Origin: Bolinopsis microptera
Taxonomy: Eukaryota > Ctenophora > Tentaculata > Lobata > Bolinopsidae
Direction: 5' to 3'
Assembly: GCF_026151205.1 (NCBI RefSeq)
Contig: NC_087079.1
Coordinates: forward strand, 12,824,635-12,888,634
DNA length: 64,000 nt
In this document: positions 1-64,000 of the stretch, piece by piece
How the letters are laid out: every line of letters starts with the position of its first letter
Numbering within the stretch: position 1 is the first letter of the stretch
The notes under the pieces: model-generated
Told to the model about the DNA's origin: nothing
Databases searched by the model: none
Seen by the model: the letters and a program-made list of their open reading frames with translations, nothing else
Program-made: the position numbers and the translations under genes

Positions 1-1480
1 TATAAAACCTTAAATGAATTAAAACTTGCAGGAATAATTTTATTGCATATTATTGATAATTCGTGAATTTATGCAACCTACAGTGCCTAAAATTCAATTA
101 GCTAATTACCGGCCATGCATTGCATAAACCATATTATAGCCCATTCGGCCATTTCGGTCACAAATCGGAGCTTAAATTGAGTTTATTGCACGCGCGGTGG
201 ACAAATTGTGTGAAAACAACTGTGCTGTCACAAATAATGCGCGTTATTGAGGTGACCAATGAAATCACGGCATTAAAAACACGTGATAGCGCGCTGGCGA
301 GTGAATTAGTAAAATCCCAATTTGACCATTGTTAATGATCTGGCCCGGCGCGCGCTACTTCGTAGCTCGAGAAGAAAGCGGCGTGCGCTACTTCGAAGAA
401 ATTTAGACGAGTAACATCCGTCAAGGACTCAATGAATTACGACCTCAATCGCCCTGAAAAAAGTGCGAATGCTCATTGCATTGGATGTTAAAGCGCACGT
501 GACTAGCATTCACGTGATCATTCAGAACCAATTAAAGCCGTGCAAAATCTGAATCCTTCGCAGCTCGATAAGGCCCTGTAATTTCGCCACTTCGGGCGCG
601 CTTGTAGTTGTTTCACAATAGTAGAGGCTCTTACGGGCATTGTCTGCTCGATACGTTAGGGACCCCAGATACACCTTACTAGACGTATTTTTGACCGTAG
701 AATCGATTGAAAGTGGTTTCAAGATGATTGGACTGATTGTGTTGGGGTAAAATCGCAAAAAACCGATTTTTGGGCCAAAAATAGGCCAAAAAACCATGTT
801 TTTTGATATTTTGAGCAAGTTAATTTTGTTGGCATGTCGGCAAAACTTGCATAAAGATAGCTAAAAGACAGCCGCACAAGATTGTATAAAAATAAAACAA
901 ATCCCTCTATTTGTTCTGAGGTAAAAATCCAAAAAAGTGGTAAAAATTTTGACTTTTTTGCTTGAAGTTTGAATAATTTTTTGCAGTTGTATTAAATCAA
1001 CCCAAAAATAGTCACATCGTGTTTGCCTAAATTTTTCCTTTCCGAGAAGTACCCACTTCATATACTTTATCGAAGTTTGAATATTGTCACTCCGCAAGCG
1101 TTTTTGCCAAATTTTCGACGCGCACTACGCGCAAAAGCATTTAGTTGTTATCAATTGGCACCCGCGCGTTCATCATAAATTTCAAACAGCTATAACTCAG
1201 CGAGATTATGTCCGTTCTAGCTCATATTTTCATACTAAATAGAAAATAATGTGATCTTATTGCTGACAAAATATGAATATAATTACTCTATTTGCCTTAG
1301 AGTAATAGACTGTCAAAGTTTAAAACGCGCATTGGTATAGCACGTGACTAATAAGTCCAAATTTATACTTCTTAACATATTATCGATCCTTAGACATCAT
1401 ACTATTGTGTCCAATTAGCGGTTAGGTCTCTAAACTCGTAGCAGAAAACACGTCTTTTTGCCCGTAAGAGCCTCTACTAC
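1..1480. other. Gene-free AT-rich DNA
   Basis: No open frame here has a recognisable domain or codon bias. The stretch has short palindromic GC patches around 340-400 (gcgcgc with cttcg), which recur near 1500 and 2140 and suggest scattered pieces of one repeat family. No promoter or RNA gene is recognisable. Confidence 0.5.
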
Positions 1481-1882
1481 AAGTCAAGAAAAGCCTTCTT
1501 ACCGCCGTGAGGCGGGCGCGCGCTACTGCAAGCGCAAGGGCTCTTGATAGAGCAAGCCCTGTAATGCATTTTGCCGATCTACAGCTCATGTAGCTGCGAT
1601 ATTTTATAAACATTATTGGATGCGCGGTGCGGCCCAGTAGTAGTGCATTGCTTCACATAGCCATGTGTCTACGCGTACTGCGTGACGCGCTTGTTTCACT
1701 GCAAGCGAGAGGGCTATGGTTAGTGGTTAGAGCAAGTGCATTGCGCTAAAAATGTGTCATGGCTATTTGAAAGCGCAATGCATTATTGGGCCGCGCAGCG
1801 CATCAAATAATGAATAATGTTTCTCACAACCATATTTGTTAGATCGATGCACCACAGGGCCATACCTTGTCCATTGTTGTCA

Positions 1883-2135
1883 TACGTTGTATGACCCGCC
1901 GCGCACGAAGTGCGCGGCTCCCCCTGTAGCGTCGAAGACGCTACATAGTGAAACGACCGTGGGGGTCGCAACGTGATACAAGTCCATTGTTAATGGACTA
2001 TAAACCCGCCGCGCACTTGTCATGTGTCATACGTTGTATGACCCGCCGCGCACAAGTGCGCGGCTATCCCTGTATCGTAAAAACGATCATAAAACATTTA
2101 GTGAAACGACAGTGGGGGTCACGACGTGATACAAG
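1883..2135. repeat. Two hairpin-rich direct repeats
   Basis: Two imperfect direct copies (about 1883-1985 and 2030-2135) share the order: small palindrome catacgttgtatg, a GC hairpin whose two arms read gccgcgcac and gtgcgcggc, a second hairpin, then a block starting tagtgaaacgac with a run of five Gs and ending acgtgataca. In copy 1 the second hairpin is tgtagcgtc/gacgctaca. In copy 2 the corresponding place reads tgtatcgt/acgat, so the pairing is partly kept although the bases differ. Loop size of the GC hairpin also differs by one base. Function is unknown; it could be a fragment of a non-autonomous element or a structured RNA. Confidence 0.55.
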
Positions 2136-2434
2136 CGCGCACTACGTACTTCGTGACACTTCGAAAAGAGAGCGGCGCGCTATATCGTCAAGGCCATGCC
2201 GAGCTTTGAAAGTGGAAGGATTAATACCGTCAGTCAAATTTTGGAGTTGATACAAGAAATGCAGCAAATGAGGCAAAAATAATTACTTTGAGCTGAAACA
2301 TAATGTTTGATGCTTGAACAAGTAAAAGAAGATTTACCGTATACCTGACTGTTGGCACACCAATCGTTAGCTATGTGTGCAAATCTTTTTGCACTCTTGT
2401 ACATAAAGTGAAACGAACAACAACAAGAGCAAAG

Positions 2435-2490
2435 AGACTGAGGCGGGGCGTAGACTGAGGCGGGGCGTAGACTGAGGCGGGGCCTCAGTC
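2435..2490 (+). repeat. Short tandem repeat, 17-bp unit
   Basis: The unit agactgaggcggggcgt occurs nearly three times in a row, and the array ends in a short palindrome (ctgaggcggggcctcag). Confidence 0.7.
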
Positions 2491-2539
2491 TAAAAGAGAC
2501 AGTAATACATGTTTCTTTTCCAATAAAACCTATGATGCT

Positions 2540-2925
2540 CATGCCTGCTTTAGTCAAGATGACCTAAAAGAGGCTGTTAAATTTATTATTTATAACACTT
2601 ATGTCGTCTTCGGTGGGATTGTATTCATACAAACCAAGGGTATTCCTATGGGTGGAAATTCAAGTTCCCCTATAGCTGATCTCACTGTTGGCAAAAAGGA
2701 ATTTAATTATATGAAACGTTTACTTCAGGAAAAGAAAATGGGATTAGCAAAGATATTATCCAATAATAAACGATATGTTGACGATTTATCTATTATTAAC
2801 TACCTTTACTTTCATAAATTGATTAAAGATATTTATCCTAATTCATTGGAGATGGAGCGAGCTGGTTCCAATAATAAAATCATTAATTACCTTGATTTAA
2901 ATATTAATATTTCCACAGAAGGACT
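2540..2925 (+). pseudogene. Penelope-like reverse transcriptase, 5' part (fragment)
   Basis: The + frame reads a reverse transcriptase palm. It has QTKGIPMGGNSSSPIADL (RT motif similar to GIPMG...SP..A.L) near 2630-2690, the catalytic RYVDD at about 2772-2786, and NYLDLNINI near 2885-2910. This type is found in Penelope-like and related elements rather than in LINEs. The frame runs into AGATT repeats at about 2926, where a minus-strand LINE is inserted. The rest of the same domain reappears at 6855. The N-terminal RT motifs are missing upstream. It is a broken, non-functional copy. The clade assignment is inference from motifs. Confidence 0.7.
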
Positions 2926-3153
2926 AGATTAGATTAGATTAGATTAGATTAAGAATAATGACATAAACATCATCACTAGTTTTAAACATTCTTTCTGATT
3001 TCCTCATTATCAGAACTGTGAACATTTCACAGCCTTCGTCATTAAAAAACAAACAAATTCTATAACTAACATAATTGTCATAATTTATTTACATATAAAA
3101 AAGTTTAAAAAGTTAAAACCGTTAATTTAAAAAATAAATAAATAAAAACAAAT

Positions 3154-6072
3154 TCATGAGATATTTATTCCCTTTCTCTTGGCAACACACGGATTTTTAT
3201 ATAAATATCGGACTTGTTGCTTCTTCTTTTCGATATAATTTACACCCTCTATTTTTGCTAAAACTATATTTGACACTTCCCAAAAGTTGCCTGTGTCTAC
3301 TAAATTATTAGTCTTTTTAAATTCTTCTAGATTAATTTTAAAATCAATAACAGACACTGAATTTCTAACAAAAGATGGCAATTTATTCCAAAAGCTGATA
3401 ACACGCTCTGATAAAAAATTATTAGACAAGGTTTTAATATTTCTATCAATATTGTTAGATTTAGTGCTAACAATTTTATCTCCCGATCTACTTAAATTGA
3501 AAATATCTTTTCCATACTCAACCAATCCATTTACAATTTTGTAGGCTTCAATCAAATCTCCTCTAACCCGTCTCTCTGCGAGTGTTGTAATCTGTAAGGC
3601 ATCCAACCTTTCACTGTAAGGAAGTGTTCCAATATCATCAATAAGGCGTGTGAACCTTCTCTGGACATTTTCCAGTTCAATGATAGTAGCCCAATTCCCA
3701 TGGCAGGCAGGTGGAGACCACAACTGAGCACAATACTCCAAGTGGGGTCTTATTATAGTTTTATAAACATTTCTCATTACATTAATTTCTCTTACAATGA
3801 GATTCCTTGTAACCCATGCAATCATACTGTTTGCTTTACTAATACAACTTTTAATATGTTTCGACCATTTCAAATCTGAAGAAGTTAAAACTCCAAGATC
3901 TTTCTCTGCTTCAATACATTCAAGTGTAACACCACTAAATACATATTCTTGAAGGGGATTTTCATTAAATGGAACATGCATTATTTTGCATTTGCTAGGA
4001 TTAAACTTTAACAGCCACACATTTTGCCAGTTTTGCAAGCTTTCTAACATATTGAAAGTGCTTTCAGTGTCATTGGCATCCATAATAACTTTAAGATCAT
4101 CTGCAAACAGTTTTGATATACCATTAATACAATCAGGCAAGTCATTGATAAAAATGACAAACAATAAAGGACCTAAAACAGACCCTTGTGGGACGCCTGA
4201 TAAAACATCACGAAGGTAGGAATATGCTCCACCAACAAATGTCTTAAATCTTCTTCCAGATAAAAAGTCTTTCACAATATCTAAAGTGTTACCACTTATA
4301 CCCAAATTTCTCATTTTTGTAAGTAGTCTATGATGTGGAACACTATCAAATGCTTTACAAAAATCTAAGTAAAACACATCTACGGGTGCACCATCTTCTA
4401 ATAGTTCGATGATACATTCTACACTCTCTAATAGATTAGATAAACAAGATTTACCTTCTACAAATCCATGCTGGTTTGGATTTATCTTCTTACTAACAAA
4501 ACTCATAATATGCCTCCTTACTAATTTTTCATATAATTTACATAAAATGCATGTAAGTGACACTGGCCTGTAATTTAGGGCATCTTTCCGACTACCCTTT
4601 TTATAAAGAGATGTAACATTTGCTGTCTTCCACTGTTCTGGAATTTTCCCACTTGAAGCACATGTTTGAAATAATTTAGTCACAGCAGAAACAAAACTTG
4701 AATTATGTTCAAGTTCTTTTAATAATTTAGGATGAATGCCATCTGGCCCTTTACTTTTACTAATATTAATTCTTTTCAGTTCTCTGCCAACATCATCCAT
4801 TGTTATCTCAATATTTTCAATGTGTAACTCATCCGCAATAAAATAACATTCTCTGTTCAAAGGTCCATCTGGTTCTTTGACAAAAACTGAAGCAAAAGCA
4901 TCAGCCAATACTTCGGCAGTTTCAAAATTACTTTTGGTCAAAGATCCGTCCGGTTTTTCCAGGGATGATACACAACTTTTTAACACTCTTTTCCCTCTTA
5001 AATATGCATAAAATGGCTTTGTATTATATTTCATACACTGTGTAATTTTTCTTTCATAATTAACTTTACACTTAAATGAATTACTATCAAACTGTCCTTG
5101 TTGGTTCAGTGCAACATTAAGATTTTCAGAAGAAGGATTATTATCAAAAATATACCAACATTTATCTGTCTTTTTCCTGCATCTTTTTAAGGATGAATTT
5201 GCCCAAGGCTCACATTTAAAGTTCTTTTCCGTCGGAACTATATCAGATACTAAGTTAAGCTTTGAGTGTAACTCACTCCACATATCTTCAGAAGTTAAAG
5301 TACCCTCACTAAAAGACCAGTCAATTTCAGCTGATCTGTGTAACAATTCTTTGCCAGAGACTTTTCCCCATAACTTTCTAGGCTCCTTTGCAGCCTCATC
5401 ATCTTGCTTACTGTTACTAAGACTTAGATTTAATTCTACATTAAAACAAACATGATCGCTCTTCCCCAAGGGGGAGACAATCATTACTTCATTGACAATA
5501 GCTTCGTTTGTAGAGAGAACCTGATCTAGTGTACTCTCTTGAAGTTTACCGCTGACAACTCTACGTCTGGTAACTTCATCTGTGATATACCAAACCAAGC
5601 CATTGTCTTGTACACATTCCATAAAATTCTTTTCTATAATTAAACCCTTATTACTTGTTCCTAAAGGAGCATTAACAGTTCCACTAAGCCAAGATACATT
5701 TGGTAAATTTAAATCTCCAACTAGGATTGATTCAACATTAAAAACAGCTAGTTTTGCAATCATTTTGGTCATCGCATTGTTCTGCGCTTTAGAAAGAGAC
5801 ATTGATCTATAAATACATGCAATATTTACCCTACCAATGTTGCTATCGAATTCAACAGCAATCGAATCAGTGACCCTAAACCAATCTATGACAACTGGGT
5901 TCAAAGAGTCTTTAATATAAATAATACAGCCTCCACCACTACTAACAGAACTTTCTCCTACTTCTTCATTAACTGTAAAATCTCTATCTTTTCTAAATAT
6001 TTTGAAACCAGGTATGCTAATTTCAGCATCAATAATTTCATTGTTAAAATGAGTTTCATTTATGCAGAGAAC
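3154..6072 (-). CDS. LINE ORF2: endonuclease-reverse transcriptase
   Basis: The frame is open without stops from about 6072 to 3154, with a first internal Met at 5904 giving 916 codons. Order on the minus strand: rest of the APE-type endonuclease (INETHF near 6045; VGDLNLPNVSW and SDHVCF, carrying the D-x-N and S-D-H catalytic motifs), linker, RT with YLDFCKAFDSVPHH, SGVPQGSVLGP and the catalytic FADD near 4100, then the C-terminal region. The protein copies element RNA into DNA at a nicked target site. The RT frame has no frameshift, but the endonuclease start is displaced by the 6073-6674 insertion, so this copy should not make intact enzyme. High confidence on family; the clade (CR1/L2/jockey group) is less certain. 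Confidence 0.9.
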   Translation of the reverse strand, partial: VLCINETHFNNEIIDAEISIPGFKIFRKDRDFTVNEEVGESSVSSGGGCIIYIKDSLNPVVIDWFRVTDSIAVEFDSNIGRVNIACIYRSMSLSKAQNNAMTKMIAKLAVFNVESILVGDLNLPNVSWLSGTVNAPLGTSNKGLIIEKNFMECVQDNGLVWYITDEVTRRRVVSGKLQESTLDQVLSTNEAIVNEVMIVSPLGKSDHVCFNVELNLSLSNSKQDDEAAKEPRKLWGKVSGKELLHRSAEIDWSFSEGTLTSEDMWSELHSKLNLVSDIVPTEKNFKCEPWANSSLKRCRKKTDKCWYIFDNNPSSENLNVALNQQGQFDSNSFKCKVNYERKITQCMKYNTKPFYAYLRGKRVLKSCVSSLEKPDGSLTKSNFETAEVLADAFASVFVKEPDGPLNRECYFIADELHIENIEITMDDVGRELKRINISKSKGPDGIHPKLLKELEHNSSFVSAVTKLFQTCASSGKIPEQWKTANVTSLYKKGSRKDALNYRPVSLTCILCKLYEKLVRRHIMSFVSKKINPNQHGFVEGKSCLSNLLESVECIIELLEDGAPVDVFYLDFCKAFDSVPHHRLLTKMRNLGISGNTLDIVKDFLSGRRFKTFVGGAYSYLRDVLSGVPQGSVLGPLLFVIFINDLPDCINGISKLFADDLKVIMDANDTESTFNMLESLQNWQNVWLLKFNPSKCKIMHVPFNENPLQEYVFSGVTLECIEAEKDLGVLTSSDLKWSKHIKSCISKANSMIAWVTRNLIVREINVMRNVYKTIIRPHLEYCAQLWSPPACHGNWATIIELENVQRRFTRLIDDIGTLPYSERLDALQITTLAERRVRGDLIEAYKIVNGLVEYGKDIFNLSRSGDKIVSTKSNNIDRNIKTLSNNFLSERVISFWNKLPSFVRNSVSVIDFKINLEEFKKTNNLVDTGNFWEVSNIVLAKIEGVNYIEKKKQQVRYLYKNPCVAKRKGINIS

Positions 6073-6674
6073 ATAAGGACTATAGAATGTAGTGTAAATT
6101 TCTCACAATGTATGAAATCTAAATTTATGTCAGATGTAATTCAAGGAGTCTCATCCTATGAAATAAACAATAGTTTCGACTATTTCTACACTCTAGCTAT
6201 GTGACAACTGAAACAATTTTTAAGGTGCTGGAGTTTTTGTCGGGTGGAAAGGCCCCCTGCGTTATATGACCTATTTTCAGAAGTATAGAACTTTAAACAT
6301 CTCCTTTATTCGTTCCCATTTGTTATCATTGCCATTCTAATGTTGTTCTATACTTCTCTGTGTATAACTGTAAATAATATTACTTACGAAATTCCAAAGT
6401 GGGCATCTATGTAATTTTCAACATTAATTGTTACCTTCATGCCCACAGTTCACTGTTAAATCATATCTTATTTTACCACTCATTAATTTATTACTTATTT
6501 TGTTTTACAATTTACATGCTATTATATCCTTATGTCCCTAGAAGGGTGTTCTGCTAACAGTTTTTGACTGACTTGAATGTCCTGCACAGCAGATTGAAGC
6601 TTCTTAAATTATTTTTTATTCTTATTGTATTGCTGTGTAAATTTGATTCTAATTCTAATTTTAATTCTAATTCT
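6073..6674 (+). mobile_element. LINE 3' end inserted within the LINE
   Basis: This insert splits the endonuclease frame. On the minus strand the left part ends ...SDIV and the right part resumes VLCINETHF, sharing one GTT codon. The insert is untranslated and AT-rich. It ends on the plus strand in a TTCTAA-type microsatellite (6647-6674), which fits the 3' tail of a 5'-truncated CR1-like element. No coding capacity is left. Confidence 0.65.
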
Positions 6675-6790
6675 AACAATGTCAGACTGGTACAGCGAAA
6701 CAGCATTTCTCAATTCACAAAACTTATTATATAAACTATTACTGTTACTATAAAACAATTTAAGGTTTAGGCATCCTATAGCTTTGCTTT
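6675..6790 (-). pseudogene. LINE endonuclease N-terminus (displaced fragment)
   Basis: The minus frame reads LNLKLFYSNSNSLYNKFCEL and continues RNAVSLYQSDIV, the usual start of an APE endonuclease domain (first beta strand with the catalytic Asn). It belongs to the ORF at 3154-6072 and is cut off from it by the insertion. Confidence 0.75.
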
Positions 6791-6854
6791 CTCTGCAAGT
6801 CGCTTTCTCCGTTCCTGTCTCACAAAAAATTTTAGAAATATCAGCGTATAACAA

Positions 6855-7144
6855 AACTGATGATTTTAATTTTCATGTTGTATCCCTTACATTTCCTCAC
6901 AGTAACATCCCAACCGAGGTTGGCTACAACGTTTTTTCAAGTCAAGTTCTTAGATATGGTAATGTTTGCACTAGATTGGATATCTTTACCTCCCATCTTC
7001 ACAAAATATTCAAAATTCTAATTGATAGAGGATATAGCCGTGATAGACTGATTAAAGGCATTAAACGTTGTCTGAGGAAATATGATAACGTTTTCAGGAA
7101 GTTCGGTATTCTAGATGACCGTAACATTATTAAAGAACTCCCCT
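6855..7144 (+). pseudogene. Penelope-like reverse transcriptase, 3' part (fragment)
   Basis: The + frame resumes the RT that stops at 2925: YNKTDDFNFHVVSL, then PHSNIP, VLRYGNVC, and a helical thumb-like end (ILIDRGYSRDRLIKGIKRCL) up to KFGILDD. This is the standard order downstream of the YLDL motif in this RT type. The frame ends at ELP where the next inverted-repeat element begins. No GIY-YIG nuclease is visible after it. Confidence 0.65.
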
Positions 7145-7976
7145 GGGGGGGAATGCAACGTCAATTAATGTCAGTATTCCATGAAAACCCCAAACTGACA
7201 TTGACATTAATTGACATTAATTGACATTAATTGACATTAATTGACATTAATTGACATTAATTGACATTAATTGACATTAATTGACATTAATTGACATTAA
7301 TTTGTCTTGAAATTTGAGATTATCATTATTCGATAAATATTCAAGATATTCACGTCTATGTAAGTTTGACCGGTTCAAAAAAACAAAATGTCCTTGAATA
7401 ATTATGAGTATGTTCTTATCTGTTGATCCTTAGGTTTAAAGACCACCAAAAAAATTTCAGCTTCCAACTCTTCCATCTTCGGTCCCCACCGGCCACGCCC
7501 ATATTTTATTGGTTTCTTATACTGGTAAAATATCTAGAATCGGCTTTTTTAGTATGAAGGAGTAATGTTAGCTGTTTAAGATTCGTTATTCAAATATAAA
7601 TGTCATGAAGGCATTTCGTTTAATGTGGGTTTTAAGTTCTGATGACGTTGAGAACCACGCCCTTGGATGGCCACGCCCATTTAAGAAAATTAAATTTCGG
7701 AAAACCGTATTATTTTAGTTTTATTGTTTAATGATCTGAATTTTTTTCACATTTCACATTTTCATATGTGATAGTAGTGAATAAATTGATGATATAAACG
7801 TTCTAAAGTGCTAAAAATATGGTAGAACTACATAATCTCTGGTCGAAAAATATCGTGTCAATTAATGTCAGTATTCCAAAATTTTGCAAAACTGACATTG
7901 ACATTAATTGACATTAATTGACATTAATTGACATTAATTGACATTAATTGACATTAATTGACGTTGCATCACCCCC
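7145..7976. mobile_element. MITE-like element with G-rich terminal inverted repeats and TTGACATTAA arrays
   Basis: The left end reads a run of seven Gs then aatgcaacgtcaattaatg. The right end is its inverse (cattaattgacgttgcat, cacccccc). The 7-bp direct repeat ctcccct flanks both ends (7138-7144 and 7977-7983), so this looks like a transposed unit. Next to each end is a block with the same internal plan (tcaattaatgtcagtattcc, a spacer, aactgacattgacattaa) followed by an array of the 10-bp unit ttgacattaa, about ten copies at 7202-7301 and about six at 7897-7960. The middle is unique and non-coding. It would move only with a transposase supplied elsewhere. Confidence 0.75.
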
Positions 7977-7983
7977 CTCCCCT

Positions 7984-8960
7984 GATATCTTTTGATTTAT
8001 TGAAACACGGGTACTAACTCTGCTAAACTGAACAAATTCTGAAACTTAGGTGAATAAGTGTACAACGTGCTAAACCGAAGTTCAGACTGACCAGTGAAAA
8101 TGGGCGAGCGTACCAAGTGTCATTTTAATTAGAAGTTTTAGTTAGTGATTTATTATTGAAGCTTGTAATTACAATATCTAATGCTCCTATAAATACTTTA
8201 ATTAATTGTTTGTCCCGTTATTCTTTTTCCTTCCTCTTTTCCTTGTCATCCCCTTTAGTTTTAAGATTCTTGCTATAAATGGCTACAGCTAACACTATTA
8301 ATGCTAAGTACCAAACAACAAGTGGGAGGTGGATCGTTGGTATACCATTAAATCGATTTAACACCGCAATTCCAGTCGCAAGCCTGGGACCACTACTAGC
8401 ATAGTCACAACATCTACAAAGCTGCCATATAGCCTGACTGACAATTTTCTCGACTGACTGACAATGTTTCTTCTTTTTCCCCATTTAGAATACAAAGATT
8501 AGTACATTTTAGCTTATGATTAATATTATATTTTTACCTATAGTTTACCTAGACTCTGTTAATGTTTTTAAGTAGTAAATACCGACATATGTCGCAGAAG
8601 CATGGTTTTAAAGATAAATTTACTTTGATTGATACACTGGACTACTTGCTTGACGATTAGATTACTGCTGGTACCTTCGTTTTGGCAAGTCCGGTGTAAC
8701 GTTACACTGGTGTGGTATTACATCATGCTAGATGCTGGGGTGAAGAGCTTTATTATATTGTTATTCTTATTTTGTCCGTTATTCTTATTTTGTCCGTTTC
8801 ACTCTGTTATGTTTATGCCCTACATTTTGTACCTTGTATTAGCAGTGGGCATTGGTTTGGTTGTACGCTATTTCAGTTTCTATAAATTTATAGCTAACGT
8901 CTCATAGTTTTACTTTTTACTTAACTTTAAATTATTTTTATTATTATTATTATTTATGCG
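7984..8960. other. No supported gene
   Basis: Two short open frames (minus 8218-8484 and plus 8629-8907) contain hydrophobic stretches but match nothing I recognise. The first has a Lys-rich start, one membrane-like segment and a Lys/Glu-rich tail, so a small membrane protein cannot be excluded. The end is a short ATT-rich simple repeat before the SINE. Confidence 0.4.
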
Positions 8961-9326
8961 CGGCCAGGTAGCGCAGTTGGTTAGAACGCCTGTCTTACAA
9001 TCGTTAGGTCGCGAGTTCGAAACCCACTGACTGCCTGGTCGTGGGGTGAGCGTCGTCGACGTTCAGCTAAGGATCATGAGTGGTCTATGCAGCCCCCCGG
9101 TCTACTCAGCCGAATACTCGAGAAATCGGGTGTGAGGGTTAAATGAGGAGCTGCACATTGCAGCAAAGTCTCGGACGAAGAAAGTATGGTACACACTACC
9201 TTAACCGTCACTGGCCAAAAAGATCCTTCGGCTTCCTGTAATTGGCTGGTTGCACTTGTGTAACATTGTGGCTGTTGGAATACACCGAAGTAAAATAAGT
9301 GTCTAGATAGAAAAAAAAAAAAAAAT
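8961..9326 (+). mobile_element. tRNA-derived SINE
   Basis: The 5' head has RNA polymerase III internal promoter boxes: A box tagcgcagttgg (8970-8981) and B box like gagttcgaaac (near 9013-9023). The spacing is right for a tRNA, with ttac at the place of the anticodon. The head is followed by a roughly 290-bp unrelated body and ends in an A run (9309-9325). The acceptor stem does not close and no CCA-type end follows, so it is a SINE and not a tRNA gene. Confidence 0.8.
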
Positions 9327-9627
9327 TAGGAAAAATCTTGAGGGAAGATGACAGTTGCATGCACAAAACTAGTTTAAATCGCCAATGCACAATCTGAAGT
9401 TTGTGAACCTCAACTAAGCCTTTCACTTGTTACACCATAGAATTGTGTAAATTATTGTCACAAAGTAGTCATTTTGGGCATATTATAATTTGGGATGACC
9501 CTCACATGCATGGAGTGTTCTACGCGTGTCATATCCGTCCACTTTATCCAGTTTCCTTCTAACCATCAGCTAATTTAATTTCCTTCTAACCAACCTAATA
9601 TAACATTCAGAGTAATAAAGTGCAGCC

Positions 9628-10306
9628 ATGTGGAACCATGAAGTGTTGTCAGAGTTGCGTGCTCTCATGAAGAGCCACGGACAACTTTCGGCATACATTA
9701 TCCCTGCCGAAAATTCCGATAGGTGTGCTTTCATTTCTGGTTTTGATGGCAGTGCTGGAACAGCTGTTGTTTTGATAGAGAAAGCTCTCTTATGGACAGA
9801 TTTACGTTACTTTGGTCGTGCTAAACGAAGCTTATATCATGAAAATTGGGATTTGATGAAAGCATACTGGCCTAGCTGAAGAAGAATGGCTTGCAGCTAA
9901 CTTAAGTAGCAATGATAAAGTTGGAATTGACCCTAAAACATGTTCCATCGCAACCTCATCCCCCAGAAGACGAGCTTTGAGGTCTCCTAGATTTGTTTAT
10001 GTAAATTTTGATATTTTACTGTACTATTTTATGTTGTATATAATTTTACGGACGAAATGATCCCAGGGGGGACTCCCAACCCACCGCTTCGGCGGGTAGT
10101 TGACGCACCTTTCACAAGCAAGAGCCACTTTGGTCTACTTGCTGTGAGGTGTCTCAGCTACATGGGTTGGGGGTCCCCCCTTTTTTTTTCTTTTTTTTTT
10201 TTTTTTTTTTGGTTCCATCCCACGATTTAAAACTCTTAAGAAACATCTTGGTCGTTCTGGTATAGAACTTGTTTCTGTCAAAGATAATCTCATTGACATT
10301 GTCATA
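9628..10306 (+). pseudogene. Partial copy of the XPNPEP1 5' end
   Basis: The stretch repeats the first about 145 codons of the XPNPEP1 gene at 14327, including LRALMKSHGQLSAYIIP, FISGF.GSAGTAVVL and KALLWTD. The similarity also covers some 5' flank (agagtaat.aagtgcag just before the start). It lacks the segment between YIIP and the GFISGF region, has a frameshift near 9877, and is split by a 262-bp insertion. It stops at about 10306 (VKDNLIDIV). It cannot encode an aminopeptidase. At the place where the downstream gene is frameshifted, this copy keeps an extra T that restores frame. Confidence 0.85.
9950..10211 (+). mobile_element. Small retroelement-like insertion with target duplication and poly(T)
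   Basis: The insert is flanked by the 8-bp direct repeat gttccatc (9942-9949 and 10212-10219). It carries a GC hairpin region (ccaccgcttcggcgggt), and ends in gggtcccccc followed by about 30 nt that are nearly all T. The target duplication and terminal homopolymer suggest target-primed retrotransposition. The family is not recognised. Confidence 0.65.
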
Positions 10307-10369
10307 TAATTTTATAATTAATCATAATTAAATGCCATTAATCATACACATTTTCTTCTAAAGAAATTC

Positions 10370-13290
10370 CGTAAAAAGAAGGATAAGAGAGACAATGGAA
10401 ATTGCAATAAATGTGGTACATGTAGCAAATGTATAAAGTGTAATGAGGCCTGGGATTGCTACAAGATTCAGAGAAATATTAGAAATAAATTAGCTAAAAC
10501 CTGCAAAAAGGCTAATGTAATCGATGATCTACAAGTTAAAAGTGCCAAGAATGATCTTAAAGGGATATGGAAAACTATCAAACTGGCACCAAATATGACC
10601 CCTGGTACAACTAATTGTCAAACTATCAATGAGAATGATTCTGAGCTATTTAACTTTCATTTTGCGAATGTTGGATCAAGATTACAAAATCAGGCCCCCA
10701 GTATTGAAAGAGTTAGTTTTACTGATTTTTTACCTCCTAGAACTTCTAACATCTCAATTGATAGATTCCAAGAAATAAATGAAACTGATATCCTAATGTA
10801 TGTCGAAACGCTCAAGAATGACAAGGCCTCATATGACGATGTGCCTCTATTTTTACTTAAGCAAGCTGTACCACACATAGTTGAACCACTGACCCATATT
10901 GTCAATTTGAGCCTTAATACAGGTGTTGTACCAACCCTTTGTAAAAAAGCTAGAGTAACTCCCATCCATAAGGCATGAATGAAAGATGATCCTAATAATT
11001 ACAGGCCAATATCCATCCTTCCACTTATAGGAAAACTTATAGAATACTTTGTCGGCAAGCAACTCACTGATTACATGGAAGAGAACAAACTTTTCATCCG
11101 GCATCAATATGGCTTTCGGAAAAATCACTCCACAACTTATTTGATGTACGATCTGATGGACGAAATATATATGAGTAAATCTTATAAGTAAGTCTTATAA
11201 ACCAGGAATCATCTTTCTTGATCTTAAGAAGGCCTTTGACACAGTGAATCATGAAATATTGCTTCAAAAATTGGCATATTATGGAATTGGTGGCATTGCT
11301 TTAACCTGGTTTAAGAACTTCTTATCTTGTAGATATCAATGCACAAGGATCAATGGCAAACTAAGTTCATTTTTAGAAGTTCTGAGTGGTGTACCACAAG
11401 GAAGCATCATTGGGCCTATGTTATTTAGTATCTTCATAAATGACATCATTTATGCCTGTAACCTATCTAAGCCCTTTCTATTTGCAGATGATGGTGCACT
11501 ATTCTTTGATCAAACCTGCAGAAGCACATTTATAAACATGAAAATAGAACTTATGACAATCTTTAAATGGCTCAGTGTTAATAAATTATCACTCAATGAA
11601 AAGAAGACTGAATTCCTATTGTTTGATTCTGTTGATCAAGATGATGAATTAACCATTGAATGTAATGAGGTAACTTTCACAATCAAGGAGTGCAAAGAGA
11701 CAAAATATCTTGGCCTCATTCTAGATAGTAAATTAAACTTCAAAAGCCATGTAGATTATATTATTAGGAAGGTCATGAAGAGAATTGGTGCCATGTATAG
11801 AAGCAAAGCACTGCTACCCATTAAATATAGGAAAATGTTTGCCAATGCACTCATGTTGCCACAATTCGATTATTTAGACACGATCTATTGTAGAGCTGGC
11901 AAGACAAAACTTGCTGAACTTGACACTCTGTACAAAAAGGTAGCCAAAATAGCTCTCAACGTTCCACAAACAGAGAGCAGCCTTAATGTTTATAGAGACA
12001 TGAAATGGTTACCACTCCATCTTAGACGACAACTCCATCTGTCAAATTATATGTTTAGAATCATCCATGACAATTGTCCTACAAACTTTATGAACAAATT
12101 TAGTTACATATCAGGAGGTAGTAGGAGCGGCGAAAGCTGCAACCTATATGTTAATAGATCAACATCACATAAAAACTTTCAATACTTGGGGGCAAAATGT
12201 CGGAATAATGTTCCAACAGATCTACGAAATCTGCCCGATGTTAAAAGCTTAAGTGATTCGTATAAGAAACAGCTACTCTCATCTATAACAACAGACCCTA
12301 ATTACACCGTCGACAATTCATATGACAAATTTTACACTGCAATCATAGTCGACGATAACTAAGTATCTTCTAATTCTTTTAAATCTGAGGCATATATAAT
12401 TTATGTCGAAAGGATATTCCCTTTTTGACCACCTTACCATTCTGATTGATTTTGCACATGACTGACATGTTTTAACTGGAGAAGGGATTCGCACAGTGGT
12501 AGTTTTATAAACCACTTTTAATTTATTGACCTATTATACCTAGTGGTAGTTTTATAGACCACATTTAATTTATTAACTTATCATACTTAGTATTTATTTT
12601 TGGTGACTGTATCACCCAGTTTTAACATTTGATAATTGTACAGTTTATTGACGACACATTGACTGAATGTTATTTTATATTCTAATTTATATTCTAGATA
12701 TTTTATTTATTTTTCAACAGACGACAACTTCCTGTTTTTTCTTCTATATTAGTTACTCATATCTCTTGTACAGACTGTTTTACAAGGACATGGACAGATG
12801 ATACTCACATTAGGCATTCATTATTGCATCTAAATTATTTCACTTGCATTAGGTTTAGAAATTTATTCTCTGGTTAACAGATTTCAAATGTTTAATCAAT
12901 TTGTAGTATGACAGTAAGGTTTATAAGAAGTTATTTAATTTTGCTTGGGCTATTATATTGACTATTGAGGTTTAATGATGATATGGAATTTGAATTCTAT
13001 ATAAATTTACACTATGTGGTTTGGGCATTTTGCATAGTAAATATGATTACTACTCCTATATATCATATTATTTGATTGGTATTCGATTTCTGATTATTTC
13101 TTAGGAATATGATTATTATATCTCAATTTGGCTTTAGGTAGGGTGCCCCGCTAAAAGAACTGGATTCTTCCAGGAAGCATCCCGTGCACAGACCTTGGTC
13201 TACATATAATATATATTAAATTATTAACCATTCATTCTGTATGTGCACGAAAATTTATTTCAATCAATAATTGACTTTGTCCTGTTCAAA
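10370..13290 (+). mobile_element. 5'-truncated LINE
   Basis: The plus-strand element starts inside the region between endonuclease and RT and keeps the RT and an AT-rich 3' UTR of about 0.9 kb. It is placed just after the partial XPNPEP1 copy. Near 10400-10440 it codes for a cysteine cluster CNKCGTCSKCIKC. The 3' limit is a guess from the change in sequence character near 13290. Confidence 0.7.
10595..12362 (+). pseudogene. LINE reverse transcriptase, disabled
   Basis: The RT domain has all core motifs: NNYRPISILP, HQYGFRKNHST, FLDLKKAFDTVNHE, SGVPQGSIIGP, FLFADDGALF (catalytic DD near 11487) and the downstream LSLNEKKTEFL and KYLGLILD. The frame has one in-frame stop at 10976-10978 and a break near 11170-11195, where tcttataagtaag is partly duplicated. 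The last 372 codons (11244-12362) are open. Endonuclease is absent. This copy is dead. Confidence 0.85.
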
Positions 13291-14326
13291 ATATCAAAAA
13301 CAAAGTATGTAGTTGTTGGCAAATTTTACCATTCACTCTAAATTATTTGTAACCACAAATTATATATTTCTAAATAGATTGGTTTTAAAATTCCAATGTA
13401 ACGAGCAGATAACCCCCATAACAGCATCCACCACTTATATTGCAGCAATCCAAAACTTGTCATTAAATTGCCACTTCAGTCTCAAGCGTTCCTCAGATTC
13501 CCTGCAGGTCCATAAGAGTTCAAGAATACTTCATATTAGGTTACAGGCAGGTCTTTGAGTGGTTAATTATTTAGCCTTTAACGCCAATGTCATTGTGGTT
13601 GGACCGCTGTGTTTTGGTTTAGCGGAAATATAAACTACTGGCATGGTATGCATACAAGGCTTTCGAGTTCCTTTAAATATCAAATTGAACTGTATTACCC
13701 TCATTTTTATTGTAATATTTGGTGAAAATTGAAATTTTTGTTTGAAGAAAAGAAATTTTTTGTTTGAAAGATTTGAATAATTTTTACATACATTATTCTC
13801 ACTCCAACAGCAGTCTGGTAGTGCTCAGTTTATTAATATTTTCTTAACCTTCATGAATAATGTTGTTGCCTGTTGATATTTTTTTTTTTTAATGTGTAAA
13901 TTGATGTAAAATATATTTGAATTTTAACTGCCTGTAAAATCATTTGAGGAAATCTAGATCATAAAATAGGAGCGTAGAATCCTTATGAATTTATTAACAA
14001 ATCTTTCCCAATTTCCGGTTTATCTTTTCAATTTTATCAGCTTCTGTAGGACTGCAGATAATCGCGAAAGAAATTGTATCCGCTCCTACAAAATCCTGCA
14101 GTCAACATTGGAGTTCAAACAGTTGCCCTTAATATGGGCACCATGGACATGTTAACCCACATAACAGTGATGTGAGCTCAGGCGATGCTCAAGTGACAGC
14201 ATAGTTGTGTGTATTTTCACAAAATATTGGGAAAATTGTCACCAAAATAGAGAGATATTCTTCTCACTACTTACTTATTAATTCTCCTTCTAATTAACCT
14301 AATTCTCAGAGTAATACAGTGCAGCA
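13291..14326. other. Intergenic, 5' flank of XPNPEP1
   Basis: No gene seen. The last 50 bases resemble the flank of the partial copy at 9580-9627, so they were part of the duplicated unit and probably hold 5' UTR. Confidence 0.4.
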
Positions 14327-16122
14327 ATGGCTAAGAAGACTGGCCAACTGTTATCCAAGCTGCGTGCTCTCATGAAGAGCCACGGACAACTTTCAGCATA
14401 CATTATCCCCTCTGATGATGCTCACATGAGTGAATATGTCTGTGAAAAGTTTCTTAGGCGTGGTTTCATTTCTGGTTTTACTGGTAGTGCTGGAACAGCA
14501 GTTGTTTTGATGGAGAAAGCCCTCTTATGGACAGATGGACGTTACTTTCTTCAAGCTGAACAACAGATGGACGAAAATTGGGGTTTGATGAAAGCATTCA
14601 TGCCTGGAACCCCAAGCGAAGAAGAATGGCTTGCAGCTAATTTAGGTAGCAATGATAAAGTTGGAATTGACCCTAAAACATGTTCCATCACACGATTAAA
14701 ACTCTCAAGAAACAGCTTGGTAGTGCTGGTATTGAACTTGTTTCTGTCAAGGAAAATCTAATCGACCTTGTCTGGGATGATGCTCCTTCACTACCAGACG
14801 CTCCAGTCTTTCTTCATAGCATGAAATATGCAGGAGAAGATGTTCCCTCAAAGTTGGAGAGTGTTAGAAAGCAATTAAAATCAAAACTGTGCAGCTCTAT
14901 TGTGTTGAGTGCTTTAGATGATATTGCTTGGACTTACAATCTGAGAGGCAATGATGTCAACTACAATCCAGTTTTCTACTCATTTGCTGTCATAGATCAG
15001 TCTACATCTACTCTCTATGTGGATGAGAGTAAGTTGTCTACTGAGATAAAGGAATATTTATCCAATGCCTCAACATCTATTAAACCTTATGATGAGATTT
15101 ATTCTGATGTCAAAAATCTAGAAGGAAGAGTATTTCTTCCCCTGTCCACAAATGCTGCCATTTTCCAGGCAATCGATGAAAAGAACAGGGTTGGTGGCAT
15201 GAGTCCTGTGCAGGAGCTCAAAGCAATTAAAAATGAAGTTGAGCTTGAAGGGATGAGGAACTGTCATATCAGAGATGGTGCTGCCTTGACTGAATATCTT
15301 CACTGGTTGCAAACTGAGGTTCAAAAGCCAGGTGTTGTGATTGATGAAGTTGATGGAGCTGACAAAGCAGAACTTCTTCGAAGTAAGCATGACAAATATG
15401 TATCACTCAGTTTTGATACTATTTCAAGTTCTGGAGCAAATGGTGCAGTCATTCATTACAAACCTGAAAAAGGTAGCTGCCTTCAAATAGACAAAGATGA
15501 TATCTATCTTTGTGATTCTGGAGCTCAGTACTCGGATGGAACTACTGATATTACCAGGACAACTCACCTGGGTGAACCAACTGACTACCACAAGGATTGC
15601 TTCACTAGAGTCATGATGGGCCATATTGATTTGGCTATGGCTGTGTTTCCACCTGGAACCAAAGGAACCTGTTTGGACTGTTTAGCAAGGAGACCTCTCT
15701 GGAATGTGGGACTAAACTATCAGCATGGCACTGGTCATGGTGTTGGATCTTTCCTAAATGTTCATGAGGGTCCATGCAGAATTTCTGGTGGAAATAGGAT
15801 GAGCAAGCATGAGATGGGTCTCAAAAAGGGTATGATATTGTCAAATGAGCCTGGCTATTATGAAAGTGGAAAGTTTGGAATGCGGCTTGAAAGTTTGGTG
15901 GAAGTTGTCGAAACATCTGTTGGTCCTGAAAAAGGTAAACATCTAACATTCAACACAATAACCATGGCACCAATAGAAAGAAAGCTCATCAATACCAAGC
16001 TGATGACTGCTGGCCAAATTGACTGGCTGAACCATTACCATCTCACTGTAAGAGAGAAAGTTGGAGCTGTTTACGAGGAACTGGAAGAAGTCAAGAGCTT
16101 AAAGATTGGCTGCATGCAATGA
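14327..16122 (+). CDS. XPNPEP1: Cytosolic Xaa-Pro aminopeptidase 1 (one apparent frameshift)
   Basis: This M24B metallopeptidase releases the N-terminal residue from peptides with Pro at position 2 and acts in the cytosol as a dimer. Total length is about 598 residues against about 620 in vertebrates. The first frame (14327 to about 14690) holds the N-terminal creatinase-like domain; the second frame (from about 14698 to 16122) holds the rest. The five metal ligands are present: Asp in CDSGAQY (15514), Asp in TTDITRT (15547), His in GTGHGVG (15736), Glu in NEPGYY (15847) and Glu in LESLVEV (15889). HY of IIHYxP-type and VHEGP are also kept. The frames are joined by one missing base at about 14696 (cgattaaaac), where the partial copy upstream has cgatttaaaac. 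No intron interrupts the gene, unlike its many-exon relatives. It is a gene with an assembly error, or a recently broken copy. Confidence 0.92.
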
Positions 16123-16351
16123 CAGAGCCTATGTAAATTTATCAACAATAACATTTGGCAAACTTTTTCATATAATTATAGATGATTTATTAAATAAGTT
16201 AGATAGTGGGATAAAAGACATTGTCAACCGGTTTTCAAAATACTTTTTGAACTTAATTTATAAACATTTAGATATATCAGGTTATTAAATGATGTTATAA
16301 TGAAGAATTTTTACTGTTAACAATTATGGTTAATAGAACATTATCATAATA

Positions 16352-16501
16352 CAGTAAACCCTTGAATATAATTGATGTTTTGGGAGGAAGTGAAAGTCTC
16401 CACTCAGTTTTTCAAACAAATAGTTGTCGACGTTTCGGCTCATAATTGGGAAAATTAATTTAGGCCACGTAAATCAAATCCAGTGAATCAAGGGTCTACT
16501 G
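16352..16501. mobile_element. pogo/Tigger-like MITE
   Basis: The 150-bp element has imperfect terminal inverted repeats (cagtaaacccttgaat at the left; attcaagg.tctactg type at the right) and a TA target duplication (16350-16351, 16502-16503). A CAGTA start with CCTTGAT and TA targets is typical of pogo/Tigger relatives of Tc1/mariner. Non-coding. Confidence 0.7.
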
Positions 16502-16635
16502 TAATTATTTACTTGAAAATTGTATTTTTTTTCATTGGAAACCTATCCATTTATGAATACAGGACCCTCTCACAGTCTTTCAGTGACTCGTGATTTGATA
16601 TGTTATCAAATATATTAAGGCGTTGCACAAACATA

Positions 16636-16778
16636 ATTACATTACATTGGTAATTACATAATATTATTAGAGTTAGATTTATTACTAGACGGAAAATGTG
16701 GTAAGCTTTTGGAGTATTCTTAACCTTAATGACATAGCAGTAAACCCCAGAATAACCTCACAGCCAATGTAATGTAAT
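16636..16778. repeat. Inverted repeat, 15-bp arms
   Basis: attacattacattgg (16636-16650) pairs perfectly with ccaatgtaatgtaat (16764-16778). It may be another small MITE, but no clear target duplication is visible. Confidence 0.5.
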
Positions 16779-17080
16779 AATCTTGGTACACTTAGGTTAT
16801 TGTCATGTTACCATGATTTTGTCATGATTTGTAAAAATAATTAGTATTTGATTTATACAATCGATAAATTACCGAATTTTCATTTTCTGTGTTACATCTG
16901 ATAAGACTCGAAACTTCAGCAATATAAAAACTGTTTAAAATGTAATTTTTACTACCAAATCACTTTTCGGACAATTGTAACCCAGTTGTAATCGTTGAGG
17001 ATTTCATTCATTTTAACAGATTATTTTCTCTTCAAGCAAGGGATAATGTACTCAACTCAATCAACTCCACAAGTTTAAAC

Positions 17081-18128
17081 ATGCGCCTTGTCACTGCTTC
17101 CAATAAGAAGGTATGTGTTGGAGTGTTTGTCGTCCTTTTCACCTCCTCAGTTGGCTACATGCTGGGATCCCTTCAGTCTATGGAAATAATGGAGGAAAAA
17201 GCTAAGTTGACAGATAAGCTAAACCAAGCTGAGTTGGAACTGTTTGAAGCCGAACGTCAGCTAGTACATTGTGATTCAGAGTTAGGTATGACCATTATGA
17301 CTTTAATAGTCAGGTATTAATCACGTATTGAAATGTGATTTATTTTGTGGGTATAACTTTTAAAGTAGGCTAACATCTCTTTTTTTAATATGAATAATCA
17401 ATAACGTTTTATTCTAAGTCATGATTCAGAATAAATTGCTTAAAGCAATGTAAATTCTGATGAATTTCCAATTTTGCCAGGTCACAAGATGGGAGCAATT
17501 AACTCGGACAACTCCTTCAAAACCCTCCACATAATCACCCCCACCTACACCCGCAAAACACAGTTAGCTGAGCTCACCCTCCTCGCGCAAGCACTAGGCG
17601 CACATCCCATATCTCCAATGGATAGTTCTGGAGGTGACAAAGACAAAATTAGTGACAGACTTCTTGGTAAACACCAACATTCAGTACACACACCTTGATA
17701 GCGAAGGAAAAGTGAAGAGTGGGAATAAGTGCAATGCTCTGAGAAACATTGCTTTAGATTACTTAGTAACCAGCAGCAACTCTTCTGGAGTAGTTCTCTT
17801 TGCTAACCTTGATAGGACTTATTCTTCTGAACTTTTCGATAAAGTCAGGGATATTGAGAAAGTTGGGGTTTGGCCCACTGTTTTTGCTGAAGAGGAATTT
17901 GTTTGTAACCCTCTTCAGTTTAAGCTGGCTAGTCCTAAATATCCAATTAATCTGGGGTCTATCGGATTTAACTCGACTGCTTTACTGAAAACAGCTCGAA
18001 GATTCGATGTGAATCTTTCTGACACCGAAGGTATATCAAGTTTGGTTGATGGATTAGTGTCTAGTAATGAGGAGATAACGGTTATCAGTTGTGATGCTCA
18101 GTTTGTTTGGTTTACTCCCATATTTTAA
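17081..18128 (+). CDS. B3GAT-like beta-1,3-glucuronyltransferase, catalytically degenerate
   Basis: The predicted protein is a GT43 family type II Golgi membrane protein. Exon 1 is 17081-17285: a short basic N-terminus, a membrane anchor (VCVGVFVVLFTSSVGYML) and a coiled stem. Donor gtatga; exon 2 starts 17481 after ttgccag. Exon 2 has LHIITPTYTRKTQLAEL (the GT43 start), QWIVLE, then NALRNIALDYL and FANLDRTYSSELF. Family members add GlcA in proteoglycan linker or HNK-1 synthesis. Here the Asp triad (ADDDNTYS type) reads ANLDRTYS, the Glu that acts as base is Ile (ISSLVDGLV where ESSLL is usual), and the nucleotide-contact Asp after WIVLE is missing. A frameshift (one extra base near 17597-17598) separates the first 37 codons of exon 2 from the rest. 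It is either a pseudoenzyme with an assembly error or a decaying gene. Confidence 0.82.
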
Positions 18129-18926
18129 GAATGCGTTGTACATTTTTATTTAGTATTGATAATAATCTTAGATTAATTTTTGCCTTAATAAATCAGTAAT
18201 GTTTCTTTAAAGTTCACTAAATAGAATTTAAAATGACTATCTTAGTGTGCAGATGATCTGCAATGTATTTTGTAAAAAAAATTTGTTTTGTTTCTTTCGT
18301 TATATTTTTTATGCATGCACATTTGCCTTGCCTGTAGCTGTACAAGTTTGCCTAGCAAAATATTCCAGCAATTTCATAAAACATTAATTATTTAATGTAA
18401 AATTATTATAACTTATATCATACATTTACCAAAGATGAAATAGTATTGGGAGTAGTATGTTAGATATATTAGTCAGTAGTTCAATAGGGGTTATGTTACA
18501 AAATGTTGATTTCTTAAATATTGTGCTTTAAATTGTATGTTTAATTTAATAAGAATTGAGATAAAGTCTCATCTAGCCTATATTTCAAGAAAACATCCAG
18601 ATTTTCATCTGAGCTTGGCTGAATCACTGAATCAAATTTTACATGATATTCTATAATACAACGAATAGCGATGGTGCATGATTTCAGTACGATTATCACC
18701 AAAACCTGAAACAACTTTAACTGTACTGATTATCATAATCTGTGATAATTATCAGTAATATAATAGTTTGGCCAGCTTATGAGACAAAAAAGTTGGTTTA
18801 ATTTTGATTTTTAATCTCTATTCGTGATAGTAAAACGAAATCTCACAGTAACAAATAACTATAATTATAAGTTATAACCGAGTATCACCCAATAATCCTC
18901 TAGGTGAGCTATAAACACAAATCATC
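18129..18926. other. Intergenic, no feature seen
   Basis: AT-rich with short inverted motifs built on gataatt near 18680-18770. No coding or repeat structure that I can name. Confidence 0.4.
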
Positions 18927-19906
18927 ATGTCACTATTTGTCCACAACCTCGGCAAAGAGTCAGCAACAGAAGAGTTCCTGGTAAAGAAGATGGCGCTGCT
19001 TCACACCAAGAGAAGAAAGCTGAAGGACAAGAAGGAAGAGGAGGAGAAACAAAAGGTCAAAGAGGCCAGCAAACCAGGTTAGGAAACACAAAATATAAAT
19101 GTAACAGTAAAAATGTTTCTAAATTATTCGATAACCCCCAGTTTAAAATTTGTTAGTTTGCCTTATAATATATGTATAATTTACTTGTAGCAAAATTTTG
19201 GACTGACCTGATTTTCTATGCAGCTACATTGACAAAGCAAGAAACGATACTCGCCGCAAAGCGGATACTCGAGGCAGAGTCCATAAAAAGAGATGAGAAA
19301 GAGAAGAACAAGAAGTCAGGCTTCAAACGATCCTGTAAATTTGAAAGGAATCGCAGCACAACCAAGGTGGTTAAAGCAAGACCTCTGTCGTTAGCTGATT
19401 CGCCGGAACGTAAGATGCCGGATAAGACTCCGGACACACCGCCACCTGTCATACCGACACCAGATACGCCGCCGCCAAACATTCCGCCGATAGGGAGGAC
19501 GCCGCCAGATAAAGAGTTCATTCCTAACCTACCTTATTTCGATCACGTAAGACATACTTAAACTTTTTAAATTTAAGTTAAACCCTTTCTTCACTAGAAA
19601 ATATTCTGATTGTTTCCATAATTTTTCGAGAATTTGGTCTTGTTTTATGATAAGGTTTAGACTTTAGGTTTAGACTTTAGGTTTCGATAAGAATCTCGAA
19701 ATAAAGCTGTGCTCTACCAGTTTGTTAGTTTACTAATTACGGTTTTTGAATATATAACAACCTTCATTATTTTTTAGGACCAAGCTAAGACGTCAGGTAG
19801 TTTACTGCAACCCCTGAAGTCAAGCAAAGAGAAATACTCTAACTTTGTCTCCAGTAACTCGAAAAGGAAAATCGTTCAGTACGATGATTCGTTAGACATA
19901 CAATGA
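18927..19906 (+). CDS. Unidentified basic, proline-rich protein (3 exons)
   Basis: Three exons fit with consistent phases: 18927-19077 (phase 1 out), 19224-19546 (phase 0) and 19778-19906 with a TGA stop, giving about 200 residues. Exon 1 starts MSLFVHNLGKESATEEFLVK and becomes a Lys/Glu-rich helix (KRRKLKDKKEEEEKQK). Exon 2 continues as a charged helix (ILEAESIKRDEKEKNKK), a basic stretch, then a low-complexity repeat of TPDTPPP/IPPIGRTPP. Exon 3 ends IVQYDDSLDIQ. Composition suggests a nuclear protein, perhaps a complex subunit. I do not recognise the family. Clean splice sites and retained frame across three exons make it a real gene. The start is the first ATG, with no in-frame alternative nearby. 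Confidence 0.72.
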
Positions 19907-20532
19907 ACAGTAAAATATTGCACCGGATATTCTAACCTATTTCGAATATTATATGCTAAAATCAAATTTATATGAAGTGAAGAAGATGCCTATTTTTTGA
20001 CCATTCAGTTTCCTATTTGTATCATCTAACCATAGGTTCAGTTCTGGGTTTGTGCCAGATTTTGTACTTGAGCATCTGTTTGGTTAAATTACCCGAACGA
20101 ATCTTTTCTAATCTTTCTATGATTAAATACCTTAAATTATAATACAAGGTTCATATAATGTTCATGGGCCGGGCTTTCTAATTAATGTATTCCTGCTGAG
20201 CTAAGATAAAGTCAGCTCCCTTGTAATTACAACAATAGTACGGATATATTTCACTAATACTGGACCCTATCTGAGAAGATATTTATTGCAGTTACGTTGT
20301 TGTAAATTAATTGTTAATTACATTTAAATGCAGATCTATTTCTGTTATGTCGTTTCTTATCGTCTGATCTTCGTCACAAGATATTTGCAATGATTCTTGA
20401 TAATAACTCTACAATATGGCTTAACCACTTCATTGAAATGGTATAAAATCTTTTCTATAGAATCTTGTAACATCTATTTCTTACCAACTTGGGCAGATTT
20501 AAACAAACCAAGTCTCTTAACCTTTGCATTAA

Positions 20533-20841
20533 CCAGCAGCAACCCGTATAATATAACCCTAAATGGTGTCAAGACTCAAGAGACTAAAATCATTATTACC
20601 TATTTAATTCGCGTTTTTGACACCACTTGGGGGTCCAAATTTCGGGCTCTAAAATCACTATTCCTTGGCCAATTTTTTATTTTTTCATGCTGATTTGAAG
20701 GCCATTAAAGCATTTGATCCAGTCAAAAAATTTTCAGTTGTATATCTTTTGCGGTTTTTGCGGAAAGTCGCGTTAAAGTTGTTGCCGTGGTGTCAGTAAA
20801 ATGACACATATATATATCGTCTCGCTTTATATATAGTAAGA
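20533..20841 (-). mobile_element. Non-autonomous Helitron, copy A
   Basis: Read on the minus strand it starts TCTTACTATATATAAAGCG and ends ...GGTTGCTGCTGG, with host A before and T after: the 5' TC, 3' CTRR and A|T target of Helitrons. It is about 85% or more alike by eye to copies B (53089) and C (54664). The 3' hairpin is eroded. It encodes nothing. Its right border is 49 bp upstream of the PRPF19 ATG, so its TATA-rich 5' end lies within the likely promoter or 5' UTR. Confidence 0.8.
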
Positions 20842-20890
20842 TTCCATCACTCAACCCTCAACGCTCCATAGCCTCAGAACTACCATCACA

Positions 20891-23800
20891 ATGGCAATGA
20901 TCTGTTCTTTGAGTAACGAGGTACCGGAGGAACCGGTCATTTCCCTCACCAGCAAACACATCTTCGAGAAGAGATTGCTGGAGAAGTATATCTCTGAGAA
21001 TGGCACTGATCCCATCAACGGGGAGCCGCTCTCTGACGAGCAGGTTTGTGGAGTTCAAGAGTTTAGATTTTCTGTTTGTTCTCTTTCTTTCATCATTAGG
21101 TTTTCTAATTAACTAAAATTTGATAGTGTCGAAGTAATTATGCTCTGAGTTTCACCCTCGTATCAATAACTTCTCCCATGATGGGAATCAGCAGTTATTT
21201 TAAATCCTCCCTCAGATTGTACCGATAAACACATCACCAGTTCAGCGACCCAGACCTCCAACTGCCACCAGCATTCCTGCCATTCTTAAGATACTGCAGG
21301 TTTTAATCTTGTTCTTTATATTTCAATTTATCTGATTTACAACCAATGATTCGTTTAATGTAAGTTACATTATTTGTTCATATGACACTTTTTACTTTTG
21401 ACTTTTTCATGAAATATTCAATGTTGAATCGTTAGTGTTGTTATCACTAACATTTCCTCCTCCAGGATGAATGGGACGCATGTATGCTGCACAGTTACAC
21501 ACTGCGACAACAGTTGCAGATGACGCGCCAGGAGTTGAGTTACGCGCTCTATCAACACGACGCTGCTTGTCGTGTTATCGCCCGTCAGGATAAGGAGGTC
21601 TGTCTAACTTTAACAAACTTTTTAAGTATTTATTTCAAATTATACTTCAAATGGTAATAATCCACATTTTACATATAATATGACATATATGTGCTAACCT
21701 AGCCCTATCAAGCTCATAATTTGATTGGCATATCATGGCCCTGGATATTTTAGATATTTAAAATCTGTCAAATCTTGTTTTGCTCCATTTTAAATATAGG
21801 TCTATAACGATACTGCCACTAGGTGACTGCTGCCCGAGAAGCTTTGGCCACACTGAAACCACAAGCAGCGCTAGCTGCACAGCAACCTGCTGCACCAGCA
21901 CCTGCACCTGTCCATGTTGCTGCACCTGCAGAACCTGCTAGACCTGAACCAATGGAGGTGGAGACCCAGCTTGTACCAATTGGTTAGTCGGGATCAGACA
22001 GGATTACTTTCTTACTTTTCACTTACTTTCATATACATACTTTCAATCTGATTACTGCTTGTTCAATTCACTATATAAGAATTATTTACACTCATATTGA
22101 AGCTTTCAATATACAACTAAGAACAACTTTATCCATTAAGCAATTTGAAATAATCAGCCAACCCTCCTCCCAGGCTTGTCTGATGAAGTGCTCCAGCAGC
22201 TGCAACAGACCCACGTTAAGCTCACGTCACTCCGTAAGAAGAGGGGTAAGGAGATGCCAGAGGGCCTCCCCACTGCTCAGCAACTCAAACATTACACTCA
22301 AACCTCCTCCCATCCTGGCCTTCACAGGTTTGTCAGAAACTATACAGCTGTACGTGATCTGAGGTGTTGAGTCCTCGATTTTTGGGAAAACAATTCTGAA
22401 TGTTTCATGAATTCGGCAAAAAGTTGATTTGATCATGTTACTTATCTTAATATCGCTCTTCAATGTACAAATTCAAACCATTTGCATTAGAAACTCTAAA
22501 CACGTACTTTACAGTGCAACTCTAAACACGTACTTTACAGTGCAACTCTAAACACGTACTTTACAGTGCAACTCTTAACACGTACTTTACAGTGCAACTC
22601 TAAACACGTACTTTGCAGTGCAAGTTTGCCGGGTATATTGTGTCTGGATCTGCTTCCTAACACCAAGAGAACAGTAACTGGAGGAGCTGATAGGAACATT
22701 GTGGTATTTGACAAGGAGAACGAGAAGATCGTCTGTACTCTTAAAGGTATTCCACCGCTTTCGCTTTCTGATTAAATCGGTCAATGGAGTGTATTTAACC
22801 GTTGTATCGATTTCATTTTGTCTGTCACCACGTATATTATTAACACTGAACCCATGTCTAGGTCACACGAAGAAGGTTACAAACGTGGTGGCTCATCCCA
22901 ACGAGAAGACCATCATCTCCGCCTCTCCGGACAGCCATGTCCGTATCTGGGATATCGGAGAAGAGACCTGTAAACACACACTCCGGATACACGATGGTCC
23001 GGTAACCGGACTTTCTCTCCATCCCACTGGGGATTACATGCTGAGTTGTTCTGCTGATCAGCACTGGGGATTTTCTGATATTGAACATGGTATGTGGGAG
23101 TGCAAGCGCGGTTTTACAATAAGTCTTATAATTTACAATTTAAACATTGGCTTATGTCTTTATGTAATACGTAGAAAATTCGTAACAAATTCAATTAATA
23201 CACCAATTAAATTAAAATAATTTAAGTACATTGTATATTATGAATCTTATCAATGAAATAATTAATTATGTAAACAAACCCCCCTCTCTCCTCCAGGAAA
23301 ACTGTTGTGTAAGGTAGCTGACCAATCTGTATCCCACGGTTTAACCTGCTGTCAGTTCCATCCTGATGGTCTTATCTTCGGAACGGGAACCTCCGACTCT
23401 CTGGTTAAGATCTGGGATTTCAAGGAACAGAAGAGTGCTGCTAACTTCCCCGGTCACAGTGGTCCCATATCTGCTATTGCTTTCTCTGAGAATGGATACT
23501 ATCTTGCTACTAGGTTTGAACTTTAAAATTAATTTAATTAATTTAATAATCATAGGAAACATGATTAAAATTAATTTAATTAATTTAATAATCATAGGAA
23601 AGATTGTGGTTATTTTACGCAGATCAGGGTGGTGAGTTAATCCTTGCCCTAAACCTAATTCTGATTACTTATCTTCTTCCTCCTCAGTGCTGATGATGAA
23701 GTTGTGAAACTATGGGATCTGAGGAAGTTGAGGAACTTCAAGACCATCTCTTTGGACGATAAGTACACAGTTCGAGGACTGACGTTTGATAACAGTGGTC

Positions 23801-24173
23801 ACTACTTGGCTGTAGCTGGACCTGATGTCAGAGTTTATCAGATCAGGTCAGTCAAATGTAGTTTTTAGGGCCGTCTTAGGTCAACCGCTCAGTTTTAGGG
23901 AAACTGTTCATAAATATTCGATATTCATCCCTGAAACATTGCATTCTTGACACGAAAATGCAGGTATTATTGTTAATGTCTACACATTTCGAAAGAATAA
24001 CGTTTAGTCCAAAATTATCATTTACTTGAACCCCTTTCAGCAAACAATGCGATCTTGTCGTGACATGGGACGCTCACACCCAAGATTCCACGGACGTTAG
24101 GTTTGGTCCGGACGTAAACTACGTGGCTAGTGTTTCCAACGACCGTACCCTCAAGTTCTACGCAGCTAATTAG
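20891..24173 (+). CDS. PRPF19: Pre-mRNA-processing factor 19, U-box E3 ligase (10 exons)
   Basis: PRPF19 is the scaffold and E3 ligase of the spliceosomal NineTeen complex and also acts in DNA damage signalling. Exons: 20891-21043, 21216-21299, 21466-21597, 21823-21982, 22174-22327, 22619-22746, 22862-23089, 23297-23513, 23688-23846, 24041-24173; all phases agree and give 515 residues (human 504). Exon 1 is the U-box ([19 protein letters not shown]). Exons 2-4 give the PAILK motif and the tetramerising coiled coil ([15 protein letters not shown]). An Ala/Pro-rich linker follows in exon 4. Exons 6-10 are the WD40 propeller ([58 protein letters not shown]). The acceptor of exon 6 is the last unit of a 26-bp tandem array. 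No frameshift. A Helitron sits just upstream. Confidence 0.96.
22492..22621 (+). repeat. 26-bp tandem repeat carrying the 3' splice site
   Basis: Five units of aactctaaacacgtacttta followed by cagtgc end intron 5 of PRPF19. Each unit has tttacag|tgca; the last has tttgcag|tgcaag, which is the acceptor used by the reading frame (exon from 22619). Since 26 is not a multiple of 3, use of an earlier acceptor would shift frame or hit the TAA made inside the repeat. Confidence 0.85.
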
Positions 24174-24263
24174 ATCATTACCAGCTAATTAGCAGAGGAT
24201 CTGATTAAATTATGATTAGAATCTACGGCTTATTTGTGTCGATCAGCTGATCGGTATATACGC

Positions 24264-24882
24264 GGGGGGTACCAAGTGCCGGACATCACGTCGACTAAGT
24301 GTAGTTTTGGATATTTTTCACTAGACCCACCCACCCCCTTTGCGGTACTAACTGTTTTTTTGGATAATACGTAAGACACCCACCCCTTTTGCCGCCTTTT
24401 GCGGTACTAACTGTCGAAAAATCGTGGTACTAACTGTTTTTTGGTATATAGAATAAGATACCCACCCATAAATTGCTTTAAACAGCTCATTAAACATTGG
24501 AAATGGGAAAATTATACCCACTATTTAGTAGGGGTTTTGTTTTCAATGTAGTCGAATTAGATAAAAAGTTACACACAAAATTTTAAAATTACAAAAAACC
24601 CAAAAAAAAACTCAAAAAAACCTCAAAACCCATTCCCAAAATTGAAATTCGAGGTAAAATGGTTTTTTTTTGGGGTTGGACACCCAAAAAATGAACCCCT
24701 TAGTACCATGTACTAACTGTTTTTCTGGAAAATGGGCAGTAGACCCACCAGTTAGTACCATGTACTAACTGTTTTTCTGGAAAATGGGCAGTAGACCCAC
24801 CAGTTAGTACCATGTACTAACTGTGTTTTTGGGAGAAAAAATGACCCACCCACCAACGTCATGTCCGGTACTAAGTGTATGA

Positions 24883-24922
<40 letters not shown>
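24264..24922. mobile_element. MITE-like element with poly(C) end
   Basis: The ends are inverted: left gggggg, then aagtgccggacatcacgt; right acgtcatgtccggtactaag.., then poly(C). An 8-bp direct repeat atatacgc flanks it (24256-24263 and 24924-24931), as expected of hAT-like elements. Inside are 51-52 bp tandem units containing gtactaactgtttttctgg (near 24700-24830) and other copies of gcggtactaactgt. The right end is a run of 39 Cs (24884-24922). Non-coding. Confidence 0.78.
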
Positions 24923-24923
<1 letters not shown>

Positions 24924-24931
24924 ATATACGC

Positions 24932-25464
24932 AGTTTGGCTGCTAAAAAGAATTTTATTTCTTATTTTTTATTCGTTATTACAGAGCAGATATCTCCTACA
25001 TTTACATGAGTAATTTATGTAAGGTCTAATCGGTGCTATTCGTACACTTTTTCTTTGATTTTTACTTTAATATTGTTAAGAGATCTGGAGTTATGGTGCA
25101 ACGAGTGGGCCTAAAAGTAAAGAGCGTTTAGACATTCTTTTTTATTAAATCAATTTTAACATACTGAAATTTAATCTGACCGGTCAAATTATCTTATGTA
25201 TAAATTCCATAAAATATCATATAATTAGTTTATTTTATGATAAAGTCGAGTATCATTGTGATTATTTCGAAGCATACTGTTCAAAATTCAGACGATGAAT
25301 AATTTATAAAATGAATTCGAAAATATTCATGTATGAACTATGCTATCTCAATTATCAACCATTCGGCCGGCATCCGCCATGCATATTACACCAAACTGAT
25401 TTGACACAATCTCTAAATGTAACTCAACCACATACACCTAACCCAAGCTTGTACATCAGGTAAA
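24932..25464. other. Intergenic, 5' flank of VPS72
   Basis: AT-rich, no gene. It ends cttgtacatcag|gtaaaATG; the pyrimidine-poor cag just before the start could be a splice acceptor for a 5' UTR exon or leader, but nothing proves it. Confidence 0.35.
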
Positions 25465-26472
25465 ATGTCAGAAAGACCGAGGCGAGTTCGGGCGGGAGCC
25501 AACATGGCCGCCCTGATGATGGAGGAGGACACAATGGACGACTTCTACAAAACGGCTTACGGAGGGTTTGAAGAGCAAGAAACGGACGGGGATTACAGTA
25601 CCGAGCATGATCAGAGTGATATGGTGGACTCTGATTTTGATGCTAGTGAGAATGAGAATGATGAGCCTGAGTCGGAGGAGACGGAGGAGAAGAAGAAGAG
25701 GAAACAGTGGGAGATTAAACCTCCACCTCGACCAAAACAGAGGGAGAAGGGAGATAAGGCAGAGGGGAGTGGAGATAAGAAGGAGAGGAAGACTCAGCCG
25801 ACTGTTGTGTTACAAGTTTCGAGAAGGACTACAACTACGGTGAAATCAGAGCTATCTAAAGTGAAACGAGAACATGAAGCTAAGAACAGAGCTAAAAGAA
25901 AATCAACAAAGAGAGAATGGAAGATGCCTACACAGGAGGAAATAATGGAGGAGTGTCGGCTTACAGAGGAGAAGAATCTCGAACTCCTCCACGCTTTCAG
26001 ACTGCACGAGGAGCAGAAAAAGAAAACTCGCGCCACAAAACGTCGTAACACAATGGGCGCCTACATCAGATACCACAGCATCGCCGCCCCAATAGTGAAA
26101 CTAGGCGGTCTCAGCGCCAACTCTCCCCAACAGGGCATCACAGGTTCAGATCACAAAGTTACCGCTCTCCGGTACTGCACCCGCAACTTTGTCACTTTCT
26201 CAGACCCCAGGATTGTGCCACACTTCCTTCAGAAACATCACCCTAAAATACAACCCGCAGAGAAACTATACTGTCCTGTAACCAGGCTACCCGCTAAATA
26301 CATGGACCCTTTAACAGGGACACCTTATGCGACTTGCAAAGCTTTTAAGACTATAAGAGACAGTTTTGCAGTGTACGAGGAGATGCGACAGGGTGAGCAT
26401 CAGCATCAAGGGAGTTCCTCTGGTGATGGCAGTACGAAGAGGACGCGCAAAAAAGCAACTGAAGACTCATAG
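25465..26472 (+). CDS. VPS72: Vacuolar protein sorting 72 homologue (YL1), H2A.Z chaperone
   Basis: VPS72/YL1 is a subunit of the SRCAP and p400/TIP60 remodellers and hands the histone H2A.Z-H2B dimer to them in the nucleus. The single exon codes for 335 residues (vertebrate about 364). The N-terminus has RPRRVRAGANMAALMMEE, the YL1 histone-binding start, followed by FYKTAYGGFEEQ and an acidic stretch (residues about 38-75) that contacts H2A.Z. The middle is Lys/Arg-rich (REHEAKNRAKRKSTKREW). The C-terminal YL1 domain has CPVTRLPAKYMDPLTGTPYA near residues 270-290. The first ATG is used and fits the family. The gene has no intron, unlike its neighbours PRPF19 and UPF2. Confidence 0.95.
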   Translation: MSERPRRVRAGANMAALMMEEDTMDDFYKTAYGGFEEQETDGDYSTEHDQSDMVDSDFDASENENDEPESEETEEKKKRKQWEIKPPPRPKQREKGDKAEGSGDKKERKTQPTVVLQVSRRTTTTVKSELSKVKREHEAKNRAKRKSTKREWKMPTQEEIMEECRLTEEKNLELLHAFRLHEEQKKKTRATKRRNTMGAYIRYHSIAAPIVKLGGLSANSPQQGITGSDHKVTALRYCTRNFVTFSDPRIVPHFLQKHHPKIQPAEKLYCPVTRLPAKYMDPLTGTPYATCKAFKTIRDSFAVYEEMRQGEHQHQGSSSGDGSTKRTRKKATEDS

Positions 26473-27036
26473 CGGGCGTGAGAATTGTTGACTAGGTTGT
26501 TTAGTCCGTTTGATAATCCTTCAGTTAGCCGTCTTGTGTATCTTTTGACTGTTCGAAAGTCCGAGTTGTCGGCTAAAGTAGAAAACCAATGATAGCGATA
26601 TGCTGGTCTACCTTGGTGAGAGTGTAAGAATGTTTGTTGAAGCTACCCTATTTTCTGTTGATAAATTGAACTTTATATTACTTTAACCTTTTATGCATCA
26701 TTTAATAACTCATGTTTTATTCATTCCTTAAAGTTTATGATTTCTCAGAAATCATAATTTTTCTTTCGGTGGCTGTGTACATAATGTTGTGATAATAATT
26801 GCTTTTATTTTCAATTTGATGAATACAATAATCGAATTTGTGTCGCATTCGTCTTACTTTTTGTTTATTCCAAATCGATTTTTAAAGACTGTCTCTGATC
26901 CTTAGCTTAAAATGCATATTTTAAAATAATCAAAAACAATACACTCAAATACAAAGTATATCTATAAATACCATTCAATTAAAGTACTACCATTCAGATC
27001 GCTAAATGTAAGCGCTAGACCGCACCCCAAAGCACC
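26473..27036. other. Intergenic between VPS72 and TRAPPC13
   Basis: 564 bases, AT-rich, no gene or repeat seen. It must hold the VPS72 3' end and the TRAPPC13 promoter. Confidence 0.4.
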
Positions 27037-28258
27037 ATGGAGCCGAGTACGGCTACAACAGGGAACCACGCGCTGGCCCTGCGCGTGATGCGGCTCACCA
27101 AACCAGCCATTATCCCCTCCTGGCCCCTCCAAGCTGACAAGGATGACTACTGTGGAGAAGAGCTGGTTACACACCGTGACAAGGACATTACCGTCATACC
27201 CAACCTGGTTACGTACCCCTACGGAGAGGTCCTCACTGTACCTCAGAACCTTGGCAGCATCTACCTCGGTGAGACGTTCGCTTCGTTTGTAAACGTACAG
27301 AATGATAGTCAGCAGACTGTACGGGATGTAGTGCTGAAGACAGATCTGCAGACTTCCTCTCAGAGGATGCCCCTCAGTAACCCCACAGGACAAGCCATGG
27401 TGTCGAAACTAGTCCCCGGGGATAATATCAGTGAGGTGATTACCCACGAGGTTAAAGAGTTAGGTGGACAGCTGCTGGTCTGTACTGTCAGTTACATAAA
27501 TACCTCCGGGGAGAAGCAGATGTTTAGGAAATATTACAAATTCCAGGTCCTGAAACCTCTGGATGTCAGGACCAAGTTCTTTACAACCTCAGATGAGGAG
27601 ATATTCCTGGAAGCCCAGATAACAAACACGACCCCTCACCCGCTACACATGCAGAAAGTAGTGCTGGCTCCCTCTCCTCTCTACACGGTATCTGATCTCA
27701 ACTTCCTCGGCACGGGAGACTCTATATTCGCTGACAGTGACTACATTAATCCTGATGATACCTGGCAGTATCTTTACAAACTCTCCCCTAAAATGACTGC
27801 TGATGAGAACTCCAATGTTAAAGGGGGTATCTTCGGTTGGTAAGTTAGATATCATGTGGCTCAGCAACTTTGGAGAGAGGGGCCGGCTCCAATCATCCCA
27901 ATTACAACGGCTAATCCAACAACAGGGCGAGCTAGTCGTCACAGTGCAATCCCTCCCTCACTTTATCGCTGGAGACGAACAATTCCAACTGGTGCTCCGT
28001 CTCCGGAACACTTCAGACCGGAAATACAACCTGCACATCACCCTGAATCAGATCAATAACTCAGGGTTGATCTGGGTGGGTGATATTAGGAAGGTGGTGG
28101 GGGAGGTGCTGCCTTGTTCTCACATGGACGTGCAGCTTGATATATTGCCTATCAAGTCGGGGGTGTGGGATGTTGGGGAGATCACTATTGAGAATGTTCT
28201 GACCAATAAGCGGTTTAGTTATCCTTCTATAGGACAGATTCTTGTTGGACTCAAGTAG
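27037..28258 (+). CDS. TRAPPC13: Trafficking protein particle complex subunit 13 (one apparent frameshift)
   Basis: TRAPPC13 is an accessory subunit of the TRAPPIII tethering complex, which activates Rab1 in ER-Golgi and autophagy traffic. Part 1 (27037 to about 27826) has LALRVMRLTKP at residues 9-19, LTVPQNLGSIYLGETFASFV and LKPLDVRTKF. Part 2 (about 27823 to 28258) has VGKLDIMWLSNFGERGRLQ, matching the family's GKLDI.W..N.GERGRLQ signature, then the C-terminal beta domain. The switch of frame falls in a run of five Gs (27823-27827); four Gs would keep one frame. Without the shift the protein would stop at 27843. Total about 406 residues, near the family's usual length. No introns. An assembly error is the simplest reading. 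Confidence 0.93.
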
Positions 28259-28835
28259 GTTTACATCTGTCTTCAGTTCTTCCTCTTTCACTCCTGAAAG
28301 TAAGGATTATCCTTTTATCCTTTAAGTCAATTGATGTCAGTTTAGTTTAGATCTATCGTCATTGGGAGCCCACCCAACTGAGATGAACTGTAAACTGACC
28401 TGGGTCTTGGAGTTTTTCTGTCCTTTATTAGCGAACTATTGGGATTTTTCTTGCTGTATTCGTGGTTATTAGAATTTCACAGTGCGTTGATGAGTCTTGG
28501 GAATTCAGATGTTTTAAGATTTTGATGTTTAGTATATTTTCTGCTATTTTGATTTGTTAAATAATGTGCCGAGCTGAAGTGTATGTTTCAGTTGATTTAA
28601 TGTTATAACCAGCTTGTAAATTGTTACTATCTTTGTTTTAAGACAAACTATATAATTGTCTTATCTGTATGCTCCAATTTTCTTCGCCTCATTAAACAAA
28701 TTTCCTTTCGTTACAATTCAATGTTACAATTTTCTTATGATGACATCGAAGTGATTTCCCGATAATTTTAAAAACTAATGTTTATAGAGTTGAACATCAT
28801 GTGAGGGAATTAAGAGGCTCTCAGAGTAAAGATAA
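28259..28835. other. Intergenic between TRAPPC13 and UPF2
   Basis: No gene seen. It may hide the true first coding exon of UPF2, because the first exon recognised has no ATG. Confidence 0.4.
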
Positions 28836-31800
28836 CCAAGTCACACATCCAGTCAGTTTATACACTCATCAACCCTGGAGTCTTCAATCGTGGAATCCAC
28901 CGAGGCCGAGGCCGAGGAGAATACTCCTGCAGGTCAGTGTACTTCGCGGATAATTTTATTAATTACTTCGCAATCATACTGTTACTTACTTTTGTAATTT
29001 AATAGTCCAGGAATCCCGTTCTTTAAAGATTGTGCTCAGCTTCCTTTCTGGTTCTGTAATCATTTCTAATCTGCTGTCGACTCTAAAGAGTGTAACAACA
29101 CCATTGACTAGGTTGGGAGGACGGTGAAGATGCCCGAGATAGAGAGGATGAATCTAAAGCTATAGAGTTCGAGAGAGCTGCTGAGGCTAGACACTCGGAG
29201 AAGGTTGCCTCCCGTCAGATGAACCTTGATGCTAAAGGTAAATACAGCTCTTTAACAGAATCAAAACATACCGTATTGGTAATTTTAGTATAATAATGAG
29301 GAAAGAGTCGCAATTTCTGGTCAGATCATAGCTTATTTGAAAGAAACACGTACTAGCAAGTTCTTTTGACCTTCGTTATGTTTTTTTACATTAATTTATT
29401 AAGCAAAAGTAACATTTAGGTTTTATTTTCAGCGCACCACCCGCCTGATTCCTTCTTCAGAAGTCTAGACAGCTCGGTGAAGAAGAACAGTGTGTTTGTC
29501 AAGAAACTCAGCTCGCTTACCGAACAGAGCAGAGACAAGTTGGTATCTGATCTGAACTCGCTTAATCTCACCAAGTATATCGAGGAGGTGGTCAATGCTA
29601 TCTGCTCAGCTAAGTTGAAGGTTAGTTTTATAATGACGGTTAGATAAATTTGAATTGAGTATTAGATTACAATTCAGATTATTCTGTATTAGCTGAAATT
29701 AGAGTATTGTATTATATACCAGCTGTTTTTATTCGGATGTACATTTTTTATAGAATGATCGTATATTCTTCAATTTTGAGGATAATCGCATTCCTTACCA
29801 TTCTCTCCTCTCTATCAGATGCAAGACATGAACTGTGCCATACACCTCTGCTCGCTTCTCCACAGAAGGTACAGTGACTTCTCTCTACTCCTCCTGAAAA
29901 CTCTGCAACATGCTCTCAACAACCTCCACAAAGATGATAAGGTAATACTTTAAAGTTTAAATTACCTCAATTTTAAGGTATTACCTAATTTTAATAGGGT
30001 ATTACAGCGCGATTTTATAATTATTTCCCACGTCTAACCCGCGACTGTCTTGGGAATCTTTCTTATAGAAGTATAGAAATTATTGTAATGGTCGCATTTT
30101 AAATAATTTTTAATGTAATAAGCAACGGATATGCTTGGTTGAATTAAGTTCTGTTAAATATAGATAATTAATTAATTAGCTAATTAATTAATTACCCGAT
30201 TGTGCCAGGTATCAAGAGTTCGTATAGAGCTGCGTTTACTTGGACAAATGTTAGTTCTGGGGATCATCACCGATCAGAAGGAGGGCTTCACTCTTCTTCA
30301 TAACACACTCTGCAAGATCGTCGAGAACGATAAGGTTCGTTAATGTCAATTAACGGGTAATTTGTTAAATCCTAGTAAATCGTTTTGTAGCCTTGATGTT
30401 TAGAATATTAATCGTGGTAGTGTATAACAACATTAAATCTTGTTATAATATAATAAATTATGTTTTATTTTTACCGTACTTTTTTAATTAAACAAAGTAA
30501 GTAAGTAAAGTGTTGAGGGCTTAATAAAGGTCTGTTCTAATCTCGGTTCAATGAAACACTTGGTTACATATGCGTTTTTATTAGACTTAATTATAAATAT
30601 TTTCAGGACAAGTTGGAGTTTTTACCGGCGATGGTGTCCTTTGTTAAACACTGCGGAGTAGACATTCTGGGAGTCCAGTCTACCAAAAACAGGTTGGTTT
30701 ATGGTCTACGGGAATCTTAAACCACGTGACCCCCCCCCCCCCCCCACGTGACCCTCTTCCACAACTAACGACGTGATAATACCGTGTCCCACTCCACCGA
30801 TAATCATTTTCACATTCCACTTACACCGATAATCATTTTCACATTCCTTTCTCCTCTCAGGCAGCTGATAGAGCAACATAACATCACAGTTCCTGCCATA
30901 AAGATACTGTCAAAAGATAAGCAGCAGATATTTGCTGATCTCCTGAAAGAGTACAGCTCTGCTGTGATATTATCTCTGGTTAGACTCCACAACAAGCTCA
31001 TGAAGTGCCTCAAGCACAACAAGAAAACTCTGCTAATGAAAGGTGAGACTTTCAACCTAATTCACTGTGATGTTGTTTTTTGGTTTTTCTAGATATTTCA
31101 CTCGTTATTGTTGATGTTTCAACCATTTTGTGGGATTCGCTGGCTTGAAAAACTAAAACTTGAAGCATTGACTAAAGTTTGATGATATTGGCGTGTCGCC
31201 GTGTCTAATACCCTCCACTCTTCAGGTGAAATTTCTGCGGAGAAGATAGAGCTATCAGAGAAGCTAGCTGCTCAGCACAGCAAACTCCTGATGAACGCCA
31301 CCACACTCGCGGAACTGCTCGACATTATCATACCCGACCTGCCCAACTTGCAAGCACTGGATGACGATGAAATGGACTGTAACTCTCCTGCTAACGCTAA
31401 CTCTGATGTTAGTGTTGTTGGAATGTCTTGTGATAAATTCTAGATTTTAACTACATTTTTGAGATGTTTGTAAAACTGTTTGTTATGTTGTATATTGCTG
31501 CTTCTATCCAAGTTGTTCTAAACCATAATTCAAGTTTAAAAGTTGGAGCTAACTTTCAATATGAATATTTATGATATCTCTATGTATTGGCTGGCTGTAA
31601 AATTTAAAGCTTGTTTTATTAAAATTTGTTTTATTTTGTCCTCTTGTAAGACCGATTTTTTCATCAGTTGGGTGACATAAGTTTGTGGGAGGATGAGGAC
31701 CAGAAAACATTTTACCGAGATATTCTGGACCTGACTGGAATTGTACCTCAAATACTTTACAAAAGTAAGTTTTACAAAAGTAACTTCACAAAAGTACTTC

Positions 31801-34800
31801 ACAAAAGTAAGTTTTCAAACATAGAAATTTTTCTTATAAAGGATTTTTGTAGCTCTATATAATATTAACCCTATAAAGCGCTATAAAACGTTGTTCCCAG
31901 AGGATAAAGCGAAGGCTGATCAAAAAGCCAAAGAAGAGGAAGAATCTAAGAAAAAGGAAGAGGAAGAGAAGGATAAGGATAAGGATAAGGATAAGGAAGA
32001 AGAGAAGGAGGAAGAAATAACTGAAGAGGTTTTGGAGGAAGAGTTCAAGAAACTGAATATCGAGGAGGAAGATGATGATGGTATGTGGCTTCAGTATAAT
32101 ATTGAATCAGTAGTTGCTTGCCAATTGTCCTTCTTCATTTACCTTATCTGGTGTTATTTCATCATTGCATGGTTTAAGTAATTATCTCAGATGAGGAGGA
32201 AGAGGAGATTGTTGTAACGGAGACGACACAAAACGCCAACAACAAAGAGGACCCTGATGGGTTTGGAACCAGCACTATTACTATCAGTAATAAGGCTATG
32301 ATGGAGAGTTTCATTGCCAAACTCTCCAATATTAGCAACCGTGATCTTGTTAACGAGGTGATTATTGGGCTGTTAAGAATTCTGTACAGTTTTAGGACGA
32401 GACATTTTAGGAATGAGAATCCAATGTTAGTGACCTTTTGTATTATCTATTATTGTATCTTAGGTTGCACAAGAGTTCTGTTTGAAGTTGAACACCAAAA
32501 GTAACCGAAAGAAGCTAGTGAGGGCACTGTACGGTGTATCAAGAAACAGGTTTTTTAGAATTGACACTTCCACGCTCTTTTGCTAAGGGGTCGTTCACAC
32601 ATTACGTAATCAGCTGAGGAGGGGGGGGGGGGGTTTCCAAATGATTACGTTAATGTAATTTTGACACAATAGCTATGTGTAAAACTGATTACGGAGCGGG
32701 GGGGGGGGGGGGGAAAAATGTTCCAAAAAGTGACTGCGTAATATGTGAACGACCCCTAAGAAGAAATATTGTGTTCTACTACCCGCTTGTGAGCTGTTCA
32801 CAGTGAACAACACAACATATTTCACTCGTCCTAGTCTTTAATTTTAATTCATCAGGTTAGATCTGTTGCCTTTCCACGGCCGCCTAGTCAGAACTCTGTC
32901 CCCTATCTTACCTGATATCCCAACGGACTTGTTCACCCTTCTGAAGAAAGAGTTTATCTATCATGTAAGATAATATTGAACAGTTTATCTAACCATATTT
33001 CTTTAAAACCCAGTTTTGAGAACATAGACTTAATCTTAACGTGGCACGAGGAAGGCTAAAGGGTCTACTATAGATTTTTGTGGAACGCGCGGTGACGCTG
33101 CTATACACAAATGCTCTTTTGTCGATTTTGAAGTTTTCTTTCGCGCCGCGCGCACGTATATTATTTTCACATTTTTTGAGGAATTCAGACAAAGCTTGTT
33201 TCAACTTTCAAGTCTGATCAATTCCGCAATTAATTGAATGCCATGTTCCGCAATGTTGTTCATGAAGCACTTTCACTTCGTGTAATGATAGAATTAAAGT
33301 AAAAACTAACTGAGTAAACAATTCGTAAATCCCAAATTCTCAGTTAAGGAAGAAAGATCAGAATAACCTTGAGACAAAAGTGAAGAATATCCGATTTATT
33401 GGGGAACTCTGCAAATTTGAGATGTGCGAGAATTCGGATGCTCTCTGGTGCCTACGAGTTTTGCTAGGTAACTACCATCGTATTTAGTTCACCCAATTTA
33501 ATGTGATACATAGTCTACTGAAATTGAGTTCCTTGTTAGGGCCATAGCATTTGATATCATCATGAATCAGATATTAATAACAGTTCATACATCATCATTT
33601 ATCCTGCTGAATTGATCAGACAGTGAAATTTGATTGATTTGAAACTTTTACAAATAGTACATTATACAATACAGCAAAGAGAATTAAAAATATACGACAT
33701 TATTATCATGAGGCATTAGTAGGGTAAAAGTTGTAGTCCATATTGTATAAATACTAAAAGCATGGTTAAGTGGTACAAGTTCTGGGGGTATACGTATTAC
33801 AAGTAATAGTTCTACTCCCAGACTCACTAACACCACCTCCATCTAAACACACAAATGTATCTAAAACACGCAAATTTAGAATTATCAAAATAAATACATA
33901 ATGTATCCATGACCTGACTCATATTGCGCCAAAAATTGCGCGCGTATCATCACACAGCGATTAAAAGCAAGATTACAGTCGGATATAAAGTTTGCGTAAT
34001 CCAGTTAAGTATATTAACTGAGGACTGCACCAGGGTCAAATCATGGTGACAGAACGTAAATGTTATTTAATATTATTTAATTTGACCAAAACCCATAATC
34101 ATGGGTAGAGTGAACCGCTGCCAGTGTCTCTCTTTTCCAAACAAAAGAAAATGATATTAATTTGAGGAACCGTCCGCAAATGCAAATTGATACCGAGAAT
34201 GAAATCGGTCGCTCGCTTTTCCCATTCAATAAGCTTTATTACAATACGTAAGCCGTGAATGAATGGGAAAAGCGAGCGACCGATTTCATTCTCGGTATCA
34301 ATTTGCATTTGCGGACGGTTCCTCAAATTAATATCATTTTCTTTTGTTTGGAAAAGAGAGACACTGGCAGCGGTTCACTCTACCCATGATTATGGGTTTT
34401 GGTCAAATATCATCTCTTTTTGACTATAATGTCAGGATAATTTACACAGTCGAAACTTAATAAGGAGGTAATTTCAACGATTTCGAAATTTTACCTTTGA
34501 AAACGTTTCCTTGTGTTTAGGTAGGCATATCTGTCAATAACAGACTGAATATAGCACTTTTTACTCATTCAAGTTGGCATTAAATTCATATATAATGCCA
34601 TTTTAATATCGTGGGAAAGCAGAATATATTCGAAATCACGAATGAGCAAAATTCTCACCTTTCGCACGTGCAAACTTTGAGCGGACGTTGCGTGCGCATA
34701 AAATATTGAATCACCATAAATTTTTGCATAGTGTTATTTAATATATAGTTTGATAAGCATGAAAAGTTTCAGAAGATTTCAAAAAGAACTTGGATCACAA

Positions 34801-37800
34801 CGGGACTCCAAAGTTGGTAAAAATCGTGAAAATAACAATTTTTAGTGATTTTAGCTATTTTAAATGAATTTGGGCGTGTCCCCACGTGTGCAACTTTTCG
34901 ATTTTCAACTTTAAAACTAGCCTATAACACAATTTAGACCTTTAGGAAGCAAAATTGAGCTCCACAACCCAAGGGATGGCCCAACACCAGAGAATACTAA
35001 TTCACAACTTTTGTGTTTTTATAAAATTATTCTTCAAAAAAGCACAAACTTCAATAGCGAATATCTTTATGAAGGAGCAAGGTAGGAAAACTTTCCGGTA
35101 GATTTTCAGAATGCTTGAACAATTATCTGAGATGAAAATGTCCTCAGATTTTGAATAAAATTACTCCTTAATGCTTTAAAATCGATTTGAAAAGTTGTTA
35201 TTTTGTCAAAAATCAAGTTTTAAAAACACTTAAATTGATGACGTCATCAAGTGATGATGATGACGATAAATTATTTTTCGATATAATGTAAACTAAAGTA
35301 TAAACAATTATCTTTAAAACCTGTGGTTCGAAATGACTGTATCTTTTATACTTTTGAATCTACGGACACTTAAATGTAGGCTACAATTTACTGCAAAAGC
35401 GTCTATACATATATACTTATATATATACATATATAGCTTCACGACAATCTGTTGTAAAACAGGGGTTCCAGAAAACCCACTTCCCGATACTCCTGCAACA
35501 TGAAATTTTTTTTACAGTCGATTTGGACAAGGTCTAGACGCTCTGCAAAGTTTCAGATCTCTAACTCGATTTTAACATGGTTTTTAAGGCACCTGAATAT
35601 GGCGATTTTGGGTTTTTTACCTAATTTCGTATAACATGCTGGCGCGTATTTTGCGCAAATTTCTTAAAAACCTCCACATAACTATTTCTTATTCCTGTCA
35701 TCTTTAACATCGAATTAGAATGTTTTGAACTTAAATATACCTGCTGAACTACTTTCGATGAGTCTTAATGCCTGGAAAACAATAAAGGGGATATAATAGT
35801 ATAGGGGGTACATAGTGTTGTGAATATAAGGGCAACGGTTATGCTTGCCAGCATTGTGATAGATTTCTTTTTATATTATAGTTGTTATATTCAGTATCGT
35901 GACCGATCTATCAGTGGCGGGGGCCCACATATAAATATCATTTGCACTCATTAACTTAGTCAGGGTCTGTCAATTTGTCCCAAAAGTGTTTTGCCAGGTT
36001 TGCCTTAAAAGTTCCGGCATCACTTATCTCTTTAAGGTCAGTTGGTAGGTCATTCCAGACACTGTGTGTTCTGAAGAAGAAGCTTCTCTTAAAGGAGTGA
36101 GCTTTTGCTTCCACAGTACACTTCAGGGAAAGGTGGTCGTGTCTGTTCTGTCGCCTCTGGTTGATATCAGGCATTTGAGATGTATCAACTTCATTATATC
36201 TCGAGGGTTGCCTTATGTTTGAACGCAACCTACCCTGTTCACTGGTTGTTATCGGGGTTAAATAAGGTGGGAGCTTCAGAACAGATTGATCATTGTATAT
36301 CTGATGGAATAATAGTAAGTCTGTGTATTCAAACTTCAGCTCCATTGGCAACATGTCTAGCTCTCTTAATCGAGCCAAGTATTCTAAGTCATTATAGTGA
36401 TGATCCTGTTCGCCAAGGATCCACTTAACTGCTCTGCGCTGAATGTTTTCAACTTTGTTATTCAAGACAACACTTGTTGGTCTCCAGACAACACTGCAAT
36501 TTTCGAAAAGGCTCCTAACCAGCGCTAGATAGAATGCCCGTTTTTGTTTACGGTCGTTAATAAACCGTAGAGTTCTTTTCATTAGACCTAGACGAGAACT
36601 AGCTTTCGTACAAAGGTTGACTATGTTCTCCTCCCACTTAAGGTCAGTTCTAACAAAGACCCCAAGGTCTTTTTCACTCTGGACGAAGTCTAGTGCCGTT
36701 CCATCTAGGGTATAGACAAAGAGCTGGAAGGGGAAAAAACTCAAAATTCCCTTTTCACTCATTTTGCTAGATATAGAGAGCACCTTGCATTTATTTGGGT
36801 GAAACTTCATTTTGTTTCTTACTGCCCAGCAATGCAGGGCGTCTATGTCTGCTTGTAGGATCTCATGGTCTCTCCAGCCCGTGATTTTACGCCATATTTT
36901 GGTGTCATCAGCGTATAGGGCTATCTTTGTACCTTCACTTACGCATTCTGACATGTCGTTAATAAAGAGTACAAAGAACAGAGGTCCTAAAATGGAGCCT
37001 TGGGGAACCCCAGATTCAACATTCTTAAGTTCTGAGTGGGATCCCCCAATTATAACACACTGTTTGCGGTCTTTAAGATAGTTCATAATGAACTTCAACA
37101 GTGTACCATTAATTTCAAATTCCGATTTTAATTTCTTTAGGATGACATCATGGTTAACTGAGTCAAAGGCCTTGGCAAAGTCAAAGTATACCACATCAGT
37201 TCTGACATTATCGTTGATAGACAGAGAGAGACAGTCTATATACCCGACCATTTGTGTAGTACAAGACCTCTGAGGAAGAAAACCATGTTGGTTGTCATGT
37301 ATTTTATGCTGGCATTTTGCCAACAGTTCATCTCTCACAATTTTTTCAAAAATTTTCATTACAAGGCTGGTGAGAGAGATTGGCCGATAATTTTCAACTA
37401 GAGTTTTGGGGCCTTTCTTATGCACAGGTACTACGTTAGCCAATTTCCACTCAGATGGTATCTGACCTATGTTATATGAGATTTTAAAAAGGCTCGAGAG
37501 TGGATATGCAATACTATCTCTACAGTTCTTTAAAATTTTGCCATGGATACCATCTGGACCAGCAGCTTTATTAACATTGACATCTTTTAGAATTTTTCGG
37601 ATTCTGCTGGTACTGAACTCAATGTCGTTTACTGAGTCATTACTATAATCAATATCAACATCATAATTACTCGCTTCGGAAAACTGTGCAGCAAAATATT
37701 CATTGAACATTTCAGCTTGGTCTAAGTGATTGTTTCTAAATCTGCCGTTATAGTTTACTGTTCCTGGTATGCGAGTAGATTTTGATGTCGATTTGACATG

Positions 37801-40800
37801 TTTCCAGAATTTCTTTGATATAAGAGCTGGATCATCATCATCATTCAAATTTGATATCATTTTTTGGTCGACCAAATTTTGAAAATCTTTTCTACATTGT
37901 GAGAACTTTTCATAGTCCTCAGCTAGGCATGATCTTTTAGATTTGACTCGTAGTTTTTCTTTTTTGAGACACAGCTGATAAGTGTCAGAGTCAAACCAGG
38001 GTGGCTGATCCTTATCTGATATCGTAATAGTTGGGATTCGGTTGTGTATGTGATGGAACAGGATTTTCTTAAAACGGAACCATCCTGTTTCTGCATCACA
38101 GTTAAGGTGATCATCCCATCTAACTGATTTCAGATCATTGTTCAGGCCGATCCAGTCTGCTTTTTTGTAATTTAAGATTTTTCGTTTGGTGACCTTCTTT
38201 CTAAACTTCATTTTAGCACTAAAAGTTATTCCAAAGTGATCTGAGGAGCATATCTCATTTTTCCCCAGGACCGCCAAATTTTCAACAACACTTATCATAT
38301 TACAGAAGAGAAGATCGAGGACCTTCCCTTTATCATGAGTGGGTTGGTTTATCATTTGTGTTAAGCCTAGGTCATTAAACAGATCTATAAAACGGCCACC
38401 AAGAAGTGTGGGGGACACACCGTCTGACCAGTTAACTTCAGGTAGATTGAAGTCCCCAACTACAAAGTGGGCCTTAAACTTTCTCCGTCCTACCACATTT
38501 CTGAGGTGTTTCTCAATTTCATTAAAATTATTTTCACCAAGGGTGCCAACTCTGTAGCAGGCAGTTATGCAGTAGCATGAGTTGTTTGATTTTAGGCTGA
38601 CTGAGATCATTTCAGCCCTAGAGCTGACATCAATCTTGTCATTTTCAATACTGATGCCAGTCTTGACTGCAATAAGGACTCCGCCCCCTTCCTTCGAAAC
38701 TTAATTGGGTTATCAGGATCCGGGGGGTGGGATCTTTTGGATCTATCCTTCCGATATATCTTGTAGATGCTATCAGGGAGGATCTCATTTTCCAGGTGCT
38801 CTTTTGAAAGCCAAGTCTCAGTCAGAACAATAACATCAGGCTTGTCTTCATAGATCTTAGATTGGAGCTCTAGTAGTTTACCAGCATCAAGCGGCATGTT
38901 TTTAGATGCTAGGCCACTAAAGGGGACAAGCCCTCTCAAATTTTGGTACATTACCTTTAGATGACTGAGGTTATTGTTATCAACTGGACCTGGGTTAAGT
39001 ATGCTTGTATTACAGATAACAAGCAAAACTAAGTTCAGAATGGTCGTCCAGATGGTGAACATGTTACTTAGGAACTGATGTCCACTACACTTAGCGGAAG
39101 AGTAACGTCTGGGACAACCATACTTCACTATCCATAGGGCTATTCCATTTTGTTTCTTTGAATAGATGATCATTAGGACTACAAGATTTGCACTGTTCAT
39201 AAGGCAGTCCCAGTCATTGGTCAGGTGTAGTCCGATCTTGTACGAGCGATGCATACGAAATGTTTGGTCTGAGTATTCACTTGCTGTTTCAATGGCCCCC
39301 GCCAATAACAGACAGATCATATACACATATACAACAATCACTACTCCATAAATCATCTTTAAAATAGCACTTTTCTCTATAGTGGTAATTGAATCTATAT
39401 TTAATTTAGCATTGCATTTGACTTTGGGAGAGTATAGACCAATCACTGTTCTGTGTTGTAAAAACGTGACTCCCATAAATTAGTTTAAAACTCAAAGTTA
39501 AATGGAGACTGGAAAATATGTACTGAATTATACTCTGTTAAAGAAGCAAGAAGTTAATGAATTAAAATATTGTCAATTAATAAATATGGGAACAAATATG
39601 AGAGCATTGTTAAGCTATAATGTTCGTTAAAAATGAAAGAGTTCTCTGAATTCTATAAGTTGAACATGTTACAAGATGACTACCTAGGTTGGTTAGCAAC
39701 GCCAATAAGAACTTTAGCTAACACACTGGTTCCAACAGGATTAAGATGGATACCATCCCTGTTAAACATATTAAAATCTAAAAGCCACATAGTAGGTGTC
39801 TTCTTTAGGAAAAAAGAGAAAAAGTCAACAAATCTTATACTTTCTTTCTTACACATCTCACTTAATAGGTCATTAAACTTATGCATATTTCTAATATGTG
39901 TAAGATAACTTGCCTTCCTAGGGACAAGTGAAAAGAAATTAATCTTAGCTGCAGGAAATACCTGTTTTGTTAGGATTATAAGGTCATTAATGTCTTCAAA
40001 TATGCGTTTTATGTCAGAGTCTACAATCAAATTTTCAACATCATTTCCCCCGACTTGAAGGAACACAGTGGAAACATTAGATGTATTAAATTGCTTGGCA
40101 CACTTTTCAACTTCGTTATAAATGTCACAAGCGTGTGCTCCAGACCGGGAGATAACTTTAAAAATTTTTCCACGCCTGGAAAGTGTTTCAGTTTTCAAGC
40201 TCTTGACGAGGGAGCTGCCAAACACAAAGGTATCAGGGTATGTGGCATCTTTGGAGGTGCTGGTTGCAGGGGAGGTTTTCGGTTCTGCAGAGGAGGGGAG
40301 GAGGATGGGGGAGGAGGATGGGGGAGGAGAATGGATAGCAGGAGGGGCTTCTTTAGGTGGGAGCAGACGTCGGAAGGTGACACTGTAACGGACTCCCCTT
40401 TCTTTCTGTACATCTTTGTCTCCAGCAAGTATTTCATGGTAAAAAGATTGCTGGAAACCAGGCAACATCGTGAATATGCTCCCGGGAGTAAGAGTAAGGT
40501 ACTTGACGGATTTCTTTTTGTCAAGGGAAATGTTCATTTTCCGAGTTGCACCAATCGAGAGTGTTGATATTGGTGCACCTGAATCGAGGCCTGCTTCATC
40601 ATCCTTGTGGGGAGGAAGGCAACACAGATATGAGCTGTACTTGTTAACTAACATGGAGTTATACTCTGTTCCTAGTGTTAAGTTAACAGTCTTCAGCAGT
40701 TTATCCATGATGGTGTTGGGTTGGATAGAGACTGGTGAGAGGGCAGCAGATCTTCGATTGTATGCGTATCGTTGGCTGCCGTACAGGAAGGTATCTGGGC

Positions 40801-43800
40801 TTAAATTTGTTCCAGACCTGCTGTAATTGATATTCTTGACGTGGCCAAGGACTTCCTCAACCAGAGGCTCACTAAGGGGGTCATGTCGAAGATTATAGTG
40901 AAGGAGCAGCGGAGATGGAGAAGGTGGGGAAGAGGATGATGGACTCGATGATTCCTGTATTTTGGGTACTGGAGAGGGTGCAGAATCAAGTAGCGTGTTG
41001 GTATATTGGAGAAGGTTCTCCAATGTATTCTGCACCTTTCTAAGTTCTTCGTTAGCGAGATTTCCCAGTTGGGGAACTATAAGGTCTTTCAGTTTATCAA
41101 GTTCCAAAACAATGAATGATTTATAAAAGTTAAGGACGGGAAACGTGATCTCCGTCTTCTCCGACGACAAGACAGATCATAAACACAGCTTAAATCAAAT
41201 GATTTAGTTTGACTGACAAAATCTTTCTTTACAAATGCCACCATTTTTCTGTATGTTATAGACTACTTTATTTACTTACTGTTTGATTTGTTAGAAACAG
41301 ATCGCACATGGCAGACAATACAACATCGGTTCCTTTCAACTTCGGTGTGAAGTATTTCAACTCAAAGTACCAGTCGAACATTGAGGTCCTCTTGAGAGAT
41401 GGTGAGAAGATCAAAGTCAATTCCGTAATTCTGTCTATTAACAGCCCCTATCTTGAAGAAATAATCGAGAAGCAAAAGTTAAAAATCATAGAAATGGATG
41501 GGTTCGATCCGATCGTGTGTCGAGGATTTTTGAGGAGTTTATACACAGTTGACTTATCAATGCTAGACAGGGGCTCCTTTAGACAAGTCAGCAGAATGTC
41601 ATACACGTTTCAAGTAACTTGGATGAAACTAAAGTGCTTCGAGTACTTCAACTGTTTGATGAATGCGGTCCCCAACATCGGCAATAATGGCATTCCTACA
41701 GAGGACGACAGATTCCTGCTGGAGGAGGCCATCGCAGCCAAACCGTTTGATGAAGACAAACAATACTTGAACGCTCTAGTTCAATGGAAATCCAGTAATT
41801 TATGCAATAATGATGTTTCCTGTATGGGGAATGTGCTAGAAGACTTGGGAAGCCTACATGTGGATCAACTTGACTTCTTTATTCGTGTTGCTAATAAATG
41901 CGAACGAGTCTTGCCGGGGTCGAAGCAGAGCCGCCGGTGCAGGAATCTCACAATCAAAGAAATCAAAAAAGAGTGTTCAACCGTCATTGTAGAAAAATTA
42001 ACCGCACATCTTATGAAAATAGAGAAATTGGATACCAAAACAAGATACGTATTAGAAAATCTGGACTTTGGTGGTATTACTTCCAAGTTTAAAGCGAACC
42101 GTAACTATCCAGGGCGACAAGACATCGTACGGGTATCGTATCAATCGTATCCTCTCGTGGGCCGTCCAGGCTTCTCTTCTAAAATAAAAGACAATTTTAA
42201 AATAGCTGCGACCACGATGTTTCAAAGCATAATGAACCTCAAAGAGATTTCCAACGACGATATGAAGATGACGCTTAAACGTTTCATGAGTTTGGGAAAC
42301 TAATCATAAACTGCACTGATAGCGTTCTGTAATTGTGGAAATCTGTTAAACAATAAAAATATTGATAATTTAATTCAGTTTACTACTATTTAGTTGAAAA
42401 TTGTCCTGTTTACTCATGATTTGAACAACACTCTAAGGAAATTGTGCTATATGCAGTTTACAGAGCATAATCAATGATGAATACGTTATATTAATGCACA
42501 TATGTTTTACTTTGATCTCACGACGAATTTGGACACCTTGAATATAAAATGTTATTCTGAACACATTATAATATTCCATATTCCGGCTCAGATGTTTAAT
42601 TAACTTAGCCCAAATATGGGGGATCATTTATTCCGTTAATTTGCGATATTTCGTCATTGACCCGAAAAGTTCGAACATAATATCATATGGTTTAATTGGT
42701 GGCACCATACTAAGAAAGAAGGAATCATGTTTTAAGATCACAAATCGTTGGTATTATATTGTTTTTGGAAATTATAAGGATGCCTCATTTCAGAGCAGTT
42801 CACACATCACAACATTGAGATAGCCTGCAGTCTGGTGGAATGTTGCGGAAGATACCTCTTCAGATCTCCGGAAACTCATCTGAAAACTAACCATCTTCTT
42901 GTAAGAAACTGCCGTCCTTCTGAAGAATCAGTATATGTATCAATATTAAATAACAGCTACACGTGAAAGTAACTGAAATTTCCACAATTTATAAACAGAT
43001 AACTCAAATCTAACCTCGCACCTCTCCAAGGACCAAATGATGCGGAAGAAAGCTGTTCACAACTTGGATACAAGGCAGATTACTATGGTTGAGAATGCGT
43101 ACTATTATTGTAACCCACCTGATCGTGTGGCTTATGTTAAGGTACTGGAAGCTAGCTTAATGAATATTGAATCAAGATTAACAATTAGTTACTAGTTAGT
43201 GTTGTTCTCAGTTGTTGTTATTATGTATGTTCTTATGTAACGGAGCTCTTGATTAGATGAGATTTGTGCCATGAAAGATGATCATAATAAGAGTAAAACT
43301 CAGTGAAATTAAAGTTGTTCCTTTTCAGAAAGTTAGACCTCCACTTCACGAGTACATAAGGAAACTTTTGATCAAAGACCTCAACAAGAATAACATCGAG
43401 AAAATACTCCGACAGTTCAGAAAACTCCCTTGGCAAGACGATGAAGTAAGTACCCAGTCTGACATTAAATCTTACAAACATGAAGGGGAAATTTCTTATA
43501 TATTGTTGGAATTTCCCAAACATAAAATACGTCCCTGGCTGCACCTGGCACCACCCCACACTTCACATACCATTCACATACCAGGCTAACATAACGTCTA
43601 CCGTAGAATTACCACGGGGTACGTCTGGTATTAACCTGGTATTAACCTGGTATTAACCTGGTATTAACCACGGGGTACGTCTGGTATTCCTTGTCTTCCG
43701 TTTCACCCCGTCTGGTAGCTTTACTCTGACCCCGTTCCGCGTCTATCTTGTGAATTATTCTATTTAGTAAAGTCTGGAGGGTCTACTGTGGCAGTCTACC

Positions 43801-46800
43801 CGGTCCGTTTTTATACTGTAGACCTTTTTAACATTAGCCTTGCTGATTCCTTGTCTGATCACTGGTGTTTAATTCCTTTTACGATTCCGTCGTCCGTTTT
43901 AATGAGATTCTGGGGTTTAGTCGTAGCCGATGGTGGTGAATTAATTATATATTACATGGAATTCTATATGACATGGAATCGTGGTTAAATCGGCCTATAA
44001 ACTGGGGTGGTAACTGTGAAGCAAAGATTTGGAGTGGAGTTGCTCTTCTTACTTCGGCTGCTCAGTTTACTGTTTAGCATTAATATGTCGACAGAATTTC
44101 CATGTACACACCCGCAGTAATTGTCGTATGTTGTATTATATGATGATAGATTTGAAATATATGTAGTTACGACAAACTTGTTGTCTCACTGCATCGTTTA
44201 CTCTTGGTCTTAGATAATATGCTATTTCTGCGCTAGAGTATTGAAGTAATTCGATTTAGAATTTTAATTAAACTCGAACTTAAAATGGCCATATACAATG
44301 TATACATGTACTGACATTAATTATAATATCTATTAAAATAACTAAAATATAACCGTTATGCCTCATCGGCTCACCCAACAGCAAAATTTATCATTTTTTG
44401 TGTCCGATCGTTTTGCTCTAAGACTCCCAAGACTTAGTGTTTTATCAGATAATCAATGATTATCTGAATTAATCATTCGTTCAACTGTGCACAGACAAAC
44501 AGTCATTCTAAACGTACAATATATATTTTGGAAATTAGGCAGTACAGCATATTCAAAGTAGCAAATAAACTTAAGCAAATAAACAAAAAATAACAATCTC
44601 AAACAATTTAAAAGTAAATATCCCAATTTCTTAGTGCTTTCAGCTGTCACTACTCACTACATAAGGCTTTGTCAGGCTTAGAAACATAAGTACGATCTTC
44701 CAACTCCATCTGGACAACACTGTTGTCATTTCTCCTTATTGAGCTGATCCAAGAAACTGCGTCACGTTTGAGTATTACGATCTTCCCCGACACCCAGTCG
44801 AATATCGGCTTGCAATGTATTAAGGGGTTCATGAACGAATTGATCGGGACAACAATTCCAATCAAAGTGTCTGTATCCAAGAATGGAATGGACCAGTCGA
44901 AGAAGCTGCCAATGATTGCAACATTAACAGGGATCCAACATAACAGCTGGGACCCGATCACCAGGGAGATCTTCAGAGATAGAAAGAAAACCTGACCATT
45001 AGACTCATTCTTCGCTCTGTTGGTTGGTCGTGTTTGTGCTCGAGACTTTATAAACTGATGAGAGATCAGAATGTAGCATGTCATGATGATTAGCAAATAC
45101 AGGCAGCTTTCTACTATGTAGAAAATTTTGTAGCCCAGCATAACTCGTTCGTTTGTGAATAAGTCAGGGTAGCACATGGAAGATTTTCCGTAAAACCCAA
45201 TGGATGTAATCCTGTCTGGAGCAAACAGTACGCCGTTGGACGTCATACTGCTCAGTTCCTCTAAAAGTTTCTTGGTGGACATGGAGGAAGTTACATTGAA
45301 AGAAATGCGCTTGTAAGCAGTCACCACCCTCGCTAAATCTAATTTCTTACCTCTATTAATGAGAGGGTTCCTAGCAAACAAATGTTCATGAATGAATATG
45401 TCAGCCCAGTCTGAAAACACGGTCGTTGCTGCAAAAAACGGTGCAAAAGCTCTGGCAATATTGACACAGTTAACCAAGGGAAAGACCGCCATGAACCCGG
45501 ACATGGTGATCTCCCTGCCGGACATTCCATTAAGACAGGTAAAACACCGGCAGACACTCATTGCTACAGCTACCTGTAGTGCACCTTGACTAGCTGCAAA
45601 GAGGATTGTCCCCGCAAATCTGCAGACTACGGAGGATCTCCAGTACACATCGAATAGACAGTACTTCCCATCGTAGACAAAGTTGGCTCCTACAACTGTC
45701 GCTAGGTAGATGGCGATCAATAGGTCATATCCACCAAGCACTATGCACTGAATCTTGTCAACCTTGAATGCCGCCTTTGCAGAAGAGTCATATGTAGTCA
45801 GATGATAGTAGATTGCATAATTATTGAGGACCAGTATGCAAGCCATCTGAATTGCAACCACGTAAGGAAGCACTCTGCCACTTATCAAATTATCTTGGGA
45901 GGAGAGGAAGGAGGAAGTGGTACAGTTGTTGCATTCATCAGAGGAATCCGAGCAATCTGAAACTGAGTTACATGTCATGTTTATTGGAATGGGCTTGTTG
46001 TCTGACTTGCAGTAGAACGTGTCTGGACAGTCCTGCTCATCAATACCGTTCTCACAGTGCTGAATACCGTCACAGAATACCATCTTTCTCCGTCCGTCAT
46101 TGTGGATCACACTTTGGATGTTATCTTTCGACTGGATTTTGCACTTGTATGTTGGGTAGTTAATTCCTGTGTGATGCAAAATTATTCTTTTGCAGTGAGA
46201 GCTGATCAATGTTTTATTCATTATGCATTGCTTAACTTTTCTGGGATCTAATGATATCACTCCAACACCATGACCATCTGCATCTTCCCAAGCTTTTAAA
46301 TCATCGTAGAACTTCTCTGCGGCATAGACATAGTTTGCCTCTAAGCAGTTCGGCTGTACGAAGCATTGTGCTTGTGACTGATTGAAACTTTGCACCTTTT
46401 TGCAAGTTAGAAAATCTTGACAAACACACTCGTCACTGTAGTCCTTACAATTTGCCCTTCCATCGCAGACCTGGTCCAAAGATATGCAACCATCACCGTC
46501 AGCGCAAAGGAAAGTCTCATATCCACAGTTACACTCATCAGTGAGGCAGGATGAGTAGTTGTTGCACACCTGGCTTTCTGAGAGTACGCAACCCGATCTC
46601 GGTAACCCCGAGAAATTAAAGGTACCGTAGTAGCAAAGTTTGTATCCTGAAAAGGATTCCCCCTCCCTTGCCTTCTTAAATTCATCAATATCAGAGAATC
46701 TGTAGACTTTGTATTTATCCCGTACCGGCATTATGGAGCTTATTTCCCCGAAGACATAGTCGTTACAGATTGTGTGCTCGAATTTCTTTTCAGCTAGTGA

Positions 46801-49800
46801 GGGTGTCGTTAGTAGGAAGTGGGTCGATTGTGTGATTCTTTCCCAAGCCGTGAGGTTGAGTATTGAGAGGTAGTTTCGAGGTAGTTGAAGTATCTCGGGT
46901 GCTTCATTACCAAGCTCAGAACTCAGAGTGAAAGTCAGCAGCCCTACCAGAACGAGTAGCCTCATATTATCGTACCTTGAATATGACTAGTAAGAATAAT
47001 GCTACAAAATAATATAAAGCTAAATGGAGTATTGATCTTGATTAACAGTGCATTTGTAAGGTGGAGTAATACGTAGGAAGGATACAAGTTGCAGTTGTAA
47101 TTCAAGTTTTAGGACAGACTACGGATAAATTTGCGGCCAAGACGTGTATTTAGGGCCATGAATAGAGTTTACTAGGCTTTTGCGGCTGCGTGGACCGAGA
47201 CAAAATGACCACTCCCAGTAGCTTATTGGTAGCACCTTGGTCTATAATTTAGTCATTGTAAAATTTATTGTCTGGACATTTATGTCCTTCTTGCATTTAT
47301 GTCCTTCTTGCATTGATTCATATTATGTTATTGTTTTCTTTAAGGATCAGCCTTTTTTTAGCACCTGCATGGTCATCAAACATTCTATTTCCAGAGATCA
47401 AATAGAGAAACTGTTTAAATTATCCCGACCTATGTACTCTTAAGGGGGGGGGGGGGGGGCGGGTTCACCCTAATTTTTTGTGAAACTTGGTTTCGAGACC
47501 AACAAACTAGGACCAATGACCGAACTTTTGAGGGGGTCCCGGACCCCAGCCGCCAAACGGTGCCTGCGGGGCAGCCACGCCCATATTTGGTCCAAATTAG
47601 GCCCAATTTAGCCAAATACCCTGAACATGCCCAAACCCCAGATTTTAGGTGCTCTTTTTGTAGCTAGTGGTCCCCTGAACTCGTACATGAATTTTCATCA
47701 AGATTGGACAAAAAATGACTGAGTTATGAGCCAAAAACCATAGTTTGGCCTTTAAAAAATTTGGCGGCCAAATTCCAAAATTTGCAATGTATTTTTCAGA
47801 ATTTGGCCTAACTCAAAATTCCAATACAAAACTTAAGGTCGAAATGCGATTCTACGTTGATTTTGAAAATTTCATGTTTAAAAATATTGAAACCCTATTG
47901 AGTTCTATTGTTTTGAGCGAAATCAGTTTCGCAAATATCGCGAACTGAGATATGGGCGATTTTATTCATTTTTTGCGATTATTTGAACACAGAATCCACA
48001 GTTAGGTAGATACTGAGCTGATAATCATAGAGAATGTGTAGTATAGGCTTACCTTCCATATAAAGTTGGTTTCATTCAAAAATATTGATATTTGACCAAT
48101 TTATGGGCCAAAATCGATCAAATTTGGTGCGTATGCCCAAATATGGTCATATGGTTTTTGGCTCATAACTCAGTCATTTTTTGTCCAATTTTGATGAAAA
48201 TTCATATACAAGTTTAGGGGACCACTAGCTACAAGAAGAATCTGGGTTTTGGGCATGTTCAGGGTATTTGGCTAAATTGGGCCTAATTTGGACCAAATAT
48301 GGGCGTGGCTGCCCCGCGGGCACCGTTTGGCGGCTGGGGTCCGGGACCCCCTCAAAAGTTCGGTCATTGGTCCTAGTTTGTTGGTCAACTGCTATCTCGA
48401 AACCAAGTTTCACAAAAAAATCAGGGTGAACCCCCCCTTAACCCACTAAAAAAGGGTAAATTGATATTAGTAAATAATAAGGTCTAAAACCATGAACAAG
48501 TTATAATTTTACAAGAAATAATTGTGTGCTCTTTTGAGACAGCCGGTTACTTAGCTACGAGATGCCGCCGAAAACAGTTAACATCGGCATTAGCGGAACA
48601 CGAATACTTATACTATAGCTTAGCCAATAAGAATTGACCAAAATATACTCTACCATCCGATTGGGTACTCAGATATAAAATAATAAAGCCACAAGAAAAG
48701 ACTGAACTATATGCTCCAGGGAGCGCTGATTGCAGACATTGAAATAAATACTTCGAAGCTCGCTATTCGAGTCTCGAATCAAGGACAATACAGACTATCA
48801 TACATAGATTTTAATTGGTGGATGAAGCGAGTCGTCACGTCTGGTATCTACTCACCAGTCACCCCTGCTTTCTTATTCAAATGAGGGGTGGTCAAAATTG
48901 TCAATATTTAGTTGGATATCGCTACAAGTCGCGACAAGCATTCACAAAATATCATTGAAATCAGTACTTCGAAGTCCGCTTCGCAAACCTTGATCATTGA
49001 GCTTTATTCAGATTCGTTGAATCGCTGGGCCATACAAAACTGTTCTGTTTTAATTGATGGGTGAAGGGAGTTCTCGCTAGATGGCGATTAATCACTCCAC
49101 ACTCGATAATCACATGACTCACTTAAACACGTTTACTTGTTACCCCGCAGTGACTATTCAAACCACAAACCTCTACTCTGAACCCAACCCTTACTCTAGA
49201 ACCCAATCTCTAACTGAAGCATATGCTGAAACCCTTGCCCTAACGAGAAATTAGACCAACTTCCTTATATGATCATGTCACAGGTTTCTGATGGAGAAGA
49301 GAATATGTTGACTACTGCTCAGATATCGTCACATCAGTATTGATTTCAGACCTGTATTATTGCAATTTTCTCTCTACAATATTCTACTCCTGATGTATTA
49401 TAGTTACACATAGTTATACACATAGTTACACATAGTTACACTGTAGCTAAATAGAGGCGGAACTTCTACGGTAACACATTCCGAACGTATATTAATATGC
49501 AAAATATTTACCAAAACCTATAATACGAGATATTAAATTTACGACGAATGTAAATCAACATACGTCATATTGAGGCATTTTTTTCTCCCTTTTGAATCAA
49601 TCAAGCTAGATGATTTGTTTTAAATACTGAGATCAAACTATCAATTTACAGGCTACCGTCAAACATGTTGCAAGGCGTCATCTTCAGTGACATAAGCTTC
49701 ATATTGTAGATAGATTACCTCAAGTTGAATATAATTCTTCTTAACTTTGGAGATTGAAAAATAAAAATAACGTATCATTTTTTAAATGGCTCACTTCATT

Positions 49801-50604
49801 GAATAAAGGCCAAAGAGCGGAGCAAAATACATCATTTTACAACCGAAGACGGTATGATTTCCGTACTGTAGTGCGACACGAACGCTAGTGCGACACGTAC
49901 CCTAGTGCGACACGTACCCTAGTGCGACACGTACCCTAGTGCGACACGTACCCTAGTGCGACACGTACCCTACAGTACGTTTACCAGACGGTATACACAA
50001 TATGTATTTTGAAAGCTCCTCCCAATAGAACCTATTATATATGTTTCAGTAACACCCCTCCGGCCTCCAAGCATCAATTTACGGTATTCGGTATTTAGAA
50101 AAATTGGTCAGATTATTGGGGTCAAAGTTATGTGACGTCTTGTACGCCATTTATCTACGGGATCCCAAAAAGCTGAGCATTCGTATTGGTTATTTAGGTG
50201 AACTCCATTTGTTTTAAGTTTATCACACTCATAAATTTAATTGTTTGAAAGAACAATTAAAGCCGAATTTAATTTTGCAATGACCCATTAAAGCTCATTG
50301 TGACCAACTGCAGGGTTGCAAAAGGACTGGATTCTGATGTGGCGGAAGTTTAGTCTATTTTGGTTTGAAAATACCATAAAATACCATTCACAATCATTCA
50401 CCTTACCGGTGCATACCTCTGTATTATTTTATTACCAAATTCACTGAATAAAAAGTTTACCACTGCAACTGTTTTATTTCTAACAACCGATTTTAATTTC
50501 AGGTAGCAATGTACGCTGTCAAATGTTTGTGCAGAGTTTGGAACGTTAAGTACAATAACATCTACTGTGTGGCATCTCTGCTGGCCGGACTTGCCCAGTT
50601 TCAG
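28836..50604 (+). CDS. UPF2: Regulator of nonsense transcripts 2 (partial; 18 exons, 3' end outside)
   Basis: UPF2 links UPF1 to UPF3 and the exon-junction complex in nonsense-mediated decay. Exons: ?-28932, 29112-29237, 29433-29620, 29819-29941, 30209-30334, 30607-30692, 30861-31042, 31226-31407, 31668-31764, 31901-32080, 32191-32357, 32464-32549, 32856-32964, 33344-33467, 42794-42900, 43031-43141, 43329-43445, 50503-50604. All phases agree, about 752 residues. MIF4G-1 runs from FFRSLDSSVKKN; IWEDED-like LWEDED and an acidic Lys/Glu linker follow (exon 10); MIF4G-2 has KSNRKKLVRALYGVSRNR and IRFIGELCKF; MIF4G-3 has MVENAYYYCNPP, LPWQD and WNVKYNNIYC. The first exon is open from the stop at 28833 but has no ATG, so an upstream exon is likely. 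The UPF1-binding C-terminus is not in the window. Large introns hold other genes and elements. Confidence 0.95.
31757..31812 (+). repeat. Tandem copies of a 5' splice site in UPF2
   Basis: The motif ttac/ttcac+aaaagtaa is repeated four times at 13-15 bp intervals. Potential donors start at 31765 (gtaagt), 31780 (gtaact), 31794 (gtactt) and 31807 (gtaagt). The first gives the frame that fits the next exon; the second and fourth lie 15 and 42 bases further and would add 5 or 14 residues in frame (SKFYK-like units). Confidence 0.8.
32587..32756. mobile_element. PIF/Harbinger-like MITE in a UPF2 intron
   Basis: 170 bp with inverted ends ggggtcgttcacacattacg and (right, inverted) ggggtcgttcacatattacg. 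Three-base TAA target duplication (32584-32586, 32757-32759), the size expected of PIF/Harbinger elements. Two G runs (13 and about 15 Gs) lie inside, one near each arm. Confidence 0.72.
34081..34407. repeat. Perfect 148-bp inverted repeat (hairpin) in a UPF2 intron
   Basis: The arms 34081-34228 and 34260-34407 are exact reverse complements as far as I can read them, with a 31-base spacer. They start tttgaccaaaacccataatc and meet at cccattca/tgaatggg. The arms hold no gene. RNA from this intron would fold into a 148-bp duplex. No clear target duplication is visible at the outer ends, so it may be a foldback element or a product of gene conversion. Confidence 0.9.
34408..35890. other. UPF2 intron, AT-rich, no gene
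   Basis: No coding frame. There is a TA-rich tract near 35405-35440. The last part may include the 3' end of the LINE that follows, whose exact border I cannot see. Confidence 0.4.
35956..39476 (-). CDS. LINE ORF2: hydrophobic leader, endonuclease, reverse transcriptase (one frameshift)
   Basis: Part 1 (39476 to about 38688): residues 1-164 form an unusual leader with three hydrophobic segments (about 37-60, 93-105, 138-156), ending in LLVICNTSILNPGP at 151-164, like a degenerate 2A peptide. The endonuclease starts at about 172 and has LTETWLS (218-224). Part 2 (to 35956; first Met at 38610) continues it with VVGDFNLPEVNW and SDHFGITF. The RT has YFDFAKAFDSVNHD, SGVPQGSILGP and the catalytic YADD at 36905-36916, about residue 565 of part 2. 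The frame break lies in a run of five Cs on the plus strand (38684-38688). A sixth would give KGGGVLIAVK, the usual endonuclease sequence, so either this copy was just inactivated or the assembly lost one base. Confidence 0.92.
39680..41170 (-). CDS. LINE ORF1: AlkB-like dioxygenase plus SGNH esterase
   Basis: 496 residues. Residues about 15-62 form a probable coiled coil and 65-90 a Ser/Pro-rich linker. Residues about 125-270 look like an AlkB-type Fe(II)/2-oxoglutarate dioxygenase: HKD at 188-190 (iron His and Asp), STLSIGATRKM, GSIFTMLPGFQQSFYHEI with the second iron His at 245, and RYSVTFR (261-267) with the Arg pair that binds 2-oxoglutarate. A second Pro/Ser linker (270-308) leads to an SGNH hydrolase at 312-490: VFGSS with Ser nucleophile (319), GGND at 374-377, and DGIH (472-475) as Asp/His. 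CR1 ORF1 proteins are known to carry an esterase; AlkB enzymes remove alkyl groups from nucleic acids. The fusion suggests a protein that binds and perhaps repairs element RNA; that role is inference. Confidence 0.88.
   Translation of the reverse strand: MSSEKTEITFPVLNFYKSFIVLELDKLKDLIVPQLGNLANEELRKVQNTLENLLQYTNTLLDSAPSPVPKIQESSSPSSSSPPSPSPLLLHYNLRHDPLSEPLVEEVLGHVKNINYSRSGTNLSPDTFLYGSQRYAYNRRSAALSPVSIQPNTIMDKLLKTVNLTLGTEYNSMLVNKYSSYLCCLPPHKDDEAGLDSGAPISTLSIGATRKMNISLDKKKSVKYLTLTPGSIFTMLPGFQQSFYHEILAGDKDVQKERGVRYSVTFRRLLPPKEAPPAIHSPPPSSSPILLPSSAEPKTSPATSTSKDATYPDTFVFGSSLVKSLKTETLSRRGKIFKVISRSGAHACDIYNEVEKCAKQFNTSNVSTVFLQVGGNDVENLIVDSDIKRIFEDINDLIILTKQVFPAAKINFFSLVPRKASYLTHIRNMHKFNDLLSEMCKKESIRFVDFFSFFLKKTPTMWLLDFNMFNRDGIHLNPVGTSVLAKVLIGVANQPR
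41308..42303 (+). CDS. BTB-domain-like protein, single exon, nested in UPF2 intron
   Basis: 331 residues, no intron, same strand as UPF2. Residues about 20-80 read like a diverged BTB/POZ fold: SNIEVLLRDGEKIKVNSVIL then SPYLEEII, where the BTB pattern D..L.VG...F..HK.VL...S.YF is expected. A helical region like BACK follows (residues about 120-260), and I see no Kelch repeats or zinc fingers. BTB proteins commonly dimerise and recruit cullin-3; I infer only the fold. A possible polyadenylation signal aataaa lies at 42352. The start lies about 140 bp from the start of LINE ORF1 on the other strand. The open frame and polyadenylation signal make it a plausible gene, perhaps a retrocopy. Confidence 0.65.
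   Translation: MADNTTSVPFNFGVKYFNSKYQSNIEVLLRDGEKIKVNSVILSINSPYLEEIIEKQKLKIIEMDGFDPIVCRGFLRSLYTVDLSMLDRGSFRQVSRMSYTFQVTWMKLKCFEYFNCLMNAVPNIGNNGIPTEDDRFLLEEAIAAKPFDEDKQYLNALVQWKSSNLCNNDVSCMGNVLEDLGSLHVDQLDFFIRVANKCERVLPGSKQSRRCRNLTIKEIKKECSTVIVEKLTAHLMKIEKLDTKTRYVLENLDFGGITSKFKANRNYPGRQDIVRVSYQSYPLVGRPGFSSKIKDNFKIAATTMFQSIMNLKEISNDDMKMTLKRFMSLGN
42352..42357 (+). promoter_or_regulatory. Possible polyadenylation signal
   Basis: aataaa, 49 bases after the stop codon of the BTB-like gene, which would allow it to end before the next UPF2 exon. Confidence 0.45.
43612..43688 (+). repeat. Minisatellite, 11-bp unit
   Basis: The unit ctggtattaac occurs four times and is bracketed by two copies of cacggggtacgtctggtatt. 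Confidence 0.8.
44650..46965 (-). CDS. LDLa-containing 7TM receptor (LGR/relaxin-receptor-like, no LRR), nested antisense in UPF2
   Basis: 771 residues in one exon, coded opposite to UPF2 within its 7.1-kb intron. Signal peptide at 1-16. The ectodomain (17-360) has LDL-receptor class A modules: CADGDGCISLDQVCDGRANC to DEC (154-179), CDGIQHCENGIDEQDC (298-313), CNSVSDCSDSSDEC (332-345). Seven membrane segments follow: about 365-390, 404-430, 449-478, 486-513, 611-638, 658-690, 700-722. Cysteines at 437 and 448 precede TM3. TM6 has LLCWIPV and TM7 has NSFMNPLIH (NPxxY variant), as in leucine-rich-repeat GPCRs, but I find no LRRs. The DRY site reads CRC, and the second extracellular loop is about 100 residues. 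It is a plasma-membrane receptor; ligand unknown. C-terminal tail short (about 50 residues). Confidence 0.87.
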   Translation of the reverse strand: MRLLVLVGLLTFTLSSELGNEAPEILQLPRNYLSILNLTAWERITQSTHFLLTTPSLAEKKFEHTICNDYVFGEISSIMPVRDKYKVYRFSDIDEFKKAREGESFSGYKLCYYGTFNFSGLPRSGCVLSESQVCNNYSSCLTDECNCGYETFLCADGDGCISLDQVCDGRANCKDYSDECVCQDFLTCKKVQSFNQSQAQCFVQPNCLEANYVYAAEKFYDDLKAWEDADGHGVGVISLDPRKVKQCIMNKTLISSHCKRIILHHTGINYPTYKCKIQSKDNIQSVIHNDGRRKMVFCDGIQHCENGIDEQDCPDTFYCKSDNKPIPINMTCNSVSDCSDSSDECNNCTTSSFLSSQDNLISGRVLPYVVAIQMACILVLNNYAIYYHLTTYDSSAKAAFKVDKIQCIVLGGYDLLIAIYLATVVGANFVYDGKYCLFDVYWRSSVVCRFAGTILFAASQGALQVAVAMSVCRCFTCLNGMSGREITMSGFMAVFPLVNCVNIARAFAPFFAATTVFSDWADIFIHEHLFARNPLINRGKKLDLARVVTAYKRISFNVTSSMSTKKLLEELSSMTSNGVLFAPDRITSIGFYGKSSMCYPDLFTNERVMLGYKIFYIVESCLYLLIIMTCYILISHQFIKSRAQTRPTNRAKNESNGQVFFLSLKISLVIGSQLLCWIPVNVAIIGSFFDWSIPFLDTDTLIGIVVPINSFMNPLIHCKPIFDWVSGKIVILKRDAVSWISSIRRNDNSVVQMELEDRTYVSKPDKALCSE
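47444..48437. mobile_element. Foldback element with TTAA target duplication
   Basis: Inverted arms of nearly 300 bp (47444 to about 47744; about 48150-48437) start with a G run, then gggttcaccctaattttttg. Each arm holds gggcgtggctgcc, ggcatgttcagggta and gagttatgagccaaaaacca or their inverses. TTAA flanks both ends (47440-47443, 48438-48441), the target of piggyBac and Kolobok families. The centre is unique AT-rich DNA with no transposase. The left G run is 16 long, the right only 7. Confidence 0.83.
48442..49860. other. UPF2 intron, no gene seen
   Basis: No coding frame. Two similar segments containing aaataaatacttcgaagctcgc and aatcagtacttcgaagtccgc (near 48745 and 48960) with tttaattg.tg.atgaag afterwards point to a decayed duplicated repeat. 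Confidence 0.45.
49862..49979. repeat. Minisatellite, 17-bp unit, with inverted ends
   Basis: Six units of agtgcgacacgtaccct (first one variant) are bounded by cgtactgtag (49862-49871) and its exact inverse ctacagtacg (49970-49979). Confidence 0.8.
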
Positions 50605-50718
50605 GTTTAAATTAGTTCAGTTTCGTTATGCTGTTGTTTTAGTTTAAAGGTCACGTGTGGGCAGTTGCCACGTTAGTATGAGAATGTGCGTAGTTGACAC
50701 GTGGTTTTTAAGTGTAGC

Positions 50719-50831
50719 GCATGTGCATTGTGCGCGGTGCATTGTGCGCGGTGCATTGTGCGCGGTGCATTGTGCGCGGTGCATTGTGCATTGTGCATTG
50801 TTCATTGTACATTGTTCATTGTGCGCGGTGC
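50719..50831 (+). repeat. Minisatellite, 14-bp unit degrading to 6 bp
   Basis: The unit tgcattgtgcgcgg repeats about four times, then shortens to cattgt/cattgta units and ends with one more gtgcgcggtgc. It lies about 110 bases after the last UPF2 exon. Confidence 0.8.
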
Positions 50832-53088
50832 TGATTCCAATTTTCATACGATGATAAAGTAAATTTAGACGTAACGTTTTAGCTATTTGACTGATAGTGG
50901 AACTCCTTGCGCTAGGTTTTGTTTTGGTCTGAAGCTTTGTTTCGGATAATTTCAGTTCAATACAGCGACAAATATTCAATTGAACAGAAATTTCAAGCAT
51001 AAATACGGTTAGTGTGATCACTTTCCAGACCCAACAATGGATCTAAGATATTTAGCTCAAACTTTGGCTCGATTTGAGTCATAATTATAAATTGACAAAG
51101 CAACTCGAAGTGTTGATGGTTGTGTAACTTGTACGCACGGTAAATAAGTGACTTTCTCACCAGGTGACATGCCTCAATGATTCTGTTCTTATAACTGCAT
51201 ATTATATATTAGAAAGATTCGAGTGACTATTCCTGAATATCGTCCGATTTTCCCGATCCACGTGAGCGAAGCAGCCGTTTTCACGACAAAACCCTATAAG
51301 TTTGGAATTAGACCGAGGCAGGAAAAATTAGCGATAGGTTTATCATGGAAACTCCTTGTAACTACGTGTCGACAACAGACTTGACTTCAGCAGAACGGCA
51401 GGGTAAAAGAATGAAATGTCAGTGTCACGTGACCCTGATTTACGTATTTCATTGGTAGCTGCGAGCTTCTGATTGGGCAATCGTTGTAAGTTTTCATTTG
51501 ATCAATTTGGGAGAGGGAACCAACCGTGCTCTCTACGTTTATCACACAAATGTTGTTATATTTTCGACGTTAACGTGCGAAATATAGTGTTTTTGACAGG
51601 GCATAAAGTATTTGATATTTTTCATTAGTCGTAAGCTTTCTGTGTTAACCTTTAAAATTCTGATAAGTCGAGTTTTAAACTTGCGTAGTTTTTATGGTCC
51701 CAACAGACTGCATCAAGGTGTATACAGGTTTCTACTAGTCCTTAGCTTCATTACTAAATCTCAACCCTCTATTTCAGCTCACTCCGAGCTTTAGTTATCA
51801 TACTACCCGTGTTTTAATGAGAGGTATCGTACTCTTCACTTGAAAAACACATTAACCATCATTTCATAACCGATTAGGAAAATATAATCAACTCAAATCA
51901 CGGATTATATTAAATTAAGTTGAGTAAAAAGTGCACTATTCGATCTGTGGTCCGTAACCTAATATCAAATACTTTAGCGGTTCACCTCCATTGTAATTGG
52001 ATTGATCATTTCCATTTCTTCATTTTCAAACTGTATTTTTTCGCAAGGTCACATTTTTTCTCACACATCATTTGCATTTAGTGCAGCCCAGACGTTTTTA
52101 CTTTTTAATCATTCTTACGGAATTTTTGTCTGGCACTAGGCAATTTCTAAATATTTGAGCTGTGTTACTTTTTTATTTTAGGTTTTTTGAAATGTAACAA
52201 GATGAACACTGGTCCATAATACGTACAATGCCACACCTAGGCGTGGTGTAGAACATACATATTTGGATTCCCATAAAATTGGATAAACTCAACTTAGATG
52301 TGCTCTTTAATTTATAATATTATTATTAATAAATTATCCGATCCCACAATTAATTATTTTATGATATCTTTATTCGTTACTTCATATTATCCTTCACTTA
52401 TAGATATATGTCCTAGACACCTAGTAAATAATAAAAACATTTCTTGTTAATCGCTGCTTGTCACCTTTGTTGATATAACACGACATCACGTAGTACTACG
52501 GCAATCAAGATCTTGTGACTCAATCTTCAAAGAAGAAAAAATTTAAAGAATTCAAAGAACTTATTGGATGCCGGACGGAAGGATTGTTGATCAATACTGT
52601 GAGGGGGAGGGTAACATATTGGCATATTATATATATAATAATCTATGTTGTATAATTAATGCACATATTATAATACTCTATGTTGTATAATTAATGCACA
52701 TATTAGAAGTAGTTCATTGCTCAGCTAATTGGCACGTTTTAGTTGGACATATTATATAATAGTACAGCAAGCATAATTGACACTAATTATGCACGATGAA
52801 CGTAATTATGGATGTAATTTGGGCAATTAAATCCTTTGTTTTTTGTTTGTTCTGAGCCCAAGATTATGCAATTTTAAGGTTTCTCTTCATCACGTTTGAT
52901 GTTGTACAAGGTTTGGAGGGATCCATTCCTCGTTTGCCTTGTCAAAATACGAGCTCTATTAAATTTAAGATTTTATGAGTTTTGTTTTTTTTAACTAGGT
53001 CAAAAAGTCGTGTGTTGCTGGGGTTAATGAAGTTTATAAATTATTGGATTCATGCCTGGAATAATTGGCCCAATATGGGTTATAATAA
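50832..53088. other. Probable UPF2 intron, no gene seen
   Basis: AT-rich. It includes a direct duplication of ctatgttgtataattaatgc at about 52644 and 52677. I searched for the next UPF2 exon (the part after ...LLAGLAQFQ) and found no matching frame. Confidence 0.45.
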
Positions 53089-53447
53089 CTAGCAGGAACC
53101 CGTCAAACCTTTAAGACTGGTGGTGTAAAGGCTCTTTGGTGGCCGGATCAGTTTCCTACCCTAAAGTCTCCCAGTAAAAATAATTATTACCTATTTAATT
53201 CGCGTTTTTGACACCACTTGGGAGTCCAAATTTTGGGTACTAAAATTCTTATTCCTTGGCCGATATTCGATTTTTTCATGCTGATTTGAAGGCCATTAAA
53301 GCATTTGAATCAGTTAAAAAAGTTTCAGTTTTATATCTTTTTTGCGGAAACCCGTGTTAAAGTTGATGCCGTGGTGTCAGTAAAATGGTGCGGATAAATA
53401 AATATATATATATATATATATATCGTCTCGCTTTATATATAGTAAGA
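53089..53447 (-). mobile_element. Non-autonomous Helitron, copy B
   Basis: On the minus strand it begins TCTTACTATATATAAAGCG and ends GGTTCCTGCTAG between host A and T. It differs from copies A and C by a longer TA repeat near its 5' end and an unrelated patch near its 3' end (about 53105-53165). Confidence 0.8.
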
Positions 53448-54663
53448 TTTAAAGATATATATAATTATTATAAAGTTATAAACGTAGCACAGTAATACGG
53501 ATTGCGGTAGATTCTTTACTAAGAAACGTTTGATCACGTACAACTAAGTTGAAATAATATACTGATAATTGGACGGAAAAATCAGTCATATTTTTAGACT
53601 CTTGTTCCCAGGACAGTATATTTTGCAAGATTGTTAACAGAATTAACAGCAGGTCTAGACTCTAGAACAAGCTCTCTAAGCGCCAGGACAACATTAAATT
53701 CGTTGCAATAGATGGCATTGTGTCCGCGTATATCACCGACTCTGGAGGGAAACATGCTTTTCTCTTTCAGTTAATACTAATTCTAACCTCTTATTGAATC
53801 GACGATAAATTATTCAGTATTTTTCTGTCATCGGGGTTGTCTTTTTTGCTTTCCCGTCTGTGACACATTCCAGATTTCTTAAACTTGATGTTTCGAGTAG
53901 AGATAGCTTAACACTTCAATATGACTACACTTTTTTTGCCTTTATTTTATATCTACTATATGAATATCTGCGTCCAGGCTACGTCAGATTGACTGAAATA
54001 TTTAATTAGGTCGCCTTCGGTTACAATCTACATTAAAATGATCTACAATCCTCAACTGTTTTTCTCGATGAGTTATTATTTTTTCTGAATTGTTATAACT
54101 TTCATAATCGGAAATCTTTGTATTTTAAAGCAAATCTTTGTATTTGAAAGCAAATCTTTGTATTTGAAAGCAAATTTTTGTGTTGAAAGTAATTTTAAAA
54201 ATAGGATGCACAATAGCCTAACAGTAAATTAAATACCTACCATAAATCTTCACATCTTCCATAGCATGTAATAACTGAGCTAACTATAAATATGGGCTAC
54301 ACATACCCTAGTAAAGACAGGTAGCAACTGCAAAATTGGCGTAATTTCAGTCGCATTTACTGTATTTATCACCAAATCAAACAATGAGAGAGATCTGTCT
54401 ATTTATAACAGTCCACTGATGATAGTTACACACTTGCCTCTCTGAAATCACGTTCAAATCATCTGTTATACCCCGTCCATTTATGTTATACCGCTTGTTA
54501 GAGCAACCGAGGAGATCGTATAATAATATAACAGGGATAAGTCAGGAAAAAATCTTTCCCGCTTCAATTAGAGTGTTCTCTAGAAGTATTTACTTACAAG
54601 CCTATGTATTTACATAAGCTAATATATCGCAAACACTGTTCTAAGGAATCGTTTTAAGTACTA
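53448..54663. other. No gene seen
   Basis: AT-rich. A 20-bp unit (aaatctttgtatttgaaagc) repeats about three times near 54120-54180. Confidence 0.45.
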
Positions 54664-54971
54664 TCTTACTGTATATATATAGCGAGACGATATATGTTTA
54701 TCCGTACCATTTTACTGACACCACGGCATCAAATTTAACGCGACTTTCCGCAAAAACCGTAAAAGATATACAACTGAAACTTTTTTGACTGGGTCAAATG
54801 TTTTAATGGCCTCCAAATCAGCATGAAAAAATAAAAAATTGGCCAACAGGAATTTTAGAGCCCAAAATTTGGACCCCCAAGTGGTGTCAAAAACGCGAAT
54901 TAAAAAGGTAATAATTATTTTTTGAGTCTTGAGTCTTGGCACCTTTTTAGGGTTATACGGGTTCCTGCTAG
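54664..54971 (+). mobile_element. Non-autonomous Helitron, copy C
   Basis: It begins TCTTACTGTATATATATAGC after a host A and ends ACGGGTTCCTGCTAG before a host T. It carries the same internal blocks as copies A and B in opposite orientation on the map. Confidence 0.8.
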
Positions 54972-55099
54972 TAATTAAAAAAATATATAATTTGGAACAT
55001 TACAGTAACGTTATTCAAATCTCAAACAGAAAAAAGTATATTTCAAAGCTTTGTGTTTTGATCATATTATGATCATGGGTGTATAGTGATTTTGATTCC

Positions 55100-55871
55100 A
55101 TAAATTTGATTGGGCAGTGATGGTGAGTGAGAAAATGATGGAAGTGCCAGCCAGTAACTCTGTCAAATGAACAGCCCACTGAGGAGTGGGTGAGCGCAAG
55201 CGCGAGAACGGCAGAGAGGGTGGCATAAAACGGAACGCACGGCCACAGAAAAGACACAGAAACTAAACCGTGCGCAGTAAGTTAGCCAGTGTCTGAGAGC
55301 TAGTGTTGCCCGGCAGGAGGCAACCAAAAGAGGTGCCGTGGTGAACTGTGGAGGCAAAGTTCGAATGCAAGGCGAGGCAGCTCTAACTGATGATGAAGAG
55401 GTAGACTGAACGGGAAGTTAAGAAAAAGGAAATGGAAGGATCCAGCTGAGGTCTGGCTCATGTCAGGAAGTGATGAAAAGCTCACAGACAAAATCATCCG
55501 TGGCTGTCTACCCCGTACGTAGGCAGTGTCCGAGATTTCAGGCATCAGGATACACTGAAACAGTGCAGAGCTGATAACGACCAGGGTCCTCACAGATACC
55601 CCGCGTCGGAGGTCGAGCCAATGCCCTGCTTTCGATACTTATGTCTACTGGTGGAACCTTCATATTTTCTCTACTAGCAGTCACTGTAACCCTATCACTC
55701 GGAAGGCCCCACAGCTCCTACATGGACGCACGGCCGGGAGCCCATGTAGGGATAAAAGTGAACGCAAGCCTTCCATCATATCCATCACAGATTCAAAGCT
55801 GGGAGGAAAAAAGGGAGGAGAGGAAAAAGGAAGAAAGAATACAAAAAAAGAAAACTGAGAAAGGAAACTAA
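55100..55871 (+). other. GC-rich island with a short signal-peptide ORF
   Basis: This stretch is visibly richer in G and C than its surroundings. It contains an ORF at 55641-55871 (76 codons): a hydrophobic leader (TFIFSLLAVTVTLSL) as a signal peptide, a short middle, and a Lys/Glu-rich tail (EEKREERKKEERIQKKKTEK). I recognise neither the ORF nor the island. It could be a promoter with 5' exon, an LTR remnant or a fragment of an unknown element. No splice partner is found downstream. Confidence 0.35.
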
Positions 55872-58103
55872 TTATCTGCTTTCAGACTGTCTTTGAAGTT
55901 GAGGGTTAGTCTGTAGATCTTGTAATTGATCACGTATCGAGGTCACGCACTTCAAAAGTGCTTGCGTTACTTATGCGACTGCTTAGTACAGTATTAATAC
56001 TTATGCAGTTGTACGCGAATAACAACGTCATAGACATAGCTAACAATAGTGTTTTTGCATAACTATGGTATTGTGTAAACCAAATTAGAATAGACAAGAT
56101 GCCATTCAGCTGTTTCCTGTACAGAATCTGAAAATCGGCCTCGAAGTTCGCCCTCGGGAAAGTCAAATATACGTCCTGATTCCGCTACCTGCTGTCTTGC
56201 TGCTACCCGGCTATTTCAAGGCTTTTTCAAGCACTTACCCTCGGAGGACATATTGTTACCGAGGTATAATTGGAGATTCTTGGCATCGTTTGGTTCTTGC
56301 AGGAAGGTTAAAATGCTATACATATGCCTAATAATTGGTTATAATGCATTACAAAATTGAATATCATGGGTATACCAAACATAATGTCCTATTAAGTCGG
56401 AACAGTTCTCGTTACCTCCTGTTACTAAATGTGCGTGCTCGTTTAATACAGAACTTTAGTATTCATTATAGGTTTAGTTCGCCTACGACAAAATCAGCAT
56501 CGCATTGAAAGCTGCTTTCTCAGTACCAAGCTTCAAATTTCTCATTGTCGAATGGCTTTTCTGTAAGTGCAAGAAATCACATTCGCCGCCTAATGACCAC
56601 CTGGAGTAACGAGCTTCTGCTGATTAAGTATTACCAGCAAGTATGATTGAGCAATAACATGAGGTCACAATTAGAGAACGGTCATAAATGCCATTGTTTG
56701 AGTGGAGTATTAGCTCAGAATATTTGACGTATAATAACTTATGTTAGCTCTTGTGTTTGCGGATTTTGTATTTGGGTTGAGTTTAGTTGCGGTAGATCAA
56801 ATCAAATGATCGCAATGTACAATATGTGCGCGATGTTAAATCTCCCTTAGTTATTCACTCGTCCTTGGCCTTAATCACTCCACTATATTTACCCGTACCA
56901 AAAACTCAAGCGCGTCAGTACTCATAATGATCCGCCAAACGGTGCTCCGGCGGCTGACCTGTTGACTCGTGCAAGTTCGTGCAACACAACCCCAGTAACG
57001 TCTCTTATTCAACCGTTATGTTGCCGCGAGGCTGACGTCAGTTTCCCGCGCATACACATTCATTTCAACCTGCCTGCCTTTACAGCTCTGTATCACTTCC
57101 CTCGTCATCATCCTTAGTTGCGGTGAGTTTGTGGCAGATACTAAGCTTCCATTTGACTGCATGTAGTAATCTCACCGTACAGTATTGCTGTGGTATTTCT
57201 CTGGTGGCCGTCACCAAGTATTTCTTTGGTGGTAAAAATATTTTTTTTGGTGGCAGTTACCAAAAATTTCTTTAGCGGCATTTTTGGCTGTCACCAATTA
57301 TTCTACGGTGGCAGTTACCAATTGCGTGGTCAAAGATAGCGGTGTGCACTTTGCTATCGTTATTGTGACGATCAAAGATCATTCTTATAACAGACTGTTA
57401 GAATTCTCAAATCCAGTCCCCTCTAGAATCCGCTTCTTTAAAAATATGCTTTGTCTGACTGTAAAACTGTGAAGCATGATGTGCCTATACAGAAAACTTT
57501 CTGCTTAATTTAAACATCAAGTATTTCATGTTGATTGTTTGACTTCAATTCCCAAATTCACGAGATGGTGCCATCAAGCGTTGCTCCTTGGCTTGGCTCC
57601 GAGCCAAGAGTAACACTGGTCTCCGTCTCACTGTTATTTGTGTGGCGGTAGACTACGAGATTGAAAACAATATTGTTGATTATCTCTCGTTTAATCTCCA
57701 GCTACTCTCTCATTTCCCATCATAATTACTCGTCCTCACGGCTAGTGCACCGGTAAACGGTTCGTTTGTTGTTGCAGAGAGTTGTACTAGAGATCTTTGT
57801 CTGTAACCCAGTCTCAAAACTTAGCAGTAGGGAACATTTGCTTGGTTGATGGGCGCTATTCAGTTGTTGTGGCTTTGCACGTGCAAAATTAATTGATCCG
57901 TGGCACTTCAGTGGTCGACATGTTGCAATGTACTTGTGGTCCAGTAGAACTTGATTGCTTTAGATGTTGGAAATATGCTGGGCTTCAGAATAGTATGCTG
58001 GGCTTTAGGATTAGTTTCCAGCTAGTACATGAACCCACTACGCAGCTACTCAGCAAGTACTTATAGCACACATTTAGTACCTACTCCGACGTGGGATGAG
58101 GAG
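55872..58103. other. No gene seen
   Basis: Mostly unique sequence. Between about 57195 and 57325 a degenerate repeat built on tttctttggtggcagttacc occurs about four times. Confidence 0.45.
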
Positions 58104-58252
58104 CAGGGACAAAAGGAAATCGCGGCATGTACGAAATCGCGATTTTCCCCATTATTAGCGACAAATTTTATGTATAGTTTAATGTATAGCCTGTTAAAAA
58201 TCGCGGTATCGCGATTTTTGGCCAAAATAATCGCGAAATCCTTTTGTCCCTG
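58104..58252. mobile_element. MITE with 10-bp target duplication
   Basis: 149 bp bounded by cagggacaaaaggaaatcgc and its near-exact inverse at the right (one mismatch). The direct repeat ggatgaggag lies at both sides (58094-58103 and 58253-58262). Inside, cgcgattttt appears with its inverse, so the whole element folds. The long duplication fits Mutator-like (9-10 bp) better than hAT (8 bp). Confidence 0.78.
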
Positions 58253-61200
58253 GGATGAGGAGGCTGGCACATGTATGCAGCATGCACTGACACCACTACA
58301 ACAGCTACAACAGCTACTTATTCTAGCACTACAGCTACTTTGCTGGAGCTTCGCACTATCGTAGGTTGTGATTAGTAGCTGTGACAAATTCAGTATATTA
58401 GTGCTCCAAGTAACAATAAATCTCTTTTTCAAGGATTAGATCTGATGAGATATGACACATATTTTGGACATATTTTAATATTTTAGCGTACCAGAAATAC
58501 CGATGATTGCTGCACACAAAATACAACCCCGCATACCACCCCCTCCCCTTCGTCTCCCTATATCACAACGGACCGTATCTCCCCTTCTAGATAGCCCAGA
58601 TAACAATACCTATGACGTGCCAGCTTGTGGGGCACTTGTCTGGCTACGTGCCAGCTTGTGGGGCACTTGTCTGGCTGCGCCCCACGTCTACCATATCTCC
58701 TGCCAACTTCAGTACACCTGTCGCCTAGTTCCGTGTTTATCTGCTGCTGCTGCTGCCACCCTCTCAATTTCATGTGTCAGTGTCTTTGTTCCTTTTGTTG
58801 ACCTGTCTGGCGGATGGTATGGGCTTGTCATGTATTGTCCTGGTTAATGTCACATTGTCATTGGCAGAAGACTCTTTACTGTTTGCGTCTCCAGTATCTA
58901 CGGTTCCATGGGAAATTTGTGTTTTCCCAGGGAAATGACAGCTACCAGTGTTATGCTACCATGAACTGCATCATTAAAACATTTAGACCCATGTGCAGAC
59001 TACCTCCTCGTTCATCTTCAGATATTTCACCCTCCCAGATTCTTTCGTGGTAGTCCGGCAGCCTCACCAGGGCCAACCTAAACCTTCCTACCAAAGCAGA
59101 CCTAAATAGACTTGCTAATACGTAGGATTGTGGAGCGGGTTAACGTTTCTGCATTTCTTGAATATTTCAAAGTCTTGAATACCAGCGTGGCATCAATCCT
59201 CGGGTATTGACACGCCACTCCCAAGCATCTCCACCCCATTACCCAACAAATTAGGCCCTCATATCTGACTCGATATCGCAAGCGGTTTGCTTGTTAGATT
59301 TAATTTGCTATAGTAATAAGTAAATAACTTCAGACTTCATTGCACCACCGCTGTCTCCATCAGACTGTTTTCTTCGTCACGCTATCATATTCACTAAATC
59401 CTCCTCAATTTCACCTGTCTGGAAAACCACACATCACCAGTGTCATGTCTATCGTGAACGATTAATATCAGTTTAGGGTGTTGTTGTGTTGAGAGCGCCT
59501 CCCAACTTGTTTTCAATATTTTCTTAACCAGGGCCGTCTTGGTTTGCTCTTTGTTAAAAGGTCAGAGTCTTAGCACTAACTAAGGTTTCTGACGACTTAT
59601 CCCCGTATGTTTGTCTCTTCTGTAATTATTCTTTCAACTATTAACTAAACCCGGCCAAGGAAACTTGGTTTTCATTGCTCTGAAAGTCTAGGTCTTCCTC
59701 TTGTCTTGGGTAATTATCTCACGTATATAAAGGAATAGCTTATCGTTCACACTGCTAATAATAATCCGATAGATATTTTTAAAGAGGATGATATCTTAGT
59801 ATTATTGGAAATATTTTATCGTTATTACAGTTTTCTTCATTCTATTAAACTTAACTTAACTTCACCATTTTTCATCGTCTCATGTTACTCTAAAACTCAA
59901 TAACTTTTTTGTTAATTAAAAGATGCGAAGAGCTAAGCGCGTGTGCTAATATTAAAAACTATCCTGATCCAAGCTTGTTTTAGGGTTTTAAAAGTACTCA
60001 TTCTAACTACTTATAACGAATAATATGATGTTGGGATTATTGAAGAAGTAACAAGTATTTTTGTATGGAATGCCCTTGGCCATACTTAAGATGTTTTCAA
60101 ATAGTCAGTCTTTCATCACCAACCATTTTTAAATTTTTATAATTTCATCGCATCAAAATCCTCCCTGTGTGAGCTTGAAACTTTCAGCGGATGACTTGCA
60201 CTTCTTGTTGCTTAAATCGACAAATTGTTTTGGCATTCTATAAAATAACTACGCTTAAGGTAATTTTAAGTAAAGCAGGAAACGTGATTTAACCCTTACA
60301 CTGTTTACAGGATTCCTTGAAAACTTTGATTGATTCATTACTAATTTATCTACAAATTTAGTTATCAATAATTTAACGCATTTTTTCTCCTAAAGCAGCT
60401 TCCTACATTTTGTATCCCAAACTTAGTCTGAAAGTATGGAGGTAGCAGGAAACAAATCATTAGGAGCGACTTGTAGTAATGTTATTTATACGGGCTGCAG
60501 TTAGAGTGTGTCCCGCGAGATATTAGAGTTACTTTTAAGTTTTACTGTTAACTTGCTTCTGCGACTTGATTCTGCGTGCTCATGTTGTTTTGTTGTTAAC
60601 TTCAGTTACAGTCACTTTTAGTGCAGATACTTTTAATGTTAAGTTATTGAAACCCGCCTTTCGGACTAGTGCTCCGAGTATCAAAATGAGTATTTCGAAT
60701 TAAGCGAATGACCAATGGCTCCAGTTTCTTGCTGCCTGTCGAATAAAGATCTAATCTACGGGCAGTTTTGGAAGTTTCTGTAAGATCTCATATAATATGT
60801 TATAGCCTGAGCGTAGTCAGGAATAAACTATAAAGTACGAACAAAATTTGACAATTTGTGTTTATCCTGTAAGATGTCGTAGATTTTGACACGTGCAGAT
60901 CAAAACTTCTAAAAACGTGTTTTTATTTTCTTATGCTTCTAGAATTTTCAAGATTTTTCTCCGGCGCATTTCTGGTTTCATTATTAATAGTCTTACAAAA
61001 TTTCAGCAAATCAGGGCGAGGCATGTCATTAATATTCGGCTCGGACAATATTTTGAATATCCATATTTTATACCGCACCAACCGTTATCCGTCATATATC
61101 ATTACATATTAGAATATTAAGTCGGTATTTGCGTGTGCTCCTCCTTAAATTTGATATCTGTCTTTGAACCAGAAATAGTTTATTGTCCTCGTTACCTTTG

Positions 61201-61982
61201 TCTTCATTCTCAAGTAGCCTATATTCCATGTGGTGCTGTTCAGAGATTTTTGTCCCGTAAGCTTTACTTTTTGTAGTGGCCGCACATAGGAACACTTATA
61301 TCGTTAACGTTTCGATATATCACCATTCAGTGTAGACTTAGGTTGGAAACGGCGTGATGATTGTGTAATTAATTGCTTGATTAGCTAATTAATCACTCAA
61401 TTAGCTGGAATTAGCGTAAGTTTGTTGGCGCTGTTGTTTGGACAATTCCACCAATTAGTTTCTATTAACAATGACCATGGAGTTATGAGATCTAATAAAA
61501 ATACTTCCGTTTTACTTTTCTTCTTGCTGCAGGGATTTGGCGCCTACTAAATATTTATTCAATTGGCCTGGCTTTGTCTCTTTGGCTATCTTGTTTGTGT
61601 GGCATTTATTCAATTAATTTATGCCGGGGTTTTTAAATCGGTTCGTTCTGTTTCGGTGTTGTTACGTTTCAATATTGCGGTTTGTTTGTTACGAAATAAG
61701 TACTGTACTGTAGTTAATACTTGAAAGTTTCTTTTTAGATACCTTTGATAAAGCCCATTTAGTGGTTGACACCTATCTCACTCATGTTTGGCATTTATTT
61801 TCAAGTTTTATCTCACAAAGTTGTTATTTATACTGCTGCCGCAATTTCTCCGCAATTAAACAACATCTCACAACAACACTTGTGTTTATCATGGTTACAA
61901 ACCCGGTATCTATTTCGTCTCTTACAAGTTACATCCCACCACCAGTACCACCCAGTACCCACCACACGGCACACATGTATAT
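58253..61982. other. No gene seen
   Basis: A 33-bp direct duplication starting acgtgccagcttgtggggca lies at about 58615-58680. The remainder is unremarkable AT-rich sequence without exons I can support. Confidence 0.45.
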
Positions 61983-62018
61983 GTATCATGTATATTGTAT
62001 ATACAATATACATGATAC
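61983..62018. repeat. Perfect 36-bp palindrome
   Basis: The sequence gtatcatgtatattgtat is followed directly by its own reverse complement. Confidence 0.9.
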
Positions 62019-64000
62019 TACATAGGTACACTAGCACGCGAATACACAAGCTCACACATGTTCTACCACACGTGTCTACTGTGGGTGGTAAAGTCCCCGA
62101 ACATGCCCTGAACACGGGTAATACACACCCTCCCCGGGTAATACACATACTTCCCTCACACTTGTGTTAAGGAAGTGTTATACTCACAATAATACATACC
62201 CCGGCTTGTTAGTACAGTGTGTATTCACTCTCTCTCTCTCTCTCTCGTGCATTCTCTTAACTTTTTGTTGTTCATTCTCTCTACCGCCTACGTGGCTCCC
62301 CCTGAGTCTACCGTGGTCCAATTCATCTCTTGCTTCGCGCTCGCTCATGAATATATGCAATAACATAATTTCATATGTTGATTCGCGAATGGATGCCTTC
62401 CATTGTTGTTCGCATAGAGGTTGGAACATTGCTTTTAATCTTTGAGAGCAGATGGACATGTACTTAACAATTCTCGTATGTTCCTTCACTCACCACTTCA
62501 AGAACTTTCGGCGGAAATCCCAACTTTTAACTTTTATAAGTTTATAATAACACGTAGTAACAGCGATTAGCAAATCTGTGATTGCTTGAATCGATTAATC
62601 TGACAAAAATCCCTCTTATCCTCTCTAGCTGATACAGGTGCAACAAGACCAGTGATATATCTACATACACATAATATGTAATTAGCTCAAGTACAATCTG
62701 CTCTACAGCTCGTATTATAGTGTACACAACGTGTTATCGCTTAAGTGATATTGCTTGAACATGATTACTCTAGAAGGAGGTAACGGCGAGCTGTGCTTGT
62801 TCATTTCATTTGTGCTTTATGAGTGTTTTTGAGTGTTTTTGAGTGTTTAAGGCCAGATTAGTTTGTTCCGTGGCCGTTATAACGCGGTAAGCCTACTGTT
62901 AACTGTATCGGTAAGGTACCTGCTTTTCTAATTGTGTGACGCGGCCCATTTAGGCTACAGTAAGAGCTCCTTGGTCCAACTTTCATATCTTAAAGTTACA
63001 TTTTGGCTAGAGTTAAGAGTGGTTATAATACTGCTATATCATTTTGATCTAGTGGTAGAAGCATCTCGGTATCGTTTCACCGTATTATTTGTCGATAAAC
63101 CACATGATTAACACGTGTTCACCTTGCTGTGGAATTTGGCGGCTCTACAATTTCCCTGATTATTATATAGCTGTCAGCCATTGCGGTCTGCAGTTAGAAA
63201 AATTAACACTCCTGTTAATTTCTGAATATGTTAATTTAGTTTTTGTTCGACCTGCAGAATTCAGCCTCACTGAAATGGCTTCGTCGTCAAACAATTAATG
63301 CAGTCCAATTGTGTGAGAGGAGATATGATATTTTTCGTAAAATCCTTTGCATATAAATAATGCGAAATAATTTCCTAATTATTGGACATTTTCACGTCTC
63401 CTTAGAATGGCGATAATTAATTCTGCGCAAATTTCCGAACCTATTCTATGAATCGCAAACTTTTTTCCAGGAAATGAACGGTTGTGGAGAATTCTTCAGA
63501 AAAAGTGATTCTCGGAATCGAAATGGAACTCCTTATAGTTATCATCGAGAATGGTACATTAAAATCTAGTAAAAATTGTGATTGTTTTATATTTTACTGC
63601 TGACTTCAGATTTCTCTTCTGGTTCATGCTTATTTTCATCCACGGAAGAAAATTGACGTATGCTGATAAGATGCTGACTCAGACTAACAAAATTAGTGGC
63701 CACGGAGACTCAAATTTGTTGGGAAATCTTGAAAGGTAATTCCGCCAAAATTTCCAATAAATAATTTACAGAATTTCCAATAAAAGCTGAAGCAGTAAAA
63801 ACCGTCCATACCGTCCATCTCACACGATTAATTTCCGAGAGATAGTAATCCAGTACTTGATGAGGCTCACTTAACTATAACTAAGCACGAGTAATAAGTT
63901 GAGACTCTAGCTGATCTACACTTAATCCAGCTCTCCAGCATGAACAATGTTCTGCTCGATTCCCATGAGATTCAGCTAATACTTCTTTATAATTTCCATC
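62019..64000. other. No gene seen
   Basis: Contains a (TC)n run at about 62228-62248 and three tgagtgtttt units near 62820-62850. I see no exon of UPF2 or another gene up to the window end. Confidence 0.45.

Follow-up and report, generated by a model that had tools for sequence, protein, structure and literature searches.

Of all parts of non-LTR retrotransposons (LINEs), the ORF1 proteins are, to our knowledge, the least understood. In cells, AlkB-type enzymes remove harmful methylation from RNA and DNA, and ALKBH3 and ALKBH2 are animal alkylation-repair demethylases. The nearest precedent found for the elements reported here is an orchid (Phalaenopsis) Ty3/Gypsy retrotransposon whose own AlkB-family oxygenase, an ALKBH5-like 2-ODD, keeps the HxD...H and RxxxxxR motifs intact and shows m6A demethylase activity in vitro (passages of PMC9289625). 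However, the orchid oxygenase is carried as a separate extra ORF by an LTR element of one plant lineage, whereas the ctenophore domains are ALKBH3/2-like, are joined to an SGNH esterase and are found in LINE ORF1 or Helitron-like proteins of several distant families. The same passages describe plant RNA viruses (Alpha-/Betaflexiviridae and Closteroviridae) with their own AlkB, for which genome upkeep has been proposed; as described there they resemble our elements as selfish RNA replicons, from which they differ in having no reverse transcription.

The esterase half has counterparts too. Type IV ORF1s of CR1/L2 LINEs such as ZfL2-1 carry an SGNH domain upstream of the EN-RT ORF2, in the parts of PMC3905857 and PMC4120745 consulted, as does the element described here; the terms "alkb" and "oxygenase" are absent from the text of PMC4120745, as are "alkb" and "dioxygenase" from that of PMC3905857. 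Bdelloid LTR retrotransposons and Athena/Penelope-like elements have captured a GDSL ORF3, so that SGNH/GDSL domains are common to unrelated retroelement classes (excerpts of PMC5408684); by contrast with our elements the domain is there a separate ORF3, and that paper nowhere uses the words "alkb" or "dioxygenase". No LINE or Helitron with an AlkB domain was found in the literature searched.

The stretch of DNA analysed (the window) comprises 64,000 nucleotides of the genome of the ctenophore Bolinopsis microptera. A sequence-only reading had proposed that one uninterrupted 496-residue frame in it is a LINE ORF1 fusing an AlkB-like dioxygenase to an SGNH esterase. This frame exists (39680-41170), but it lies on the minus strand, the plus-strand translation being full of stops, and that reading had missed both the strand and the 5' truncation of the element, which leaves residues 1-21 outside it (Table 1). 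These residues were assigned to flanking DNA because homology to the sister copies starts only at 41106, a boundary at which the sister copies read ACAATGGAACTT and the window reads TTTGGAACTT. The truncation falls at the start codon of ORF1, of whose native ATG only TG is left; the first codon of the 496-residue frame is TTG and the first remaining in-frame ATG codon is residue 155. Five sister copies have kept the ATG and open frames, and their ORF1 starts with MELDKLKDL (475 aa in L009). On the minus-strand translation, HKD (188-190), RYSVTFR (261-267), GGND (374-377) and DGIH (472-475) stand where they had been placed, and VFGSS is present at 316-320 rather than 315-320.

The window copy is 98% identical to its sisters over 35859-41106 and 96-97% identical over about 33628-34083 (blastn, L009 and L010), and its 3' end is a TCAAA-type pentamer tail. 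The ORF1 frame lies upstream of an endonuclease-reverse transcriptase ORF2 on the same (-) strand, and a frameshift splits this ORF2 into two parts. The hallmarks of a LINE are thus present, namely an APE-type endonuclease and a reverse transcriptase in ORF2, dispersed copies, 5' truncation and a 3' repeat tail. No target-site duplication was found, the longest stretch common to the flanks of the window copy being 6 bases, with four such 6-mers. The search of the host genome gave 91 matches to the window frame; such genome-wide copies rule out a frame unique to one locus.

Table 1. Coordinates of the LINE copy in the window and of its domains
Feature	Position	Strand	Evidence
LINE copy	33628..41106	(-)	blastn vs L009/L010; comparison of end sequences
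Insertion, ~1776 bp, in LINE 3' untranslated region	34084..35858	(.)	gap between two homologous blocks; L009/L010 without insertion
ORF2, second part: remaining endonuclease and reverse transcriptase	35956..38610	(-)	PF14529 7.8e-9, RVT_1 1.8e-28
ORF2, first part: hydrophobic extension at the N-terminus, LNPGP motif, endonuclease start	38607..39476	(-)	endonuclease start by eye
ORF1, element part (residues 22-496 of the 496-residue frame, and stop)	39680..41106	(-)	
SGNH/GDSL esterase, residues 310-496 (S320 G374 N376 D472 H475)	39683..40243	(-)	PF00657, family profile
AlkB-type 2OG-Fe(II) oxygenase, residues 113-275 (133-267 matched by Pfam)	40346..40834	(-)	PF13532, phmmer, family profile
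RxxxxxR (R261, R267), 2-oxoglutarate-binding arginines	40370..40390	(-)	invariant 20/20; inside cutting pattern
Third iron ligand, His245	40436..40438	(-)	invariant 20/20; outside cutting pattern
Iron-binding HxD (H188, D190)	40601..40609	(-)	invariant 20/20; inside pattern used for cutting domain
Flanking DNA prolonging the open frame by chance (residues 1-21), outside element	41107..41170	(-)	sister homology stops at 41106

Within ORF1, an N-terminal stretch is followed by a Ser/Pro linker, the AlkB domain, a second Ser/Pro linker and the SGNH domain. The match of the window frame to the 2OG-Fe(II) oxygenase profile PF13532 is significant (1.7e-12, 48.4 bits for a cut-off of 31.2), and in a phmmer search with the window copy as single sequence ALKBH2 came out best (1.7e-6). 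PF13532 also matches many of the sampled transposable-element (TE) frames; L012, L015, L016 and L042, which gave no match at E<=0.1, were placed by their aligned motifs only. All 24 sequences submitted to the motif search passed it. Across 20 aligned TE AlkB domains, whose mean column identity is 35%, Y135, H188, D190, E192, S205, G207, R210, Q240, H245, R261, S263 and R267 are invariant; the histidine singled out in the sequence-only reading, His245, is one of these columns (H133 of the alignment). A profile built from the 20 domains matched ALKBH3 (8.9e-33), ALKBH2 (2.1e-25) and AlkB (5e-11) in the PDB. ALKBH3 and ALKBH2, which are cellular stand-alone genes, have HxDDE and RxxLTFR stretches in common with the TE domains in the alignments. 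Weak matches to a DNA N6-methyladenine (6mA) demethylase (9.1e-6) were also obtained, and no ALKBH5 or FTO chain appeared among the 45 PDB matches at E<=0.1. Judged by this profile, the affinity of the TE domains is closest to the ALKBH3/ALKBH2 alkylation-repair enzymes and not to the ALKBH5/FTO m6A erasers.

The esterase domain of the window frame is matched by Lipase_GDSL (PF00657) at 5.5e-5, with a score of 23.8 for a cut-off of 23.6, and by Lipase_GDSL_2 at 3.7e-6, below the cut-off of that profile. Many of the AlkB-SGNH frames fall under the Pfam cut-off for SGNH, and in L022, L025, L027 and L033, which gave no SGNH match at E<=0.1, the call rests on motif alignment. S320, G374, N376 and H475 are invariant in 20 of 20 aligned esterase domains, the catalytic Ser having fallen inside the pattern used for setting the domain start, and G374 and N376 form the Gly-x-Asn block. 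D472, three residues before the His (DxxH), is present in the window and is not family-invariant, since L015 and L016 read DIH. The SGNH family profile matched the LINE ORF1 chain 4c1b, which we take to be ZfL2-1, at 1.6e-14, the single window sequence reaching only 0.13. AlphaFold run on the window sequence alone gave a pLDDT of 31.3 for the AlkB domain and 40.1 for the SGNH domain, too low for the models to be of use. Pfam domain matches rule out chance motifs, and together with the conservation of the catalytic residues from copy to copy and between families they bear out the proposal of a LINE ORF1 that combines the two domains.

At least 150 AlkB-domain frames exceed the Pfam cut-off in the genome, and all but one of the frames among the genome matches listed are stop-free. 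Twenty AlkB loci were retrieved from the list covering the whole genome. Of these, 15 are followed on their own strand by a frame for EN and/or RT, confirmed by Pfam in 14 and by frame and RT alignment only in L026; two are ORF1 remnants (L024 and L035) and three are stand-alone genes (L017-L019), so that 17 of the 20 lie in mobile elements or their remnants. Comparison of the reverse transcriptases, which bears on relations within this one genome, places AlkB-SGNH ORF1s in five RT groups. Several of them (L021, L025, L026, L029 and L033) have a weak PHD-finger match near the N-terminus, below the cut-off, which recalls the PHD-containing ORF1s of CR1/L2 LINEs; a PHD-AlkB-SGNH arrangement is not one of the five types of ORF1 set out in the parts of PMC4120745 consulted. 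One LINE-type SGNH ORF (L043), with a coiled-coil-like and esterase layout, has no AlkB, which indicates that AlkB is not indispensable. The host has its own ALKBH2-like (L017, 3.9e-60) and ALKBH3-like (L018, 2.5e-39) genes, and their separate existence rules out the window frame as a host ALKBH gene. In phages, tblastn with ORF1 matched 15 of 50,697 records, none covering 80% of the query, and no fusion was seen; the five matches listed covered the AlkB part only (29-32% identity). Further LINE families, the occurrence in Helitron-like elements and the affinity to alkylation-repair enzymes rather than ALKBH5/FTO all go beyond the sequence-only reading.

Helitron-like giant frames carry both domains in reversed order (SGNH-AlkB). 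In L014, Helitron_like_N (3.1e-22) and AlkB (1.8e-20) lie within one frame, and the adjoining piece, L037, matches PIF1 (2.6e-22); for L038 and L039 the sequence retrieved was limited to the SGNH-AlkB part, and the Rep matches of both come from the genome match listing. The identity of the window AlkB is highest to the Helitron domains (39-41%), three of which group with it in the tree (91/83, not starred). An alternative tree with the window beside its relatives L012, L015 and L016 was not rejected (p-AU 0.149), whereas a tree separating all LINE domains from Helitrons and host genes was (p-AU 0.0096). These comparisons suggest that the window AlkB may derive from a Helitron, or the reverse.

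The AlkB part is under purifying selection in some LINE families. Its dN/dS was 0.052 for L022/L023 (bootstrap 0.02-0.10), compared with 0.164 for the N-terminal part and 0.197 after AlkB, and 0.049 (0-0.31) for L022/L027, 0.164 (0.08-0.29) for L020/L028, 0.23 (0.09-0.56) for L021/L026 and 0.389 (0.11-1.88) for L029/L024. L012 and L011 differ in AlkB by three amino-acid changes and zero silent ones, and the L015/L016 comparison is saturated. Selection is poorly resolved in the window's own family, in which recent copies show few changes, N-terminal dN/dS reaches 1.7 and the comparison of the window copy with an old stop-bearing one (L008) gave 0.486 (0.29-0.83).

We give about an even chance to the reading that the oxygenase of the ALKBH2/ALKBH3 kind, which this non-LTR retrotransposon ORF1p holds between its N-terminal stretch and SGNH domain, cleans the template of N1-methyladenine (m1A) and N3-methylcytosine (m3C). 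ORF1p would coat the RNA of its element and the AlkB domain would oxidatively strip both marks from it, possibly also from single-stranded cDNA; as such lesions stop reverse transcriptases, their removal would allow full-length target-primed reverse transcription. The esterase may target the RNP to membranes or release it there, as proposed for ZfL2-1 (sections of PMC3905857). Passages of PMC9141559 report that m1A in mRNA is demethylated by ALKBH3, that m1A truncates cDNA and that in ARM-seq cDNA of full length is regained by treating with AlkB. A repair or demethylation role would fit the ALKBH2/3 affinity, from which we infer m1A/m3C as the probable substrate; enzymatic activity, RNA binding by ORF1p and a benefit to the element are likewise presumed. 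A more tentative proposal, somewhat short of probable, is that the ALKBH3-like oxygenase and SGNH form a reusable cassette moving among unrelated elements, the five LINE RT groups and the Helitron-like ones, which would give elements with an ssRNA or ssDNA stage their own means of m1A/m3C removal.

The AlkB domain might instead be an epitranscriptomic or epigenetic eraser that lets the element escape silencing by clearing marks such as m6A or 6mA, placed by the host, from the RNA of the element or from its inserted DNA. The Phalaenopsis protein, which demethylates m6A in ssRNA in vitro (passages of PMC9289625), and the weak 6mA demethylase matches point that way, but the TE profile matches ALKBH3/2 by far best and retrieved neither ALKBH5 nor FTO, which makes such an eraser unlikely. 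It is improbable that the AlkB fold serves only as a nucleic-acid-binding module replacing the RRM, with catalysis dispensable: RRM or CCHC domains are present in other ORF1 types (parts of PMC4120745) and no RRM match was seen in the AlkB-bearing ORF1s scanned, at the E-values used, but a fold kept for binding alone could do without the iron and 2OG residues, and H245 and both arginines are invariant despite the low mean identity.

Little probability is also left for an enzyme acting mainly in trans, with repair of methylated DNA where the element integrates or in the host as its task. ALKBH2 as best match of the window copy and the presence of AlkB in Helitron-like elements agree with such a general alkylation tolerance; the genome, however, has its own ALKBH2-like and ALKBH3-like genes, and a benefit in trans would therefore not obviously select the TE copies. 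That host ALKBH genes were swept along by mobile elements as functionless passengers, as a platyfish Helitron mobilised an SGNH hydrolase gene (excerpts of PMC4021074), is very improbable given the recurrence in five RT groups and the nearly always stop-free frames among the matches listed, and is already contradicted by purifying selection for the low-dN/dS families.

As far as the literature was searched, the AlkB-SGNH ORF1 would be an undescribed ORF1 type. Since at least 150 AlkB frames exceed the cut-off and 17 of the 20 sampled loci lie in mobile elements or remnants, apparent AlkB gene expansions may be transposons, of which annotators should be warned. If the ORF1p demethylase is real, base methylation of the template RNA as a limit on retrotransposition becomes directly testable with point mutants. 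If the cassette proposal is true, these elements would carry an on-board counterpart of the laboratory AlkB treatment that precedes reverse transcription. That LINEs and Helitron-like elements alike have the AlkB domain points to a need they share, linked to their single-stranded intermediates.

The ORF1 frame of the LINE in the window joins an AlkB-like domain to an SGNH esterase domain, as the sequence-only reading had proposed. Pfam places PF13532 (2OG-FeII_Oxy_2) at residues 133-267 (E 1.7e-12, above cut-off) and Lipase_GDSL at residues 362-486 (5.5e-5, barely over cut-off), together with a Lipase_GDSL_2 match at 3.7e-6, below its cut-off, and the motif positions of that reading were correct to within one residue. 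When ORF1 was compared with the PDB (phmmer), it matched ALKBH2 (1.7e-6), ALKBH3 (0.0014) and SGNH esterases, e.g. lysophospholipase L1 / sialate O-acetylesterase (2.7e-5); as a single query it reached 0.13 at best with the LINE ORF1 chain 4c1b. ORF2 follows downstream on the same strand, with Pfam matches to endonuclease (7.8e-9) and reverse transcriptase (RT; 1.8e-28).

Coordinates of the features discussed (positions in the window, or in the fetched piece for L loci; contigs C of the same genome)
Feature	Position	Strand	Remarks
ORF1 frame	39680-41170	minus	496 residues
ORF2, N-terminal piece	38607-39476	minus	long hydrophobic extension; frameshift to next piece
ORF2, second piece	35956-38610	minus
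Insertion, about 1776 bp	34084-35858		in LINE 3' untranslated region; absent from L009/L010
771-aa frame	44650-46965	minus	LDL-receptor class A repeats, 3 stretches (1.6e-10), then hydrophobic segments
L013 ORF1	6594-7766 and 1-714	minus	split by a second AlkB-SGNH LINE in the opposite orientation
L043 SGNH ORF	60-1337	minus	426 aa, coiled-coil-like + SGNH, RG-rich tail
Helitron_like_N/AlkB pairs (7)	C3 one, C9 two, C10 one, C12 three

Two sister copies were compared with the window: L009 and L010, which cover the loci of L002 and L003 in longer pieces. Identity is 98% over 35859-41106 and 96-97% over about 33628-34083. Homology ends at 41106, within the start codon (ACA-ATG-GAA in the sisters, TTTG-GAA in the window), which shows that the LINE copy in the window is truncated at its 5' end. 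Thus, the 496-residue frame described earlier is present, but its residues 1-21 are flanking DNA; the first remaining ATG codon is residue 155. The LINE ends 3' in a short pentamer tail (TCAAATCA...) that varies from copy to copy, and no target-site duplication was found when the flanks of the window copy were compared. In the sister loci L002-L006 (L006 matched as two overlapping parts), the protein is 96-98% identical to the window ORF1, and all five keep the ATG and are free of stops over the matched part; one stop is present in L007 and four in the old copy L008 (64% identity). ORF2 is broken in all three copies where it was listed (window, L009, L010), and related families have a long open ORF2 (1171 aa in L011, 1159 aa in L016). 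The hydrophobic extension of ORF2 is also seen in L011, L015 and L016; in the RT group of the window it ends in S[IML]LNPGP, directly before the endonuclease, a motif that we take to resemble 2A-like NPGP sequences, but without the usual D(V/I)E. Elsewhere in the window, the 771-aa frame possibly encodes an LDLa-containing receptor, the receptor part being judged by eye.

The window ORF1 protein gave 91 matches in its own genome, which totals 264.65 Mb. Other copies with both domains, for which the earlier reading had suggested a search, were recovered: a second family alone has about 30, which are 28-30% identical to the window ORF1 and many of which have frames of 478-481 aa. The remaining matches are copies of further families and stretches within very long frames. 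A genome search with PF13532 gave at least 151 matches, those listed all being above the Pfam cut-off and, with one exception, stop-free; 150 of 587 first-look candidates were scored, the counts being lower bounds. Twenty loci were sampled from this list for differing frame lengths. Fifteen of them are followed, strand for strand, by a frame for endonuclease and/or RT (Pfam-confirmed in 14 of the 15), two are remnants of transposable element (TE) ORF1s (L024, with an AlkB part near that of L029, and L035, with a start like that of L022), and three are stand-alone AlkB genes with no ORF2 adjoining in the fetched piece. These three, L017 (ALKBH2-like, 3.9e-60 in the PDB comparison), L018 (ALKBH3-like, 2.5e-39) and L019, are taken as the host's own AlkB genes.

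Three architectures were observed: AlkB-SGNH; PHD-AlkB-SGNH (L021, L025, L026, L029, L033), with PHD matches under cut-off; and AlkB followed by a coiled-coil-like stretch and SGNH (L022, L023, L027). SGNH passes a Pfam cut-off in the window, L009, L012, L015, L016 and L039-L043 and scores lower in others; L022, L025, L027 and L033 have no SGNH Pfam match at E<=0.1 and were assigned by aligned motifs. Conversely, when four frames were drawn from the genome's SGNH list, three carried the AlkB motif set; L040 and L041 also pass the PF13532 cut-off, and L042 was recognised by the motifs alone. The fourth, L043, has no AlkB motif set and shows the classical esterase-type layout, which thus occurs beside the AlkB-bearing ORF1s in this genome. 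It should be noted that weak PHD-finger matches also occur at the N-terminal end of ORF2, ahead of the endonuclease (L021, L030, L033, L034), and that the split L013 ORF1 has a weak PHD match (0.026), with AlkB and SGNH motifs recognised by eye. The L022/L023 group has WADD at the RT active site in place of YADD/FADD, and its ORF1, 777-851 aa long, has the AlkB domain in the N-terminal half.

AlkB was also found in Helitron-like elements. L014 has a single 2182-aa frame, cut by the piece end, that contains SGNH (4e-5, below cut-off), AlkB (1.8e-20), DUF6570 and Helitron_like_N (3.1e-22) in Pfam, and the adjoining piece L037 continues this frame with a PIF1 helicase (2.6e-22). The SGNH-then-AlkB order, the reverse of that in LINEs, recurs in L038 (SGNH 3.2e-6, below cut-off) and L039 (2e-11, above). 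Helitron_like_N has 41 genome matches; seven of them share contig and strand with an AlkB match no more than about 5 kb away, and the open-frame length is equal in six of these seven pairs (2225 to 3388 aa). In the giant frames (up to 3388 aa; L014, L037-L039), SGNH and AlkB stand N-terminal to Rep/PIF1, and Pro/Ala-rich repeats separate the domains.

Twenty TE AlkB domains (19 LINE, 1 Helitron-like) were aligned, closely related rows being L021/L026 and L022/L023/L027; near-copies (L002-L007, L009-L011, L036), remnants (L008, L024, L035, the interrupted ORF1 of L013), the three host-like genes and the later L038-L043 stood outside this alignment. Mean column identity is 35%, and Y135, H188, D190, E192, S205, G207, R210, Q240, H245, R261, S263 and R267 (window ORF1 numbering) are invariant, partly by construction for H188, D190, R261 and R267, since the domain-cutting pattern required HxD and RxxxxxR, and with S263 restricted by it to S, N or E; H245, E192 and Q240 were free of the pattern. 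The AlkB motifs are present in 24 of the 24 sequences examined. In the esterase alignment (mean column identity 26%), S320, G374, N376 and H475 are invariant and D472 is not. Pairwise dN/dS of the AlkB part (Nei-Gojobori) was 0.052 for L022/L023, a pair in which no other part of ORF1 is as constrained as AlkB, 0.049 for L022/L027 (one amino-acid and six silent changes), 0.164 for L020/L028 (dS 1.3), 0.23 for L021/L026, 0.389 (0.11-1.88) for L029/L024 and 0.486 (0.29-0.83) for window/L008. No ratio was computable for L012/L011 (three amino-acid changes, no silent ones) or L015/L016 (saturated), and recent copies of the window family have too few changes to judge selection.

The RT tree of 16 ORF2s resolves five groups, four of them starred, between which RT identity is 22-43% and AlkB identity 16-39%. 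The AlkB tree unites the three Helitron domains (85/84) and places the window with them (91/83, not starred); L022/L023/L027 stand beside the three host-like genes (99/96, starred), and the branch parting all TE domains from the host-like genes has 86/81. Judged from these sequences, AlkB may have been captured by TEs a single time. L020 and L028 are 97.7% identical over 3220 bp of ORF2 and 3' part, starting directly ahead of the ORF2 frame, whereas their ORF1s are only 66-70% identical in DNA (protein: AlkB 65%, SGNH 52%); this near-identity of ORF2 with divergent ORF1s is best explained by ORF1 exchange.

Among PDB chains, the SGNH family profile matched 4c1b, the LINE ORF1 chain, at 1.6e-14 and a putative platelet-activating-factor protein at 3.7e-18. 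The AlkB-bearing ORF1 is a type outside the five LINE ORF1 types described in the available text of PMC4120745. Judged by titles and abstract starts, no LINE or Helitron with AlkB is described in the openly licensed papers listed by the literature searches; an earlier mention, for example in Repbase/Dfam, is possible.

The main rival explanation for the function of the domain is that it acts as an eraser, as the available part of PMC9289625 describes for orchid Gypsy elements. The TE AlkB profile matched ALKBH3 (8.9e-33), ALKBH2 (2.1e-25), bacterial AlkB (5e-11) and ALKBH8 (3e-10), and weakly a DNA 6mA demethylase (9.1e-6) and ALKBH1 (0.06); neither ALKBH5 nor FTO is among its 45 PDB matches. 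The best single-sequence match is ALKBH3 for L023 (4e-15) and ALKBH2 for the window. By this kinship, the AlkB of these LINE ORF1s is of the alkylation-repair type.

We infer that the TE AlkB would remove lesions from the template. A LINE has to copy its own long RNA by reverse transcription, and an RT that stops early usually leaves a 5'-truncated copy. Helitrons have no RT and are thought to move via single-stranded DNA, another substrate of ALKBH2/3-type enzymes. In the available text of PMC9141559, m1A is described as a block to Watson-Crick pairing that also truncates cDNA; m1A in mRNA is demethylated by ALKBH3, and AlkB treatment in ARM-seq yields full-length cDNA. An ALKBH3-like enzyme within the RNP of these LINEs would clear the lesions that stop reverse transcription.
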